NCBI GenBank assembly: GCA_030267565.1
Contig: BRXU01000047.1
Location: 558,001 to 622,000, forward strand
Reading direction: 5' to 3'
Length of the DNA: 64,000 bases
Source of the DNA: Pleodorina starrii
Taxonomy: Eukaryota > Chlorophyta > Chlorophyceae > Chlamydomonadales > Volvocaceae
The notes under the pieces are model-generated. The model did no database searches. It saw nothing but the letters and a program-made list of their open reading frames with translations, and was not told the DNA's origin. A program made the position numbers and the translations under genes. This document shows positions 1-64,000 of the stretch, piece by piece (the stretch's first letter is position 1; each line of letters opens with the position of its first letter).

Positions 1-652
1 GCATGCTAGGTGCACAGCGAGTCGACTGCTAGTACCGGTAAGCAGCAGCCATTACCGACCTGATGCCGTGCGGCCTCACATACAACATGCACGTGGACAC
101 AGCTTCCCTCAGTCCGCAACTGAAGCCAGTCTGGAGACACCGATGGAGAAGCTACATGACCTCAGCAGCCTTCCAGCCAGCTGGCAGTAGCACTACAGTC
201 AAAACGCCAGGCTACGTAGGGATGAGCAGCACGGACGTAACGGGCGAGATAGACCCCAGCCATAGACCTCATCAGTTCGTCGGTCAGCTCGAGGGAGGGT
301 TCCGTTCAATCAGTCGCTGGGCGCGCTCCACATACCCCGCGTGCATGCGATCCACAACAGGATTCCAGGTCGGAGTTTAGTTTGGCGGGCAGCAGCGGGA
401 CGCACATCCGCCCGTGTGCACAGCGCAACACCGCGAATAAATAGGCTCGATCGCCCCGCGCTGTGCTGTCAGCAGCAATGCAGACGCGCAGCTCACACGG
501 CTTCCAGGGCCATGCCAACTCCTGCACGTACACCCGTCCTTCAGCACGTACACCACATACACGCACTCGCCGCCAGCTGTGCTGCATCCCGCCCTTTACC
601 TTCCCCTCCCCTTCCTGGACTGGAGAAGGTCCGGCCCCACTGCAGTCAACCT
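1..652. other. No gene recognised
   Basis: Short open frames occur on both strands, but none has a recognisable domain, a plausible start context or a repeat relationship with the rest of the window. This stretch is 3' of the F-box/LRR gene and may contain its 3' UTR. I found no TGTAA-type polyadenylation signal that I would defend. Confidence 0.4.
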
Positions 653-2956
653 TTACCGTGTGCCGTGGCCGTGGCCGTTGTGCTGGCCGTTTTGATACGG
701 TAGCCGCACGGGACCCGTCCTAAGCGTGCCAACGGACACACGTGCCGCCACACCGCCATCCTCCAGACGCCTGTTTAGCTCCCAGGCAGTGCCTTCGTTC
801 CACACCCGCTCCATTATGGCGCATGTGAGCCTGCGGACGATGTACCCCGCATACTCTGCCTGCTGACGGCGGAAAACTTCATCCTGCTCCTCCTCCTCCT
901 CCTCCTCCTCTTCTTTCCTCTCTCCCTCCACCCCCTCCTCCTGCTCCTCCTCCTCTCCCTCCTCTTCCCCCTCTCCCTCCACCCCCTCCTTTTGCTCCTC
1001 CTCCCCTCCCCTCGCCTCTTCGTCAACCTCGGAAGTTCCCGCAACACTGGGCGCCCACTTGCTGGACATCCACCTCGGGATCGGGGCAGTATCCACCTCC
1101 TCCTCCTCCTCCTCCCACTCCTCCGCCTCCTCTTCCCCCTCTCCCTCCTCCTTCTCCTCCTCCTCTTTCCTCACTCCCTCCACCCCCTCCTCCTGCTCCT
1201 GCTCCTCCTCTTCCTCCTCCTCCCCCTCCTCTTCCCCCTCTCCCTCCACCCCCTCCGTTTGCTCCTCCTCCCCTCCCTGCACCTCTTTGTCATCCTCGGA
1301 GATTCCCTCAAAACTGGGCGTCCCCTGGCTGTACGTCCAGCTCAGCAGCGAGGCATTGTCCACCTCGTCCCCCTCATCCCCTGCCTCCGCGTCCACGTAC
1401 TCGGTGCTGTCCACACTCTCAAGCGGCCTATGGTGACGTAGGGGTTGGTGTTCCAGGTGGATGTGCAGCGGCCGGCTCCGCAGCTCCTCCTCCGGGGGTA
1501 GCGCCAGCAGGCCCTCCACCAAGGCCATGTACTGCCTGCCGGTGTGCACCCGCTCGCAGGAGCGCACCACCACCTCCTCACACAGCGGCAGGGCAACCAG
1601 CAGGGACACCAGGTTGGCAGGCGTGAGGCCCGCGCACCAGTGGAACTCCAGCCGCTGCAGCCTCGGTGCCAGCAGTGGAGCACATGTGTACAGTAGTCTG
1701 GCCATGTTTGCGCGGTGCTGCACCTGGAGCACAGAGAGGTACTTCGGGGGCTTTGTGAGTCGCTGCAGCGCCCTGCCCAGCTGTGGCACCTCCCGGTCGA
1801 ACTTCAGCCGGAGAGCGTCCACCTTCAGGACGTCCAGGTAGCGCAGCAGCGAGTCGCTCAGGATGAGCCCCAGCTCGGCCTTCTGGACCCTCAGCTGGGT
1901 CAGCGGCAGCTCCGCCTCTGTCACCGCTGCAATGACGCTTTCCAGGCTGTAGCGTTCGGTGGCAACCATGTCCCAGCTGCGAATCTGCTGCTGCTGCTGC
2001 TGCTGCCGTGGCTGACCACTGCTGCTGCAGTCTTCTGACATTCTCACCCTGGTCAGCCGGACGCCCCCTCCCTCGATCTCCAGCTCCTCAAGCGCCTCTC
2101 CGAGTCCAAAACGCAGCACGTGCACCTGGCTGGGGCGGCCACAGGACTGCCACTGTTGCAGCCGGAGCGTGCGGAGATTTGGAAAGCGAGCAAGCACCTT
2201 CGCTTCCTCTGGAGACACCGAAACGTTGGAGTAACGGGAGTTGCCCAGCGTGAGGTCCCGCAGCTGGGTTAATCTGTCCGTCAACAACTCGAGGTAATTG
2301 AGCCCCTCGAGAAAGCAGACCTGCAGACGCTGCAGGCGGGGGAGATGAAGCGCGATGCCGGAGTAGAAGGACTGCGGGTCGGCTGGGACACACGTGCCCA
2401 TCAGCCCCAGGTCCTGCAGGGAGGGGAACCTCGCAGCCAGCCGTTCGGGGAGTGTTGTGGAGAGGTCGACGGCCACGTGGCCCGTGCCGGTGGACAACCG
2501 GATGTGGAGCTCCCGGATGTTCTCGGCGGTCCCTGGGGCAGCATCGAAGAGGGCCAGCAGCCGCCCCAACATGCAGGTCGTCCGCCACCGCCGCTGGTCT
2601 TCGTTTTCAAGCCGGGTTTCGAAGCATATCTCCACGCGCAGGCAGGTGCAGCGTTGCCTGCGCTCAAGCCGGGCCGCCCAACCACCCAAAAGCTTCTGCA
2701 GCCACCCGTCCAGCAGCCCTCTAATTGGCGCCCAGAAGCGGAGGTTGAGCTCGGGATCGTGTTGGTCGACGAGGTCCCGGCCGCCGCGACAAGTTCGACG
2801 AAGCGCGTTTAAGTCACGCCTCTCAAGCGGCCGTCCGAATTTGTGCGCCCACTCGAACATAGTGTTGAAGGCCGCAAACACGTTGGGTGGAACTTCGGGC
2901 CCGCTAGGATCGGCTCCATGGTTGGAGATCTCTCCGCTTGTTGCGCAGTCTGCCAT
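653..2956 (-). CDS. F-box-like / leucine-rich-repeat protein with Glu-rich C-terminal region
   Basis: Predicted protein of 767 residues. Near the N-terminus a segment with RDLNALRRTCRGGRDLVD resembles the second half of an F-box. It is followed by degenerate leucine-rich repeats (for example FPSLQDLGLMG, LPRLQRLQVCF, LTQLRDLTLG, FPNLRTLRLQQW). F-box/LRR proteins usually select substrates for SCF ubiquitin ligases; that role is inference here. A short Gln tract follows the LRRs. Roughly residues 570-700 are Glu/Gly-rich and contain two copies of an ~80-residue unit (each with the EEEQ-EGVEGEGEEEGEE pattern), followed by a conserved-looking tail. The frame stays open 49 codons upstream to 3103, but those codons lie largely inside the inverted repeat beginning at 3032 and are shared with a copy near 20.9 kb. 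I therefore take the Met at 2956, followed by ADCATSGEIS, as the start. No intron is needed. Confidence 0.6.
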   Translation of the reverse strand: MADCATSGEISNHGADPSGPEVPPNVFAAFNTMFEWAHKFGRPLERRDLNALRRTCRGGRDLVDQHDPELNLRFWAPIRGLLDGWLQKLLGGWAARLERRQRCTCLRVEICFETRLENEDQRRWRTTCMLGRLLALFDAAPGTAENIRELHIRLSTGTGHVAVDLSTTLPERLAARFPSLQDLGLMGTCVPADPQSFYSGIALHLPRLQRLQVCFLEGLNYLELLTDRLTQLRDLTLGNSRYSNVSVSPEEAKVLARFPNLRTLRLQQWQSCGRPSQVHVLRFGLGEALEELEIEGGGVRLTRVRMSEDCSSSGQPRQQQQQQQIRSWDMVATERYSLESVIAAVTEAELPLTQLRVQKAELGLILSDSLLRYLDVLKVDALRLKFDREVPQLGRALQRLTKPPKYLSVLQVQHRANMARLLYTCAPLLAPRLQRLEFHWCAGLTPANLVSLLVALPLCEEVVVRSCERVHTGRQYMALVEGLLALPPEEELRSRPLHIHLEHQPLRHHRPLESVDSTEYVDAEAGDEGDEVDNASLLSWTYSQGTPSFEGISEDDKEVQGGEEEQTEGVEGEGEEEGEEEEEEEQEQEEGVEGVRKEEEEKEEGEGEEEAEEWEEEEEEVDTAPIPRWMSSKWAPSVAGTSEVDEEARGGEEEQKEGVEGEGEEEGEEEEQEEGVEGERKEEEEEEEEEQDEVFRRQQAEYAGYIVRRLTCAIMERVWNEGTAWELNRRLEDGGVAARVSVGTLRTGPVRLPYQNGQHNGHGHGTR

Positions 2957-3031
2957 CGCGCTTTCCTGGCCTGGCGGCTGGAGTGAGCAGCAGCATAAGA
3001 CGGGAACCACCACCACCGAGAGCAAGGTTAT

Positions 3032-3690
3032 GGCCACGGATCGTGGCTCCTTGCTAGCAACGAGAAATGACACGGTTCCTTGGCTCCTTGCTAGCAAGCT
3101 CAAGTAGCAACAACGCGTGGTCTATGTGGCATCCTAATAATGGCAATTAATATAACTTAAAACAATGCTTATGCACGACATTTTGCGACCAGAACTCCAA
3201 GGGAATGGACGATAGATGCTTGCTGGCATGGAGCCATGGTTCGCGGTTCCCGCTCAATGTAAGGAAATTCTGTCATTGAACAATTTAGTTTATATACGAT
3301 ATTATTTTTAGATGTATGCGCGCCATTGCGGCAGTGCAAAATATATTTCCTGGGTGCCCCACGAATCCCGGCTCCTTGCTAGCAACGACTCGTTGCTAGC
3401 AAGGAGCCACGATCCACGGTCCGCGTAAAAATAGGCGCGGCCACGCTACGCAGCAATGCTGTCACCCTTACAGATGCAGCTAAACAACTGCAATTATCTT
3501 AATATGTATGCGCGGTGCGTAGTGCGGCAGTGCAAAATATATTTCCTGGGGTGCCCCACGAATCCCGGCTCCTTGCTAGCAACGAGTCGTTGCTAGCAAG
3601 GAGCCACGATCCACGGTCCGCGTTCAAATAGGCGCGGCCACGCTACGCGGCAATGCTGTAACCCTTACAGATGCAGCTAACAAACAGCAG
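3032..3690 (+). repeat. Left terminal inverted repeat with two 39-bp palindromes
   Basis: Reverse-complement partner of 20060-20930. It contains near-perfect 39-bp palindromes at 3370-3408 and 3567-3605 (arms ending in CCTTGCTAGCAACGA, with only the centre base unpaired), plus a half-site at about 3047-3060. The palindromes lie in ~200-bp direct sub-repeats that also carry conserved flanks such as GGCGCGGCCACGCTACGC. The inner end is at about 3690, where AGCTAACAAACAGCAGTT matches the reverse complement near 20060-20078. Confidence 0.85.
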
Positions 3691-6340
3691 TTCGGGAGCA
3701 GATCGACCGGCACCTGCCACCCCCACAGGCAGCAGCGGGGGCCACCACCACCCGGCAGCACATCTGGCTCGCCCAAGCGCCCCCTGGGTGCGAACAGGCC
3801 CCCTTTGACGTGATCGCCCTAGCGGCGCTGTCCACTATGGAAGTCGGAAGGTGCTGTCTTCGAGCAGCAACCCGGAGACAGGGGCGGGCGGGGGCAGCAG
3901 CAGCGAGGGGGCAGCAGCAGCAGCATCAGGTGCAGCCCCAGCCAGAGCAGCCCCAGCACCCCATTCTAGCGGTCGCTGAGGAGCGAGTGCGGTGTGCAGC
4001 GCAGGTGGAGATCACGGCCTAAGCAGCTGTGCTAGTGACGGGGCAAGGGACGTTGTTTGAAGGGGAAGAGGGAGCGGGTGGTGATGGGAGGAGGGTGGGG
4101 GATGGGGGGCGCTGGGATGGGGGTGGCCTGGAGAGGGAGAGTAAAGCAAGGAGAGCAGGGAGGGTTGTGGGCAAGAGAGGGCTGGGCGGGCGGGCAAGGG
4201 TTTCCTGGCCGAGGGTCTCGTGGGCTAGCAGGTCGGGGAAGGAGCAGGCCTGTGTGTACCCTCTTCTTGGGAGACGGGGCCCGTCGAGGAGTGAGGGGCG
4301 GTGTTGTGCTGTCTGGCGGCTGAGAGGTGCGGCGAGGGTGGCCTGTAGCTTTGGCGCTTTGGGGGGAAGGGAGAGGTGGCGAGGGAGGGGTTGCAGAGGG
4401 AGGATAGGTGGTGCTGGGCTCCGCAGGCGGCCAGGGACGGAGGGACAGGTTTCTCTGCGTGGTAGGCGAGGGCAGGCAGCGCCTGTGAGCCGTGCCCAGT
4501 AGTGGGCTTTCCAGGGGGGCGCCGCGCCGGCTTGTCATTCCCCCCCGCGGCCGTGGGTGTTTTGCTTTTGCCCCGCGCTGGGCAGTGTCGGGGAACCCGT
4601 AGCCCCCAGGAGGAGCCCGCCTTGCGGTCCAGCGTGCAGGTGTGTGCCTTAGCGAGCGGTTCCTGTAGCAGCGCCTTGGCTTTTCGAAGAACAGTAAACC
4701 AACCGCTTACCCACCGTAAATTGCGCCGCCGCGGATCCAGACCCCGAGAGGTATATCCAGTGCGATGGTAGTGAAAACCACCGATTACGTGACTGAAAGA
4801 ATCCTCCAAAGCGGCTGTCTGGGGTTTTCAGTGACAAGATCCCTTTTCACCTTGGTCCCCTAGCTAAGGATTGGGTTTTGCTAGTTCAGGACGGCCCGGG
4901 CCAGACGGGTAGTTCAGCCCGCTGCAGCCCAGTCCATACATTGGGCAACAGCAGGCCGGACTAGGCCAGACAGGTAGAGATAGATGGCCAGGGCCTGCAC
5001 TGGCCGCACTTCTGCGCCCCGTGGTCGCTCGCCTATGCGCTTTCCCCCTGGGTTCGCTTATTCCTGTCTGGGTGGCTCGTGCTGTCTGGACTGGTTGGTC
5101 ATTCCTCTGTCCTCGTGCGCCCGCTGCAGTACACGAACAGCTGGCCCGCTTGCTCTCCCGTTTTGAGGTCTGAAGCCCACGATAACCCCTACTGTCCTTA
5201 CCGCACACATGCAGCGCGCTGCTGGTCTTGCTCCTGGCCGCTAGCTCCCCCAGCACAGCTACTCCCGGCCGCTAGCTCCAAGTCCACTCCAAGGCTAGTC
5301 CACTTGTTCACTCCAAAGCCGCTAGCTCCATGTCCGTGCACTCCGTGCTGAACCGCGTTGCGTAAGGGCATTGGCAGGATTACGTTAGGAACGGAAAATG
5401 TTTAGCTACACAGCTTTTAAGGACCAATGGCGCCAGCTATTGACACTGTTATCTTACTTGTTTTATCTTGAGTCTGATACTTTCCGTAGCTTGTGTCACA
5501 TGATTACCAGTTACCTGAGGCAACCCTGCGAGCAGATCTTGAACTTATTGAAGCACTCGCCTTGCTTGACTTTTGTTATCCCAGTCAAGGATAAGCGTAT
5601 AGGCAAGGACAAACGTAGCGCTATTCCCAGTGACTATTTATTATATTCTATATGATTGGATGTAGAAGGAGGGCGTGTTTGCCAATAACCAGCTACGCGT
5701 ATAGTGGGACGGTAATTGGTTTCCGTACGGACATTAGGCTCCTCATCTGAGCCAAATGAAAGGCCACCTTTATAACGTTCATGGTTACTGTCATCGACAT
5801 TGATTTGGTGCGCATGGCCTTCCTGCGGCGTTTTGCCGGTGCATGCCGGCATGCATCCCGACGCAAACGACGATAGTCGTCATTTGTTGCGATGTTTATG
5901 TTCCCGAATCTCAATGAGCGCGTTGGTGCATTATTGTGTCGCAATACATCTGCGATACCCCAAACAACCCTAGGCGCCCACGCACCCTGTCTTTCCTCCC
6001 TTTCCACCCGGGGGGGGCTGGCTGAAAAGGCTATGGGACTGGGGCTAGGGGCTGAGGCTTCAGAGCTGATGTTTGGCGGCTGGGGCTAAACAGTTCGGAA
6101 TTGAGGCTGGAGCTGATCCTTGGACACTTGGCCTGATGAAGCTGGAGAGCTAGTCCTTGATTGGCGACTGTGGCTCGGCGGCTGGGGGTGGGGAGCTGGG
6201 GACGGGAGCTCGGGCTGGGGCTTGAGTGACGGCTGGGACCTCAGGTTCGGGGCTCATGGGGCTGGGGTTGAGATTGAGTATAGTACTGTATTGAGGACTG
6301 CACTCACACGGGACCGGACATTGCTTGGTGGCAGAGGCTC
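3691..6340. other. Interior of inverted-repeat unit, no gene recognised
   Basis: G-rich and C-rich low-complexity stretches (a CAG-like run near 3890-3935, G-rich 4060-4200) give long but unconvincing open frames on both strands. A distinctly more AT-rich patch lies at about 5390-5930, with an 85-codon frame at 5398-5655 that I cannot assign. From about 6020 the sequence grades into GGGCTGG-type simple repeats that precede the 27-bp minisatellite. Confidence 0.45.
4984..5168 (+). repeat. Dispersed repeat, related to 28842-29000
   Basis: A segment containing TATTCCTGTCTGGGTGGC and CTCGTGCTGTCTGGACTG resembles the reverse complement of 28842-29000, including a shared downstream stretch around GCTGGCCCGC. 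Similarity is patchy and the family is unidentified. Its presence both inside the inverted-repeat unit and in an intron of the matrix gene suggests a mobile origin. Confidence 0.5.
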
Positions 6341-6362
6341 GGGGCTTTGGATGGGTGGAAGG

Positions 6363-6645
6363 GCAAGGGCTCGAGGCTGGACATTGGCGGCAAGGGCTCG
6401 AGGCTGGACATTGGTGGCAAGGGCTCGAGGCTGGACATTGGTGGCAAGGGCTCGAGGCTGGACATGGGTGGCAAGGGCTCGAGGCTGGACATGGGTGGCA
6501 AGGGCTCGGGGCTGGACATGGGTGGCAAGGGCTCGGGGCTGGACATGGGTGGCTAGGGCTCGAGGCTGGACATGGGTGGCAAGGGCTCGAGGCTGGACAT
6601 GGGTGGCAAGGGCTCGGGGCCGGACATGGGTGGCAAGGGCTCGGG
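6363..6645 (+). repeat. 27-bp minisatellite, about 10.5 copies
   Basis: Tandem units of 27 bp built on CAAGGGCTCGAGGCTGGACA plus a seven-base remainder. Variants alternate CGAGG/CGGGG and ATTGG/ATGGG. Because the period is a multiple of three, all frames stay open across it, which produces spurious repetitive open frames on both strands. Confidence 0.9.
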
Positions 6646-6742
6646 CGGGAAGGGAGAGCGAGGCAGAGATAAATGGGGTGCAAAACGGCAAACTGTACGA
6701 GCAAAGAAGAAAGGGCCGGGTCGAGTGAGTGCTGTGGTGGAC

Positions 6743-6763
6743 TTAGGGTTTTAGGGTTTTAGG
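6743..6763 (+). repeat. Interstitial telomere-type repeat (TTTTAGGG, ~2.5 copies)
   Basis: About two and a half uninterrupted copies of the TTTTAGGG heptamer-like octamer, the telomere repeat of Chlamydomonas-type algae. It sits ~290 bp before the first satellite unit and nowhere near a sequence end. Confidence 0.6.
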
Positions 6764-7049
6764 CATTCACAGTTGTCCGCAGCAGCAGTGGCCCCTGGCG
6801 TGCTGCTGTCAGGTGCTGCACCACCCTCCCCATTGCTGTCCTGTACCGAGCAATGTTTTCAGTGTTCATGCCGCCAACAAGCGGGATCATGACGCCACTC
6901 TCTTGGATGCCAGCAGCAGTCGCGTCACTGCTGTGGACTCCGGCCGGGCGGGGTGCCAGCAGTATGGGGCTGGGCCAGTCGGTCTGCAAGCGAAGCAGAG
7001 GGGTGTGGGGGCAAAACACTGCCTGATCTCGTCCACTGAAGAGGCACGG

Positions 7050-10000
7050 GGCCCAGCTCCGCGCCGCGCCCTCCCTGCAGCCGCTGCTCTCCGCGCCCGC
7101 GGTGCCCATCCGGCGTGAATGAAGCGGCGTGCACTCTGCGTAACAAGAGCGGCGGTGCTGGTCCTGACGCCAAACCACCGCCCGCACCCCGGAAACTGTG
7201 ACAACACGCGCCTTACCCCTGTGATGCGGAAATGGGTGCACCCACGGCCGGCTCCGCGCCGCCCCCTCCCGTGCAGCCGCTACTCTCCGCGCCCGCGCGC
7301 GGTGCCCATCCGGCATGAATGAAGCGGCGTGCACTCTGCGTAACAAGAGCGGCGGTGCTGGTCCTGACGCCAAACCACCGCCCGCACCCCGGAAACTGTG
7401 ACAACGCGCGCCTTACCCCTGTGATGCGGAAATGGGTGCACCCAGGGCCGGCTCCGCGCCGCCCCCTCACGTGCAGCCGCTGCTCTCCGCGCCCGCGCGC
7501 GGTGCCCATCCGGCGTGAATGAAGCGGCGTGCACTCTGCGTAACAAGAGCGGCGGTGCTGATCCTGACGCCAAACCACCGCCCGCACCCCGGAAACTGTG
7601 ACAACGCGCGCCTTACCCCTGTGATGCTGAAATGGGTGCACCCAGGGCCGGCTCCGCGCCGCCCCCTCCCGTGCAGCCGCTGCTCTCCGCGCCCGCGCGC
7701 GGTGCCCATCCGGCATGAATGAAGCGGCGTGCACTCTGCGTAACAAGAGCGGCGGTGCTGGTCCTGACGCCAAACCACCGCCCGCACCCCGGAAACTGTG
7801 ACAACACGCGCCTTACCCCTGTGATGCGGAAATGGGTGCACCCAGGGCCGGCTCCGCGCCGCCCCCTCCCGTACAGCCCCTGCTCTTCACGCCTGCGCGC
7901 GGTGCCCATCCAGCGTGAATGAAGCGGCGTGCACTCTGCGTAACAAGAGCGGCGGTGCTGGTCCTGACGCCAAACCACCGCCCGCACCCCGGAAACTGTG
8001 ACAACACGCGCCTTACCCCTGTGATGCTGAAATGGGTGCACCCAGGGCCGGCTCCGCGCCGCCCCCTCCCGTGCAGCCGCTGCTCTCCGCGCCCGCGCGC
8101 GGTGCCCATCCGGCATGAATGAAGCGGCGTGCACTCTGCGTAACAAGAGCGGCGGTGCTGGTCCTGACGCCAAACCACCGCCCGCACCCCGGAAACTGTG
8201 ACAACACGCGCCTTACCCCTGTGATGCGGAAATGGGTGCACCCAGGGCCGGCTCCGCGCCGCCCCCTCCCGTGCAGCCGCTACTCTCCGCGCCCGCGCGC
8301 GGTGCCCATCCGGCATGAATGAAGCGGCGTGCACTCTGCGTAACAAGAGCGGCGGTGCTGGTCCTGACGCCAAACCACCGCCCGCACCCCGGAAACTGTG
8401 ACAACGCGCGCCTTACCCCTGTGATGCTGAAATGGGTGCACCCAGGGCCGGCTCCGCGCCGCGCCCTCCCTGCAGCCGCTGCTCTCCGCGCCCGCGGTGC
8501 CCATCCGGCGTGAATGAAGCGGCGTGCACTCTGCGTAACAAGAGCGGCGGTGCTGGTCCTGACGCCAAACCACCGCCCGCACCCCGGAAACTGTGACAAC
8601 ACGCGCCTTACCCCTGTGATGCGGAAATGGGTGCACCCACGGCCGGCTCCGCGCCGCCCCCTCCCGTGCAGCCGCTGCTCTCCGCGCCCGCGCGCGGTGC
8701 CCATCCGGCATGAATGAAGCGGCGTGCACTCTGCGTAACAAGAGCGGCGGTGCTGGTCCTGACGCCAAACCACCGCCCGCACCCCGGAAACTGTGACAAC
8801 GCGCGCCTTACCCCTGTGATGCGGAGATGGGTGCACCCAGGGCCGGCTCCGCGCCGCCCCCTCACGTGCAGCCGCTGCTCTCCGCGCCCGCGCGCGGTGC
8901 CCATCCGGCGTGAATGAAGCGGCGTGCACTCTGCGTAACAAGAGCGGCGGTGCTGATCCTGACGCCAAACCACCGCCCGCACCCCGGAAACTGTCACAAC
9001 ACGCGCCTTACCCCTGTGATGCGGAAATGGGTGCACCCACGGCCGGCTCCGCGCCGCCCCCTCCCGTGCAGCCGCTACTCTCCGCGCCCGCGCGCGGTGC
9101 CCATCCGGCATGAATGAAGCGGCGTGCACTCTGCGTAACAAGAGCGGCGGTGCTGGTCCTGACGCCAAACCACCGCCCGCACCCCGGAAACTGTGACAAC
9201 ACGCGCCTTACCCCTGTGATGCGGAAATAGGTGCACCCAGGGCCGGCTCCGCGCCGCCCCCTCCCGTGCAGCCGCTACTCTCCGCGCCCGCGCGCGGTGC
9301 CCATCCGGCATGAATGAAGCGGCGTGCACTCTGCGTAACAAGAGCGGCGGTGCTGGTCCTGACGCCAAACCACCGCCCGCACCCCGGAAACTGTGACAAC
9401 ACGCGCCTTACCCCTGTGATGCGGAAATAGGTGCACCCAGGGCCGGCTCCGCGCCGCCCCCTCCCGTGCAGCCGCTGCTCTCCGCGCCCGCGCGCGGTGC
9501 CCATCCGGCATGAATGAAGCGGCGTGCACTCTGCGTAACAAGAGCGGCGGTGCTGGTCCTGACGCCAAACCACCGCCCGCACCCCGGAAACTGTGACAAC
9601 GCGCGCCTTACCCCTGTGATGCGGAAATGGGTGCACCCAGGGCCGGCTCCGCGCCGCCCCCTCACGTGCAGCCGCTGCTCTCCGCGCCCGCGCGCGGTGC
9701 CCATCCGGCGTGAATGAAGCGGCGTGCACTCTGCGTAACAAGAGCGGCGGTGCTGATCCTGACGCCAAACCACCGCCCGCACCCCGGAAACTGTGACAAC
9801 ACGCGCCTTACCCCTGTGATGCGGAAATGGGTGCACCCACGGCCGGCTCCGCGCCGCCCCCTCCCGTGCAGCCGCTACTCTCCGCGCCCGCGCGCGGTGC
9901 CCATCCGGCATGAATGAAGCGGCGTGCACTCTGCGTAACAAGAGCGGCGGTGCTGGTCCTGACGCCAAACCACCGCCCGCACCCCGGAAACTGTGACAAC

Positions 10001-13000
10001 ACGCGCCTTACCCCTGTGATGCGGAAATAGGTGCACCCAGGGCCGGCTCCGCGCCGCCCCCTCCCGTGCAGCCGCTGCTCTCCGCGCCCGCGCGCGGTGC
10101 CCATCCGGCATGAATGAAGCGGCGTGCACTCTGCGTAACAAGAGCGGCGGTGCTGGTCCTGACGCCAAACCACCGCCCGCACCCCGGAAACTGTGACAAC
10201 GCGCGCCTTACCCCTGTGATGCTGAAATGGGTGCACCCAGGGCCGGCTCCGCGCCGCCCCCTCCCGTGCAGCCGCTGCTCTCCGCGCCCGCGCGCGGTGC
10301 CCATCCGGCATGAATGAAGCGGCGTGCACTCTGCGTAACAAGAGCGGCGGTGCTGGTCCTGACGCCAAACCACCGCCCGCACCCCGGAAACTGTGACAAC
10401 GCGCGCCTTACCCCTGTGATGCGGAAATGGGTGCACCCAGGGCCGGCTCCGCGCCGCCCCCTCCCGTGCAGCCGCTGCTCTCCGCGCCCGCGTGCGGTGC
10501 CCATCCGGCGTGAATGAAGCGGCGTGCACTCTGCGTAACAAGAGTGGCGGTGCTGGTCCTGACGCCAAACCACCGCCCGCACCCCGGAAACTGTGACAAC
10601 GCGCGCCTTACCCCTGTGATGCTGAAATGGGTGCACCCAGGGCCGGCTCCGCGCCGCCCCCTCCCGTGCAGCCGCTGCTCTCCGCGCCCGCGCGCGGTGC
10701 CCATCCGGCATGAATGAAGCGGCGTGCACTCTGCGTAACAAGAGCGGCGGTGCTGGTCCTGACGCCAAACCACCGCCCGCACCCCGGAAACTGTGACAAC
10801 GCGCGCCTTACCCCTGTGATGCGGAAATGGGTGCACCCAGGGCCGGCTCCGCGCCGCCCCCTCCCGTGCAGCCGCTGCTCTCCGCGCCCGCGTGCGGTGC
10901 CCATCCGGCGTGAATGAAGCGGCGTGCACTCTGCGTAACAAGAGTGGCGGTGCTGGTCCTGACGCCAAACCACCGCCCGCACCCCGGAAACTGTGACAAC
11001 GCGCGCCTTACCCCTGTGATGCTGAAATGGGTGCACCCAGGGCCGGCTCCGCGCCGCCCCCTCACGTGCAGCCGCTGCTCTCCGCGCCCGCGCGCGGTGC
11101 CCATCCGGCATGAATGAAGCGGCGTGCACTCTGCGTAACAAGAGCGGCGGTGCTGGTCCTGACGCCAAACCACCGCCCGCACCCCGGAAACTGTGACAAC
11201 ACGCGCCTTACCCCTGTGATGCGGAAATGGGTGCACCCAGGGCCGGCTCCGCGCCGCCCCCTCCCGTACAGCCCCTGCTCTCCACGCCTGCGCGCGGTGC
11301 CCATCCAGCGTGAATGAAGCGGCGTGCACTCTGCGTAACAAGAGCGGCGGTGCTGGTCCTGACGCCAAACCACCGCCCGCACCCCGGAAACTGTGACAAC
11401 GCGCGCCTTACCCCTGTGATGCGGAAATGGGTGCACCCAGGGCCGGCTCCGCGCCGCCCCCTCCCGTGCAGCCGCTGCTCTCCGCGCCCGCGCGCGGTGC
11501 CCATCCGGCATGAATGAAGCGGCGTGCACTCTGCGTAACAAGAGCGGCGGTGCTGGCCCTGACGCCAAACCACCGCCCGCACCCCGGAAACTGTGACAAC
11601 GCGCGCCTTACCCCTGTGATGCTGAAATGGGTGCACCCAGGGCCGGCTCCGCGCCGCCCCCTCCCGTGCAGCCGCTGCTCTCCGCGCCCGCGCGCGGTGC
11701 CCATCCGGCATGAATGAAGCGGCGTGCACTCTGCGTAACAAGAGCGGCGGTGCTGGTCCTGACGCCAAACCACCGCCCGCACCCCGGAAACTGTGACAAC
11801 ACGCGCCTTACCCCTGTGATGCGGAAATGGGTGCACCCACGGCCGGCTCCGCGCCGCCCCCTCCCGTGCAGCCGCTACTCTCCGCGCCCGCGCGCGGTGC
11901 CCATCCGGCTTGAATGAAGCGGCGTGCACTCTGCGTAACAAGAGCGGCGGTGCTGGTCCTGACGCCAAACCACCGCCCGCACCCCGGAAACTGTGACAAC
12001 GCGCGCCTTACCCCTGTGATGCGGAAATGGGTGCACCCAGGGCCGGCTCCGCGCCGCCCCCTCACGTGCAGCCCCTGCTCTTCACGCCTGCGCGCGGTGC
12101 CCATCCAGCGTGAATGAAGCGGCGTGCACTCTGCGTAACAAGAGCGGCGGTGCTGGTCCTGACGCCAAACCACCGCCCGCACCCCGGAAACTGTGACAAC
12201 ACGCGCCTTACCCCTGTGATGCTGAAATGGGTGCACCCAGGGCCGGCTCCGCGCCGCCCCCTCCCGTGCAGCCGCTGCTCTCCGCGCCCGCGCGCGGTGC
12301 CCATCCGGCATGAATGAAGCGGCGTGCACTCTGCGTAACAAGAGCGGCGGTGCTGGTCCTGACGCCAAACCACCGCCCGCACCCCGGAAACTGTGACAAC
12401 ACGCGCCTTACCCCTGTGATGCGGAAATGGGTGCACCCAGGGCCGGCTCCGCGCCGCCCCCTCCCGTGCAGCCGCTACTCTCCGCGCCCGCGCGCGGTGC
12501 CCATCCGGCATGAATGAAGCGGCGTGCACTCTGCGTAACAAGAGCGGCGGTGCTGGTCCTGACGCCAAACCACCGCCCGCACCCCGGAAACTGTGACAAC
12601 GCGCGCCTTACCCCTGTGATGCTGAAATGGGTGCACCCAGGGCCGGCTCCGCGCCGCGCCCTCCCTGCAGCCGCTGCTCTCCGCGCCCGCGGTGCCCATC
12701 CGGCGTGAATGAAGCGGCGTGCACTCTGCGTAACAAGAGCGGCGGTGCTGGTCCTGACGCCAAACCACCGCCCGCACCCCGGAAACTGTGACAACACGCG
12801 CCTTACCCCTGTGATGCGGAAATGGGTGCACCCACGGCCGGCTCCGCGCCGCCCCCTCCCGTGCAGCCGCTGCTCTCCGCGCCCGCGCGCGGTGCCCATC
12901 CGGCATGAATGAAGCGGCGTGCACTCTGCGTAACAAGAGCGGCGGTGCTGGTCCTGACGCCAAACCACCGCCCGCACCCCGGAAACTGTGACAACGCGCG

Positions 13001-16000
13001 CCTTACCCCTGTGATGCGGAGATGGGTGCACCCAGGGCCGGCTCCGCGCCGCCCCCTCACGTGCAGCCGCTGCTCTCCGCGCCCGCGCGCGGTGCCCATC
13101 CGGCGTGAATGAAGCGGCGTGCACTCTGCGTAACAAGAGCGGCGGTGCTGATCCTGACGCCAAACCACCGCCCGCACCCCGGAAACTGTGACAACACGCG
13201 CCTTACCCCTGTGATGCGGAAATGGGTGCACCCACGGCCGGCTCCGCGCCGCCCCCTCCCGTGCAGCCGCTACTCTCCGCGCCCGCGCGCGGTGCCCATC
13301 CGGCATGAATGAAGCGGCGTGCACTCTGCGTAACAAGAGCGGCGGTGCTGGTCCTGACGCCAAACCACCGCCCGCACCCCGGAAACTGTGACAACACGCG
13401 CCTTACCCCTGTGATGCGGAAATAGGTGCACCCAGGGCCGGCTCCGCGCCGCCCCCTCCCGTGCAGCCGCTACTCTCCGCGCCCGCGCGCGGTGCCCATC
13501 CGGCATGAATGAAGCGGCGTGCACTCTGCGTAACAAGAGCGGCGGTGCTGGTCCTGACGCCAAACCACCGCCCGCACCCCGGAAACTGTGACAACACGCG
13601 CCTTACCCCTGTGATGCGGAAATAGGTGCACCCAGGGCCGGCTCCGCGCCGCCCCCTCCCGTGCAGCCGCTGCTCTCCGCGCCCGCGCGCGGTGCCCATC
13701 CGGCATGAATGAAGCGGCGTGCACTCTGCGTAACAAGAGCGGCGGTGCTGGTCCTGACGCCAAACCACCGCCCGCACCCCGGAAACTGTGACAACGCGCG
13801 CCTTACCCCTGTGATGCGGAAATGGGTGCACCCAGGGCCGGCTCCGCGCCGCCCCCTCACGTGCAGCCGCTGCTCTCCGCGCCCGCGCGCGGTGCCCATC
13901 CGGCGTGAATGAAGCGGCGTGCACTCTGCGTAACAAGAGCGGCGGTGCTGATCCTGACGCCAAACCACCGCCCGCACCCCGGAAACTGTGACAACACGCG
14001 CCTTACCCCTGTGATGCGGAAATGGGTGCACCCACGGCCGGCTCCGCGCCGCCCCCTCCCGTGCAGCCGCTACTCTCCGCGCCCGCGCGCGGTGCCCATC
14101 CGGCATGAATGAAGCGGCGTGCACTCTGCGTAACAAGAGCGGCGGTGCTGGTCCTGACGCCAAACCACCGCCCGCACCCCGGAAACTGTGACAACACGCG
14201 CCTTACCCCTGTGATGCGGAAATAGGTGCACCCAGGGCCGGCTCCGCGCCGCCCCCTCCCGTGCAGCCGCTGCTCTCCGCGCCCGCGCGCGGTGCCCATC
14301 CGGCATGAATGAAGCGGCGTGCACTCTGCGTAACAAGAGCGGCGGTGCTGGTCCTGACGCCAAACCACCGCCCGCACCCCGGAAACTGTGACAACGCGCG
14401 CCTTACCCCTGTGATGCTGAAATGGGTGCACCCAGGGCCGGCTCCGCGCCGCCCCCTCCCGTGCAGCCGCTGCTCTCCGCGCCCGCGCGCGGTGCCCATC
14501 CGGCATGAATGAAGCGGCGTGCACTCTGCGTAACAAGAGCGGCGGTGCTGGTCCTGACGCCAAACCACCGCCCGCACCCCGGAAACTGTGACAACGCGCG
14601 CCTTACCCCTGTGATGCGGAAATGGGTGCACCCAGGGCCGGCTCCGCGCCGCCCCCTCCCGTGCAGCCGCTGCTCTCCGCGCCCGCGTGCGGTGCCCATC
14701 CGGCGTGAATGAAGCGGCGTGCACTCTGCGTAACAAGAGTGGCGGTGCTGGTCCTGACGCCAAACCACCGCCCGCACCCCGGAAACTGTGACAACGCGCG
14801 CCTTACCCCTGTGATGCTGAAATGGGTGCACCCAGGGCCGGCTCCGCGCCGCCCCCTCCCGTGCAGCCGCTGCTCTCCGCGCCCGCGCGCGGTGCCCATC
14901 CGGCATGAATGAAGCGGCGTGCACTCTGCGTAACAAGAGCGGCGGTGCTGGTCCTGACGCCAAACCACCGCCCGCACCCCGGAAACTGTGACAACGCGCG
15001 CCTTACCCCTGTGATGCGGAAATGGGTGCACCCAGGGCCGGCTCCGCGCCGCCCCCTCCCGTGCAGCCGCTGCTCTCCGCGCCCGCGTGCGGTGCCCATC
15101 CGGCGTGAATGAAGCGGCGTGCACTCTGCGTAACAAGAGTGGCGGTGCTGGTCCTGACGCCAAACCACCGCCCGCACCCCGGAAACTGTGACAACGCGCG
15201 CCTTACCCCTGTGATGCTGAAATGGGTGCACCCAGGGCCGGCTCCGCGCCGCCCCCTCACGTGCAGCCGCTGCTCTCCGCGCCCGCGCGCGGTGCCCATC
15301 CGGCATGAATGAAGCGGCGTGCACTCTGCGTAACAAGAGCGGCGGTGCTGGTCCTGACGCCAAACCACCGCCCGCACCCCGGAAACTGTGACAACACGCG
15401 CCTTACCCCTGTGATGCGGAAATGGGTGCACCCAGGGCCGGCTCCGCGCCGCCCCCTCCCGTACAGCCCCTGCTCTCCACGCCTGCGCGCGGTGCCCATC
15501 CAGCGTGAATGAAGCGGCGTGCACTCTGCGTAACAAGAGCGGCGGTGCTGGTCCTGACGCCAAACCACCGCCCGCACCCCGGAAACTGTGACAACGCGCG
15601 CCTTACCCCTGTGATGCGGAAATGGGTGCACCCAGGGCCGGCTCCGCGCCGCCCCCTCCCGTGCAGCCGCTGCTCTCCGCGCCCGCGCGCGGTGCCCATC
15701 CGGCATGAATGAAGCGGCGTGCACTCTGCGTAACAAGAGCGGCGGTGCTGGCCCTGACGCCAAACCACCGCCCGCACCCCGGAAACTGTGACAACGCGCG
15801 CCTTACCCCTGTGATGCTGAAATGGGTGCACCCAGGGCCGGCTCCGCGCCGCCCCCTCCCGTGCAGCCGCTGCTCTCCGCGCCCGCGCGCGGTGCCCATC
15901 CGGCATGAATGAAGCGGCGTGCACTCTGCGTAACAAGAGCGGCGGTGCTGGTCCTGACGCCAAACCACCGCCCGCACCCCGGAAACTGTGACAACACGCG

Positions 16001-19000
16001 CCTTACCCCTGTGATGCGGAAATGGGTGCACCCACGGCCGGCTCCGCGCCGCCCCCTCCCGTGCAGCCGCTACTCTCCGCGCCCGCGCGCGGTGCCCATC
16101 CGGCTTGAATGAAGCGGCGTGCACTCTGCGTAACAAGAGCGGCGGTGCTGGTCCTGACGCCAAACCACCGCCCGCACCCCGGAAACTGTGACAACGCGCG
16201 CCTTACCCCTGTGATGCGGAAATGGGTGCACCCAGGGCCGGCTCCGCGCCGCCCCCTCACGTGCAGCCGCTGCTCTCCGCGCCCGCGCGCGGTGCCCATC
16301 CGGCATGAATGAAGCGGCGTGCACTCTGCGTAACAAGAGCGGCGGTGCTGGTCCTGACGCCAAACCACCGCCCGCACCCCGGAAACTGTGACAACGCGCG
16401 CCTTACCCCTGTGATGCTGAAATGGGTGCACCCAGGGCCGGCTCCGCGCCGCCCCCTCCCGTGCAGCCGCTACTCTCCGCGCCCGCGCGCGGTGCCCATC
16501 CGGCTTGAATGAAGCGGCGTGCACTCTGCGTAACAAGAGCGGCGGTGCTGGTCCTGACGCCAAACCACCGCCCGCACCCCGGAAACTGTGACAACACGCG
16601 CCTTACCCCTGTGATGCGGAAATAGGTGCACCCAGGGCCGGCTCCGCGCCGCCCCCTCCCGTGCAGCCGCTACTCTCCGCGCCCGCGCGCGGTGCCCATC
16701 CGGCATGAATGAAGCGGCGTGCACTCTGCGTAACAAGAGCGGCGGTGCTGGTCCTGACGCCAAACCACCGCCCGCACCCCGGAAACTGTGACAACGCGCG
16801 CCTTACCCCTGTGATGCTGAAATGGGTGCACCCAGGGCCGGCTCCGCGCCGCGCCCTCCCTGCAGCCGCTGCTCTCCGCGCCCGCGGTGCCCATCCGGCG
16901 TGAATGAAGCGGCGTGCACTCTGCGTAACAAGAGCGGCGGTGCTGGTCCTGACGCCAAACCACCGCCCGCACCCCGGAAACTGTGACAACACGCGCCTTA
17001 CCCCTGTGATGCGGAAATGGGTGCACCCACGGCCGGCTCCGCGCCGCCCCCTCCCGTGCAGCCGCTGCTCTCCGCGCCCGCGCGCGGTGCCCATCCGGCA
17101 TGAATGAAGCGGCGTGCACTCTGCGTAACAAGAGCGGCGGTGCTGGTCCTGACGCCAAACCACCGCCCGCACCCCGGAAACTGTGACAACACGCGCCTTA
17201 CCCCTGTGATGCGGAAATAGGTGCACCCAGGGCCGGCTCCGCGCCGCCCCCTCCCGTGCAGCCGCTGCTCTCCGCGCCCGCGCGCGATGCCCATCCGGCA
17301 TGAATGAAGCGGCGTGCACTCTGCGTAACAAGAGCGGCGGTGCTGGTCCTGACGCCAAACCACCGCCCGCACCCCGGAAACTGTGACAACGCGCGCCTTA
17401 CCCCTGTGATGCGGAAATGGGTGCACCCAGGGCCGGCTCCGCGCCGCCCCCTCACGTGCAGCCGCTGCTCTCCGCGCCCGCGCGCGGTGCCCATCCGGCG
17501 TGAATGAAGCGGCGTGCACTCTGCGTAACAAGAGCGGCGGTGCTGATCCTGACGCCAAACCACCGCCCGCACCCCGGAAACTGTGACAACACGCGCCTTA
17601 CCCCTGTGATGCGGAAATGGGTGCACCCACGGCCGGCTCCGCGCCGCCCCCTCCCGTGCAGCCGCTACTCTCCGCGCCCGCGCGCGGTGCCCATCCGGCG
17701 TGAATGAAGCGGCGTGCACTCTGCGTAACAAGAGCGGCGGTGCTGGTCCTGACGCCAAACCACCGCCCGCACCCCGGAAACTGTGACAACACGCGCCTTA
17801 CCCCTGTGATGCGGAAATGGGTGCACCCACGGCCGGCTCCGCGCCGCCCCCTCCCGTGCAGCCGCTGCTCTCCGCGCCCGCGCGCGGTGCCCATCCGGCA
17901 TGAATGAAGCGGCGTGCACTCTGCGTAACAAGAGCGGCGGTGCTGGTCCTGACGCCAAACCACCGCCCGCACCCCGGAAACTGTGACAACACGCGCCTTA
18001 CCCCTGTGATGCGGAAATAGGTGCACCCAGGGCCGGCTCCGCGCCGCCCCCTCCCGTGCAGCCGCTGCTCTCCGCGCCCGCGCGCGATGCCCATCCGGCA
18101 TGAATGAAGCGGCGTGCACTCTGCGTAACAAGAGCGGCGGTGCTGGTCCTGACGCCAAACCACCGCCCGCACCCCGGAAACTGTGACAACGCGCGCCTTA
18201 CCCCTGTGATGCGGAAATGGGTGCACCCAGGGCCGGCTCCGCGCCGCCCCCTCACGTGCAGCCGCTGCTCTCCGCGCCCGCGCGCGGTGCCCATCCGGCG
18301 TGAATGAAGCGGCGTGCACTCTGCGTAACAAGAGCGGCGGTGCTGATCCTGACGCCAAACCACCGCCCGCACCCCGGAAACTGTGACAACACGCGCCTTA
18401 CCCCTGTGATGCGGAAATGGGTGCACCCACGGCCGGCTCCGCGCCGCCCCCTCCCGTGCAGCCGCTACTCTCCGCGCCCGCGCGCGGTGCCCATCCGGCA
18501 TGAATGAAGCGGCGTGCACTCTACGTAACAAGAGCGGCGGTGCTGGACCTGACGCCAAACCACCGCCCGCACCCCGGAAACTGTGACAACGCGCGCCTTA
18601 CCCCTGTGATGCGGAAATGGGTGCACCCAGGGCCGGCTCCGCGCCGCCCCCTCCCGTGCAGCCGCTGCTCTCCGCGCCCGCGTGCGGTGCCCATCCGGCG
18701 TGAATGAAGCGGCGTGCACTCTGCGTAACAAGAGTGGCGGTGCTGGTCCTGACGCCAAACCACCGCCCGCACCCCGGAAACTGTGACAACGCGCGCCTTA
18801 CCCCTGTGATGCGGAAATGGGTGCACCCAGGGCCGGCTCCGCGCCGCCCCCTCCCGTGCAGCCGCTGCTCTCCGCGCCCGCGCGCGGTGCCCATCCGGCG
18901 TGAATGAAGCGGCGTGCACTCTGCGTAACAAGAGCGGCGGTGCTGGACCTGACGCCAAACCACCGCCCGCACCCCGGAAACTTTGACAACGCGCGCCTTA

Positions 19001-19431
19001 CCCCTGTGATGCTGAAATGGGTGCACCCAGGGCCGGCTCCGCGCCGCCCCCTCCCGTACAGCCCCTGCTCTCCGCGCCCGCGGTGCCCATCCAGCGTGGA
19101 TGAAGCGGCGTGCACTCTGCGTAACAAGAGCGGCGGTGCTGGCCCTGACACCAAACCACCGCCCGCACCCCAGAAACTGTGACAACGCGCGCCTTACCCC
19201 TGTGATGCGGAAATGGGTGCACCCAGGGCCGGCTCCGCGCCGCCCCCTCCCGTGCAGCCGCTGCTCTCCGCGCCCGCGTGCGGTGCCCATCCGGCGTGAA
19301 TGAAGCGGCGTGCACTCTGCGTAACAAGAGCGGCGGTGCTGATCCTGACGCCAAACCACCGCCCGCACCCCGGAAACTGTGACAACGCGCGCCTTACCCC
19401 TGTGATGCGGAAATGGGTGCACCCAGGGCCA
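7050..19431 (+). repeat. 200-bp satellite array, ~62 units, with 4,195-bp higher-order period
   Basis: Tandem GC-rich units of 200 bp, each containing GAAGCGGCGTGCACTCTGCG, CCGGAAACTGTGACAAC and GGGTGCACCCA. A 195-bp variant with a 5-bp deletion near the GCCCGCGGTGCCC motif ends at about 7118, 8513, 12708 and 16903. The last three are exactly 4,195 bp apart, and blocks 8319-12513 and 12514-16708 match unit by unit with very few differences. Inside the third block, an 800-bp repeat is marked by the rare GCGATGCCC variant at about 17286 and 18086. The array begins in a partial unit and stops abruptly at GGGCC/AGATCTCC. The many 67- and 186-codon open frames are by-products of the repeat and not genes. 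Confidence 0.95.
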
Positions 19432-20059
19432 GATCTCCGTTTAAATATACGCATTTTATAACTGGGATGGAAGTCGTCCGGAGACGAGCAACGACGAGGC
19501 TGCTGTTGGTGCTCACCGTTAGTGGGGGCGCAGCTCAAAGCTCTCTAGGCTAACGTTAAGTTTACAAATACTGCAGCATAACAGAGTACATTTACACGAA
19601 CTCACAAGCATCTGATGCGTACGGTTCAAACGTCTGTCTAGGACAGCTTTCACCCGCTCGCCCCAGCCTAGCAGCGCTGAACGAATATCCCAGCATTAAG
19701 TCGCCATTAGTACGCTCAACATTACACATGCCTCCTGAGATGGAGCCAGTGAACTGCCCTTTACGGAACAGTGTGCCGTACACAGAAGGGCTGGCCTGCG
19801 CAACATATTCCTCTGACTTCAACCTTATCATGATCTATACAGATCTTTATCCAATATTTGCAGGAACAGGGTATGTGAATAGGGTTTCAAGGTGACAGCC
19901 TTTCGGCGTGGCTGCGCGCGCGAAATTGAACACAGACCGTGGATCGTGGCTCCGTGCTAGCAACGACTGCTTGCTAGCAAGGAGCCACGATCCGTGGGGC
20001 ACCCCAGAAAACATTTCCGCACCGCCGCAATACGTACCGCGCATACATCTATATAATGA
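19432..20059. other. Junction between satellite and right inverted repeat
   Basis: AT-richer, apparently single-copy sequence from 19432 to about 19900, with no supported gene. From about 19910 a diverged extra copy of the ~200-bp palindrome sub-repeat appears, with its palindrome at 19948-19986 (GGCTCCGTGCTAGC and partner, several mismatches). It lies just inside the well-conserved right inverted repeat. Confidence 0.5.
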
Positions 20060-20930
20060 GAACTGCTGTTTGTTAGCTGCACCTGTAAGGGTTACAGCAT
20101 TGCTGCGTAGCGTGGCCGCGCCTATTTGAACGCGGACCGTGGATCGTGGCTCCTTGCTAGCAACGAGTCGTTGCTAGCAAGGAGCCGGGATTCGTGGGGT
20201 ACCCCAGGAAATATATTATGCGCTGCCGCACTACGCACCGCGCAAACATATTAAGATAATTGCAGTTGTTTAGCTGCATCTGTAAGGGTGACAGCATTGC
20301 CGCGTAGCGTGGCCGCGCCTATTTGAACGCGGACCGTGGATCGTGGCTCCTTGCTAGCAACGACTCGTTGCTAGCAAGGAGCCGGGATCCGTGGGGCACC
20401 CCAGGAAATATATTATGCGCTGCCGCACTACGCACTGCGCATACATATTAAGATAATTGCAGTTGTTTTGCTGCATCTGTAAGGTTGACAGCATTGTTGA
20501 TTGCGTAGCGTGGCCGCGCCTATTTGAACGCGGACCGTGGATCGTGGCTCCTTGCTAGCAACGAGTCGTTGCTAGCAAGGAGCCGGGATTCGTGGGGCAC
20601 CCAGGTAATATATTTTGCACTGCCGCAATGGCGCGCATACATCTAAAACTAAATATCGTATATAAACTAAAGTGTTCAATGTCAGAATTTCCTTACATTG
20701 AGCGGGAACCGCGAACCATGGCTCCATGCCAGCAAGCATCTATCTATCGTCCATTCCCGTGGAGTTCTGGTCGCAAAATGTCGTGCATAAGCATTGTTTG
20801 AATAAGTTATATTAATTGCCATTATTAGGATGCCAAATAGACCACGCGTTGTCGCTACTTGAGCTTGCTAGCAAGGAGCCAAGGAACCGTGTCATTTCTC
20901 CTTGCTAGCAAGGAGCCACGATCCGTGGCT
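20060..20930 (-). repeat. Right terminal inverted repeat with three 39-bp palindromes
   Basis: Reverse complement of 3032-3690 with one extra sub-repeat. Palindromes lie at 20148-20186, 20345-20383 and 20546-20584, spaced 197-201 bp, and the outer end closes with the same GCCACGATCCGTGGC palindrome. The outer ~270 bp (about 20660-20930) match the left arm with only scattered substitutions and small indels, so the two arms are recent duplicates or have been kept alike by conversion. Confidence 0.85.
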
Positions 20931-23565
20931 CTTGCCTTAGTGCCACCGAGGGGCGCACAGCGGCGGCGTGGCAACAAGCGGCGCAAGCGGGGACGAGGGC
21001 GGGTGCAGGGTGAGAGTCGAGGAGAGGGGTGTGCGATGCGGACCTATGCCTGGCGACCACTATGCTGATGTATACTAGGATATTTCATCACTACTTATAC
21101 TGGTTAGATGTCATGCAGTGCTGCGGCTGGGCATAACAGTCTACACAACAGCCCAAGCCGTGCAACGCGCAAGTACATGTGTGCTCCCCGTCTTGACGCA
21201 CCTTTTCTCACATGTCAGAGCCCCAAATAAGCAAGATGTGATGTCGCTGCGCCGAACCGTCGATCAGGTGACACAGTACGGTGAAAGTTATTCTACCCGG
21301 CTGCCGTTACGCGCCCGTGCACTGAATTTCCGCGTTCCAAATTTTTTCTACAATTTTTTCCATCATCACCTCCTCGATTATGCGCGAACGAAGCTTACAA
21401 AGTGTAATCGTGTGAAGCTTCCTGAGCACACACCGAGTACTTACATTGTTGCTTACAATCCGCTACGTATATGGTGGCCTGTAGGCATCGCGAATTAAGG
21501 GTCGTACTTGTGCCGTCGTGCGTGAGCCCCATTGTATCAGCTGCAACCACGCGACGGCCAGGCCTGTGGATGCACGTGTCGAATCGTCACGTATGTACGA
21601 GGCGGAACACAGAGGCCTTCCGTTAGATAGCTTGTGCTGATCTGCGTGGTGCGCCGACACCAAAGGTATGTAGGTCCGAATCAAATTGCCGTACCGTATG
21701 TCATTCGGCCCGCCCCCCGCCCCCCCGCCGTCACAGTGTTGTGCTGCTGGATGCAAGCTCCACCACATGTAGGGATAAGGACCACGCTGTGATTCGCGGT
21801 CTGTGAGGACGGCGCCGTCTGTACGTCTATGGCATTATCACATGGCCTTTTGGCGCTCGAAGGGCAAGTACGACATGTACGAGAGCCAAACAACCAACGT
21901 TCCGCGTCTCCCTCAGCCACCCGCCCTCACATGAGCGTCGGGTGCGCACCAGCCAGCACCTTTGTAAATTACTCGATCGTTCTACCCTCAATTGGAGGTT
22001 GAGGTCGGACATTCATTCGTTGTGTATGTGCAGAAACGCTACTTGGTCCTACCCACAGAACCACCGTACCGGAACTACTACCATCCAACATCAGACATGG
22101 AAAGGCGCGCGTTATCGACAACTGCATTTATTGGGGCATGTCTTCATGTCTTGTAACCTGGAATAAAGCGATTGCCAACTACTCGCGTGTTGGATTTACG
22201 CGTCTCCTTTATAGTACCTCCGAAACCATCTCGCGGTGTTCTTCACAGCAGATACGTAACCTGGCGTGACGGGGCGTGCGTGCAGCCGGGCGGGAGCGAG
22301 GGTGCCACGCTGACTCGCTGAAGTGTCGAGGTGCACGCCCTGGCACGCCAGGCGGGTGGACTGGAGGCGCGAGCGTGATTCTGCCGGCGTTGCCCGGGCC
22401 GGGCCTGAGAAAGCGCCTGTACCTCGCTGGTTCGTTTCGTCCGGGTTTCGCTGCTTGAAAGCGAGAGCTTGGCGGCTGAGGCATTCATACGATGGGGGAG
22501 ATGGACACGGGTGTGTGTGCCGGCCATGGAGGTCAGGGAGGGGGCTGGTAATGGGGGCAGGGGGTTGCGTTGTGATTGTTGCGGCCGCCGTCATTTTGCG
22601 GCAACAAACCCTACAGCACAGCACATATGGTACAAAACCCGCCACTCACTTCAGGGGCGGAAGCGCGTGTGCAGCTGCACGACTGCAGGAGATGCCGCGA
22701 ACAGAAAGATGACTGTTTGTTTGACCCCAGGGGGGATGGGCTGCAACGCCCGTGACTTGCATGTCCGGGCATGACGTGCATGTGTGATGGGGCGCCAAAG
22801 AGCGCCAGCGGCTAACGGATGAACTGAGAAGAAGATGCTCGTCTCACACCCTCGCGACGTTGACAACACGTGCAGTCGGAGCTGATTGCGGACGGGGCAT
22901 GGTCCCCGGCGCCGCACGGCGGGCCGCGGCGGGCGGCTACAGTGGCTTGTGTTTGCGCTTATTCGGTGTACATCGGACTTGAAACTGCCAATCAACGGTG
23001 CAATGCAGTGCAGTGCAGCGCAGCGTGTGTTTAAACGTGACATGCGTGGTGGGGCACTGAGCGAAGGCCTCGGGTCGTTAGCTTGTTGGGAATGTCGTGT
23101 CTGTCGCCTTTTTCCCGGGCGCATTATTTACGTAACCTCTTGCCGCTTCGTTGCGTGTGCGTTCAGGGTGGGGTGTTGGGGGCCGGGCCCGCGCTGGGCG
23201 GGCGGGCTCGGGGTCAGTCGGAGGCGTCGTCGCCTGTGTGCTGGGTGTTGCAGCTGTCCAGAGCCGGGAAGGGAGATGGCGGAGGTGGAGAGGCGCCGGG
23301 TTATGAGAGGTGCACGGATTGATTGTGAGCGGCTGGTGGTCCTGGCTGAGCCCGGGGGGAGGCTGGACGGGGCGAGGCAGGGCCGCGGGCCGGTTGCGGC
23401 ACAGTTGCCCCTCCCTGGTCCCCCACTGAGCTCCCCTAGCGCTGTCGTACACATGTGGCTGCTTGTGAAGTTGCGATCCACGCCCACCGGTTTGGTTTGC
23501 GGTCGGGGCCAGCTTGCACACGTTGGCTTTCGGCCATATACGACCTCTTGTGCCCTTGTTCGGAA
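20931..23565. other. No gene recognised
   Basis: Mixed composition with many short open frames on both strands (longest near 22886-23635 and 23078-23569), none with a domain I can name. The stretch near 21700-21730 has runs of C, and 22980-23010 has a GCAGTGCAGTGCAGCGCAGC micro-repeat. No similarity to other parts of the window was noticed. Confidence 0.4.
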
Positions 23566-24731
23566 ACAAGGGGTTGGTGTCGGCTTCCTTGAAGCCGGAA
23601 AAAGGGCGGGGCCCCGTTCAATCCGTACGGGTTAAGTTGAGTGCTAGGGCGGTGAGGGCGTGAAGTGTGAGAGTGTGCTTTATTCCCGAAATGCCTGCTA
23701 GCCGAGTCGTTAGAAAGGCCTGCCGGCGCCCTGCGAAGCGCGTCATCCCGCCGGGTGCATGAGCGCCAGGGCAGAGTCTGCCCTGATGAGCGCATCGACC
23801 GAAATACGGCATCATTTCCAAAGCGAGCGGCGAGGGCGTCAAGTGAGAGTGTCGACATTCCTGCTGGTAGACAGCCAGAGCTTTATATCTGAAATGCCTG
23901 CGGCTTCAGCAATCCGCCCCATGTTTAGCATTGCTCGCCGTCTCGGTACTGTGTAACTCTACTTCCGGCAAGCGCATTGGCTTAAGTTATTTGGCAGTAG
24001 ACATGGCACGTATCATTCACATATTACGCAGGCTGACTTGCAAATAGAATGACAGCGGAACTGTTAGTTTGCGAGGGCCGCGACGACATGTACTTGCCGG
24101 CGAGAGTGCACAGGCTTCGCTACCGAGGTATTCGCCGTATCGTAGAGCAGGCTTGACAACTTTAACATTAGGACCGGGACTGTGGAAGTCCCCTGGGTTG
24201 CCGACTGCATCGTGCGTGCATTGGCGGCTTGGCGTCCAACAACCAGCAGTTTGCCCCTCATGGTTTGCTTCTTGCAATCTTTGTAATAGTAATATGCGTC
24301 AAGACGATCGGACCGGCTAGCAGAGCTGCTGTGGTGTGGTCGCGGGAAGAATGTTCGCAATGCAAACTTAGTTGGTCGCCGAAACGAAGATTCATTTCAC
24401 GCCGTCATGTCAGAAATCCACTTTGAGGAACGATGAATCTTCTGGAATTAATTATAGTCCGAGAGGCCTTGGTTTGACCTCGGCCTCGGTCCATGGAGAC
24501 TGCAAAACTGGTTTGTACTCATGTGATGTTGGGTTCCTATAATAAATTTACCGTGCAATAAAGAATGTAATCTTTTACTTATGCAGACTTTCTGATGGCC
24601 GAAAGTCTGCACTTTGGTTAGGACACCACAGTCCACAGTCCACAGTCCACAGTTCACAGGCCACACGGACATGGGCAATCCTACAGGGCGGGGCCCCCCC
24701 GGGCGCTTCGCGCTGGGGCCCCGCCCAAAAA
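23566..24731 (+). mobile_element. ~1.17 kb non-autonomous element, copy A
   Basis: This copy matches 41371-42550 along most of its length and, inverted, 52061-52498. It starts ACAAGGGGTTGGTGTCGG, followed within 50 bp by GGGCGGGGCCCC. It ends in a strong GC hairpin whose stem is GGGCGGGGCCCC / GGGGCCCCGCCC around a GCGCTTCGCGC core, then AAAAA. No open frame of convincing length or family is present. Compared with copy B it has small indels and a shorter first internal repeat. Ends and family are inferred from where the copies stop matching. Confidence 0.75.
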
Positions 24732-24940
24732 AGTTGTCAAATTGCAGCTCATGTCTGCGGGAAATCGTGCAGCCATTGCCCGTGCAGCCTTTGCCCGGCA
24801 GGAACTGGCAGACACGCAGGTTCTAAATGCTGCAGCTGCGCACCCGTCAGGCAGAGCAGCTGCCGCCGCTCCGACAAAGTGAAGTTCTGCATGCATGGAC
24901 AGCTTTGCAGTTGCTCCATTTGCAGAACAGAAATTCGAAG

Positions 24941-25800
24941 GTCAGCATTGCTCAAGTGGAAGAGCACTCGCTTGGTAATTCGATAGTCATGATTTCGATC
25001 CCATGCTTGGTCGGATTATGAATGGGTAGTTGTAGGATTGAATCCCACCGCTGAACCCCCTGGCAGTTGGCCAGGGTATAGACCCCCCTGGGAACCGTTT
25101 CGTTTCAGGGTGTCGGAATTGGCACACGTAGTCGAAGACTTTCATCTCACAGAGTGGGATCCCTTTCCAATGAGGCGAATTCGCCAGTGAATTGGTTAGT
25201 GGCCTGGTCTAGATGTTCTATTGAACATTAGACCCACAGAGTCGTGCGATCGCACTATGTAGCTGATATCCAGCTCCTCTGTAATTAATTATCTGTGTAG
25301 AAGGTTGGATGGTAGCTTACCAACCGGCGTCGTTGGCGTGGGCAGTTGACGAAGACGGTAGATGTAGTTAGTCGGAGCTACTGGGCGGGACCGTACCCCT
25401 GGGAGGAGGACGCCTACCACTCAAGACGAAGGCGGTAGCTACGAGCATCAAGGTTCCCGAGGTGGAGCTCCGGAGCTGGAGATGGAGTCGAAGGCCAAGT
25501 TCGAAGAATGAGAGGGCTGTTCCCAGGCTACCCGGTAGTCGGTACTAGCGAGGTGGCTGCTGGGGTGTGATCAGGAGGGCCAGGCTCCGGCTGGTAGCAC
25601 TAACTGGCCGTGTTCCCCAGCGATAATGGGGCGAGGAGAACGACTGTGATAGTGTCGTGGATCGTCGTACAGGTGTCGTGCGGATTGGACCACAACTGGT
25701 GGCGGCTGGTCGGCTCGCTATATAAAGCAAATGCCCCGGCGGCAGGCCCCCGTCCCCTTAAACCACGCCAGAGTATGCTCGGTGTATTAATAATAATATA
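24941..25800 (+). mobile_element. tRNA-derived SINE (family A), copy 1
   Basis: The head resembles a tRNA, with an A-box-like TTGCTCAAGTGG at 24948-24959 and a decayed B-box around GATTTCGATCCC at 24991-25002. The body matches the copy at 33737-34420, including TAGAAGGTTGGATGG, GACGAAGACGGTAGATGTAG and AAACCACGCCAGAG. It ends in an AATAAT-type tail. Relative to the second copy it has ~214 extra bases (about 25077-25290), either an insertion here or a deletion there. tRNA-related SINEs are known from Chlamydomonas; membership in a named family is untested. Confidence 0.7.
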
Positions 25801-26035
25801 AATAATAACAGAACTGAAAAAGACATGAACAGAACAAGGCTGTACGTAGTCCTCTCGCGGGGAGGCGGCCACCACAAGCAAGGGTCCAGCACCCCGCAAT
25901 GGCCGGTTCGGAAAGGGGTGCCGTATTCCTCTGCCGTCCATGTGTACCGCCGCCCGCCCCTCCACACCAGCGCACGTGCACAATCAAGCTCGCATGGATT
26001 GGCGGCCAAGCCGTGAACCTGCCGCCAACACAGAT

Positions 26036-27075
26036 GCGTGGTGGCTGCGGAAAATGGCTGGGCCTGAGCGAGAAAATTGCTGGGCATTATGTCAATGACC
26101 TTAACCGCGGTATCGAGTCCCTGGTCAGCAGCCGCCCGGAGACGCACTCGGTATACACGAATGAAAGAGATTATTACATCGAATACGTGCGTCACCAACA
26201 CCCTGCCCGACCTCGACATAAGCGCCAGCACTCGCGCTCCGTCTACAGCGCAAGGCGGGCCGACGACACAAGCACGTCAAACGGTGCTTCGACTACCTGT
26301 ATGTATGGCCACGCAGCTATGGAACGCCAAACGCTTGCGAGCCAATTTAAGAAACCATTATTCGTTGAGGGTTTGATTGGGACCTGGCTGCCCTGTGTCG
26401 CGTCGTCGTCGGGACATTCGTTGCCCCTACCTACCTGTGCAACCAGCCATCTCGATCGACTCGCTCCGGGGTGCACGCACGCACATCCTCGGAGGCTGCC
26501 ATCACCCCCGATCGAATGCGAGCTTTATTTTTACAAGCATACAGCGACATAACCAGGCGGTCCAAACCGAAACCAGCATCCCATGGGTGCTGCGACGTAC
26601 ATTATTGTGATGCGTGGACGCCGGCCCCACGCACGAACACCTGATGACCCGACGGCTACATACATATGTGGCCGGCACATGCCCCTATCTGCCCAAATGC
26701 ATGCATGGCTGCTCCCGGAAATCGCGGATGAGAAACGTCTCAAAATGCGGCCTGATATACGCCTTATCCCTAATAACATCCCCATCCATGAAGCGCAAAC
26801 ACCAGGGTACATCGATGGAACCCCCGTACCCCAGCCAACACTCTGAACACATTGTTGAGGTCGGCAACACCGTGCACCGACATAAACCATACACAGAAAC
26901 AACGCGATACATACGTACGTACTTAGCAAGTAAGGCCATGCAGCACGCAGAACTGGCCAAACTCTTCACGGAAGCCCGATACAGGGTCTGTTACACAACG
27001 CAGGAAGGCATCACGCAGCCTCGGCTTTATTCATTTCCGACCTTCAAGCACGCGCTCGCCAGCAAGTAATAAGTG
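26036..27075 (+). pseudogene. Decayed Dualen/RandI 3' fragment (restriction-like endonuclease region)
   Basis: Pieces in shifting frames match the C-terminal third of the polyprotein at 52537-63849. Examples are GHYVNDLNRGIESLV (intact element: GHFANDLNRGIETLV), EHIVEVGNTVH (HILEIGYTAD) and MQHAELAKLFTEARYRVCYT. The fragment starts just after the RNase H domain and stops before the 3' tail. Multiple frameshifts and stops show that it is dead. Confidence 0.8.
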
Positions 27076-27133
27076 ATGGATGCGACACGTCGCGAGGACA
27101 ATGCCTGCGTGTGTTTCCGCACTGCGGAGCAGG

Positions 27134-27367
27134 TAGGGTGGCTATTTAATAATAATAATAAATAGTAATAATAATACGCCCGACAGAGCCGAGGCGTGGA
27201 TTATGGGAGCAGGAGGGGTGGGGTGTCGGGTTGCCCCGATCCCAGGCCTCTCCCGCTACCGCGGGTGGCTATTTATCTTATTCTGCTGAGTATCTGCGGC
27301 CAGAGATGCCCCTGGCTCAGAAGCGCTGAGAGTATCTGTCAGGATCTGTCTACGCGATCCGAGGGGA
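27134..27367 (+). mobile_element. hAT-like MITE, third copy, interrupted and 3'-incomplete
   Basis: Begins AGGGTGGCTATTTA and resumes at 27263 with a repeat of that sequence followed by TCTTATTCTGCTGAGTATCT. From there it tracks the MITE at 31666-31911 closely (GGCTCAGAAGCGCTGAGAGT, CAGGATCTGTCTA). The interruption is the Dualen fragment at 27149-27262. The distal end is lost where a hairpin fragment of the ~1.17 kb element begins at 27368. Confidence 0.7.
27149..27262 (-). mobile_element. Very short Dualen 3' UTR insertion with 13-bp target duplication
   Basis: On the minus strand this is the last ~110 bp of the Dualen 3' UTR (matching 63870-63985, including the CCGCGG palindrome and CACGCCTCGGC), followed by an ATT-type tail. 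It is flanked by GGGTGGCTATTTA at 27136-27148 and 27263-27275. This is a textbook extremely 5'-truncated target-primed insertion. Confidence 0.85.
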
Positions 27368-27400
27368 TTTTTGGGCGGGGCCCCAGCGCGAAGCGCCCAG
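27368..27400 (-). mobile_element. Terminal hairpin fragment of the ~1.17 kb element
   Basis: TTTTGGGCGGGGCCCC followed by AGCGCGAAGCGCCCAG equals the hairpin end of the elements at 24731, 42550 and 52061. Nothing else of the element follows. The sequence changes directly to unrelated TGAGCGATGATG-type DNA. Confidence 0.7.
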
Positions 27401-27585
27401 GTGAGCGATGATGCTGCGGTGATGGTGATGATGATCGGTGTGGTGGCTGCTGGGGATGTATGTAGCAATATATAGTTGTGGATGGAGGAGCCGCACGCGG
27501 AGTTTCCTCATCATTCATTTGGAGACGTGGGGGACGGATGAATGACCAGCCTAGCTGTATATCCGCCTATCTAATAACTGACACG

Positions 27586-28055
27586 CTATAGCCACAGCCA
27601 GGTGTGGTCTGTGCGTGCCAGCACCGAGCCATCGGGCCCGGCGAGTGAAGCCACCACCACAGCTGGCCCACCCGTGCCCCCGCACTGCAGCACAATGAGG
27701 TTTCGGCTGCCGGCCTGCAACTTGAACTGCAAAACGGTCTGGACCAGGGAGCCCGCCGTCTGGCCGACCTGCAGTCCATTGACAAGCACGACGGCCTCAT
27801 CATCGGCGACGACCGTGAGTGTGACGAGCAGTGTGGACGGCTGCTGGCCCGTGATGGGATCAACACCGGCAGCAGGTGGTGCGAGGAGCGTCTTGTAGAA
27901 GGTGGTGTAGACCCAGGCGGATGCCAAGACACGGTTGCCAAAGGGGACGAAAGCAGTTGGCAGGGAGGAGATCCACCGGGCATACGTGTCGGTGACGAAG
28001 CCGCTGCCTGCTGATGCTGTCGAGTACCGGGGGTGGGTGACGTACGTGCTCACAC
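27586..28055 (-). CDS. Matrix gene exon: second Gal-binding-like domain (apparent C-terminus)
   Basis: Acceptor GTGCAG precedes 28055 and the exon opens in phase 1, giving GVSTYVTHPRYS. The domain contains ADDEAVVLVNGLQVG, AGSRNLIVLQCGG and ARTDHTW. These line up with [28 protein letters not shown] and LRTDHTW in the exon at 29832-32443, so the two are duplicates of one module. The pattern resembles small beta-sandwich carbohydrate-binding domains (inference). The frame stops at 27586, shortly after TDHTW. In the other copy this motif leads into a Pro-rich linker, so this may be the true end or a product of later truncation by the transposons just downstream. Confidence 0.7.
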
Positions 28056-28422
28056 CTGCACGTACACACGGTTCAGGGCTAGCTGGGGAGTTCAGTTCTG
28101 GCGTGTATGCGTATGGTACGTGTGCATGCATGTTACACACACATTAGCGGGGACAGGGAGCTAATGCTGCGCACGGGTGCTTTCCTTGTGCTTGCATCAC
28201 ATGTGATGCATGCATGCATGGCCCCGACTGGATCGGGACACCGCCGTGCATACGCACACCGCAGTGCAGCAGGCTATCGGTAATTCGATGCAGTGGGGCG
28301 ATACATTCTTGCTTCCCATGTCCGGTACGGTACCTCCTGTATGTGTATAAGCGTGCGTGCGGCAGCTGGTAGTCCAGCCAGGCGTTTATTAACAGTACTA
28401 TCTAGTCGACAGCGTGACCCAC

Positions 28423-28665
28423 CGTTACGGGAGCCGGCGACTCGTCCATCCTCTCGTTTCACAGTCAGGAGAGAGGCGGCGGCGGAACTGACGGACCGAT
28501 CTCCCCTGAGGCGGCAGACGCGGCTGCCCAGTTCAAAGTCCCAGTGGATGCAAATGGAGTTGACGTAGCAGGCCTGGCAGCAGGCGCCCGCGTCGGGCTG
28601 GGTCGAGGTGGCCAGGGCGGCCGAGTCGTTGCCGTAGGTAGCACCGTATTGCAGCAAAGAACAGT
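28423..28665 (-). CDS. Matrix gene exon: second PAN/apple-like Cys-rich domain
   Basis: A 243-bp exon, phase 1 at both ends: acceptor TTCTTCAG before 28665, donor GTGGGT after 28423. It encodes DCSLLQYGATYGNDSAA, then GACCQACYVNSICIHWDF and RVCRLRG. The spacing of Cys residues (C, CC-x2-C, C, C) and the aromatic IHWDF core fit the PAN/apple class of extracellular binding domains. It matches the exon at 50095-50343 nearly residue for residue over the Cys-rich core. It is separated from the next exon by a 367-bp intron. Confidence 0.75.
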
Positions 28666-28841
28666 CTGAAGAAGCACACGCAAATATAATACCCACAGTG
28701 CGAAAAGAATGTTGAGGGGGCGAAAAGGCAGGGTGGGGGCGCGGTTTACTAGTAGTTATTAATAGCCATTCAGTACCCTGATTGTAAGGCAAGGTGCGAG
28801 TTTGTCGGTATGTGTGGTTGTTACAATAGTGGGCTCCGTAC

Positions 28842-29000
28842 TCTTGAAGAGTAGAGCCAACGGACCAGCGGGCTGGCCGCCGTGCATTGCACCGGAGGCG
28901 ACCAGGGCAGCTGAGGCGTCTATACAGACCAGACAGCACGAGTCACCCAGACAGGAACGAGCAAGCCCGGGAGGAAGGCTCAGAAACCGCGGCCAGGGGG
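28842..29000 (-). repeat. Dispersed repeat inside intron, related to 4984-5168
   Basis: On the minus strand, CTCGTGCTGTCTGGTCTG and the neighbouring TTCCTGTCTGGGTGAC match the plus-strand segment at 4984-5168. It lies in the 1,166-bp intron 28666-29831, the rest of which shows no gene. Confidence 0.5.
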
Positions 29001-29831
29001 GAATTTGTTGTGAGGTTTCCCAACCGGCAACGAGCGGCCCCGGGCCCCGGGCGGGCAAGTAGATGCATCAACAGATATACCTGATGGCGACAGCAATTCG
29101 CGGGCTGCAACTAGCTAGGTGAAGCATGTGCCCTAGACACCCCAAGAAATACTGTCGCTTGCATCCATATTGTCTGACACAATCCGCTGCAAGAGGAGGT
29201 GATGTGGCCCCACCGAGCGAGTCCCACCCTTGAATTTGAGGTAGGTAGGAAAGGCGACAATGCATTTCAGTATATATACATACGCAGCTGGCCAGCAACC
29301 CCGAATGCAGCTGCCTGCGTGCTGCGACCCAGAACGGAATGCTGTAAATAGCCAGCAGTTTAGACCCATCCGATCTAGGTGGCCGACTGCGTTTTCCAGG
29401 TTGCCGGCCGAGGACCGGCGACCAATACACACGACAGCCCGCAGCTAGCAGCTGCTGCATGTATACGTCTCTGCTATACTGACGAATACCCGACCCGCCA
29501 TTCTGATGCAGCGTGCTAGCGGAACCCGTCCCTTACTGGCCGACGCCCCTCTGTAATAACAAGATGTGACTGGGTTGCTCAGATCACAACATTATTATTA
29601 GCATCTATCCCACAGCACGGCTCACCATCATTTACAGCTCACTGACGGACGGGTTGACACTGAAATAATGGGGCGCACTTTGGCGCAAGTGCAACTCGCT
29701 CTAGGCGATCGGCCCCACCACCCACGCACCTGAAAAGGGGCTGTGCTTGCGCGGAGAGATGTTGCTGCTCCACCCGAGCCACAGACGGGAGGTGATCCAG
29801 CCCGGCTGCAAAAACGTCGAACGCACCATGC

Positions 29832-32443
29832 CCGCCGGTATGCCGTAAACCTGAAGCTCGGATATCTGAAGTTCGGAGACGGCAGAGGCGTTGCCAAAAT
29901 TCTGGAGGGTGATGTACCGGCCCGTGACCGGTGGCTCAAGGTCTATCGTAAGAACACTTGCAGTGGAACTAGGCCCTTCCATTTTGAAAACGAGCTCATT
30001 CAGCGTGATTTGGTTGGCAGTTAGGCTGTTGCTGACGAGGGCTCCGCCCACACGAAATTCCGCATTCGCAGTACGTTCGCCGCAGCAATCGCGCCGGTTG
30101 TAATAAACGATCTTTGAGACGGTGAATAGGCTGCCCAAATCGATGGATAACCAGGGAGCTCGGTCACCGCTGTCGCTTCGGAATATCTCAACTCCTGTAT
30201 TTGAAACTGTACCATCAAGAGCGAACTGAGGGCCAAATGATTTGAGGTCGGAAAGAGCGACTGATGACGCGAATGCGAGCTTGCCGATAGCCACATTTGA
30301 TGCTGTTGAATGCGGCGATCGCTGTGGTGGTAGAGGTCTTGGTGGGACGGGTGAGGGTGGTGGCGGGCTGCTGGGTGGAGGAGGAGGCGGGGGAGGCCTG
30401 GGCGGCAAAGTTGAGGATAGTGGGCTTGGTGGGAACAGGGACGGTGGTGGGCTTGGCGGAGGCGGAGAAGGTGGCAGAGGGCTTGGGGGGACGGGTGAGG
30501 GTGGTGGCGGGCTGGGTGGGGTTGGTGGGGGGGGAGGGCTGGGTGGTAAAGGTGAAGGTGGTGGGCCTGGTGGGACTGGGGACGGTGGAGGGCTGGGTGG
30601 AGGTGGAGAAGGTGGTAGTGGGCTTGGCTGGACGGGTGAGGGTGGTGGCGGGCTGGGTGGAGGTGGTGGTGGGGGAGGGCTGGGTGGTAAAGGTGACGGC
30701 GGTGGTCTTGGTGGCACCGGGGACGGTGGCGGGCTTGGGGGGGCTGGAGAGGGTGGCAGAGGGCTTGGTGGGACGGGTGAGGGTGGTGGCGGGCTGGGTG
30801 GAGGTGGTGGTGGGGGAGGGCTGGGTGGTAAAGGTGAAGGTGGTGGGCTTGGTGGGACCGGGGACGGTGGAGGGCTAGGTGGAGGTGGAGAAGGTGGTAG
30901 TGGGCTTGGCGGGACAGGTGAGGGTGGTGGCGGGCTGGGTGGAGGTGGTGGTGGGGGAGGGCTGGGTGGTAAAGGTGAAGGTGGTGGGCTTGGTGGCACC
31001 GGGGACGGTGGAGGGCTAGGTGGATGTGGAGAAGGTGGTAGTGGGCTTGGCGGGACAGGTGAGGGTGGTGGCGGGCTGGGTGGTGGTGGTGGTGGGGGAG
31101 GGCTGGGTGGTAAAGGTGAAGGTGGTGGGCTTGGTGGCACCGGGGACGGTGGCGGGCTTGGGGGGGCTGGAGAGGGTGGCAGAGGGCTTGGCGGGACGGG
31201 TGAGGGTGGTGGCGGGCTGGGTGGAGGTGGTGGTGGGGGAGGGCTGGGTGGTAAAGGTGAAGGTGGTGGACTTGGTGGCACCGGGGACGGTGGCGGGCTT
31301 GGGGGAGGTGGAGAAGGTGGCAGAGGGCTTGGCGGGACGGGTGAGGGTGGTGGCGGGCTGGGTGGAGGTGGTGGTGGGGGAGGGCTGGGTGGTAAAGGTG
31401 AAGGAGGTGGGCTTGGTGGCACCGGGGACGGTGGCGGGCTTGGGGGGGCTGGAGAGGGTGGCAGAGGGCTTGGTGGGACGGGTGAGGGTGGTGGCGGGCT
31501 GGGTGGAGGTGGTGGTGGGGGAGGGCTGGGTGGTAAAGGTGAAGGTGGTGGGCTTGGTGGCACCGGGGACGGTGGCGGGCTTGGGGGGGCTGGAGAGGGT
31601 GGCAGAGGGCTTGGGGGGACGGGTGAGGGTGGTGGCGGGCTGGGTGGAGGTGGCGGTGGGGGAGGCAGGGTGGCTATCTTATTTTGCTGAGTATCTACGG
31701 CCGGAGATACTCCTGGCTCAAAAGTGCTGAGAGTAACTGTCAGGATCTGTCTAGGAGGCGATATTCCCGGCTAAACACGGCCCCGGGAGATATCATGCCC
31801 ACCTGTGAGGCCGGATTATCTAAACCTTCAGCTTTTTGCACGGCAAAAGTATCTTCCGATTTCCAAAAATTTCCCCCAAATATATATTCATATCTTAAGA
31901 TAGCCACCCTGGGGGGAGGGCTGGGTGGTAAAGGTGAAGGCGTTGGCGGGCTGGGTAGAGGTGATGGTGGGGGAGGACTAGGTGGCATGGGAGGGGATGG
32001 TGAGGGGGGAGTAGGAGGGGATGGTGGTGGCGGCGGAGGCAGGCCGGGCACATCGACGTAGGCCCAAGTGTGGTCGGTCCGCAGCAGGAACGTGTTGTTG
32101 GGGCCGTAAAGCACTGCACCGACGTATGCGCGGCCCGCAGTATTGATCACTTCAAGCACCAGCAGGTTCTGGCCCGCTGGCAGATCGAGCTGCACCGGTG
32201 GTCCGCCATAACCATGTCTGGTCCCGTTGATGAGGCGTCTCCCGTTTAGGATTGTATTGGCGAAATCGTCAGCACGTAAGTAGAGACTGGCGTTTATGAC
32301 AGGGGCGGGTACAATGAACGACTTGTAAAAGTACAGGTAACTCCTAGGCGCACTATCTATACCGGAGAAGCTTGTCGCGATCCAGACGGGTCTGGGATCC
32401 TCGGGAAGGCTGGCGAAGGAGAGGTTGACAGAGGTGTAAACAC
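29832..32443 (-). CDS. Matrix gene exon: Gal-binding-like domain, Pro-rich linker, F5/8C discoidin-like domain
   Basis: The exon opens in phase 1 after acceptor CATGCAG. First comes a Gal-binding-like domain (about 32440-32050: [34 protein letters not shown]). Next is a linker of well over 400 residues made of [16 protein letters not shown] repeats, typical of hydroxyproline-rich volvocine wall proteins. Last is an F5/8C domain (about 30300-29850: [47 protein letters not shown]). The linker is interrupted by a hAT-like MITE at 31666-31911. Upstream and downstream frames differ by exactly the 254 bp of MITE plus duplicated target. The exon leaves in phase 1 at 29832 through a GC donor (GCGG/GCATGG), needed to join the next exon in frame. 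The product is presumably secreted; no signal peptide is in view because the gene start is not. Confidence 0.7.
30480..31650 (-). repeat. 141-bp tandem repeats encoding the Pro-rich linker
   Basis: About eight units of 141 bp (47 codons), marked by recurring GGGTGGTAAAGGTGA on the plus strand at about 30546, 30687, 30826, 30967, 31108, 31249, 31391 and 31530. Units differ by a few substitutions. The long Gly-rich and Val-rich open frames on the plus strand here are antisense shadows. Confidence 0.85.
31666..31911 (+). mobile_element. hAT-like MITE inserted in the Pro-rich exon
   Basis: 246 bp with perfect terminal inverted repeats starting CAGGGTGGCTATCTTA and an 8-bp target duplication GGGGGAGG at 31658-31665 and 31912-31919. 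An 8-bp duplication with a CAGGG terminus is characteristic of the hAT superfamily. It has no coding capacity. Read on the minus strand (gene sense), the frame ends inside it. A GT dinucleotide at 31907-31906 directly after an AGG codon and a CAG acceptor at 31689-31687 would, if spliced, leave an open in-frame join. Confidence 0.9.
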
Positions 32444-32453
32444 CTGCATGCAA

Positions 32454-33735
32454 GTGTATACATATCCACGTTAGTTTCTACTGGGCGGGTGATATAATTA
32501 TTGTACATTTTGGCACATCAGTGCATCAACTCCGGTTAGTATTTTAGGGAAGCAGCTATTCGACATTAGCAGTGAAGTTCAGTGTCTGTACGTATGTAGG
32601 CCACCGTTGTATGTGCGTGGCAGCCCTGCGTGTTCAGCGAGCACGGCATTGGCTCTTGGAAGCACTTGCAAATAATCGCCTCCCCTGTGTCAGCTTTCAT
32701 ATATTTATATCAGCCTGCAGAAGCTGTGTAACCTTGGGGTGTTGCGTCCATGCACCGCAGACCCCTGAAACCCCTAGCATGACGGCGGCACCCGTTTGTG
32801 AGGAGGTAGGGTGGCATGCTTATGTTCGTACAAGTACGAACTATGAAGACAGCACTTGGGGACACATGGTAGCCATACAAGTACGAACTATGCTTATGTT
32901 CGTAAGAACTAAGAAGAGGCCACTTGTGCTTATGTTCATAAGAACTAAGAAGAGGCCACTTGGGGACACATGGTAGCCAGCTCATCAGCGCAACAAATCT
33001 GCAACGCATCCTCAGCCCACTAGCGGTGTGTGTCGCTATAACATTTGGCAACACACTTTTTAACCCGCACACTCAATACCCGGAAATTGGTCTCAGACCA
33101 ATTGAAGGGTTAAGCACCAGAGGAGTTGTGATCCCAATGTGTGAGCCCGCAGTACACATGTGGGCGGTAACGGGGCGGTACATCGCATTGTCAGCGGCGC
33201 CGTTGCACGCCTGAAGCCGGGTAAAATACTGAGAAGTGCAAGGGCGGAAGTATGGGAGTCGCAAGCGAGGGGCGGCGAGGCGAAACGGGGTCCTATAATG
33301 GAAAGCGGCATGAGGACGCCAGTGCAGGGCGCACTGTGCTGTGTGCCTGTGAGGGCCCGTACAAGCGCACGCGTTTCAATTGAATTCGCGATTTCGAACC
33401 CATGGGTTCAATGGGAAGAGAAATCATGGAAATTCCTTAATTTCCATTGTCGGCTGGTCAATGGAAAGACCCTCCAAGGGACGCTGCACCAATACTCCAG
33501 TTCCGTTTCCGCCAGGGCCGGTGTCCTGCGACAATTGCCCGTGAAGTAGCGTATGGATGGGACATCGACGCGGACGTGCAACTTGTCCAGGCCCAGGCAT
33601 GTTGCGCTTGCGGCTTCCGCTGACTTCCGCGTAGCGAACCAATGGTGCGTTTGTCTAGGTGTCCCTGTCATTTGCCACCTCACACACTTTCCTGGCGGTA
33701 TCGTCATCGCGAATAGCATAGCTTATATAATTGGG
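32454..33735. other. Intronic sequence with a short direct repeat, no gene
   Basis: The notable feature is at about 32815-32975: tandem diverged copies of a ~40-bp unit containing GTAAGAACTAAGAAGAGGCC and ACACATGGTAGCCA. Elsewhere there are only short open frames without family resemblance. Confidence 0.5.
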
Positions 33736-33736
33736 T

Positions 33737-34372
33737 GTCAGCGTAGCTCAATTGGAAGAGCACTCGCTTGGCAATTCGATGGTCATGGGTTCGATTCCAT
33801 ACTTGATCGGATTGTCAATGGGTAGATGTGGGTTCGAGTACCACCGTTGACCCCCTGGCAGTTGGCCAGGATGTAGAAGGTTGGATGGCAGCTTACCAAC
33901 CGGTGTCGTTGGCGGGGGCAGTTGACGAAGACGGTAGATGTAGTTAGTCGAAGCTACTGGGCGGAGGACCGTACCCCTGGGAGGAGGACGCCGACCACTC
34001 AAGACGAAGGCGGTAACTACGAGCATCAAGGTTCCCGAGGTGGAGCTCCGGAGCTGGAGATGGAATCGAAGGCCAAGTTCGAAGAATGAGCGGGCAATTC
34101 CCAGGCTACCCGGTAGTCGGTACTAGCGAGGTAGCTGCTGCGGCGTGATCAGGAGGGCCAGGCTCCGGCTAGTAGCACTAACTGGCCGTGTTCCCCAGCG
34201 ATAATGGGGCGAGGAGAACGACTGCGATAGTGTCGTGGATCGTCGTACAAGTGTCGTGCGGATTGGACCACAACTGGTGGCGGCTGGTCGGCTCGCTATA
34301 TAAAGCAAATGCCAGAGTCCCGGCGGCAGGCCCCCGTCCCCTGAAACCACGCCAGAGCGTGCTCGGTGTAAC

Positions 34373-34418
<46 letters not shown>

Positions 34419-34420
34419 TA
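33737..34420 (+). mobile_element. tRNA-derived SINE (family A), copy 2
   Basis: This is the better-preserved copy. Its tRNA-like head has intact A and B boxes, its body matches 24941-25800 without that copy's extra ~214 bases, and it ends in an uninterrupted AAT run (about 34370-34415). The cloverleaf is degenerate: the D-arm (GCTC/GAGC) pairs, but the anticodon stem and part of the T stem do not. It is therefore not a working tRNA. Confidence 0.75.
33744..33798 (+). promoter_or_regulatory. RNA polymerase III internal promoter (A and B boxes) of SINE
   Basis: A box TAGCTCAATTGG at 33744-33755 and B box GGTTCGATTCC at 33788-33798 fit the tRNA-type consensus, and the spacing is normal for a tRNA gene without an intron. 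Confidence 0.7.
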
Positions 34421-34956
34421 TTTGGGCTTTATGCACGACCTGGCGATGCGACGGTGCTTGCTGTCGAGCTCGACATCGTCACCGAGGGCATGTTTAGGGA
34501 TGGTTCGACGTGTATGCTAGTGTCCGGAGGCAGTAACAAGTGCTTGGGTTGCGTGGGCATCGAGGGGAAGGTCGCAAAGGGAGTTGCTTGGCCAACCAAA
34601 ATAGAACCAACAACGGTAGCGAGGTTCCCCTGCGTTGACCAACCGCTACCTGTATCTGCGAAACCGAAAGCCGCTAATATCATTTCTAGCTAAGCTTTGG
34701 AGTATCCAAAGCCCTGCTGCAAGAAACCGTTAGGCGGCGACGTTTCTCCGGTACCCGGTCGGAAGAATCCTAACCTCGGCCGGAAGAATCCTAGACTCGG
34801 TCGGAAGAATCCTAGACTCGGTGGCGGGTATCCGTTGAACGCCACGAGCTACCCGTTACAAAACAAGGAGAAATTTATCTTCAAATTGATTTATTGATTA
34901 AGTCAGTACCAAGTAACCCGTGACACCACCCTTCCAGGAATCCGACCCCCGTGAGT
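34421..34956. other. Intronic sequence with 21-bp minisatellite, no gene
   Basis: A 79-codon open frame at 34454-34693 has no recognisable family. At about 34758-34825 there are 3-4 tandem copies of a ~21-bp unit (GGTCGGAAGAATCCTAGACTC). Confidence 0.4.
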
Positions 34957-35222
<266 letters not shown>

Positions 35223-35640
35223 TTTTATGCTGGACCGTAGGCCCTAGCGTGGGTTAAGGGAACAGACTCATGCCTCATCGGCGGGTACAGCCCATTACCG
35301 CAGTGACCGCCTTTTTGACTAAGATGGGTTGCTTCTCCCACCCACTCAGTGTCTGGACTCCGTCTCACTCGGATCACATCTGGGTACCCGCACGCATTCT
35401 TCCCAGATATGCCAGACACATCATCGTTGAACATTCAACCGTGATGAGTTCTACCAGTGCAGGGGACAGGGACATGGCTAAAGAGCCATGCGGTCACCTG
35501 CTGTTCGTTCCCACACCAGGGCCCCCATCGGTCACCCAGCCCTCCGCGAAGGCCGGGATCGAACCGATGACCTCGCGGCCACCAATTCAGTGCCCTAACT
35601 CTCAGGCACTTCCTAGGGGATACCCCCATGAGTACCCTCT
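35223..35640 (-). mobile_element. tRNA-derived SINE (family B), copy 1
   Basis: On the minus strand the head holds TGCCTGAGAGTTAGGGCAC (A-box region, Ser/Leu-tRNA-like) and a perfect B box GGTTCGATCCC within TCATCGGTTCGATCCCGG. The body matches 49090-49510, with long identical runs such as GATCACATCTGGGTACCCGC and AGATATGCCAGACACATC (plus-strand text). The 3' end runs into the CTTT tail. Confidence 0.75.
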
Positions 35641-35763
35641 GGCGGCAACACCGCTCGGCGACTAAACGCTTACACCGCTTGCACGAATAACTGGCCTTCG
35701 GCTCGCCCTTTGGGCTCGCTTAGCAAATCCCTTTCGCCATCGGCACTGTATGCACCGCAATTG

Positions 35764-35959
35764 CAACCGAAAGCGAAACCGAAACCGAGACCGAAACCAA
35801 AACCGAGACCGAAACCAAAACCGAAACTGAAACCGAAACCGCAACCGAAACCGAAAGCAAAACCGAAACCGAAACCGACAGAACCGATACCGAAACCGAA
35901 ACTGAAACCGAACCCGAAACCGAAACCGAAACCGAAACCGAAACCAAAACCGAAACCAA
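35764..35959 (+). repeat. CCGAAA hexanucleotide repeat
   Basis: About 33 imperfect copies of CCGAAA with variants CCGAGA, CCAAAA and CTGAAA. It yields Pro/Lys and Arg/Phe dipeptide frames on the two strands, which are not genes. Confidence 0.95.
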
Positions 35960-36299
35960 CGTTGCATCGCCTCCCATCCGGCCATCATTTCCCTTTTCTC
36001 CCCCCTCCCATCCTGCCGTCTTTTTGGCCTCTTTTCGAGTCAGCCATGCCCCTACCCCGCAATCCGCCCTTCTCCCCTCCCCTGTGATCCGCCTCCGCCG
36101 CCTATCACATCACCACTTCCGTGCAGCGGTGCTTGCCTCAACCCATTCCACCGAGCCGTGCCCCTAACCCACCCGCCGCCTAACCCACCGCCACCCACCT
36201 ATCCCATCATCTTATCCAAGGATGCTGGGCGATGAAATGAGGCCGGTTTCCCACTCAGGTTCCCAACTCAGAGGCACGGTTATTCCCCTCAGACCAACA

Positions 36300-38340
36300 C
36301 TTGAGCCCCGCATCCATGTCCATCTCCTCCCCCACCCCGCCCCACTCCATGCTCCGCCCCGCCCTCCTCCATGCTCCATGCTCCATGCTCCATCTCCTGC
36401 CCCGCCTCACTCCATGCTCCGTGCCGCTCCACCCCATGCTCCACCCCGCCTTGCCCCATGCTCCGTGCCGCCTTGCCCTATGCTCTGCACTGCTCCACCC
36501 CATGCTCCGCGCCGCTCTGCCTCGCCCCATGCTCCACCCCGCCCTGCTCCATGCTCCGTCCCGCTCCACCCTATGCTCCGCCTCGCTCGGCCTCGCTGCC
36601 ACCCCCTTCATCCGTGTTACTTTTCGGGGCGTCCGCCCCATTCACCCCACGTCAAGCCCACCCACATCATCACCTTCCATTCACCCCGCCCCGCTCCACT
36701 CCACCCACTTTCCTGGCGCAGTGTAACCTCCCCACCACCACCCCTGTCGAAAAGGCCGTCCTCACCCGCTTTCGCTTAACCCGCTGCTTCCTTGATGACC
36801 TCTTCACCCTCAATAAATCCGCTCCGCCCCATGCTCCGCGCCGCTCCACCTCACCCCATGGTCCGCCCCGGCCCGCCTCGCCCCATGCTTTATCCCGCCC
36901 CGCCTCACCCCATGCCGCCCCGCTCTGCCTCGCCCCATGCTCCGCCCCGCTCTACCTCAAACCATGCTCCACCCCACTCCGTCTCGTCCCATGCCCCCCC
37001 CCGCCTTGCCCATGCTCCGTCCCGCTCTGCCTCGCCCCATGCTCCACTCCGCCCCACCCCAGGGTGTTGTTCCGCCGTGCCTTGTGCAAGAGCACTGCTC
37101 CCCACGGCGCCGCGGCGTGCACTATCATGCCTGACCTCGCTCCACCCCAGGCCCGGCCCTGCCTCACCCCCTGCTCGCCCCGCTCTGCCTCACCGCATGG
37201 TCCGCCCCACGTTGCCTCGTCCTATGCTCCACCCCGCTCCGCCTCGCCCCATGCTCCGCCCCGTCCCGTGTCGCCCCATGCTTCACGCCGGTCCGCCCCA
37301 TGCTTTGTGCCACTCCGCCTCACCCCCATGCTCCGCTTCACCCCGCCTCACCGCATGCTCTGCCCCGCTCCGCCTCGCCCCGCCCCATGCTCCACCCCAC
37401 CTCGCCCCGCCCCATGGTCCATGCCGCCCCGCCCGATGCTCCGCTCCAGGGTTGCTATCTTCCTTGACGGGAGTATCTACGGGCTCAGATATTCGTTGCT
37501 CAAATGTTCCAAAAACTTCTATGGATGACGAGAAGTTTTTTGGCTGGGAAGGCCCAAAAGTATCTGTGTGCAGTGGCCAGATATCAACCATGACCATGTG
37601 CAATGTAGGAACTTGTTTTCAGTATTATCCAGCACAGTTGCTCGGAGCCGAAAACATCTTTATCGCCGTCGGGAGGGAGCCGGCGACGTGATTTTATGGG
37701 AAATGGGCTTCCGAAGTTCTATGGATGCTCAGATTGTATGGCCAGAATTCTCCCAAAAATTTCCTATTGGACACTCAAAATCGTAAAAAAACTTCTATAA
37801 AATTTTCAAGTTTTTGGGCAAATAGATATTTTTATCCTAAGATAGCAACCCTGCTCCGCTCTGCCTCGCCCCATACTCCACCCAGCCCCGCCCCGCCCCA
37901 TGCTCCACCCCGTCCCGCCTTGCTCCGACCTTGTGATCGAGCATTTGTGCGGAGTGGTGTGGCGTGTGGCCGTCACTGCCTGCCTGCCTGCCTGCCCGCC
38001 CCATGCTCCACCCCGCCCCGCCTCGCCCCATGCTCCACGCCGCTCCGCCCCATACTCTGCGGCACTCCGCGCCATGCTTCGCGCCCAATGACCGGCGTCC
38101 GCCGCCGTCTGCGTTGTCCCGCCCACTGTTCCCTGCGGCGCCGTGGTGTGCACTATCGTGCCTCACCTCGCTCCTCCCAATGCCCGGCCCTGCCTCACCC
38201 CATGCTCGGCCTGCTGTGCAGGGTGGAGCTCGTCCTATGCTCCATCCTGCCCCGCCGTGCCCCATGCTTGGCTGCCTGCCTGTCTGGCTGCCAGCCTGCC
38301 TGGCTGCCAGCCTGCCTGGCTGCCAGCCTGCCTGCCTTGT
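36300..38340 (+). repeat. Degenerate CCCCATGCTCCGCCCCGC-type repeat field
   Basis: About 2 kb built from short degenerate units around CCCCATGCTCC, GCCCCGCCTCG and GCTCCACCCC. Two longer related blocks each contain GGCGCCG(C/T)GG(C/T)GTGCACTATC (about 37097 and 38138). A stretch of GCCTGCCTG / CTGCCAGCCTGC closes it. A MITE at 37447-37853 interrupts it. Long His/Pro/Ala/Ser frames arise from the repeat. Confidence 0.85.
37447..37853 (+). mobile_element. hAT-like MITE, 407 bp
   Basis: Terminal inverted repeats CAGGGTTGCTATCTT / AAGATAGCAACCCTG and an 8-bp target duplication CTCCGCTC at 37439-37446 and 37854-37861. The ends differ from the MITE at 31666-31911 by one base in the first 15, and the interior is mostly different, so it belongs to the same family but another subfamily. 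No coding capacity. Confidence 0.9.
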
Positions 38341-38484
38341 TTTTCCCCTCCGCAGCGGCCACTTCTCGTACCACCGGGGCGGAGAGCCGAACGATGCCCG
38401 TTATCCGTTCCTTACACCGCTTGCACGAATAAAAGGGGCCACCCGTACGAAGGAGCAACTAGATGCTAACACCTACCGCGGGAT

Positions 38485-39360
38485 GGGCACGAAGAGGCAA
38501 CTAGATGCTGACACCACTGGATGGGCACGAAGGGGCAACTAGATGCTGACACCGCTGGATGAGCACGCAGGGGCAACTAGATGCTGACACCGCTGGATGG
38601 GCACGAAGGGGCAACTGCATGCTGACACCGCTGGATGGGCACGAAGGGGCAACTACATGCTGACACCGCTGGATGGGCACTAAGGGGCAACTGCATGCTG
38701 ACACCGCTGGATGGGCACGAAGGGGCAACTACATGCTGGCACCGCTGGGCGACTGGGCGCTAACAACACTGGGCGACTGGGTGCTGACACCGCTGGGCGA
38801 CTACATGCTGACACCGCTGAGCGACTAGACGCTGACACAGTAGCACGCGACCCGCAGTGACAGCGACTGGACGCTGACGCAGTGGGACGCGACCCGCAGT
38901 GAGAGGCATCCTACCTAGCGGCTGAAGGCTACAGGCTTGGGGCTAGCCCCTAGGGGCTAGGGACTAGGGACTAGCCCCTAGGGGCTAGGCCCTAAAAGTA
39001 AGTTTCCCCGACACGTACACACAGCAACGACTCGGTAACAGTGCAGCTCCACGACTTTCACGACATGCAACAGATATAATACCCTCTATTACAACGCATG
39101 CCTCCAGAAACGCGATCACGCAAACCGCAATTTTCGGTGCGTTTCGCGCCTCACACTCGGCACTCACACCGCAACGACCCGCAATAGAAGGCAACCCGTA
39201 CGAAGGGACCACCCCTACGAAAGGGCCGCCCGCAATAGAAGGTCACCCGCAATACTACGGCGCGATGTCAGCACCGCTGGGCGACTGGCCACTCATACCA
39301 CTGGGCAACTGGATGCTGACACCGCTGGGCGACCCGCACGAAAGGGCAACCCACACGTCG
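38485..39360 (+). repeat. Minisatellite cluster 1 (38-bp and 24-bp units) with palindromic core
   Basis: 38485-38750 has about seven 38-bp units (GGATGGGCACGAAGGGGCAA plus CTAGATGCTGACACCGCT). 38740-38850 has 24-bp units (CTGGGCGACTGGGTGCTGAC plus ACCG). 38936-38996 is a nested palindrome of GGGGCTAG/CTAGCCCC motifs. 39000-39250 matches 47670-47730 (CAACGACTCG and neighbours). 39250-39360 returns to the 24-bp type. Confidence 0.85.
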
Positions 39361-39514
39361 GCTTAAGGTTAATCTTAATAATAATAATAATAATGATACG
39401 CCCGGCCGGGAGCCGAGGCGTGGGTTATGGGAGCAAAGGGGGTGGGGTGACGGGTTTCCCCGGTCCCAGTCCCCCCCCGCCACCGCGAGGAACTTTAGAC
39501 TGGTCTGTCGTTGG

Positions 39515-42500
39515 TTATGTGCCTGCCGGTTGCGGTTCCGCGTGGGGGTTACGTTCCATTTGCCTGCGGGTTATAACGATAGTGTTGAGTGTTCTAACTG
39601 CATGGTCGTGGAGGTCGTTGCAGCAGGTTCGGGCTTCCTTGCTGCCCGTGCCTAGGGTGCGGAGTAGAGGGCGTAGGTCCTTTCTTATGGTACCCGCGAA
39701 GCCGAGGCTGATGGCTTCCTGTGTTGTGTAGCGGACCTTCCATCCGGCTTCCGTGAGGCGTTTGGCCAGTTCTGCATGTTGTGCGGCCTTGTCGTGCTGT
39801 TTCTGTGTGTGGTTTGTGTCAGCGGTGTAACCGACCTCAATAATGTGTACTGTGTGTTGACTGGGGTCTGGGGGTCCCATGTACCCTGGCGCTCGCGCTT
39901 CGTGGAGGGGGATGTCGGGTATAAGGAGTATATCGGGCCGCATCTTGAGGCGTTCCTCATCCGCAATTTCCGGGAGCAGCCATTTGGGAAGGCGTGTGCC
40001 AGCCACGTAGTCTGGTCGGGTGTCCGCGGGGCCGGCGTCCATTATAATGTAGCAGCCTCCGTGGGACCCCCGGGCTAGCGTACTGGTAATTGTCTGGACC
40101 GCCTTGTTGTGCCGCTGTATGTACAGGGCTCGCATTCGGGGGTGAAGGCATCCTCCGAGGATGTGCGCCCCGGAGTCGAGATGGTTGCACAGGGGGCAGT
40201 GTCCTAACGACGCGGGGCATCCAGGTGCCAATGGTTTCTTAAATCGGTTCGCCAGCTTGGCGCTCCATAGCTGGCCATACAGGTAGTCGAAGCATCGTTT
40301 GACATGCTTGTGTCGACCCGCCTTGCGCTGTAAAGTTCGAGTGCTGGTGCTTATGTCAAGGTCGGGCAGGGTGTTGGCGACGTATTTAATGTAATCTGTT
40401 TCGTTCGTGTATCCCGAGAGAGTCTCCGGGTTGACCAAGGACTCGATACCGCGGTTAAGGTCGTTAGCATAGTGCCCAGCATTCTTCTCAGGCCCAGCCA
40501 TTTTCCGCAGCCACCAGTGTTGGCTTCGTGGATTATTGTCTGAGGTTTCGGTTGCGCTCAGCGCTTCGGGGTCCAGCTTGGAGAGTCCCCGCGCGGCTTG
40601 TACGGCTGCTTTGTCCGCTTTCTCGTTGTACGTTACCCCAGTGTGGGCTTTCACTTTAAGCAAAGAAGTCTTCAGGTTACAGGCCGCTCGTCGTTTAAGT
40701 ATTAATACGATTTGCTCAAGCAGCGCCTTATGCTTACTAAGCTGAAGCTTATGTGGATTGTTTATCATATTTTTAATGAGATGTAGAGACGCGGCAGAAT
40801 CCGTCCAGATAGTTAGGTGAGCTTCGTCGTGCAGCGTGCCTCTGCGCATCTGGAGACCCTGATGGATGGCACTCAGTTCGCACCGTGTGATAGTTTGGCA
40901 GCCCTGGTGTCCTGCATTCACATCTATGTGGAGTGTTGTGTTGGTAAGTGCGTCAACCGCCGCGGCTCCCAGGAGATGTCTTTCCTCTTCGCCATCTTTA
41001 ATCTTTTGCACTGACCCATCTGTGTATATGGCGTCTTGGGCGTTGTATCGCAGCGCATATTTGGCAGAAAATGCCAGGAACGTGGCGCTTCCCTCTTCCG
41101 TGGGGATGTTGTCGCACGTACGGGAGGGCACCGCCGCGGCGGGTGGCTTCTCGGTCATACTGCGCACCCGCTTGCGCACCCATTGGGGTGGCTTCCAAGA
41201 GAGGGCGGGGCCAGTGGCGACGTGGCGGGCTGCCGTCATAGCAAGCGCTCGGCGGAGGCTGGTACCGTACGCGCGGCCGGATTCATTGCTAACCAGGAGT
41301 AGGGTGAGTCCGTTTGGGTAGGGTTTTGGAGCGTCTATGCTCACTTCGCTGTAGAGGTCCCCCGTTCCTGACAAGGGGTTGGTGTCGGCTTCCTTGAAGC
41401 CGGAAAAAGGGCGGGGCCCCACTAAATCCGTACGGGTTAAGTTGAGTGCTAGGGTGGCGAGGGCGTGAAGTAGTGTGAGAGTGTCGACATTCCTGCTGAT
41501 AGACAGCCAGAGCTTTTTCCCGAAATGCCTGCTAGCCGAGTCGTTAGCAAGGCCTGCCGGCGCCGCGCGAAGCGCGTCATCCCGTCGGGTGCATGAGCGC
41601 ATGTGCGCATCGACCGAAATACGGCATTTCCAAAGCGAGCGGCGAGGGCGTCAACTGTGAGAGTGTCGACATTCCTGCTGATAGGCAGCCAGAGCTTTAT
41701 ATCTGAAATGCCTGCGGCTTCAGCAATCCGACCCATGTTTAGCATCGCGCGCCGTCTCGGCACTGTGCAACTCTTCCGGCCAGCGCATTGGCTGAAGTTA
41801 CTTGACAGTAGACATGGAGTGTATCATTTACACATCACGCAGGCTGACTTGCCAATAGAAGGACAGCGGAACTGTTTGCGAGGGTTGCGACGACGTGCAG
41901 TTGCCGACGAGAGTGCACAGGCTTCGCTACTGAGGTATTCGCCGTAGAGGAGGCTTGACTGCTTTAACATTAGGACAGGGAATGTAGAAGTCCATCCCCT
42001 AGGTTGCCGACTGGACTTGTTGGGCGGCCCGCTGAAGACCGCTGCGTCATGCGTGCATTTGCGGCTTGGCGTCCAACAAACAGCAGTTTGCCCCTCATGG
42101 TTTGCTCCGTGCAACCTTTGTAATAGTAATATGCGTCAAGACGATCGGACCGGCTAGCAGAGCTGTGGTGTGGTCGCGGGAAGAATGTTTGCAATGCAAA
42201 CATAGTTGGTTGCCGAAACGAAGATTCATTTCACGCCGTCATGTCAGAAATCCACTTTGAGGAACGATGAATCTTCTGGAAATAATTATAGGCCGAGAGG
42301 CGTTGGTTTGACCTCGGCCTCGGTCCATGGAGACTGCCGAACTGGTTTTTACTCGTGCGATGTTGGGTTCCAATAATAAATTTACCGTGCAATAAAGAAT
42401 GTAATCTTTTACTTATGCAGTATTTCCGTTGGCCGAGATTCTGCACTTTTGTTAGGACACCACAGTTCACAGTCCACAGTCCACACGGACATGGGCAATC

Positions 42501-44595
42501 CTACAGGGCGGGGCCCCCCCGGGCGCTTCGCGCTGGGGCCCCGCCCAAAAATGCGTCTATTGTACCGATCATAGTGACCAGCGGGTGGGTGAGGTAGCGG
42601 GTGTAGGGCGCCGTTTGGGACGTGGGCAGCAGGAGTAGGGTAGCGGTGGGGTTATCTGTGTTCCGTGTCGCGTCGGCCCAGCCTAGCGCCCATCGCAGTG
42701 CATGATGCCCCTCGTCCGGCTTAGGTTCAGGGTGCGCAACGGATATGCCCGTGCACGGTTGCGAATACGCGTCGTGGTTGGCTCCGAAGAGCTGATCTTC
42801 TGGGTACCGCGAGTAGTAGATGGCGGTGCTGTCTGCTACGTTGAGGGGGGATGCAAAGCGCTCTGTTGCGGCGCCCAGCGCGGTCATGAGGCGTTTCATC
42901 AGCCGTTCAGATATCCTCCGCTCATGGGCCTCTCGAATGGGGTGTGCTTTGGTGCCCCCTCCGTCCGTCCCGATACCGCAGGAGGAGGCGTGCGACATCC
43001 TCCGCGAAGCCACCCGCGGCCGCGATCTGTGCGTGCTCTTCCGGGCGTTTCTGTTGGGCGTCGCTGTACCGGAGCCACAGGCTGCGGAGGCGGCTTGCCG
43101 ACAGCTGGCCGACGCAGCGCCCTTGGGGATCGTATACGAATGCCATCCCAATGGCTTGCAGTCCATCGGGTATGTCCCCACTGCCGTCCCATGGTACATG
43201 CCTGTGTGTGCCCTTACGATTGCCAATTTGGACCGTGTATCGCCCGGGCGGGTGGATGTCCCGGTCCGGGTTACCCGGTTGCACGTTGATTTCAACAAAC
43301 TGCCGTAGGAGACGTTGGCCTCGGGTCACGTTGAGGCATTCAGTCTCCCATCTACCTTGCTGTTGCCATTCCGTCAGGTGGCGGTCACGTGCATTTTCCA
43401 TTCGACCGGGGTCCTGTTCGGCCTCCATGGCGCGCCGATGCCGGAATGCATTCCGCAGCTCTGTCCAGTTGTCTTGCGAGGCCAGTCGCAACTCTTCATC
43501 TTCGGTGGGAGCCCATTCTACCTCGACTATCGTTTCGGGGTGGGTGGGGTCGGTGGGGGATTCGTACCGGTGCACCGCCTTGGGGTGGTAACCATTCTCG
43601 GTGTACAGTGCTATTGCCCCTTTAGTGATGACAGTACGTTCCCATTCAACCCGGTAGTATGTTCGGTGTGTGTCTCGGGTAGCCGAGTCGGTTGTGCGTT
43701 GTCGCTTGGGTTTCGGAGTGCTGACGGCGACCCGCTTGCGGATTTCCGCTTTGATACAGGCCACCCTCTCTTGGTCCCCGAAGAGAAGCTGTGTGATGCT
43801 TAGGCCATATTGGACTGGTGTCCCCGCAGGCCACGCCGTCTCCCCATGGAGCATCTGGAGGAGCCGTTCGGCGGAGCCCACTTTGGACGTGAGGCCCCGG
43901 TGGAGCGGATGGCGCAGGATTCGTTCGCAGTGCTGAAGGGTAAGTGGGGTTTGCCGGGGGTCCCACCCAATGGCCTCGGCATCTGTGATACCGTCGACTG
44001 GTTTCAGGTTCTGCCGAAGGAGGTATGCTTTGAGCAGCTCACTATCGGTCTTCCGCTGTGGCTGGTGTCGCCTGGCGGCTGGCCGGGCGGCCGGGCGTCG
44101 TGACTCGGGGGCTGTTGCGGTGCCGGACGGCGCTGCTGCATTTTGGGTTCCCGTCTCCACACGAGGGGTTGTTGCGCCTGGGCGTGGGGGAGGGATTCCA
44201 GCTGGGGCGGCCGGCACGGTGTCGGCCGGGTCGCGGGGCTTGGCCAAGACGTACTTCCTTAGGGTTCCGTGGGGGATGGGGGTGGGTCTTGGCGCTTCCT
44301 TCGCAATATCAGTCAGGTGTGGGTCCTCCGTGAGGAGTCGTAGTTCGGGGGGCAGGGGTGCTACACCACGGTGGCGCGGTGCCCGGGCGCGCACACTGGG
44401 GTCAGCGTTCAGGGCGAGGCTGAGCTGGTTTAGGGCTATCCGATGGCGTGGGCCCACTTTCCTGCCGCCGATGCGTTGCAGCTGGTCGGTGGTGATGAGG
44501 TGCGCTCCCGTGTTCTTGTCTTTCAGGGCCCTGAGGTCCAGGCCAAGTTCCAGCAGGGGTTGTATGCATCGGAAGAGGAGCGCGAGATCTTTGGA
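39515..44595 (-). pseudogene. Dualen polyprotein remnant: linker, RNase H and restriction-like endonuclease
   Basis: Three blocks read in order on the minus strand. Block 1 (44595 to about 42960) covers the region between RT and RNase H. A frameshift at about 42960 follows LLLRYRDG. Block 2 (to 42551) ends in VTMIGTIDAF, where the ~1.18 kb element enters. Block 3 (41370 to 39515) resumes with SGTGDLYSE and runs to RRQMERNPHAEPQPAGT and the stop. RNase H signature residues survive (YTDGS, CELSAI, TDSAA, EKADKAA), as do the CPLC zinc-finger motif and the endonuclease RPD...EVGYTADTN motif. Damage therefore looks recent. The family's RNase H removes RNA from cDNA hybrids; this copy cannot move alone. 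Confidence 0.9.
41371..42550 (+). mobile_element. ~1.18 kb non-autonomous element, copy B (nested in Dualen)
   Basis: Begins ACAAGGGGTTGGTGTCGG and ends in the GGGCGGGGCCCC hairpin plus AAAAA. The host Dualen reading frame lies on both sides, so these ends are well defined. It contains two direct copies, ~175 bp apart, of a block with GAGAGTGTCGACATTCCTGC. No coding frame of note. Any target duplication is at most a few bases and cannot be fixed. Confidence 0.85.
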
Positions 44596-45042
44596 GCAAG
44601 AACCACGGCGGGTCGCAGGACGCCAAACAATGTTAGTCCGGTACGGAGCGACGAGCATTAAAGCTTAAGCACTCAACGAGACTTAAATGCTCGGCACAAC
44701 GGCTGTACGACAATCGGAGGTTCCCTCATGCGACTGAGCTGCGGCAGCGTGCGAACCACGCTACAACACTCCTAGCAATCTGCGTACACCTGTGGTAACC
44801 CTCGTTTGAGCCTCGGGACGCCACCCCAAACTTCACCCCACCCACCACTCCCTCGTGTAGTTTGGGATAAGGGGGGGCGACCACGAACCTGCCCACAACC
44901 AGAAAAGCGCGGCCGCCAGCACGCCAAAGGCTAGACAATGGGCTTCGAGACCCACGACACGGGCCCAGAACGGTCCGAAACACCAGTCTAGACGTTTAAG
45001 ACGCACGGGCCCAGCCCGCGAGCAGCGACAGGCTCCTAACCG
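44596..45042. other. No gene recognised
   Basis: Unique-looking sequence between the truncated Dualen and the recombinase. It contains ACTCAACGAGACTTAAATGC near 44672 but nothing I can assign. Confidence 0.4.
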
Positions 45043-46343
45043 TCATTCCGACCGCGGCCGCACGTCGCGCTGGTGGCGGTCGCGGTCCAGATAGCGAGAC
45101 AGCGTGGCGACACTCCGCAGCTGCCCCAAACCCAGCAAGGTGGGAACCTCCCCGCCGGCGGCATCCGCAGCCTGCAGGGCCCCACGCCGGAAGCTGTGAA
45201 CAGTCTCCTGGTCGTGCAAACCCGCCGCCTCCAGGTGTAGGCGGACCCGGGCGGCCAGGCTCGCGCTGGTCAGCGCGGTGTCCTTAAAGCTCCGCTTGTC
45301 GGCCGCCAGGGGGCGAAACAGCAGGTCCACGACGGCGCTGCCCGCCGGGGCATCAGGCTGACCGCAGCACCATACGTAGTGGGCCAGAGTGCGCGGGACG
45401 CAGAGGGCGGGCTCCGCCGAGTTAGGCTCCAACACGACCAGTGGGGCACGGGCCAGCTTGTACGTCTTCGTGCCGCGTTGACGGAAGCCCAGCGTGGGAG
45501 CGGCCTCTGAGCCCCACAGCCAGGGCGGAGGCAGCGGAAAACCGGTGTAGGGCCGATCCGGCTGCGTCGGGTCGACAAAGTCACCCAGGCCCAACTTGCC
45601 GATGTCGTGACCCCGGAACGCAGTCTGCCACAGCAGCAAGACGCACAAGAGGTCCCGCAGCAGCACAATCCGCTCCAGGGAGCACGAGGCTTCGGCCACC
45701 GCACCCCACAGGTAGGCCAACAGCGCCCGGTACTTGGCGTACGTCATGGGCACCGCCGACACCTCGGATACCCCCGCGAGCACCCGGGTACGTTGGTAGG
45801 CGGCCCGAAAGTCATCCACCCAGATACAGTCGCAAGGGTTGCCCTGCCCAGTGTACGAGTTGTAGGGGCCGGTGCGCCCGGCCCGGGCGAAGAAGCCGAC
45901 AGGCAGCCCTTGACGGCGGAGGGGCCCGCCTCGCCGCCACCCCGACCGCGGTGGTGAGGCAACCACCAGGTTACCATGTAAACCAGCACGTCGTCGGGAG
46001 TGCAGTCCCCCCACGACCGGCCGCGCCCGCAGCGGGCGAGCCAGTCCAGGAACTCTGCGGTCGAGGCGTCCTGCCGCTCCACAGTCTTGCTCGCCAAGGC
46101 CCCCAGGAGCACCTGGTTCACGACCGCCAGCCCCTGCTGATAAGAAGTGGCCTGCTCGGCGAGTGGGGCAGGCGGGGTTGCCCGGAGCCGTCCGGAGATC
46201 CGAGCCAAGCGACCACTCGCCACACCCAAGGGCGGCACCCCCTGCACAGAGTGGTGGGCGGGCCGACGACGAAGGGTTAAGGACGCGCAGGAAGGCGGGA
46301 CGCGGACTGGCGGCAGCCGTGTGCGGAAGACCCGCCGACTCAC
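45043..46343 (-). pseudogene. Tyrosine recombinase, frameshifted (DIRS/PAT- or Crypton-like)
   Basis: The 3' frame (stop at 45043) carries the catalytic set of a tyrosine recombinase: Arg in TAFRGHDIGKL (about 45613), the beta-hairpin Lys in RGTKTYKLA, the H-x-x-R box VHSFRRGALQ, and the nucleophile Tyr in TLSRYLD (about 45092). The matching core-binding N-terminal half is in another frame (46343 to about 45900: SYQQGLAVVNQVLLGAL, STAEFLDWLARC, DDVLVYMVTWW, PSAVKGCLS). The frames swap near 45900, just before RTGPYNSYTGQGNP. Such enzymes move DIRS/PAT retroelements (Kangaroo in Volvox, for example) and Cryptons by site-specific recombination. No adjacent reverse transcriptase or split repeats were seen, so the class is open. 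The frameshift could also be a short intron or a sequencing indel. Confidence 0.7.
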
Positions 46344-47640
46344 GACACCCAGTCCCTCCCAAAGCCGCTTCGCACCTGCCCAGCGAGGCCCGGCTGCGGG
46401 AAACCGACAGAGAAGCCCAGATTGGGCGGGGAGAAGAAGGAGGCGCCCATCAATCGGACCGGCGGCATGGCGGGCAGAGACCCCTACACGAGCAGGACAG
46501 GAGCGAGGAGCGGTTAGCTCCGGAGCGAGACAGGGCAGCCGGCCCGCGGACAGCCCTTCAAACGGCAGACGGGAAAATGGGTGGCCGAGACGCGAAGTGG
46601 CGACGAGGCCAAGTTTGCTGACGCGCGACGCTCACCGGAAGAGAGGGCCCCGAGGCAGGGACGGAGCCAGACACACCCGGGAAGGGGCCGACGAGCGGGA
46701 CTGAGCTCGGGGGCACAAGCGGCCCGAAGTCGACGCCGAGGGCCTGCGGCCGAGCACGAAGTGGAGTCGGACCGGATGGACGGGGTACCGCCCCGGCCCA
46801 ACGTAGGCAGACGCACCGGTGGTTGGAGCGGCGACACCCCGGCGGAGAAACCGGGCCAGCCGCCGACGGAAAATGGCGCCTGCGGCAACACATCGGACCC
46901 TAAATCACTAACGGTCCAGTGGGCAGAGCGGAGCGCAAGCAACGAAGGCATACCTGCAGAGGAGACAGAGGCGGGAAGCCAATAGCGCCCGCCGAGGCAG
47001 GCACACCGGCAGACGGGAGAACCTGCGAAACCATCAGGCAACCACCACCCGGCCGCCAGACCGGATGCGGAAGAGAGAGAAAATAGCCGAGTCAGCCACG
47101 GCACAGAACGAGATAGCAGAGACGCGCGTGGCCCGACCCGGGCCAAGGAGTCCGGCACGCGAAATGACATGCGTACATCCGGCGCCGACCGAGGCGGACA
47201 GGTCCCCAATCGCCGGTTCGCACGGACTCTTGAATGAACTAGGCCAGAGTTCTTACGCACCGTTGCTCCGAACCCAAGGCTCTGAACTTGCGCGTCAACG
47301 TGAAGGTCAACATTACGGTTAAGATCAACGTTAAGGTCAACGTTAAGCTTACATGTGACATGTAACGTTAAGCTTACAGTAGACACCGCAGAAGCCGCAC
47401 GGCGAAGACATGGCGACCGACGACAGTTTAAATATCGCGACGACGTAGTATCCTCCGCCGCCGGCGTCTGGCGTGCAACGAGACATTCGCCGCAGCCGCA
47501 ACAGCAGCCCCAACAGCAGCTCGCTCGCAATGTAAAAACATCGGGCAGCGACCCGTATGTTCGGTCGTCAGCACATCACGCACCCCTCTGAACAACTTCT
47601 GTACACACACTATAACATTACATGCGACAAAGAATTAATA
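46344..47640. other. No gene recognised; GC-rich sequence next to recombinase
   Basis: Overlapping open frames on both strands: a 338-codon minus frame at 46514-47530, and Arg/Glu/Gly-rich plus frames at 46147-46985. None has a recognisable domain. At about 47288-47375 there are imperfect repeats of ACGTTAAGGTCAAC. If the recombinase belongs to a DIRS/PAT-like element, this could be part of its body. Confidence 0.35.
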
Positions 47641-48660
47641 TACAGCATTTGTTTGGGAAAGCGTGAACGGTTTCCCGACACGTGCACACTGCAACGACTC
47701 GTTAACAGCGCAGCTACACGATTTTCGCGGGGCGACCCCCATCCACACGCAAACGTGTGTGAATGTGGACGCAAGAACACATGGCTGCACACGAAGGGGC
47801 GACCCGCAGTGGGACGCGACCCGCAGTGGGACGCGACCCGCAGTGGGACGCGACCCGCAGTGGGAGACCTCCTAGCTAGCGGCTGAAGGCTAGGGGCTAG
47901 GGGTTAGGGGCTAGCCCCTAGGGGCTAGGGCCTAGAAGCTAGCCCCTAGGGTCTAGGAGCGGCGGCGTGCGACTTTAGAAACGCATCGACGCCTGTGCAC
48001 GGACTAGGCGCTGACACCACTGGGCGACTAGATGCTGATACCGCTGGGCGACTGGGTGCTGACACCGCTGGGCGACTGGGCGCTGACACCGCTGTGCGAC
48101 TAGCTAGGCGCTGATACCGCTGGGTGACTGGGTGCTGACACCGCTGGGCGACTGGGCGCTGACACCGCTGGGCGACTAGATGCTGATACCGCTGAGCGAC
48201 TGGGTGCTGACACCGCTGGGCGACTAGATGCTGATACCGCTGGGCGACTAGCTAGGCGCTGATACCGCTCGCACCAACAGGCGACCCACACGAAGGGGCG
48301 ACCCACACGAAGGGGCGACCCACACGAAGGGGCGACCCACACCAAGGGGCGACCCACACCAAGGGGCGACCCGCACCAAGGGGCGACCCACACGACGAAG
48401 GGGCGACGACCTACACGAAGGGGCGACCTGCACGACGAAGGGGTGACCCGCACCAAGGGGCCACCCGCACGAAGGGGCGACCCGCACGAAGGGGCGACCC
48501 GCACGAAGGGGCGACCCGCACGAAGGGGCCACTCGCACGAAGGGGCCACCCGCACTTATGAGCGGCCCGCAGTAGGGAGCAACCTGCAGTAGGAGGCAAC
48601 CCGTAGTAGGAGGCCACCCACACGACGGGGCCACCCGCACGAAGGGGCAGCTCTGCCAAC
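47640..48660 (+). repeat. Minisatellite cluster 2 (17-bp and 24-bp units) with palindromic core
   Basis: 47670-47730 resembles 39000-39060. 47800-47865 has four 17-bp units (GACCCGCAGTGGGACGC). 47888-47960 repeats the GGGGCTAG/CTAGCCCC palindrome block. 48005-48270 has 24-bp units as in cluster 1. 48285-48560 has 17-bp units (GAAGGGGCGACCCGCAC). The same building blocks as 38485-39360 appear in a different order. Confidence 0.85.
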
Positions 48661-48942
48661 ATTGATACCTCTCCTCACAGATACGCCGTACACCTTGCCG
48701 CATTCTGTGCCGCGCCAGCCTCCAACCCATTATAGCGTTCCTTTACACGGGGATTATAGCGTGGTACAAACCGGTTCACCTCAAACGGTCTCAAAATGAA
48801 TCGCCGCTGCTGTTGCAGCTGCGGTCGCCGCTGCTGTCGCCACTGCTGTCGCGACCGCTGCCACCGCGGCTGATTTTACTCCACGGCGATACACGCCGCA
48901 ATCCCAGCATATCTGAGACTTGCCACCCACCTAGGCACTCAC

Positions 48943-49050
48943 CGGTTACCGTTACGGTTACGGTTAGGGTTACGGTTACGGTTCCAGTTCCAGTTACGGT
49001 TACGGTACTGTTACGATTACAGTTACGTATGGTTACGGATACGGTTACCG
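48943..49050 (+). repeat. GTTACG hexanucleotide repeat
   Basis: About 17 imperfect copies of GTTACG (variants GTTAGG, GTTCCA, ATTACA). It is close to the 3' side of the family-B SINE at 49090-49510 and could be a decayed tail, though about 40 bp separate them. Confidence 0.85.
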
Positions 49051-49089
49051 TGCGGCTGCTTCTGCCACTCGGCGCCCATCAGAAGCGCG

Positions 49090-49510
49090 GCCCGAATGTA
49101 AGTAGCACGGGCGCTCGCGCCCTGCGAGTGTTAAGGGAGCAGACTGATGACTCTTCGGCGGGTACGTACAGCCCACTACCGCGGTGACCGTATTTTTGAC
49201 TAAGATGGGTTGCTTCTCCCACCCCTCCGTGTCTGGACTCCGTCTCACTCGGATCACATCTGGGTACCCGCACGCATTCTTCCCAGATATGCCAGACACA
49301 TCGATCACTATTGTTGAACATTCAACCGTGATGACGTCTACTAATGCAGGGAGCAGGGACATGGCTAAAAAGTCATGCGATCGTCTGCTGTTCGTCCCAC
49401 ACCTGGGGTACCCGTCGGTGACACAGTCCACTGCTTAGGCCAGGATTGATCCGGTCACCTCATGGTCACTAGATCAGTGCCCTAACTCTCAGGCACTTCC
49501 TATGAGATAA
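49090..49510 (-). mobile_element. tRNA-derived SINE (family B), copy 2
   Basis: Matches 35223-35640 over ~390 bp in the same orientation. The A-box region is intact (TGCCTGAGAGTTAGGGCAC on the minus strand), but the B box is decayed (GGATCAATCC). Small indels, such as TCGATCACTA near 49303, distinguish the copies. Confidence 0.75.
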
Positions 49511-50094
49511 ATGTCGGGGCTAGTACATAAGTATCAAGGGCAAAGCAGAAGCCCCGCCTGCTATCTACTAGCTGCCATGTCTGCCAGAGCGGGCTGCTAA
49601 GGGCCTACTAAGGGTGCTATATGTCAAAGGGGAGTTAAGCGGGAGCGAAGGCCATTATTATTTACGGCAATTAGGCACTTTGTAACACGGCGTTTACAAT
49701 ACCGTCTAGATGCCGTACAAATGGCTAGCATAGGGCACGATGGAGGGTGCTGGTCTGCAGTCGGCAGGCCCGTGAGGTTCTAAGTTGACTCAGAATGCGC
49801 CAGCGCAGGACCCTAGTTGTCCCTCATTGTAACTCTCGCATCCTAGCATAAAGCCTAGGAAAGGCGTCACACAGCATCTCGATCGAGAAGCCTTTGCTCC
49901 GCCCAAGCATTACACACTTACGGCATTCAGATAGCGTACATACACCCGGAAAGCACGCTTTCCACACACACAGAGATGCTTACAGTGTAGGCGTGCACCA
50001 TGTACGTAATAAACCACATTTGGACGTCCGTGTGGGGCTTCTGGCACCGCGCTCAGCGGTAGCATCCATGTCTGATATACATGTATTTACTCAC

Positions 50095-50343
50095 CTTGCT
50101 TCGCACCCGCCACTCTCGTTGGATCCCGCCAGAACCCCGGGATGAGCTGGCCCTCTGGGATGGAGCCGCCCTGGTTGGGCTTGAGGCGGCAGATGCCGGT
50201 GCTGCGCTCCCAGTCCCAGTAAACGCAGGTAGAGCTGACGTAGCAGGCCTGGCAGCAGGCACCCTCGTCGGGCTCGGTCGAGGTGGCCAGGACGGCGGAG
50301 TCGTTGCCGTACCTGGCACCGTATTGCAACTGCACGGTACAGG
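50095..50343 (-). CDS. Matrix gene exon: first PAN/apple-like Cys-rich domain
   Basis: A 249-bp exon, phase 1 at both ends: acceptor CATCACAG before 50343, consensus donor GTGAGT after 50095. It encodes ACTVQLQYGARYGNDSAV, GACCQACYVSSTCVYWDW, GICRLKPNQGG and RVAGAKQ. Cys pattern and core are as in the exon at 28423-28665. PAN/apple domains bind proteins or carbohydrates outside the cell. Its length is a multiple of three with equal end phases, so it can be duplicated or skipped without breaking the frame. Confidence 0.75.
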
Positions 50344-50805
50344 CTGTGATGGACAGCACATACAGAAATGTGGGCGGTATATAACGTATACATGAGGAGG
50401 GCGCAGCAGCGAAGGATTGCAAATAATGCAAGCAATGTATGTATATGTCCCATCCGTCCTCGCTCCATCCTGCTGGTGCGTGTATCTGATATTGAGCAAC
50501 CCGCCTAAATGCGCGCCGCATGTACGACCATTTTGTGTGTATGGGTGTGTTTGAGAGGAGAACACAGAGATCGATGCATGCCCGACTGTCCTGATCTTGC
50601 TTCCGCATCACTTGACGAGAGGTACGTAAAAGTAGACATACAGCTAGCGGTTAGTTGTTATATAAATGGACCGAATCGAAGTAAAACATATTAATACAAC
50701 TCGGATCGCTGGTGGCCCACCGCCACACGGCAGAAGCTTAAACCTTGCGATGCGCTAACATTCAACATGACATCCTCCCATCCATCCTGTTAGGTAAGTG
50801 TGCAC

Positions 50806-51295
50806 CTGCGGGTTCTCCGTACACTTCCAGTTCCGCGATATAAAGGCGTGTGTTATTACTATTAGTCACATGAAGGCTGAGGACGCGACCCGTCCATGGC
50901 GGGGAGAGGTTCACGGTGATTACAGCTCCGGTAGTGCTGCTCGTGCCTGCAGCGTTGTAGAATGTGGGATTGAAGCTAGGCACGAAGAGGGTTCTTGTGA
51001 CGCTAGATCCCCCAAATCGCATATTAAGGCCCGTGACGTTGTCGCCGCAGCAGTCCCTTCGGTTGTAATACACAACGCGGTTGATCGTGACCAGCTCCCC
51101 AAAGTCGATGCTGAACCAGGGCGACGTGTCTGGTGTGCCGCTGATGTAGGTGCTTGCATTACTGTCTGCTGTGGGGATGACACCGTCAATGGCTAGCAGT
51201 GGCCCGTAAAGGATGTTGTTGTTGTTCAGCACTGTTGAGCTCTGCACTGTCATATTGGCGGTGGTCAGGATGATGTTTGTGTCGGGGGGGGGGGG
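50806..51295 (-). CDS. Matrix gene exon: first F5/8C discoidin-like domain
   Basis: The exon starts after acceptor TATGCAG at 51295 with a short Pro run, then [52 protein letters not shown] and IAELEVYGEPA. It ends in phase 1 at 50806 (donor GTGCAC) and joins the PAN exon across a 462-bp intron. The [11 protein letters not shown] and ELxVYG motifs are shared with the second F5/8C domain (29832-32443). The domain family binds glycans or membranes. The leading Pro run suggests a Pro-rich linker upstream, as in the other module, but the preceding exon is not identifiable. Confidence 0.75.
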
Positions 51296-52060
51296 CTGCA
51301 TACGTAGGTATGGGGCGAAGGCAAGCAAGCAATCACACATAATGTTAGAATTATTCGGCCGTCTATCTTCACGTGAGTGCGTAGAGGACTAGATAGAACC
51401 GGTGCTAGATGACCACCAAGGTCGTAAATAAAGCTATCTAGTGTTTGGTAGGTGCGTGGACAACATCGATTCAAGCTAGAAGTACATGCATCTGCGTGCT
51501 GAAGGGCACTAGATAGCAATTGCACGTGCCCCTCCATCCACGCGAGCCACTGCATGCCGCAATTGTCCCGCTCCCACATCCCAGCAGCAGGCCTATCCAC
51601 TGTACCCTTCCGAGCAGCTACCTGCTGGGACCTGCGCTCCGACATGCACCGCCAGGGGTGCGACAAAAATGAAGCACAGTGCCAGCAACATGGATAGCTG
51701 CGGTTGTGGCTGCAAGCGCGTTCGCCGGTTTGAGGGCATCTCAAACAATATTTGCGCCTGTCAAGCGAGTTGTCGATTGGCTGTTCACACGCTCGCGGCC
51801 TGGTCCTGCTGTGCCATGAATGGGAACCGGTCTGAGCTCATATATATATAATATACCTATCTTCATAGCATGGCAAATTTCGGCTTCATCCCGATATTAT
51901 CATATACATTATAAAGAAATGTGTAAAATGGTAATTAAGAAGCTGTGCCAACGTATCGTATCAACCGCAAAATGTGCGCCTTTCCATCTTCCCGGCTACC
52001 ATAGCTCCAAAGTTGCCTATCGCTAAATAATTGGGTGCGCCTAAATTCGGCCAGTCAGCG
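51296..52060. other. Upstream intron or flank of matrix gene, no exon found
   Basis: No Pro-rich, PAN-like or Gal-binding-like coding block is visible on the minus strand before the transposon boundary at 52061. Upstream exons may lie beyond the Dualen insertion, outside the window. Confidence 0.4.
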
Positions 52061-52498
52061 TTTTTGGGCGGGGCCCCAGCGCGAAGCGCCCAGGGGGGCC
52101 CCGCCCTCTAGGATTGCCCATGTCCGTGCCTGCGATGTCTGATGTCTAATGTAAAAGGGCAAGTGCAGAATTTCGGCCAACGGAAAGACTCCATAAGTAA
52201 AATATTACGTACTTTATTGCATGGTAAATTTATTTTAGGATCCCAACATCGCATGAGTAAAAACCAGTTTGGCAGTCTCCATGGACCGAGGCCGAGGTCA
52301 AACCAACGCCTCTCGGTCTGTAATTAATTCCAAAAGATCCATCGTTTCTCGAACTGGAATTCTGACATGACGGCGTGAAATGAATCTTCATTTCGGCAAC
52401 CAACTACGTTTGCATTGCGAACATTCTTCCCGCGACCACACCACAGCAGCTCTGCTACCGAATCCGATCGACTTGACGCATAATACTATTACAAAGGT
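52061..52498 (-). mobile_element. ~1.18 kb non-autonomous element, copy C (split by Dualen)
   Basis: Starts TTTTTGGGCGGGGCCCC with the hairpin, then follows copies A and B in reverse (GGATTGCCCATGTCCGTG, TCCATGGACCGAGGCCGAGG, TGACGGCGTGAAATGAATC) to ACTATTACAAAGGT. The full-length Dualen enters there. The continuation of this copy (ACAAAGGTTGCA) is at 63989-64000 and runs off the window. Confidence 0.85.
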
Positions 52499-52536
52499 GG
52501 TCACATTAACCAAGGTGACGGCCCGTTCAGCGTCAT

Positions 52537-55500
52537 GTGTTAATAGCGTCATACACAATACAATACCAGCAGCTGACCTCGACAGCTGACCAGGTTCGAT
52601 TCAAACGCGTAAGTGCGAGCTCCTGGCCACGCGCGCGCATCAACTGGCGTTTGCAAATGCTTTGTCTGTTGATGCTAACCGTGTTTCTCTTGGGCGCCGA
52701 GGCCTGCCTCCTGGCTGAAGTTGGGGCGAGGGAAGAGTTCTGGCCGGACTATCGGGCCGGCCGTCTCATTGGCCCTCTGCCCCTTGGACTTCAGACCGTG
52801 GGAGATAAAGCAGAGCTACGACCGGTCTGCCTTGAAAAATGGCTAAATGAACAGGGAGACGCCCTACGCCGGGTCAATGGACGAACCAAACTGACGCCCG
52901 CTGGAAGCTGGACGAACGTATTGTGCTGTAATGAAACGCATCTCAGCAGACTAACAGCTACGACCACAGAGCCAATCCAACCAGCACACTCCCAAGCAAT
53001 GGAAGAGCGCAATCATGGCCCGAGACGCTGGCCTCCGAAGCCTGCGCGCAACGAGACGGACAACATTAAGTGCAAATGGAATAGTCCGCACCCATTGCAG
53101 CCCCGAAAACCCATCCGACAGAAGCCCGCACTAGCGAAACATACGCAACGTGCTGGCACACTTAGTCGTGCTACCAAAACAGCATCCTTTGAATCTACAA
53201 ATAATGAAGCCCTACAAAACAACAGTGCCCCACTGAGAAGAGCTGCAACACTCGGTGAACGACCTGAATGGGACTGGAACGCGGACGGATCGCCCTCGCC
53301 ACGAACCTACCGGCTATGTGGAAGCTCCTGGAATGTTATACAGCACGAAGAATGCAGCAGCTGCCAATGGAGGAAGCCGAACCTAATAGTCCGCCCGCCA
53401 TGGGCCTCTGGGTCCCGCAAGCCACCATGGTCACCGGATAAAGCACAGCCTAATATGTGTGAGCCTCGACAAGATTCGATAATGCCAATGCAATGGCAAA
53501 ACCCCCGCAATGCGAGGAAACTCCGGGAAAAGCAGTACATCAGTGAGCGGACGCCAGCAACTACCCACAGCAGACTATGCGAAACCTCTGTCTCAATATG
53601 CGACGCATTTTCCACAAAGCAACGGCAAGCAAGAATGCTAAAACCTGCCTGGGAGCACCTGTACGGAACCCAGCCCGGACAGGCTTATAAACCGGCCGAG
53701 AACACAACACACCCTCTCCCATCGCCGCACCACGAGGCACTCAGCACCATGGCTCACTTTGTATCCCCGCACCTGGTCGGTCGCTGCACCATCGGTGATG
53801 AATACGGCGTCGTGGCGGTTCAGTCGCGCGCTCTCCCACAAAACCGACTTGAAGGGCTGAAGAGGCACGGCACCCTCTCAACAGGGGCTGCGAACGCCAT
53901 TGAGTCGAGCGCCTTGAGGACCAACCGAGGCACATGCGCCGCGAGCGACGCACAGCCCTACGGCAGCCGCGAACCCACCCCACACAGCGTGAGAGGCCGG
54001 GAGCGACGGAACCTGAACGCCGTAGTCAGGACCAGCCTCTGGCTGCTGCGCCAGACGGGCATGACCCTGCTCCACTGGCTTCAGTTTGCAATGATGGCAT
54101 ACATACAGTTTCATATCCTGCTGTATCGTTACATGGTACTGGCGCCCCTGGCCGTCGCCCTTGCCCTTTACTGTGCACGCACCGCCGCTCTGATCACCAA
54201 ACACCTCGCACACAGACTTTTGGCGGCGACACGACTAACCATGCAAGCCAACAGAACGCGACGAATACATGCCGAATGGACTCGAGTCGCCCATACAATA
54301 CTACTCATGCCCCTCGCATTCACCCCAACCGCCCTAACCCTCGCCCTACAACCCCTGAACGACGTCGTCCACTATCTGATCTCTGCATTCCTCCTGATCT
54401 GGGCGGGACGCCTGATCCTCGTAACACTCGCCCTACCCCGAGGTGCCGCCCTGCTCCGCACCGTACGACATGCCATACACACCTTACACGTCGGCGCCCG
54501 CCAAATATGGAACGCACCCGGACGCCTTGCACATCAGCTGGCATTCCTCACCATGCTCACCCTGATCTGCTGGCAACTGATCACAGGGGACATCATTGCA
54601 CTATACCTCGCAGCCGGCATCCTCCTCATCTCAAGAATTATGCAGGCCACACCACCATTAGCACGCCTCGTGCACGGTCATGTTTGTGCCTGTGCTCTCG
54701 CCGGTCTGCTCACACACGTCCCAAACACGAGCCAAGGCACGGTTGCGCCCCTCGCAACGGCGCTCGCTCTGCTAGTCTTGGACATCCCGGAAGCGACCCG
54801 CCGCAACCGACAACAACATGAGCCCCAATACGGAGGGCCCGACGAGATCACGACCCGACACGCTGCAACACCTGCCCACACGACCGGCACAAACAACGCG
54901 CCGCGACGCCCCGAGGACATCCCCTGGCCGCCACCGGGACACCCGCCCGAACAGGAAACCCCCACCTACCACGAAAGGCAACGAGCGCAGATGTGCATGA
55001 TTCACGCCATTAACAACCTGCTCGGGGGCCCGTACATCGACCCACCCCACGTACTAAGCTACTGCCGTACCATGACAACACACATGCAGCAGCAAGGCCT
55101 CCATGCAGCGGCCGCCATCTGGAAGCACGCGCACAACCCCATCACGGGCCACTTCTCCACCATAGTGCTGAACCACTACCTGCGCCACAACGTACGGATC
55201 CGCGACGCCAGCGGCAACACACTCCACGGCACACACATCGCATCAGTGAGCACCGAGCTCCCGATCCGCAAAGGGGACCCGCTCGACACCCTCTGGGCAC
55301 AACTCCCCCCCCACGCCCAAAGCTGGGGTTTCATAGTGCATCTCGAAGGCCATGCCGTCGCGGTCCGAAGGCAACACACGCATTGGTTCATCATCGACTC
55401 GCAATCGCCGCGCCCTTCACGGCTGACAACCAATTGGCCCCTCGCTCACGGCACTATCTACTGCCTCCAGCACCGGCGCAACAGCGCCCCATGTCAAACA

Positions 55501-58500
55501 CATGTCGACCTCCGGAATGTCACGCCACCTGAGCAATGGACCGCAACCCTGACGACCAACACACAGAACGGACCCGCCGCCACCACCATGGACACGACGG
55601 AACAGCACCAGACTGGCCACGACGACACACGCACACCACCGGAACCCACCCCCACCGAAGCGCTCCCCTCGCCCTCCCACGAGGGGAGAGCGACTGCAGA
55701 GCACGAGGCACCCCGGTACACCGCCGCCAGCCCAAACCCCGCCCCGATGGAGGTAGATGACGCGGGCTCCCCCGAAATCGAAGCACACATGCAACCGACG
55801 GAACCCGGAAGCCCCGAGGGCCCCCCGGCACATACCCCTGCCGACCCCAGCCCCATGGACACTGACGACGCAGAACTGGATGCGGAAATCCCGCAGCCTC
55901 CGCCGGATGCCAGCGACGCCGAGGGCGCCCCGCGGCCCGCGCAGCAAGACGTCCCTAGGCCCCGTAGAGCAACCGCGAATGCTCCTGAAGCGCGCCACGC
56001 CGACACGGGACGGGCCACCAGGCGCGCCCCCACTCCAGAGGCCGCGGCACCTGCACGCACCAGCAGAAAGCGGACCAGAAGGCAAGTAGGGCCCGCGCCC
56101 GCAACCCACACCATCACATATCACCTGCTCCGCATGCAAGGACTCCCCATCCGACAGGGCCATAACCGCACGGCCGCCGACGCACCGGACGGAGCCGAGA
56201 CAACCGAGACACCGCAACACAACCCACCGAACCCGGCCCCCGACCCGGTACGGCTGGCGGCGCACGGCACGACGCGCCCCACTCCGGAACGGGATGCAGC
56301 ACATCCACGCCCACGCAAGCGCCCAGCGGAAAGCTCCCCCCCTCCGCAGTCCCGCCCTAAACCAAAAACAGGACCTCAGCAACAACACATGACGAAATAC
56401 GCCCACCCCAAAAAGCCAAAGACGGACACCCCCGCCGCACCTGCCAAGGCGCCAGCGCAGACCGCCAGCGAGCCACCCCCGGCCGCACCCGGAGCCGGGA
56501 CCGGCTATCTCAAACTCGTTACGATGAACACGCGAGGCCTACAAGGGCACCGCGAGGGTATTTTGCGCCTAGTCGACGACCACAAGCCAGATGTGCTGGT
56601 GCTCACCGAAACCAAGCTAAGCGCTCATCATCGGCGCGCTATTGCAAGCATGAAGCAAAGCATGCAGCCCTATCAGACCTACCTGAGCAACCGCCCGCAT
56701 GTCGCCGACCGCGCCAATCGGGAAGCAGGCGTCCTGATCGGAGTGGCGGAGCGCTTCAGTAGACAGGGCAGCGCCACCGCAGAACCTATACCCACTGAAC
56801 TGGAAGGGTACATAGGGCATGTGCGTATAGCCCCCCCAGCCAGCTCCGCCCTCCACATCATAGGGGTGTACTGCCCATCCGACTCCACCGCACGGCAGAG
56901 AATATACGAATATGGTCGAGCGGCCTCGGCGCACGCCAAAGCGAAGGGTGAACACCTGGTCATGGCGGGCGACTGGAACGCCGTGCTCAAAGCGAGTGAC
57001 CGGTCGACAGGCATCTGCAACTCGGACGACAGGGCACACAGATGCTTCTCAACGGACAGCGACCTACGACCAGTAGACACCAGGCGACGAGAATACACCT
57101 ACACGCAGACGCAACTCGGACTCGACACCCACCTGAGCCGCATCGACGACGTCCTCCTTGCTCCCCAAACCACCGCCGCTGTGGCCAAGGAGGGCAATGC
57201 ATACGAACAAGTGTACGATTGTGGAGGCAACTTCGACCACCGACCGCTGTGTACCCTCCTCCCCCTAGCGGGACTCCGCCTCCTCCCTGCCCCCGCTGCC
57301 CAGCCCCCCACAGACCTGAACCCCAGCTCATGGAGCCGCATCCAGCTGCCCATCCTCAAAGAAAGCAAAGGCAAAGCACGCATGGAAATGGAGGCGACAC
57401 TCACGGGCGCAATTACCCACCTGTTGGACGCTCTCCGCCCCGCGCACGAGACCATAACAGCCGCCTCCACCCAAATGGAGCGCGCCGCGGGCAAGGACCA
57501 GGCGCGGACGATCCTTGGCCACCTGCGCAATCACGAGGCCGTGCAAGCCACGAATGTCACTTCCCTAAGCCAAGAGCTTGGGACGCTCATGCTGCAATGC
57601 CTCGGCATCCTCGAAAGTCACTGCCAACAAAAACCCCCCCGCTCAGGGAGACTGCACGCGCGACGGGGCATTGGCAGGCGCCTGACCCGTTTACATGATG
57701 AACACAAAGCACTGAAACGCGACCTCACGCAAGCACTGCACCCGCCGGGGGCCTCCCCCAACCCGACGAAAGCGACCCAACAACCCCCATCACGGCACCC
57801 CCAGGAGGCAACGCCGGTCCCGAAAGCCACAGATCAGACCCCCGACCCACCTGAAACTGGTACCACCCGCCAAACACAAGGCCAGGGGGACCCATGGGAC
57901 AACCTTGAAACCCGCGACCTGCGCACCGCGATCCGGAGCAAGGGGGACGAAATCAGGAAGGTGGTTAATGAGACGCGCAAACTGCACATGCGCAGAGCAA
58001 GCAGGCGGCTCCAACGCCTTCTCACAAAGAAGCCAAAGCAGGCGCACAGGCAAATCCTGGAGCCTGACGATCAACCGCGAGGTATCGCGGCTATACGCCA
58101 CCCCGAGGACGGGCACCTGTGCACGGACTCAGAAGGCATTCTCGACGCGCTACACACACACTTCGCCCTCCTAGCCAAGCCAGTCTCCGGTCCCTGCACA
58201 GGCAAATACCTCCCAGGCGAGGCCCCACGCAATTACCCCTGGGAAGTGGCTGGGGCCCCTGACCCACTCAGACAAGGCCTTGCACGCTGGGACGGTGCGC
58301 CCCCGTCCCTCCTCCCCGGAATCCTCGACCCATGCAACTTTCGCACCTGCCTAGGCCACCTCGCCCGCAACAAAGCCCCCGGGCCGGACGGCCTGCCCAA
58401 TGAACTCCTCCAAACCCTTCCAGACGACCTCCAGACCGCAATACACCACCTGATCACCATAATGTGGGTCAAAGCCGAAATCCCCCCCCACTGGACACAA

Positions 58501-61500
58501 TCCGACACAGTCCTCATCCCCAAGAAAGGAGACCCACTTCTTATTAAGAACAAACGCCCGATCGCCCTGGCCAACACCCTCTACAAGCTGTACACCAGCC
58601 ACATCACGCTAAACATCGTAACTTACAGCGAGCAAGCACACATCTTTACCGAGGCCCAGGAAGGGTACCTCCGGCAGCGCAACACAGAACGGCAAATCCA
58701 GAACGTGCTGCACGCTATCGAAGACGCGGGCCTTACCGGGCGCGACCTGTTCCTCCTTTATATCGATTTCACATCCGCGTTCAACACCATCGATCATGAT
58801 AAACTGCTTATGATCATGTACGACCTGGGCTACCCAGATGACCTCATCGAGGTGGTTTCGAACCTGTACTCGCACGCCGCGACACGCATACGAACCGAGC
58901 ACGGATGCACTGCGAACATTGCGATCGAGCGCGGAACGATCCAGGGAGACACGCTGTCACCCGTCCTGTTCATTATCTACATGGAACCCCTCCTACGATG
59001 GCTGCACAGCGGCGGCAGGGGGTACCGATATGGCTGCCTCCGGGCGGAAGAAAACGATCGCCATCACTTCAGCTCGGGTGCATTCGCTGACGACCTAGTT
59101 ATCCTTACGAACGCGGTATCGGATCTGCGGCTCCAATGCTCAAAAATTGAACGGTATGCGAGGTGGGGGGCCCTCAAGGTCAACGTGAGCAAGTGCCAGA
59201 TACAAGGCATACTCCATGGTCGCGCGCGCTCGGACAAGGATCTGAGTAGAGGCCCCGGCACACAAAAATACCAGACCGCCCTGGAACGCCTTCTGAAAAA
59301 CCAAATTCGAATAGACGACACGCCTATCCCGTACGCACCCCCCACGCAGCCGTACAAGTATCTGGGAGTACACATTACCCCCACGCTAGACTGGGCAGAA
59401 GAAGTGGCCTATGTGCGAGCCGAGGTTGACAGACGAGGACGGGGCATTCAGAGCTCCCTCGCGACCCCCGACCAACGCATCAACATGATCAGAACCCTCA
59501 TACACCCCTTCGTGGCGTACAGCCTGCCCACCATGGCGTACACCCCACAAGACATTGCCAGTTTCGATGCGCAAATCGCGGGCATAGCCAAACGCAGCTA
59601 CGGACTCAAGATGGGCTTCCCCACCCGCGCCATTCTCAACCCGACCGCGAGGCTCGGCCTGGGGGTTGGCACCGTACGCACCTTATACGCCGTCCGGGCG
59701 GCAAAGACCCTCGTCCTCTCCCTCAATGATGACGGCCGTCTCGGAGCGGTGACCAGAGCTCTCCTCCACCTGCAAAGTCGATACATGGGCACCGTACCGG
59801 CACATGAACTCAAACGGGAATGCCAATTCTACACCACACTGAAACAGCTCGCTCTCGTGAGGGAGGCGGGGATTGAACTCACGGACAAAGGGACAGCATA
59901 CGAAACGACAATGAGCAGCCTCGCCCACCTGATCGGATCTCTCAACCCAGCGGCCGAACCCAAGGCGCTTGCGCTCCTCTTCCGATGCGTACAACCTCTG
60001 CTTGAGCTGGGTCTCGACCTCCGGGCCCTGAGGGATCAGAACACGGGCACGCACATCATCACCACCGATCAGCTGCAACTAATCGGAGGCCGGAACGTGG
60101 GATCGCGCCATAGGATAGCCCTGAACCAGCTCAGCCTCGCCATGAATGCCGACCCCAGCGTGCGGGCTCGGGCACCCAGATACCGCGGATCCACATCTCT
60201 ACCCCCCGAGCTGCGGCTCATTCCAGACAACCCCGGCCTGACCGGCCTAACCGACGAAACGGCTGGACCCAAACCCATACCGTACGGACGCATAACAAAG
60301 TACCTCGCCCCAAAGCCCCGTGACCCGGTCGAAGCCATGCAAACCGCACACGCCGACACAGCCCCCACACCCCCAGGCGTGACAATCGCCGACGAGGCGA
60401 CCCAACCGACGCCGCCCGGGGGCGCGACGGCAGATCCCACCACACGACGCTCGACGCCTAGATGTCACGCCCGGCAACACCAGCCACGGCGGCTAACCGA
60501 CCGTGACCGCCTCAAAGCATACCTTCTGCGTCAAAACCTCAAGCCGGTAACGGGCATCGTGGACACCGACGCCATCGGCTGGAACCCCCGACACACCCCA
60601 CTCACCATCCAACATTGCGAAGAGCTCCTACGCCACCCGCACCACAAGGGCCTGCTAACCAGGGTCGGCTCCGCCGAACGGCTCCTCCAGATGCTGCTGG
60701 GCGAGGAACCATGGCCTGCGGAGGTCCCGGCGCGGTATGGAATCAGTATCACGCAATTCCTCTTCGGAGACCAGGAAAGGGTGGCGTGCATCAACGCAGA
60801 AATACGTAAACGGGTCGCCGTCGACAAACCGACCCCAAAGAAGCAGCGCACAATCCACCCACCGAACCAAGGCACCCACCGCACCTACTACCTGGTCGAC
60901 TGGGAACGCACGGCAGTAACCAAAGGAGCCCTCGCCCTCTACGCTGCCAACGGATACCACCCCCAGGCGGTACACCCCCATGCGCCTCCCAACGGCACAC
61001 CACCGCAGGTGGGCCTAGTCGAAGTAGACTGGGCGCCCACTCAAGACGAGGGCACGCGTCTGGCCCAACAAGATAACTGGATCGAACTGCTCAATGCATT
61101 CCGGGATCGACGCGCTCAGGAAGCCGGACATGACCCGGGGCGCGCGGCGGAGACACGCGACAAGCACCTGACGGAAAGGCAACAACAAGGTCGATGGGAA
61201 ACCGAATGCCTAAACACGACCCGAGGGCAGCGCCTTCTCAGACAGTTTGTCGAAATCAACGTCCAACCGGGAAACCCGGACAAGGACATCTACCCCACAG
61301 GGCGTTACACTATCCAGATCGGCAAACACAACGGCCCCCTCTGCGGAACACCCTGGGAGGGTGACGGGGACATACCTGAAGGACTGCAGACCATCGGACT
61401 GGCCCTCGTCTACGGCCCCCAAGGTAACTGTGTAGGCCAAATCTCCGTCTGTCGTCTCCGCAGCCTGTGGTACAGGTACCAAGACGCGCAGCAGAACCGC

Positions 61501-63849
61501 CCGGAAGACCATGCCCGACTCGCCGCCAGGGGCGGCTTTGCGGAAGACGTCGCACGCCTCCTCCTGCGGTACCGGAACGGCGGGGGCACCAAACTGCAAC
61601 CCGTCAAAGCGGCAAACGAGCGCCGGCTGCCCGAAGCACTTATGAAGCGCCTCACGACCGCGCTCGGCGCCACAACCGAACGCTTTGCATCCCCCCTCAA
61701 TGTAGCCGACTGCGTAGATACATACTATTCACGCTTTTCAGAGGACCAGCTCTTTGGGGCGAACCACGATGCATATACGCAGCCATTCACAGGCCTCTCC
61801 ATCGCCCACCCCGAGCCTACGCCGGAGGAGGGGCATCACGCCCTAAGATGGGCCTTGGGATGGGCCGAGACAGTACGGTCTGAGAGCACACCCACCGCCA
61901 CCCTCCTCCTGCTGCCCACGGCTCGAACGGCGCCATATACCCGTTACCTCACCCACCCGCTGGTCACTATGATCGGCAGAATCGACGCGTTCACGGGCAC
62001 AGCCAGTCTGTACAGCGAAACCCTTGAAGATACCCCCCAACCCTACCCGATGGGCCTCACTCTTCTCTTAGTCAGCAACGCAACTGGTCGAACCCACGCC
62101 GAACGCCTCCGTCGGACTCTTGGCATGCCGGCTGCAACCGCCACCCCCATGGAGCCCTCCCACCCCTGGAACCCGCCCCAGTGGGTGCGGAAACGGGTGC
62201 GCAGTATGAGCGACCGGCCACCCGCCGCGGCGGTACTCTCCCGTCCGTGCGACAACCTCACCTCTGCTGAGCGAAAGGCCGTCTTCCGGACATTCCACGC
62301 CAAACAGTCGCTGCGATACGACTCCCAGAACGCAATCTACACGGACGGATCTGTTCAAAAGGTAAAGGATGGCGACGAGGACCGACAAATACTGGGAGCC
62401 GCGGCCGTCGACGCACTCACCAATAAGACGCTCCACATTGATGTAAATGCTGGACATCACGGCTGCCAAACCATCACGAGATGTGAACTAAGTGCCATCC
62501 ACCAAGCACTCTACATGCGCAGAGGCACGCCTGAGGACAACACCCACTTATCCATCTGGACGGACTCAGCCGCAGCCCTTTACCTAATAAAAAAGATGAT
62601 CAATAACCCACAGAAACTCCGGCTCAGCAAACATAAGGCCCTGCTTGAGCAGATAGTCACTACTCTTAAAAAGAGAGCAGCATGCAATTTAACAACTTCC
62701 CTACTTAAAGTAAAAGCCCACACTGGCGTGAAATATAACGAAGAAGCAGATAAAGCAGCCGTACGGGCCGCGCGAGGCCTTGCAAAGCTCGACCCCGACG
62801 CACTGAGCACAACCGAAACATCTGACAATAACCCACGTAACCAATACTGGTGGCTACGGAAGATGCATGGGCCTGAGAAGAATGCTGGGCACTTTGCCAA
62901 CGACCTCAACCGGGGTATCGAAACCCTAGTGCGTCCGGAAACGCACTCGGGCTACACAAATGAGACAGATTACATGAAGTTTGTTGCCAATACCATACCC
63001 GACCTGGACATCAACGCCAGCGCACGCACCCTACAGCGCAAGATAGGCCGACACAAGCACGCCAAACGGTGCTTCGACTACCTGTACGGCCAACTATGGA
63101 ACGCCAAGCTCGCGAACCGCTTCAGGAAATCATTGGCCCCGGGAGGCCCAGTTGCGTCAGGAAGCTGCCCCCTGTGCCACAACCCCGACTCCGGGGGGCA
63201 TATCCTGGGTGGCTGCCGCCACCCACGGATGCGCGCTCTATACATCCTTCGGCACAATCAGGCGGTTCAAACCATCACCAGTACGCTCGCCCGGGGAATC
63301 AACGGGGGCTGCTACACGGTCATGGACGCCTGCCCCGCAGATGACCGGCCGGACTATGTAGCAGGCACAAGGCTACCGCACTGGCTGCTCCCAAACACCC
63401 CGGAGGAAGAACGGCTCAAAATGCGCCCCGATCTACTCCTCATCCCTAGCATCCCTCTCCACGAGGCACAAGAGATCGGATACATGGGGCCCCCGGACCC
63501 TAGTCAACACACCGTGCATATCCTCGAAATAGGATACACGGCCGACACCAACCACAAGCAGAAACAACATGACAAAGCCATCCAACACTCCGAGCTAGCC
63601 CGGCTCCTCACAAAGGAGGGGTGGAAAGTCTGTTACACAGCACAGGAGGCCATCAGCCTAGGCTTCGCCGGTACCATCCGAAAAGACTTACGCCCCCTTC
63701 TCTGCACCCTAGGGGCGGGCAGTGAAGCGGCCAAAACATGCTGCAACGAACTCCACGATCACGCTGTTCGGGCGCTCAATAAGATTGTGATCACCCGGCG
63801 GCAAATGGAACGCTCCCCGCACGAGACGCAACAGCAGACGGGCACATAA
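52537..63849 (+). CDS. Dualen polyprotein: membrane region, Josephin-like protease, AP-endonuclease, RT, RNase H, RLE
   Basis: 3,770 codons from the first Met. An alternative start at 52657 (Met41) would put a hydrophobic, signal-like MLCLLMLTVFLLG at the N-terminus. Residues ~100-490 are unrecognised. Residues ~509-750 hold six to eight hydrophobic segments (509-530, 533-553, 584-604, 611-633, 666-682, 686-702, 735-750). Cysteine protease: Gln815, Cys820 in MCMIHAINNLLGG, His939, Asp954; the 15-residue His-Asp gap and Gln at -5 fit Josephin-type enzymes. Residues ~960-1320 are Pro/Thr/Ala-rich. AP-endonuclease 1325-1580: Asn1331, Glu1358, GDWN at 1478-1481, Asp1537, DH at 1567-1568. RT ~1930-2250: Asp2077 in YIDFTSAFNTID, FADD at 2183-2186. 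RNase H: Asp3270, Glu3317, Asp3343, Asp3405. C-X2-C-X7-H-X4-C zinc motif from 3544. Restriction-like endonuclease: PD at 3631-3632, Glu3664. It copies its RNA into the genome by target-primed reverse transcription. Confidence 0.92.
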   Translation: MLIASYTIQYQQLTSTADQVRFKRVSASSWPRARINWRLQMLCLLMLTVFLLGAEACLLAEVGAREEFWPDYRAGRLIGPLPLGLQTVGDKAELRPVCLEKWLNEQGDALRRVNGRTKLTPAGSWTNVLCCNETHLSRLTATTTEPIQPAHSQAMEERNHGPRRWPPKPARNETDNIKCKWNSPHPLQPRKPIRQKPALAKHTQRAGTLSRATKTASFESTNNEALQNNSAPLRRAATLGERPEWDWNADGSPSPRTYRLCGSSWNVIQHEECSSCQWRKPNLIVRPPWASGSRKPPWSPDKAQPNMCEPRQDSIMPMQWQNPRNARKLREKQYISERTPATTHSRLCETSVSICDAFSTKQRQARMLKPAWEHLYGTQPGQAYKPAENTTHPLPSPHHEALSTMAHFVSPHLVGRCTIGDEYGVVAVQSRALPQNRLEGLKRHGTLSTGAANAIESSALRTNRGTCAASDAQPYGSREPTPHSVRGRERRNLNAVVRTSLWLLRQTGMTLLHWLQFAMMAYIQFHILLYRYMVLAPLAVALALYCARTAALITKHLAHRLLAATRLTMQANRTRRIHAEWTRVAHTILLMPLAFTPTALTLALQPLNDVVHYLISAFLLIWAGRLILVTLALPRGAALLRTVRHAIHTLHVGARQIWNAPGRLAHQLAFLTMLTLICWQLITGDIIALYLAAGILLISRIMQATPPLARLVHGHVCACALAGLLTHVPNTSQGTVAPLATALALLVLDIPEATRRNRQQHEPQYGGPDEITTRHAATPAHTTGTNNAPRRPEDIPWPPPGHPPEQETPTYHERQRAQMCMIHAINNLLGGPYIDPPHVLSYCRTMTTHMQQQGLHAAAAIWKHAHNPITGHFSTIVLNHYLRHNVRIRDASGNTLHGTHIASVSTELPIRKGDPLDTLWAQLPPHAQSWGFIVHLEGHAVAVRRQHTHWFIIDSQSPRPSRLTTNWPLAHGTIYCLQHRRNSAPCQTHVDLRNVTPPEQWTATLTTNTQNGPAATTMDTTEQHQTGHDDTRTPPEPTPTEALPSPSHEGRATAEHEAPRYTAASPNPAPMEVDDAGSPEIEAHMQPTEPGSPEGPPAHTPADPSPMDTDDAELDAEIPQPPPDASDAEGAPRPAQQDVPRPRRATANAPEARHADTGRATRRAPTPEAAAPARTSRKRTRRQVGPAPATHTITYHLLRMQGLPIRQGHNRTAADAPDGAETTETPQHNPPNPAPDPVRLAAHGTTRPTPERDAAHPRPRKRPAESSPPPQSRPKPKTGPQQQHMTKYAHPKKPKTDTPAAPAKAPAQTASEPPPAAPGAGTGYLKLVTMNTRGLQGHREGILRLVDDHKPDVLVLTETKLSAHHRRAIASMKQSMQPYQTYLSNRPHVADRANREAGVLIGVAERFSRQGSATAEPIPTELEGYIGHVRIAPPASSALHIIGVYCPSDSTARQRIYEYGRAASAHAKAKGEHLVMAGDWNAVLKASDRSTGICNSDDRAHRCFSTDSDLRPVDTRRREYTYTQTQLGLDTHLSRIDDVLLAPQTTAAVAKEGNAYEQVYDCGGNFDHRPLCTLLPLAGLRLLPAPAAQPPTDLNPSSWSRIQLPILKESKGKARMEMEATLTGAITHLLDALRPAHETITAASTQMERAAGKDQARTILGHLRNHEAVQATNVTSLSQELGTLMLQCLGILESHCQQKPPRSGRLHARRGIGRRLTRLHDEHKALKRDLTQALHPPGASPNPTKATQQPPSRHPQEATPVPKATDQTPDPPETGTTRQTQGQGDPWDNLETRDLRTAIRSKGDEIRKVVNETRKLHMRRASRRLQRLLTKKPKQAHRQILEPDDQPRGIAAIRHPEDGHLCTDSEGILDALHTHFALLAKPVSGPCTGKYLPGEAPRNYPWEVAGAPDPLRQGLARWDGAPPSLLPGILDPCNFRTCLGHLARNKAPGPDGLPNELLQTLPDDLQTAIHHLITIMWVKAEIPPHWTQSDTVLIPKKGDPLLIKNKRPIALANTLYKLYTSHITLNIVTYSEQAHIFTEAQEGYLRQRNTERQIQNVLHAIEDAGLTGRDLFLLYIDFTSAFNTIDHDKLLMIMYDLGYPDDLIEVVSNLYSHAATRIRTEHGCTANIAIERGTIQGDTLSPVLFIIYMEPLLRWLHSGGRGYRYGCLRAEENDRHHFSSGAFADDLVILTNAVSDLRLQCSKIERYARWGALKVNVSKCQIQGILHGRARSDKDLSRGPGTQKYQTALERLLKNQIRIDDTPIPYAPPTQPYKYLGVHITPTLDWAEEVAYVRAEVDRRGRGIQSSLATPDQRINMIRTLIHPFVAYSLPTMAYTPQDIASFDAQIAGIAKRSYGLKMGFPTRAILNPTARLGLGVGTVRTLYAVRAAKTLVLSLNDDGRLGAVTRALLHLQSRYMGTVPAHELKRECQFYTTLKQLALVREAGIELTDKGTAYETTMSSLAHLIGSLNPAAEPKALALLFRCVQPLLELGLDLRALRDQNTGTHIITTDQLQLIGGRNVGSRHRIALNQLSLAMNADPSVRARAPRYRGSTSLPPELRLIPDNPGLTGLTDETAGPKPIPYGRITKYLAPKPRDPVEAMQTAHADTAPTPPGVTIADEATQPTPPGGATADPTTRRSTPRCHARQHQPRRLTDRDRLKAYLLRQNLKPVTGIVDTDAIGWNPRHTPLTIQHCEELLRHPHHKGLLTRVGSAERLLQMLLGEEPWPAEVPARYGISITQFLFGDQERVACINAEIRKRVAVDKPTPKKQRTIHPPNQGTHRTYYLVDWERTAVTKGALALYAANGYHPQAVHPHAPPNGTPPQVGLVEVDWAPTQDEGTRLAQQDNWIELLNAFRDRRAQEAGHDPGRAAETRDKHLTERQQQGRWETECLNTTRGQRLLRQFVEINVQPGNPDKDIYPTGRYTIQIGKHNGPLCGTPWEGDGDIPEGLQTIGLALVYGPQGNCVGQISVCRLRSLWYRYQDAQQNRPEDHARLAARGGFAEDVARLLLRYRNGGGTKLQPVKAANERRLPEALMKRLTTALGATTERFASPLNVADCVDTYYSRFSEDQLFGANHDAYTQPFTGLSIAHPEPTPEEGHHALRWALGWAETVRSESTPTATLLLLPTARTAPYTRYLTHPLVTMIGRIDAFTGTASLYSETLEDTPQPYPMGLTLLLVSNATGRTHAERLRRTLGMPAATATPMEPSHPWNPPQWVRKRVRSMSDRPPAAAVLSRPCDNLTSAERKAVFRTFHAKQSLRYDSQNAIYTDGSVQKVKDGDEDRQILGAAAVDALTNKTLHIDVNAGHHGCQTITRCELSAIHQALYMRRGTPEDNTHLSIWTDSAAALYLIKKMINNPQKLRLSKHKALLEQIVTTLKKRAACNLTTSLLKVKAHTGVKYNEEADKAAVRAARGLAKLDPDALSTTETSDNNPRNQYWWLRKMHGPEKNAGHFANDLNRGIETLVRPETHSGYTNETDYMKFVANTIPDLDINASARTLQRKIGRHKHAKRCFDYLYGQLWNAKLANRFRKSLAPGGPVASGSCPLCHNPDSGGHILGGCRHPRMRALYILRHNQAVQTITSTLARGINGGCYTVMDACPADDRPDYVAGTRLPHWLLPNTPEEERLKMRPDLLLIPSIPLHEAQEIGYMGPPDPSQHTVHILEIGYTADTNHKQKQHDKAIQHSELARLLTKEGWKVCYTAQEAISLGFAGTIRKDLRPLLCTLGAGSEAAKTCCNELHDHAVRALNKIVITRRQMERSPHETQQQTGT

Positions 63850-63988
63850 CTAACACATACTCGTTCTCAATCCCCACCGCGGTGGCGGGGGAGGACTGGG
63901 ACCGGGGAAACCCGTCACCCCACCTCCTCTGCTCCCTTAACCCACGCCTCGGCCTCCGGTCGGGCGTATTATTATTATTATTATTATT
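63850..63988 (+). other. Dualen 3' UTR and ATT tail
   Basis: Shared with the truncated copies ending at 39376 and 27149 (minus strand), which shows that this is the conserved 3' end used for retrotransposition. It contains CCCCACCGCGGTGGCGGGG, able to form a hairpin, then CACGCCTCGGCC and ~7 ATT units. Confidence 0.85.
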
Positions 63989-64000
63989 ACAAAGGTTGCA
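63989..64000 (-). mobile_element. Continuation of ~1.18 kb element copy C after Dualen
   Basis: ACAAAGGTTGCA repeats the insertion-site duplication and continues the reverse-complement sequence of copy B near 42105-42120 (TGCAACCTTTGT). The rest lies outside the window. Confidence 0.75.

Follow-up and report, generated by a model that had tools for sequence, protein, structure and literature searches.

Maize elements of the Ds1/Ds kind are reportedly spliced from exons, as the work of Dennis in 1988, Wessler in 1991 and Giroux in 1994 is said to have described. PMC3260210 and PMC5432752 name such splicing from exons for hAT elements, with maize Ds1 as the case in point. PMC9860276 describes introners with TIRs and TSDs (section 7), among which the Aureococcus type brings its own donor and acceptor and adds 12 bp, of which 4 are introner and 8 TSD, and names green algae among the introner-bearing lineages; a term search of the main text returned no 'Chlamydomonas', 'hAT' or 'MITE'. 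Neither introners in volvocine algae nor the MITE family treated here were found in the open-licence literature searched, which consisted mostly of titles and abstracts.

The window analysed here is a stretch of 64,000 nt (bases 558001-622000 of contig 47) from the Pleodorina starrii genome (136 Mb, 95 contigs), and all positions without a contig or locus label refer to it. The element at 31666-31911 is confirmed as a real hAT-type MITE inside a real exon (Table 1). On balance, the locus is probably a young MITE insertion that disrupts its gene, with at best leaky, Ds1-like splicing, and not an introner.

Table 1. Positions of the element, the host gene and the candidate splice sites in the window
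Feature	Position	Strand	Remarks
hAT-type MITE, 246 bp	31666-31911	minus (gene-sense orientation)	perfect 16-bp TIRs
Left TIR arm	31666-31681	plus	16 nt, 100% complementary to right arm
Right TIR arm, gene-sense element start	31896-31911	minus	16 nt, 100% complementary to left arm
TSD copy 1, gggggagg	31658-31665	none	8 bp
TSD copy 2, gggggagg	31912-31919	none	8 bp
Host exon: N-terminal domain, Pro-rich linker, F5/8 type C domain	29730-32443	minus	putative borders; splice borders by paralog comparison
Downstream exon, weak PAN-like match	28423-28665	minus	PF00024, E=0.0047, below cut-off; putative borders
Last exon: second copy of N-type domain, stop codon	27586-28055	minus	putative start; N-domain query match, E=4.8e-7
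Donor GT of the first-pass annotation (AGG/GTGGCT), element nt 5	31906-31907	minus	score 5.9
Better donor (CAG/GTGGGC), element nt 110	31801-31802	minus	score 7.1, highest donor in element
Acceptor CAG (CTCAG/C), element nt 223-225	31687-31689	minus	score 7.4, top in-element acceptor
Host-linker acceptor (CCACCTCCACCCAG/C)	31640-31641	minus	score 11.2, top-scoring acceptor near element

Materials and methods

Of 80 fetched loci of the family, those that were unique and intact and had a TSD match of at least 7/8 were kept, which gave 51 copies (41/60 and 10/20); the fetched loci left out were duplicates, truncated copies and copies without a TSD. Splice sites were surveyed in 41 copies of exactly 246 nt, which are a different set from the 41/60 TSD loci. 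Site scores were obtained with a small weight matrix of the gene family (16 donors and 22 acceptors, many of them paralogous) that was scored on itself, and on which real donors lie at 6.7-12.4 (median 11.0) and real acceptors at 4.6-14.0. Donor rows numbered 28 for the gene family, and the one without GT at the expected place was left out; the remaining 27 represent ~20 distinct sites, since some loci overlap. The chance level of frame-restoring GT..AG pairs was obtained for this copy's frame by shuffling whole elements and counting pairs of at least 40 nt, and in a six-class test (both orientations in each of three phases) by keeping the TIRs and shuffling the core, with pairs of at least 50 nt. 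Pfam was used to scan 143 ORFs in the flanks of the copies, with 4 ORFs of L001 left out. Long open frames around the copies were scored for 150 of 347, 421 and 277 candidates, a survey that is confounded by tandem arrays.

Results

The TSD reads CCTCCCCC in gene sense on both flanks of the MITE. The TIRs start with CAGGG, which we take to be hAT-like, and the 246 bp of the element are far below transposase length. A 246-bp hAT-like MITE with an 8-bp TSD in the Pro-rich linker had been proposed in the first-pass annotation, and the element and the TSD were found as claimed. In the orientation opposite to the gene (plus strand), the element has one frame open across 82/82 codons, and many further copies of the family also keep this 82-codon frame open.

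The MITE splits the host exon (29730-32443). The F5/8 type C domain of this exon was recognised by Pfam (PF00754, E=1.5e-11), its N-terminal domain gave no Pfam match, and the Pro-rich linker between them is an array of ~141-bp repeats. With the element and one TSD copy removed in silico, 776 codons are free of stops (32427-29845), which bears out the earlier claims that the MITE shifts the frame and that the gene was continuous before insertion; with the element retained, the first in-frame stop is the TGA at 31742-31740 on the minus strand. The linker is too repetitive for the exact empty site to be aligned against paralogs. At nine paralogous loci, neighbouring matches to the N-domain and the F5/8C domain report open frames of equal length (346, 416, 417, 777, 847, 877, 1075, 1181 and 1318 aa), each pair being taken as one frame from the equal lengths and read directly at L085 only. 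The same open frame reported by both domains at these nine loci suggests that the linker is normally one exon. A protein database search with a paralog returned 459 candidates, none at E<=0.001, and so yielded neither a gene model from an annotation nor an empty site from a further species.

The window contains further repeats. A MITE fragment (element nt 159-237, 90% identical) lies at 27274-27352, ~230 bp past the stop codon of the gene. A related element of ~407 bp with variant TIRs (CAGGGTTGCTATCTT) lies at 37447-37853 in a C-rich minisatellite region, and a tandem array at 7056-19430, with 62 copies of a 200-bp unit and 97% matches, makes up a 12.4-kb satellite.

The first-pass annotation had further claimed that the element carries its own frame-restoring GT..AG pair, and its details (GT at 31907-31906, CAG at 31689-31687, a length of 221 nt and the leftover codons) are all correct; the pair is in frame and stop-free. 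The further step, that this 221-nt intron (31907-31687) is used and makes the element a ready-made intron adding 33 nt, or 11 extra codons, is very unlikely. Its acceptor is the best and its donor the second best in the element, but the donor AGG/GTGGCT scores below the weakest real donor (6.7) and lacks the +5 G that is present in 27/27 donor rows of the gene family, the CAG is polymorphic among the copies, and the leftover bases, as read by eye, contain a stop in each of the other two sense phases, so that removal of 221 nt is not a general property of the element.

The better in-frame pair is 31802-31687 (CAG/GTGGGC..CTCAG), which shares its acceptor with the 221-nt intron, is stop-free and would remove 116 nt, leaving 138 nt in the mRNA (130 of element and 8 of TSD, 46 codons). 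The scores of this donor and acceptor, together with the missing +5 G at GTGGCT, make it the more plausible in-frame intron. Both of its sites lie inside the element and rank low within the range of real sites. When sites up to 120 nt upstream and up to 200 nt downstream were allowed, ten more pairs were found here, none of them combining GTNNG with YAG.

In this copy's frame, the element holds 23 in-element, frame-restoring, stop-free GT..AG pairs of at least 40 nt, against a mean of 2.2 in shuffled elements, 51% of which have at least one such pair and 0.3% at least 23. When any GT..AG pair was allowed, the family consensus had at least one pair in 4/6 orientation-phase classes and the shuffles in a mean of 4.4/6, so that having some frame-restoring pair is not above chance; the high count in this class reflects that the element happens to be open there. 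Under the strict pattern GTNNG..YAG, the consensus can be rescued in 1/6 classes (sense, phase 2, with introns at element nt 110-165 and 110-225), against 0.83 in the shuffles, 49% of which have at least one rescuable class and 26% at least two. The rescue capacity of the element is at chance level, though this class is unusually permissive. A frame-restoring GT..AG pair was consequently rejected as evidence in itself, the shuffles reaching 4.4/6 classes.

These results also bear on productive splicing of the Ds1 kind, by which most transcripts would lose 31802-31687 and the protein would gain 46 linker residues. Of the six classes, sense phase 2 alone lets the best donor and the best acceptor of the element be joined in frame with no stop, and both the window copy and L095 belong to it; a Pro-rich linker should presumably tolerate an insertion, and the downstream exon pieces compared below are intact. 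Both sites are nevertheless low in the real range, the host acceptor with the higher score (31641-31640) does not match the frame from the donor at 31802, and the in-element acceptor is CAG in 21/41 copies only. Splicing of this kind in most transcripts is conceivable but unlikely, and we continue to favour a disruptive insertion that is leaky at best.

An internal 21-mer of the element (up to 3 mismatches) gave 220 matches in the genome and the TIR 16-mer 383 occurrences, with 0 for the control in each case. The TSD is perfect (8/8) at 40/60 fetched loci; L011 and L019 have 7/8, L002 has no TSD, and the TSD sequences vary from copy to copy among the listed family copies. Among the 41 copies of the splice-site survey, the donor context CAGGTGGGCA stands at nt 110 in 38, and nt 223-225 read CAG in 21, CGG in 19 and CCG in 1. 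An acceptor CAG private to the window copy was rejected, the polymorphism being family-wide. Splice sites that are conserved or supplied by the TSD, as looked for in an introner, were not found in these copies, given the CAG in 21/41 and the varying TSDs; nor does removal keep the frame open regardless of gene and phase, since GTNNG..YAG rescue was obtained in 1/6 classes and no in-element rescue at L035. As far as tested, the family thus does not appear introner-like in its behaviour, and the introner-like effect proposed in the earlier annotation is not borne out, with GTNNG..YAG rescue in a single class and no in-element rescue at L035.

In the search for an autonomous hAT partner with the same ends, two places in the genome were found to encode a hAT dimerisation domain, and a family copy adjoins one of them (C21). 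This neighbour is an ordinary full-length MITE-like copy, with 86% identity along its whole length. At C1:476259-483462, two exact TIRs in inverted orientation and 7.2 kb apart may mark a longer or autonomous relative. One-strand clusters of the MITE among the scored matches, at C15:1965750-1990536 (13), C51:420008-423878 (4) and C16:1357704-1359616 (2), look as if captured into satellite-like repeats.

Homology or motifs place 3 of the 51 intact copies inside host exons, and these criteria may have missed others. All three are in sense, and two are in the single rescuable class (binomial P ~0.07 if random, noticed after the fact). Besides the window copy, L035 (C1:9109080-9109325) is placed inside an exon, in sense and phase 1, because the protein read across its joined flanks aligns to paralogs with no break: of 37 matches, 2 of which are the locus itself, 13 run stop-free over residues 7-194 or more, and among the others are partial, split or stop-bearing ones. 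Reading into this copy stops at element nt 15-17, and the exit frame has a TGA at the element/TSD border; no in-element GT..AG pair restores the frame, and 21 pairs using flanking exon sites restore it but delete coding sequence. The third copy, L095 (C6:3199735-3199980), lies in what we take from its motifs to be a kinase-like exon, since DVKPANVLL precedes the element and KLCDFGL follows it immediately; it is in sense and phase 2, as is the window copy. Pfam gave no match at L095, and a further search found the locus itself only. A copy at C46:654730-654975 is flanked by frames of 768 and 3092 aa in the rescuable class and by a 3577-aa antisense frame; it is probably in a repeat region, and could be a fourth exonic copy.

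Other copies lie elsewhere. Antisense copies were found in a retrotransposon frame with Tf2-1 SH3 and chromo domains (L092), adjoining a weak Dam-like match (L047), adjoining a PEPCK exon (L055), and 5 residues past an XendoU match (L019); the last is probably in an intron, since the XendoU match resumes several hundred bases further along in another frame. L026 is near a YGGT piece and L039 near a pherophorin piece (PF12499), which together with the Pro-rich cell-surface genes fits a volvocine green alga, and L054, which had no Pfam match, is presumably an Argonaute-like intron copy. Pfam on the pooled flank ORFs gave 6 families from 71 ORFs and 4 from 72, the first set, pooled over copies, including matches to P450, ankyrin and PAP2. 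A coding score from codon usage told training exons read in frame from those read off frame so badly that insertion sites could not be classified with it. Since some of the few placed copies are in or beside the retrotransposon frame and the PEPCK, YGGT and XendoU pieces, nothing suggests that the family targets exons or the sense orientation exclusively.

The exonic copies are the point at which a filter on insertion phase could be seen. Insertion would be random and exon copies would persist only in sense phase 2, where the conserved CAG/GTGGGC donor, together with the CTCAG acceptor that roughly half the family has, would remove a 116-nt intron in frame, which would make the family an intermediate between MITE and introner in a volvocine alga. 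We regard such intron seeding as rather improbable.

The gene belongs to a large paralog family: the N-domain has 47 genome matches and the F5/8C domain 69, and both counts include the window gene. A close copy, L085 (C12), has 877 open codons over the same domains with a linker free of the MITE, and its 2 kb of downstream sequence share 94.7% identity with the window. Upstream of the N-domain exon, the C12 paralogs carry a piece of the element (nt 4-80, 77% identical), at L085:14-88 and also at L062-L064. In two paralogs, at ~800-830 of L069 and ~1060-1090 of L071, element-like ends (CAGGGTGGCTAT) stand directly 3' of intron donor sites; blastn found no full element copies in these introns.

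Three downstream exon pieces (586, 245 and 469 nt) show 0 gap openings in 1300 nt between the window and L085, and the intron shows 9 gap openings in 1059 nt at 92.6% identity. The exon pieces differ by 16 synonymous and 13 nonsynonymous codon differences. The dN/dS is 0.009/0.073 (~0.13) for the F5/8C piece and 0.018/0.057 (~0.32) for the last-exon piece, and the PAN piece, which is short, has 3 nonsynonymous and 0 synonymous differences (dS 0). Polarised with other paralogs, 9 synonymous and 5 nonsynonymous changes fall on the window branch and 2 synonymous and 5 nonsynonymous on the paralog branch, with 8 unresolved. Decay of the gene downstream of the MITE, which would speak against splicing of the element, was not seen in the three pieces. 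The window MITE differs from L002 at 2/246 positions and from L003 at 4/246, and set against the gene dS of 0.073 and 0.057 this indicates that the insertion is probably younger than the gene duplication. Most of the exon changes probably predate the insertion, so that these data show just that no gross decay followed it, and with 2/246 differences from L002 the insertion may be too young for the decay comparison to have power.

The same comparison bears on whether redundancy or silence of this copy of the gene preceded a neutral insertion, with pseudogenisation just starting. The size of the paralog family and the close copy on C12 would fit this, but no further lesion was seen in the compared exon pieces and the window branch is constrained, and we consider it quite unlikely.

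Discussion

The reading that we favour, a young disruptive insertion, would run as follows. A non-autonomous hAT-type element recently inserted, by the usual reaction that leaves an 8-bp TSD, into the linker exon of what is probably a volvocine-type cell-surface gene, and shifted its frame. Because of this shift, the majority of transcripts probably terminate at the in-element stop (31742) or undergo mis-splicing. Moderately good cryptic signals, chiefly CAG/GTGGGC at 31802 and CTCAG at 31687, would allow 116 nt to be removed in frame, and for this reason some residual full-length protein with 46 extra linker codons may be made, as in maize Ds1 alleles. The insertion, the TSD, the frame shift, the empty-site frame, the MITE-free paralogs and the site scores are directly seen, and we infer that the gene carrying the MITE is transcribed, that its product is truncated and that its splicing may be leaky. 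The splice potential would be incidental, owing to chance in the sequence and to the phase in which the element inserted, and not an adaptation of the family. Counting against this reading are the 23 frame-restoring pairs, a number reached by 0.3% of the shuffles, the intact downstream exon pieces, and the presence of 2/3 host-exon copies in the single rescuable class.

Should exon copies survive in the rescuable class alone, a filter on insertion would precede any improvement of splice sites, and this would be a route from transposon to introner. If they are not, the locus is a warning that frame-restoring GT..AG pairs come almost free in a 246-bp element, as the shuffles (4.4/6) indicate.

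In comparison with known systems, the family resembles ordinary algal and plant hAT MITE families in its CAGGG TIR start, its 8-bp TSD and its hundreds of copies, and nothing in it is clearly different from them. It shares with introners a DNA-transposon-like structure with TIRs and an 8-bp TSD, a candidate donor and acceptor that both lie within the element, and a residue of element and TSD that would stay in the mRNA. Introners, however, are families found as annotated introns, whereas here the mRNA would keep 33 or 138 nt, other phases bring stops, roughly half the copies lack the acceptor and some are located outside host exons. Maize Ds1 is likewise a short non-autonomous element with TIRs in an exonic position, and it offers several donors and acceptors according to PMC5432752. 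Splicing is experimental in Ds1 and predicted here, where in-frame rescue by GTNNG..YAG is confined to one orientation-phase class.
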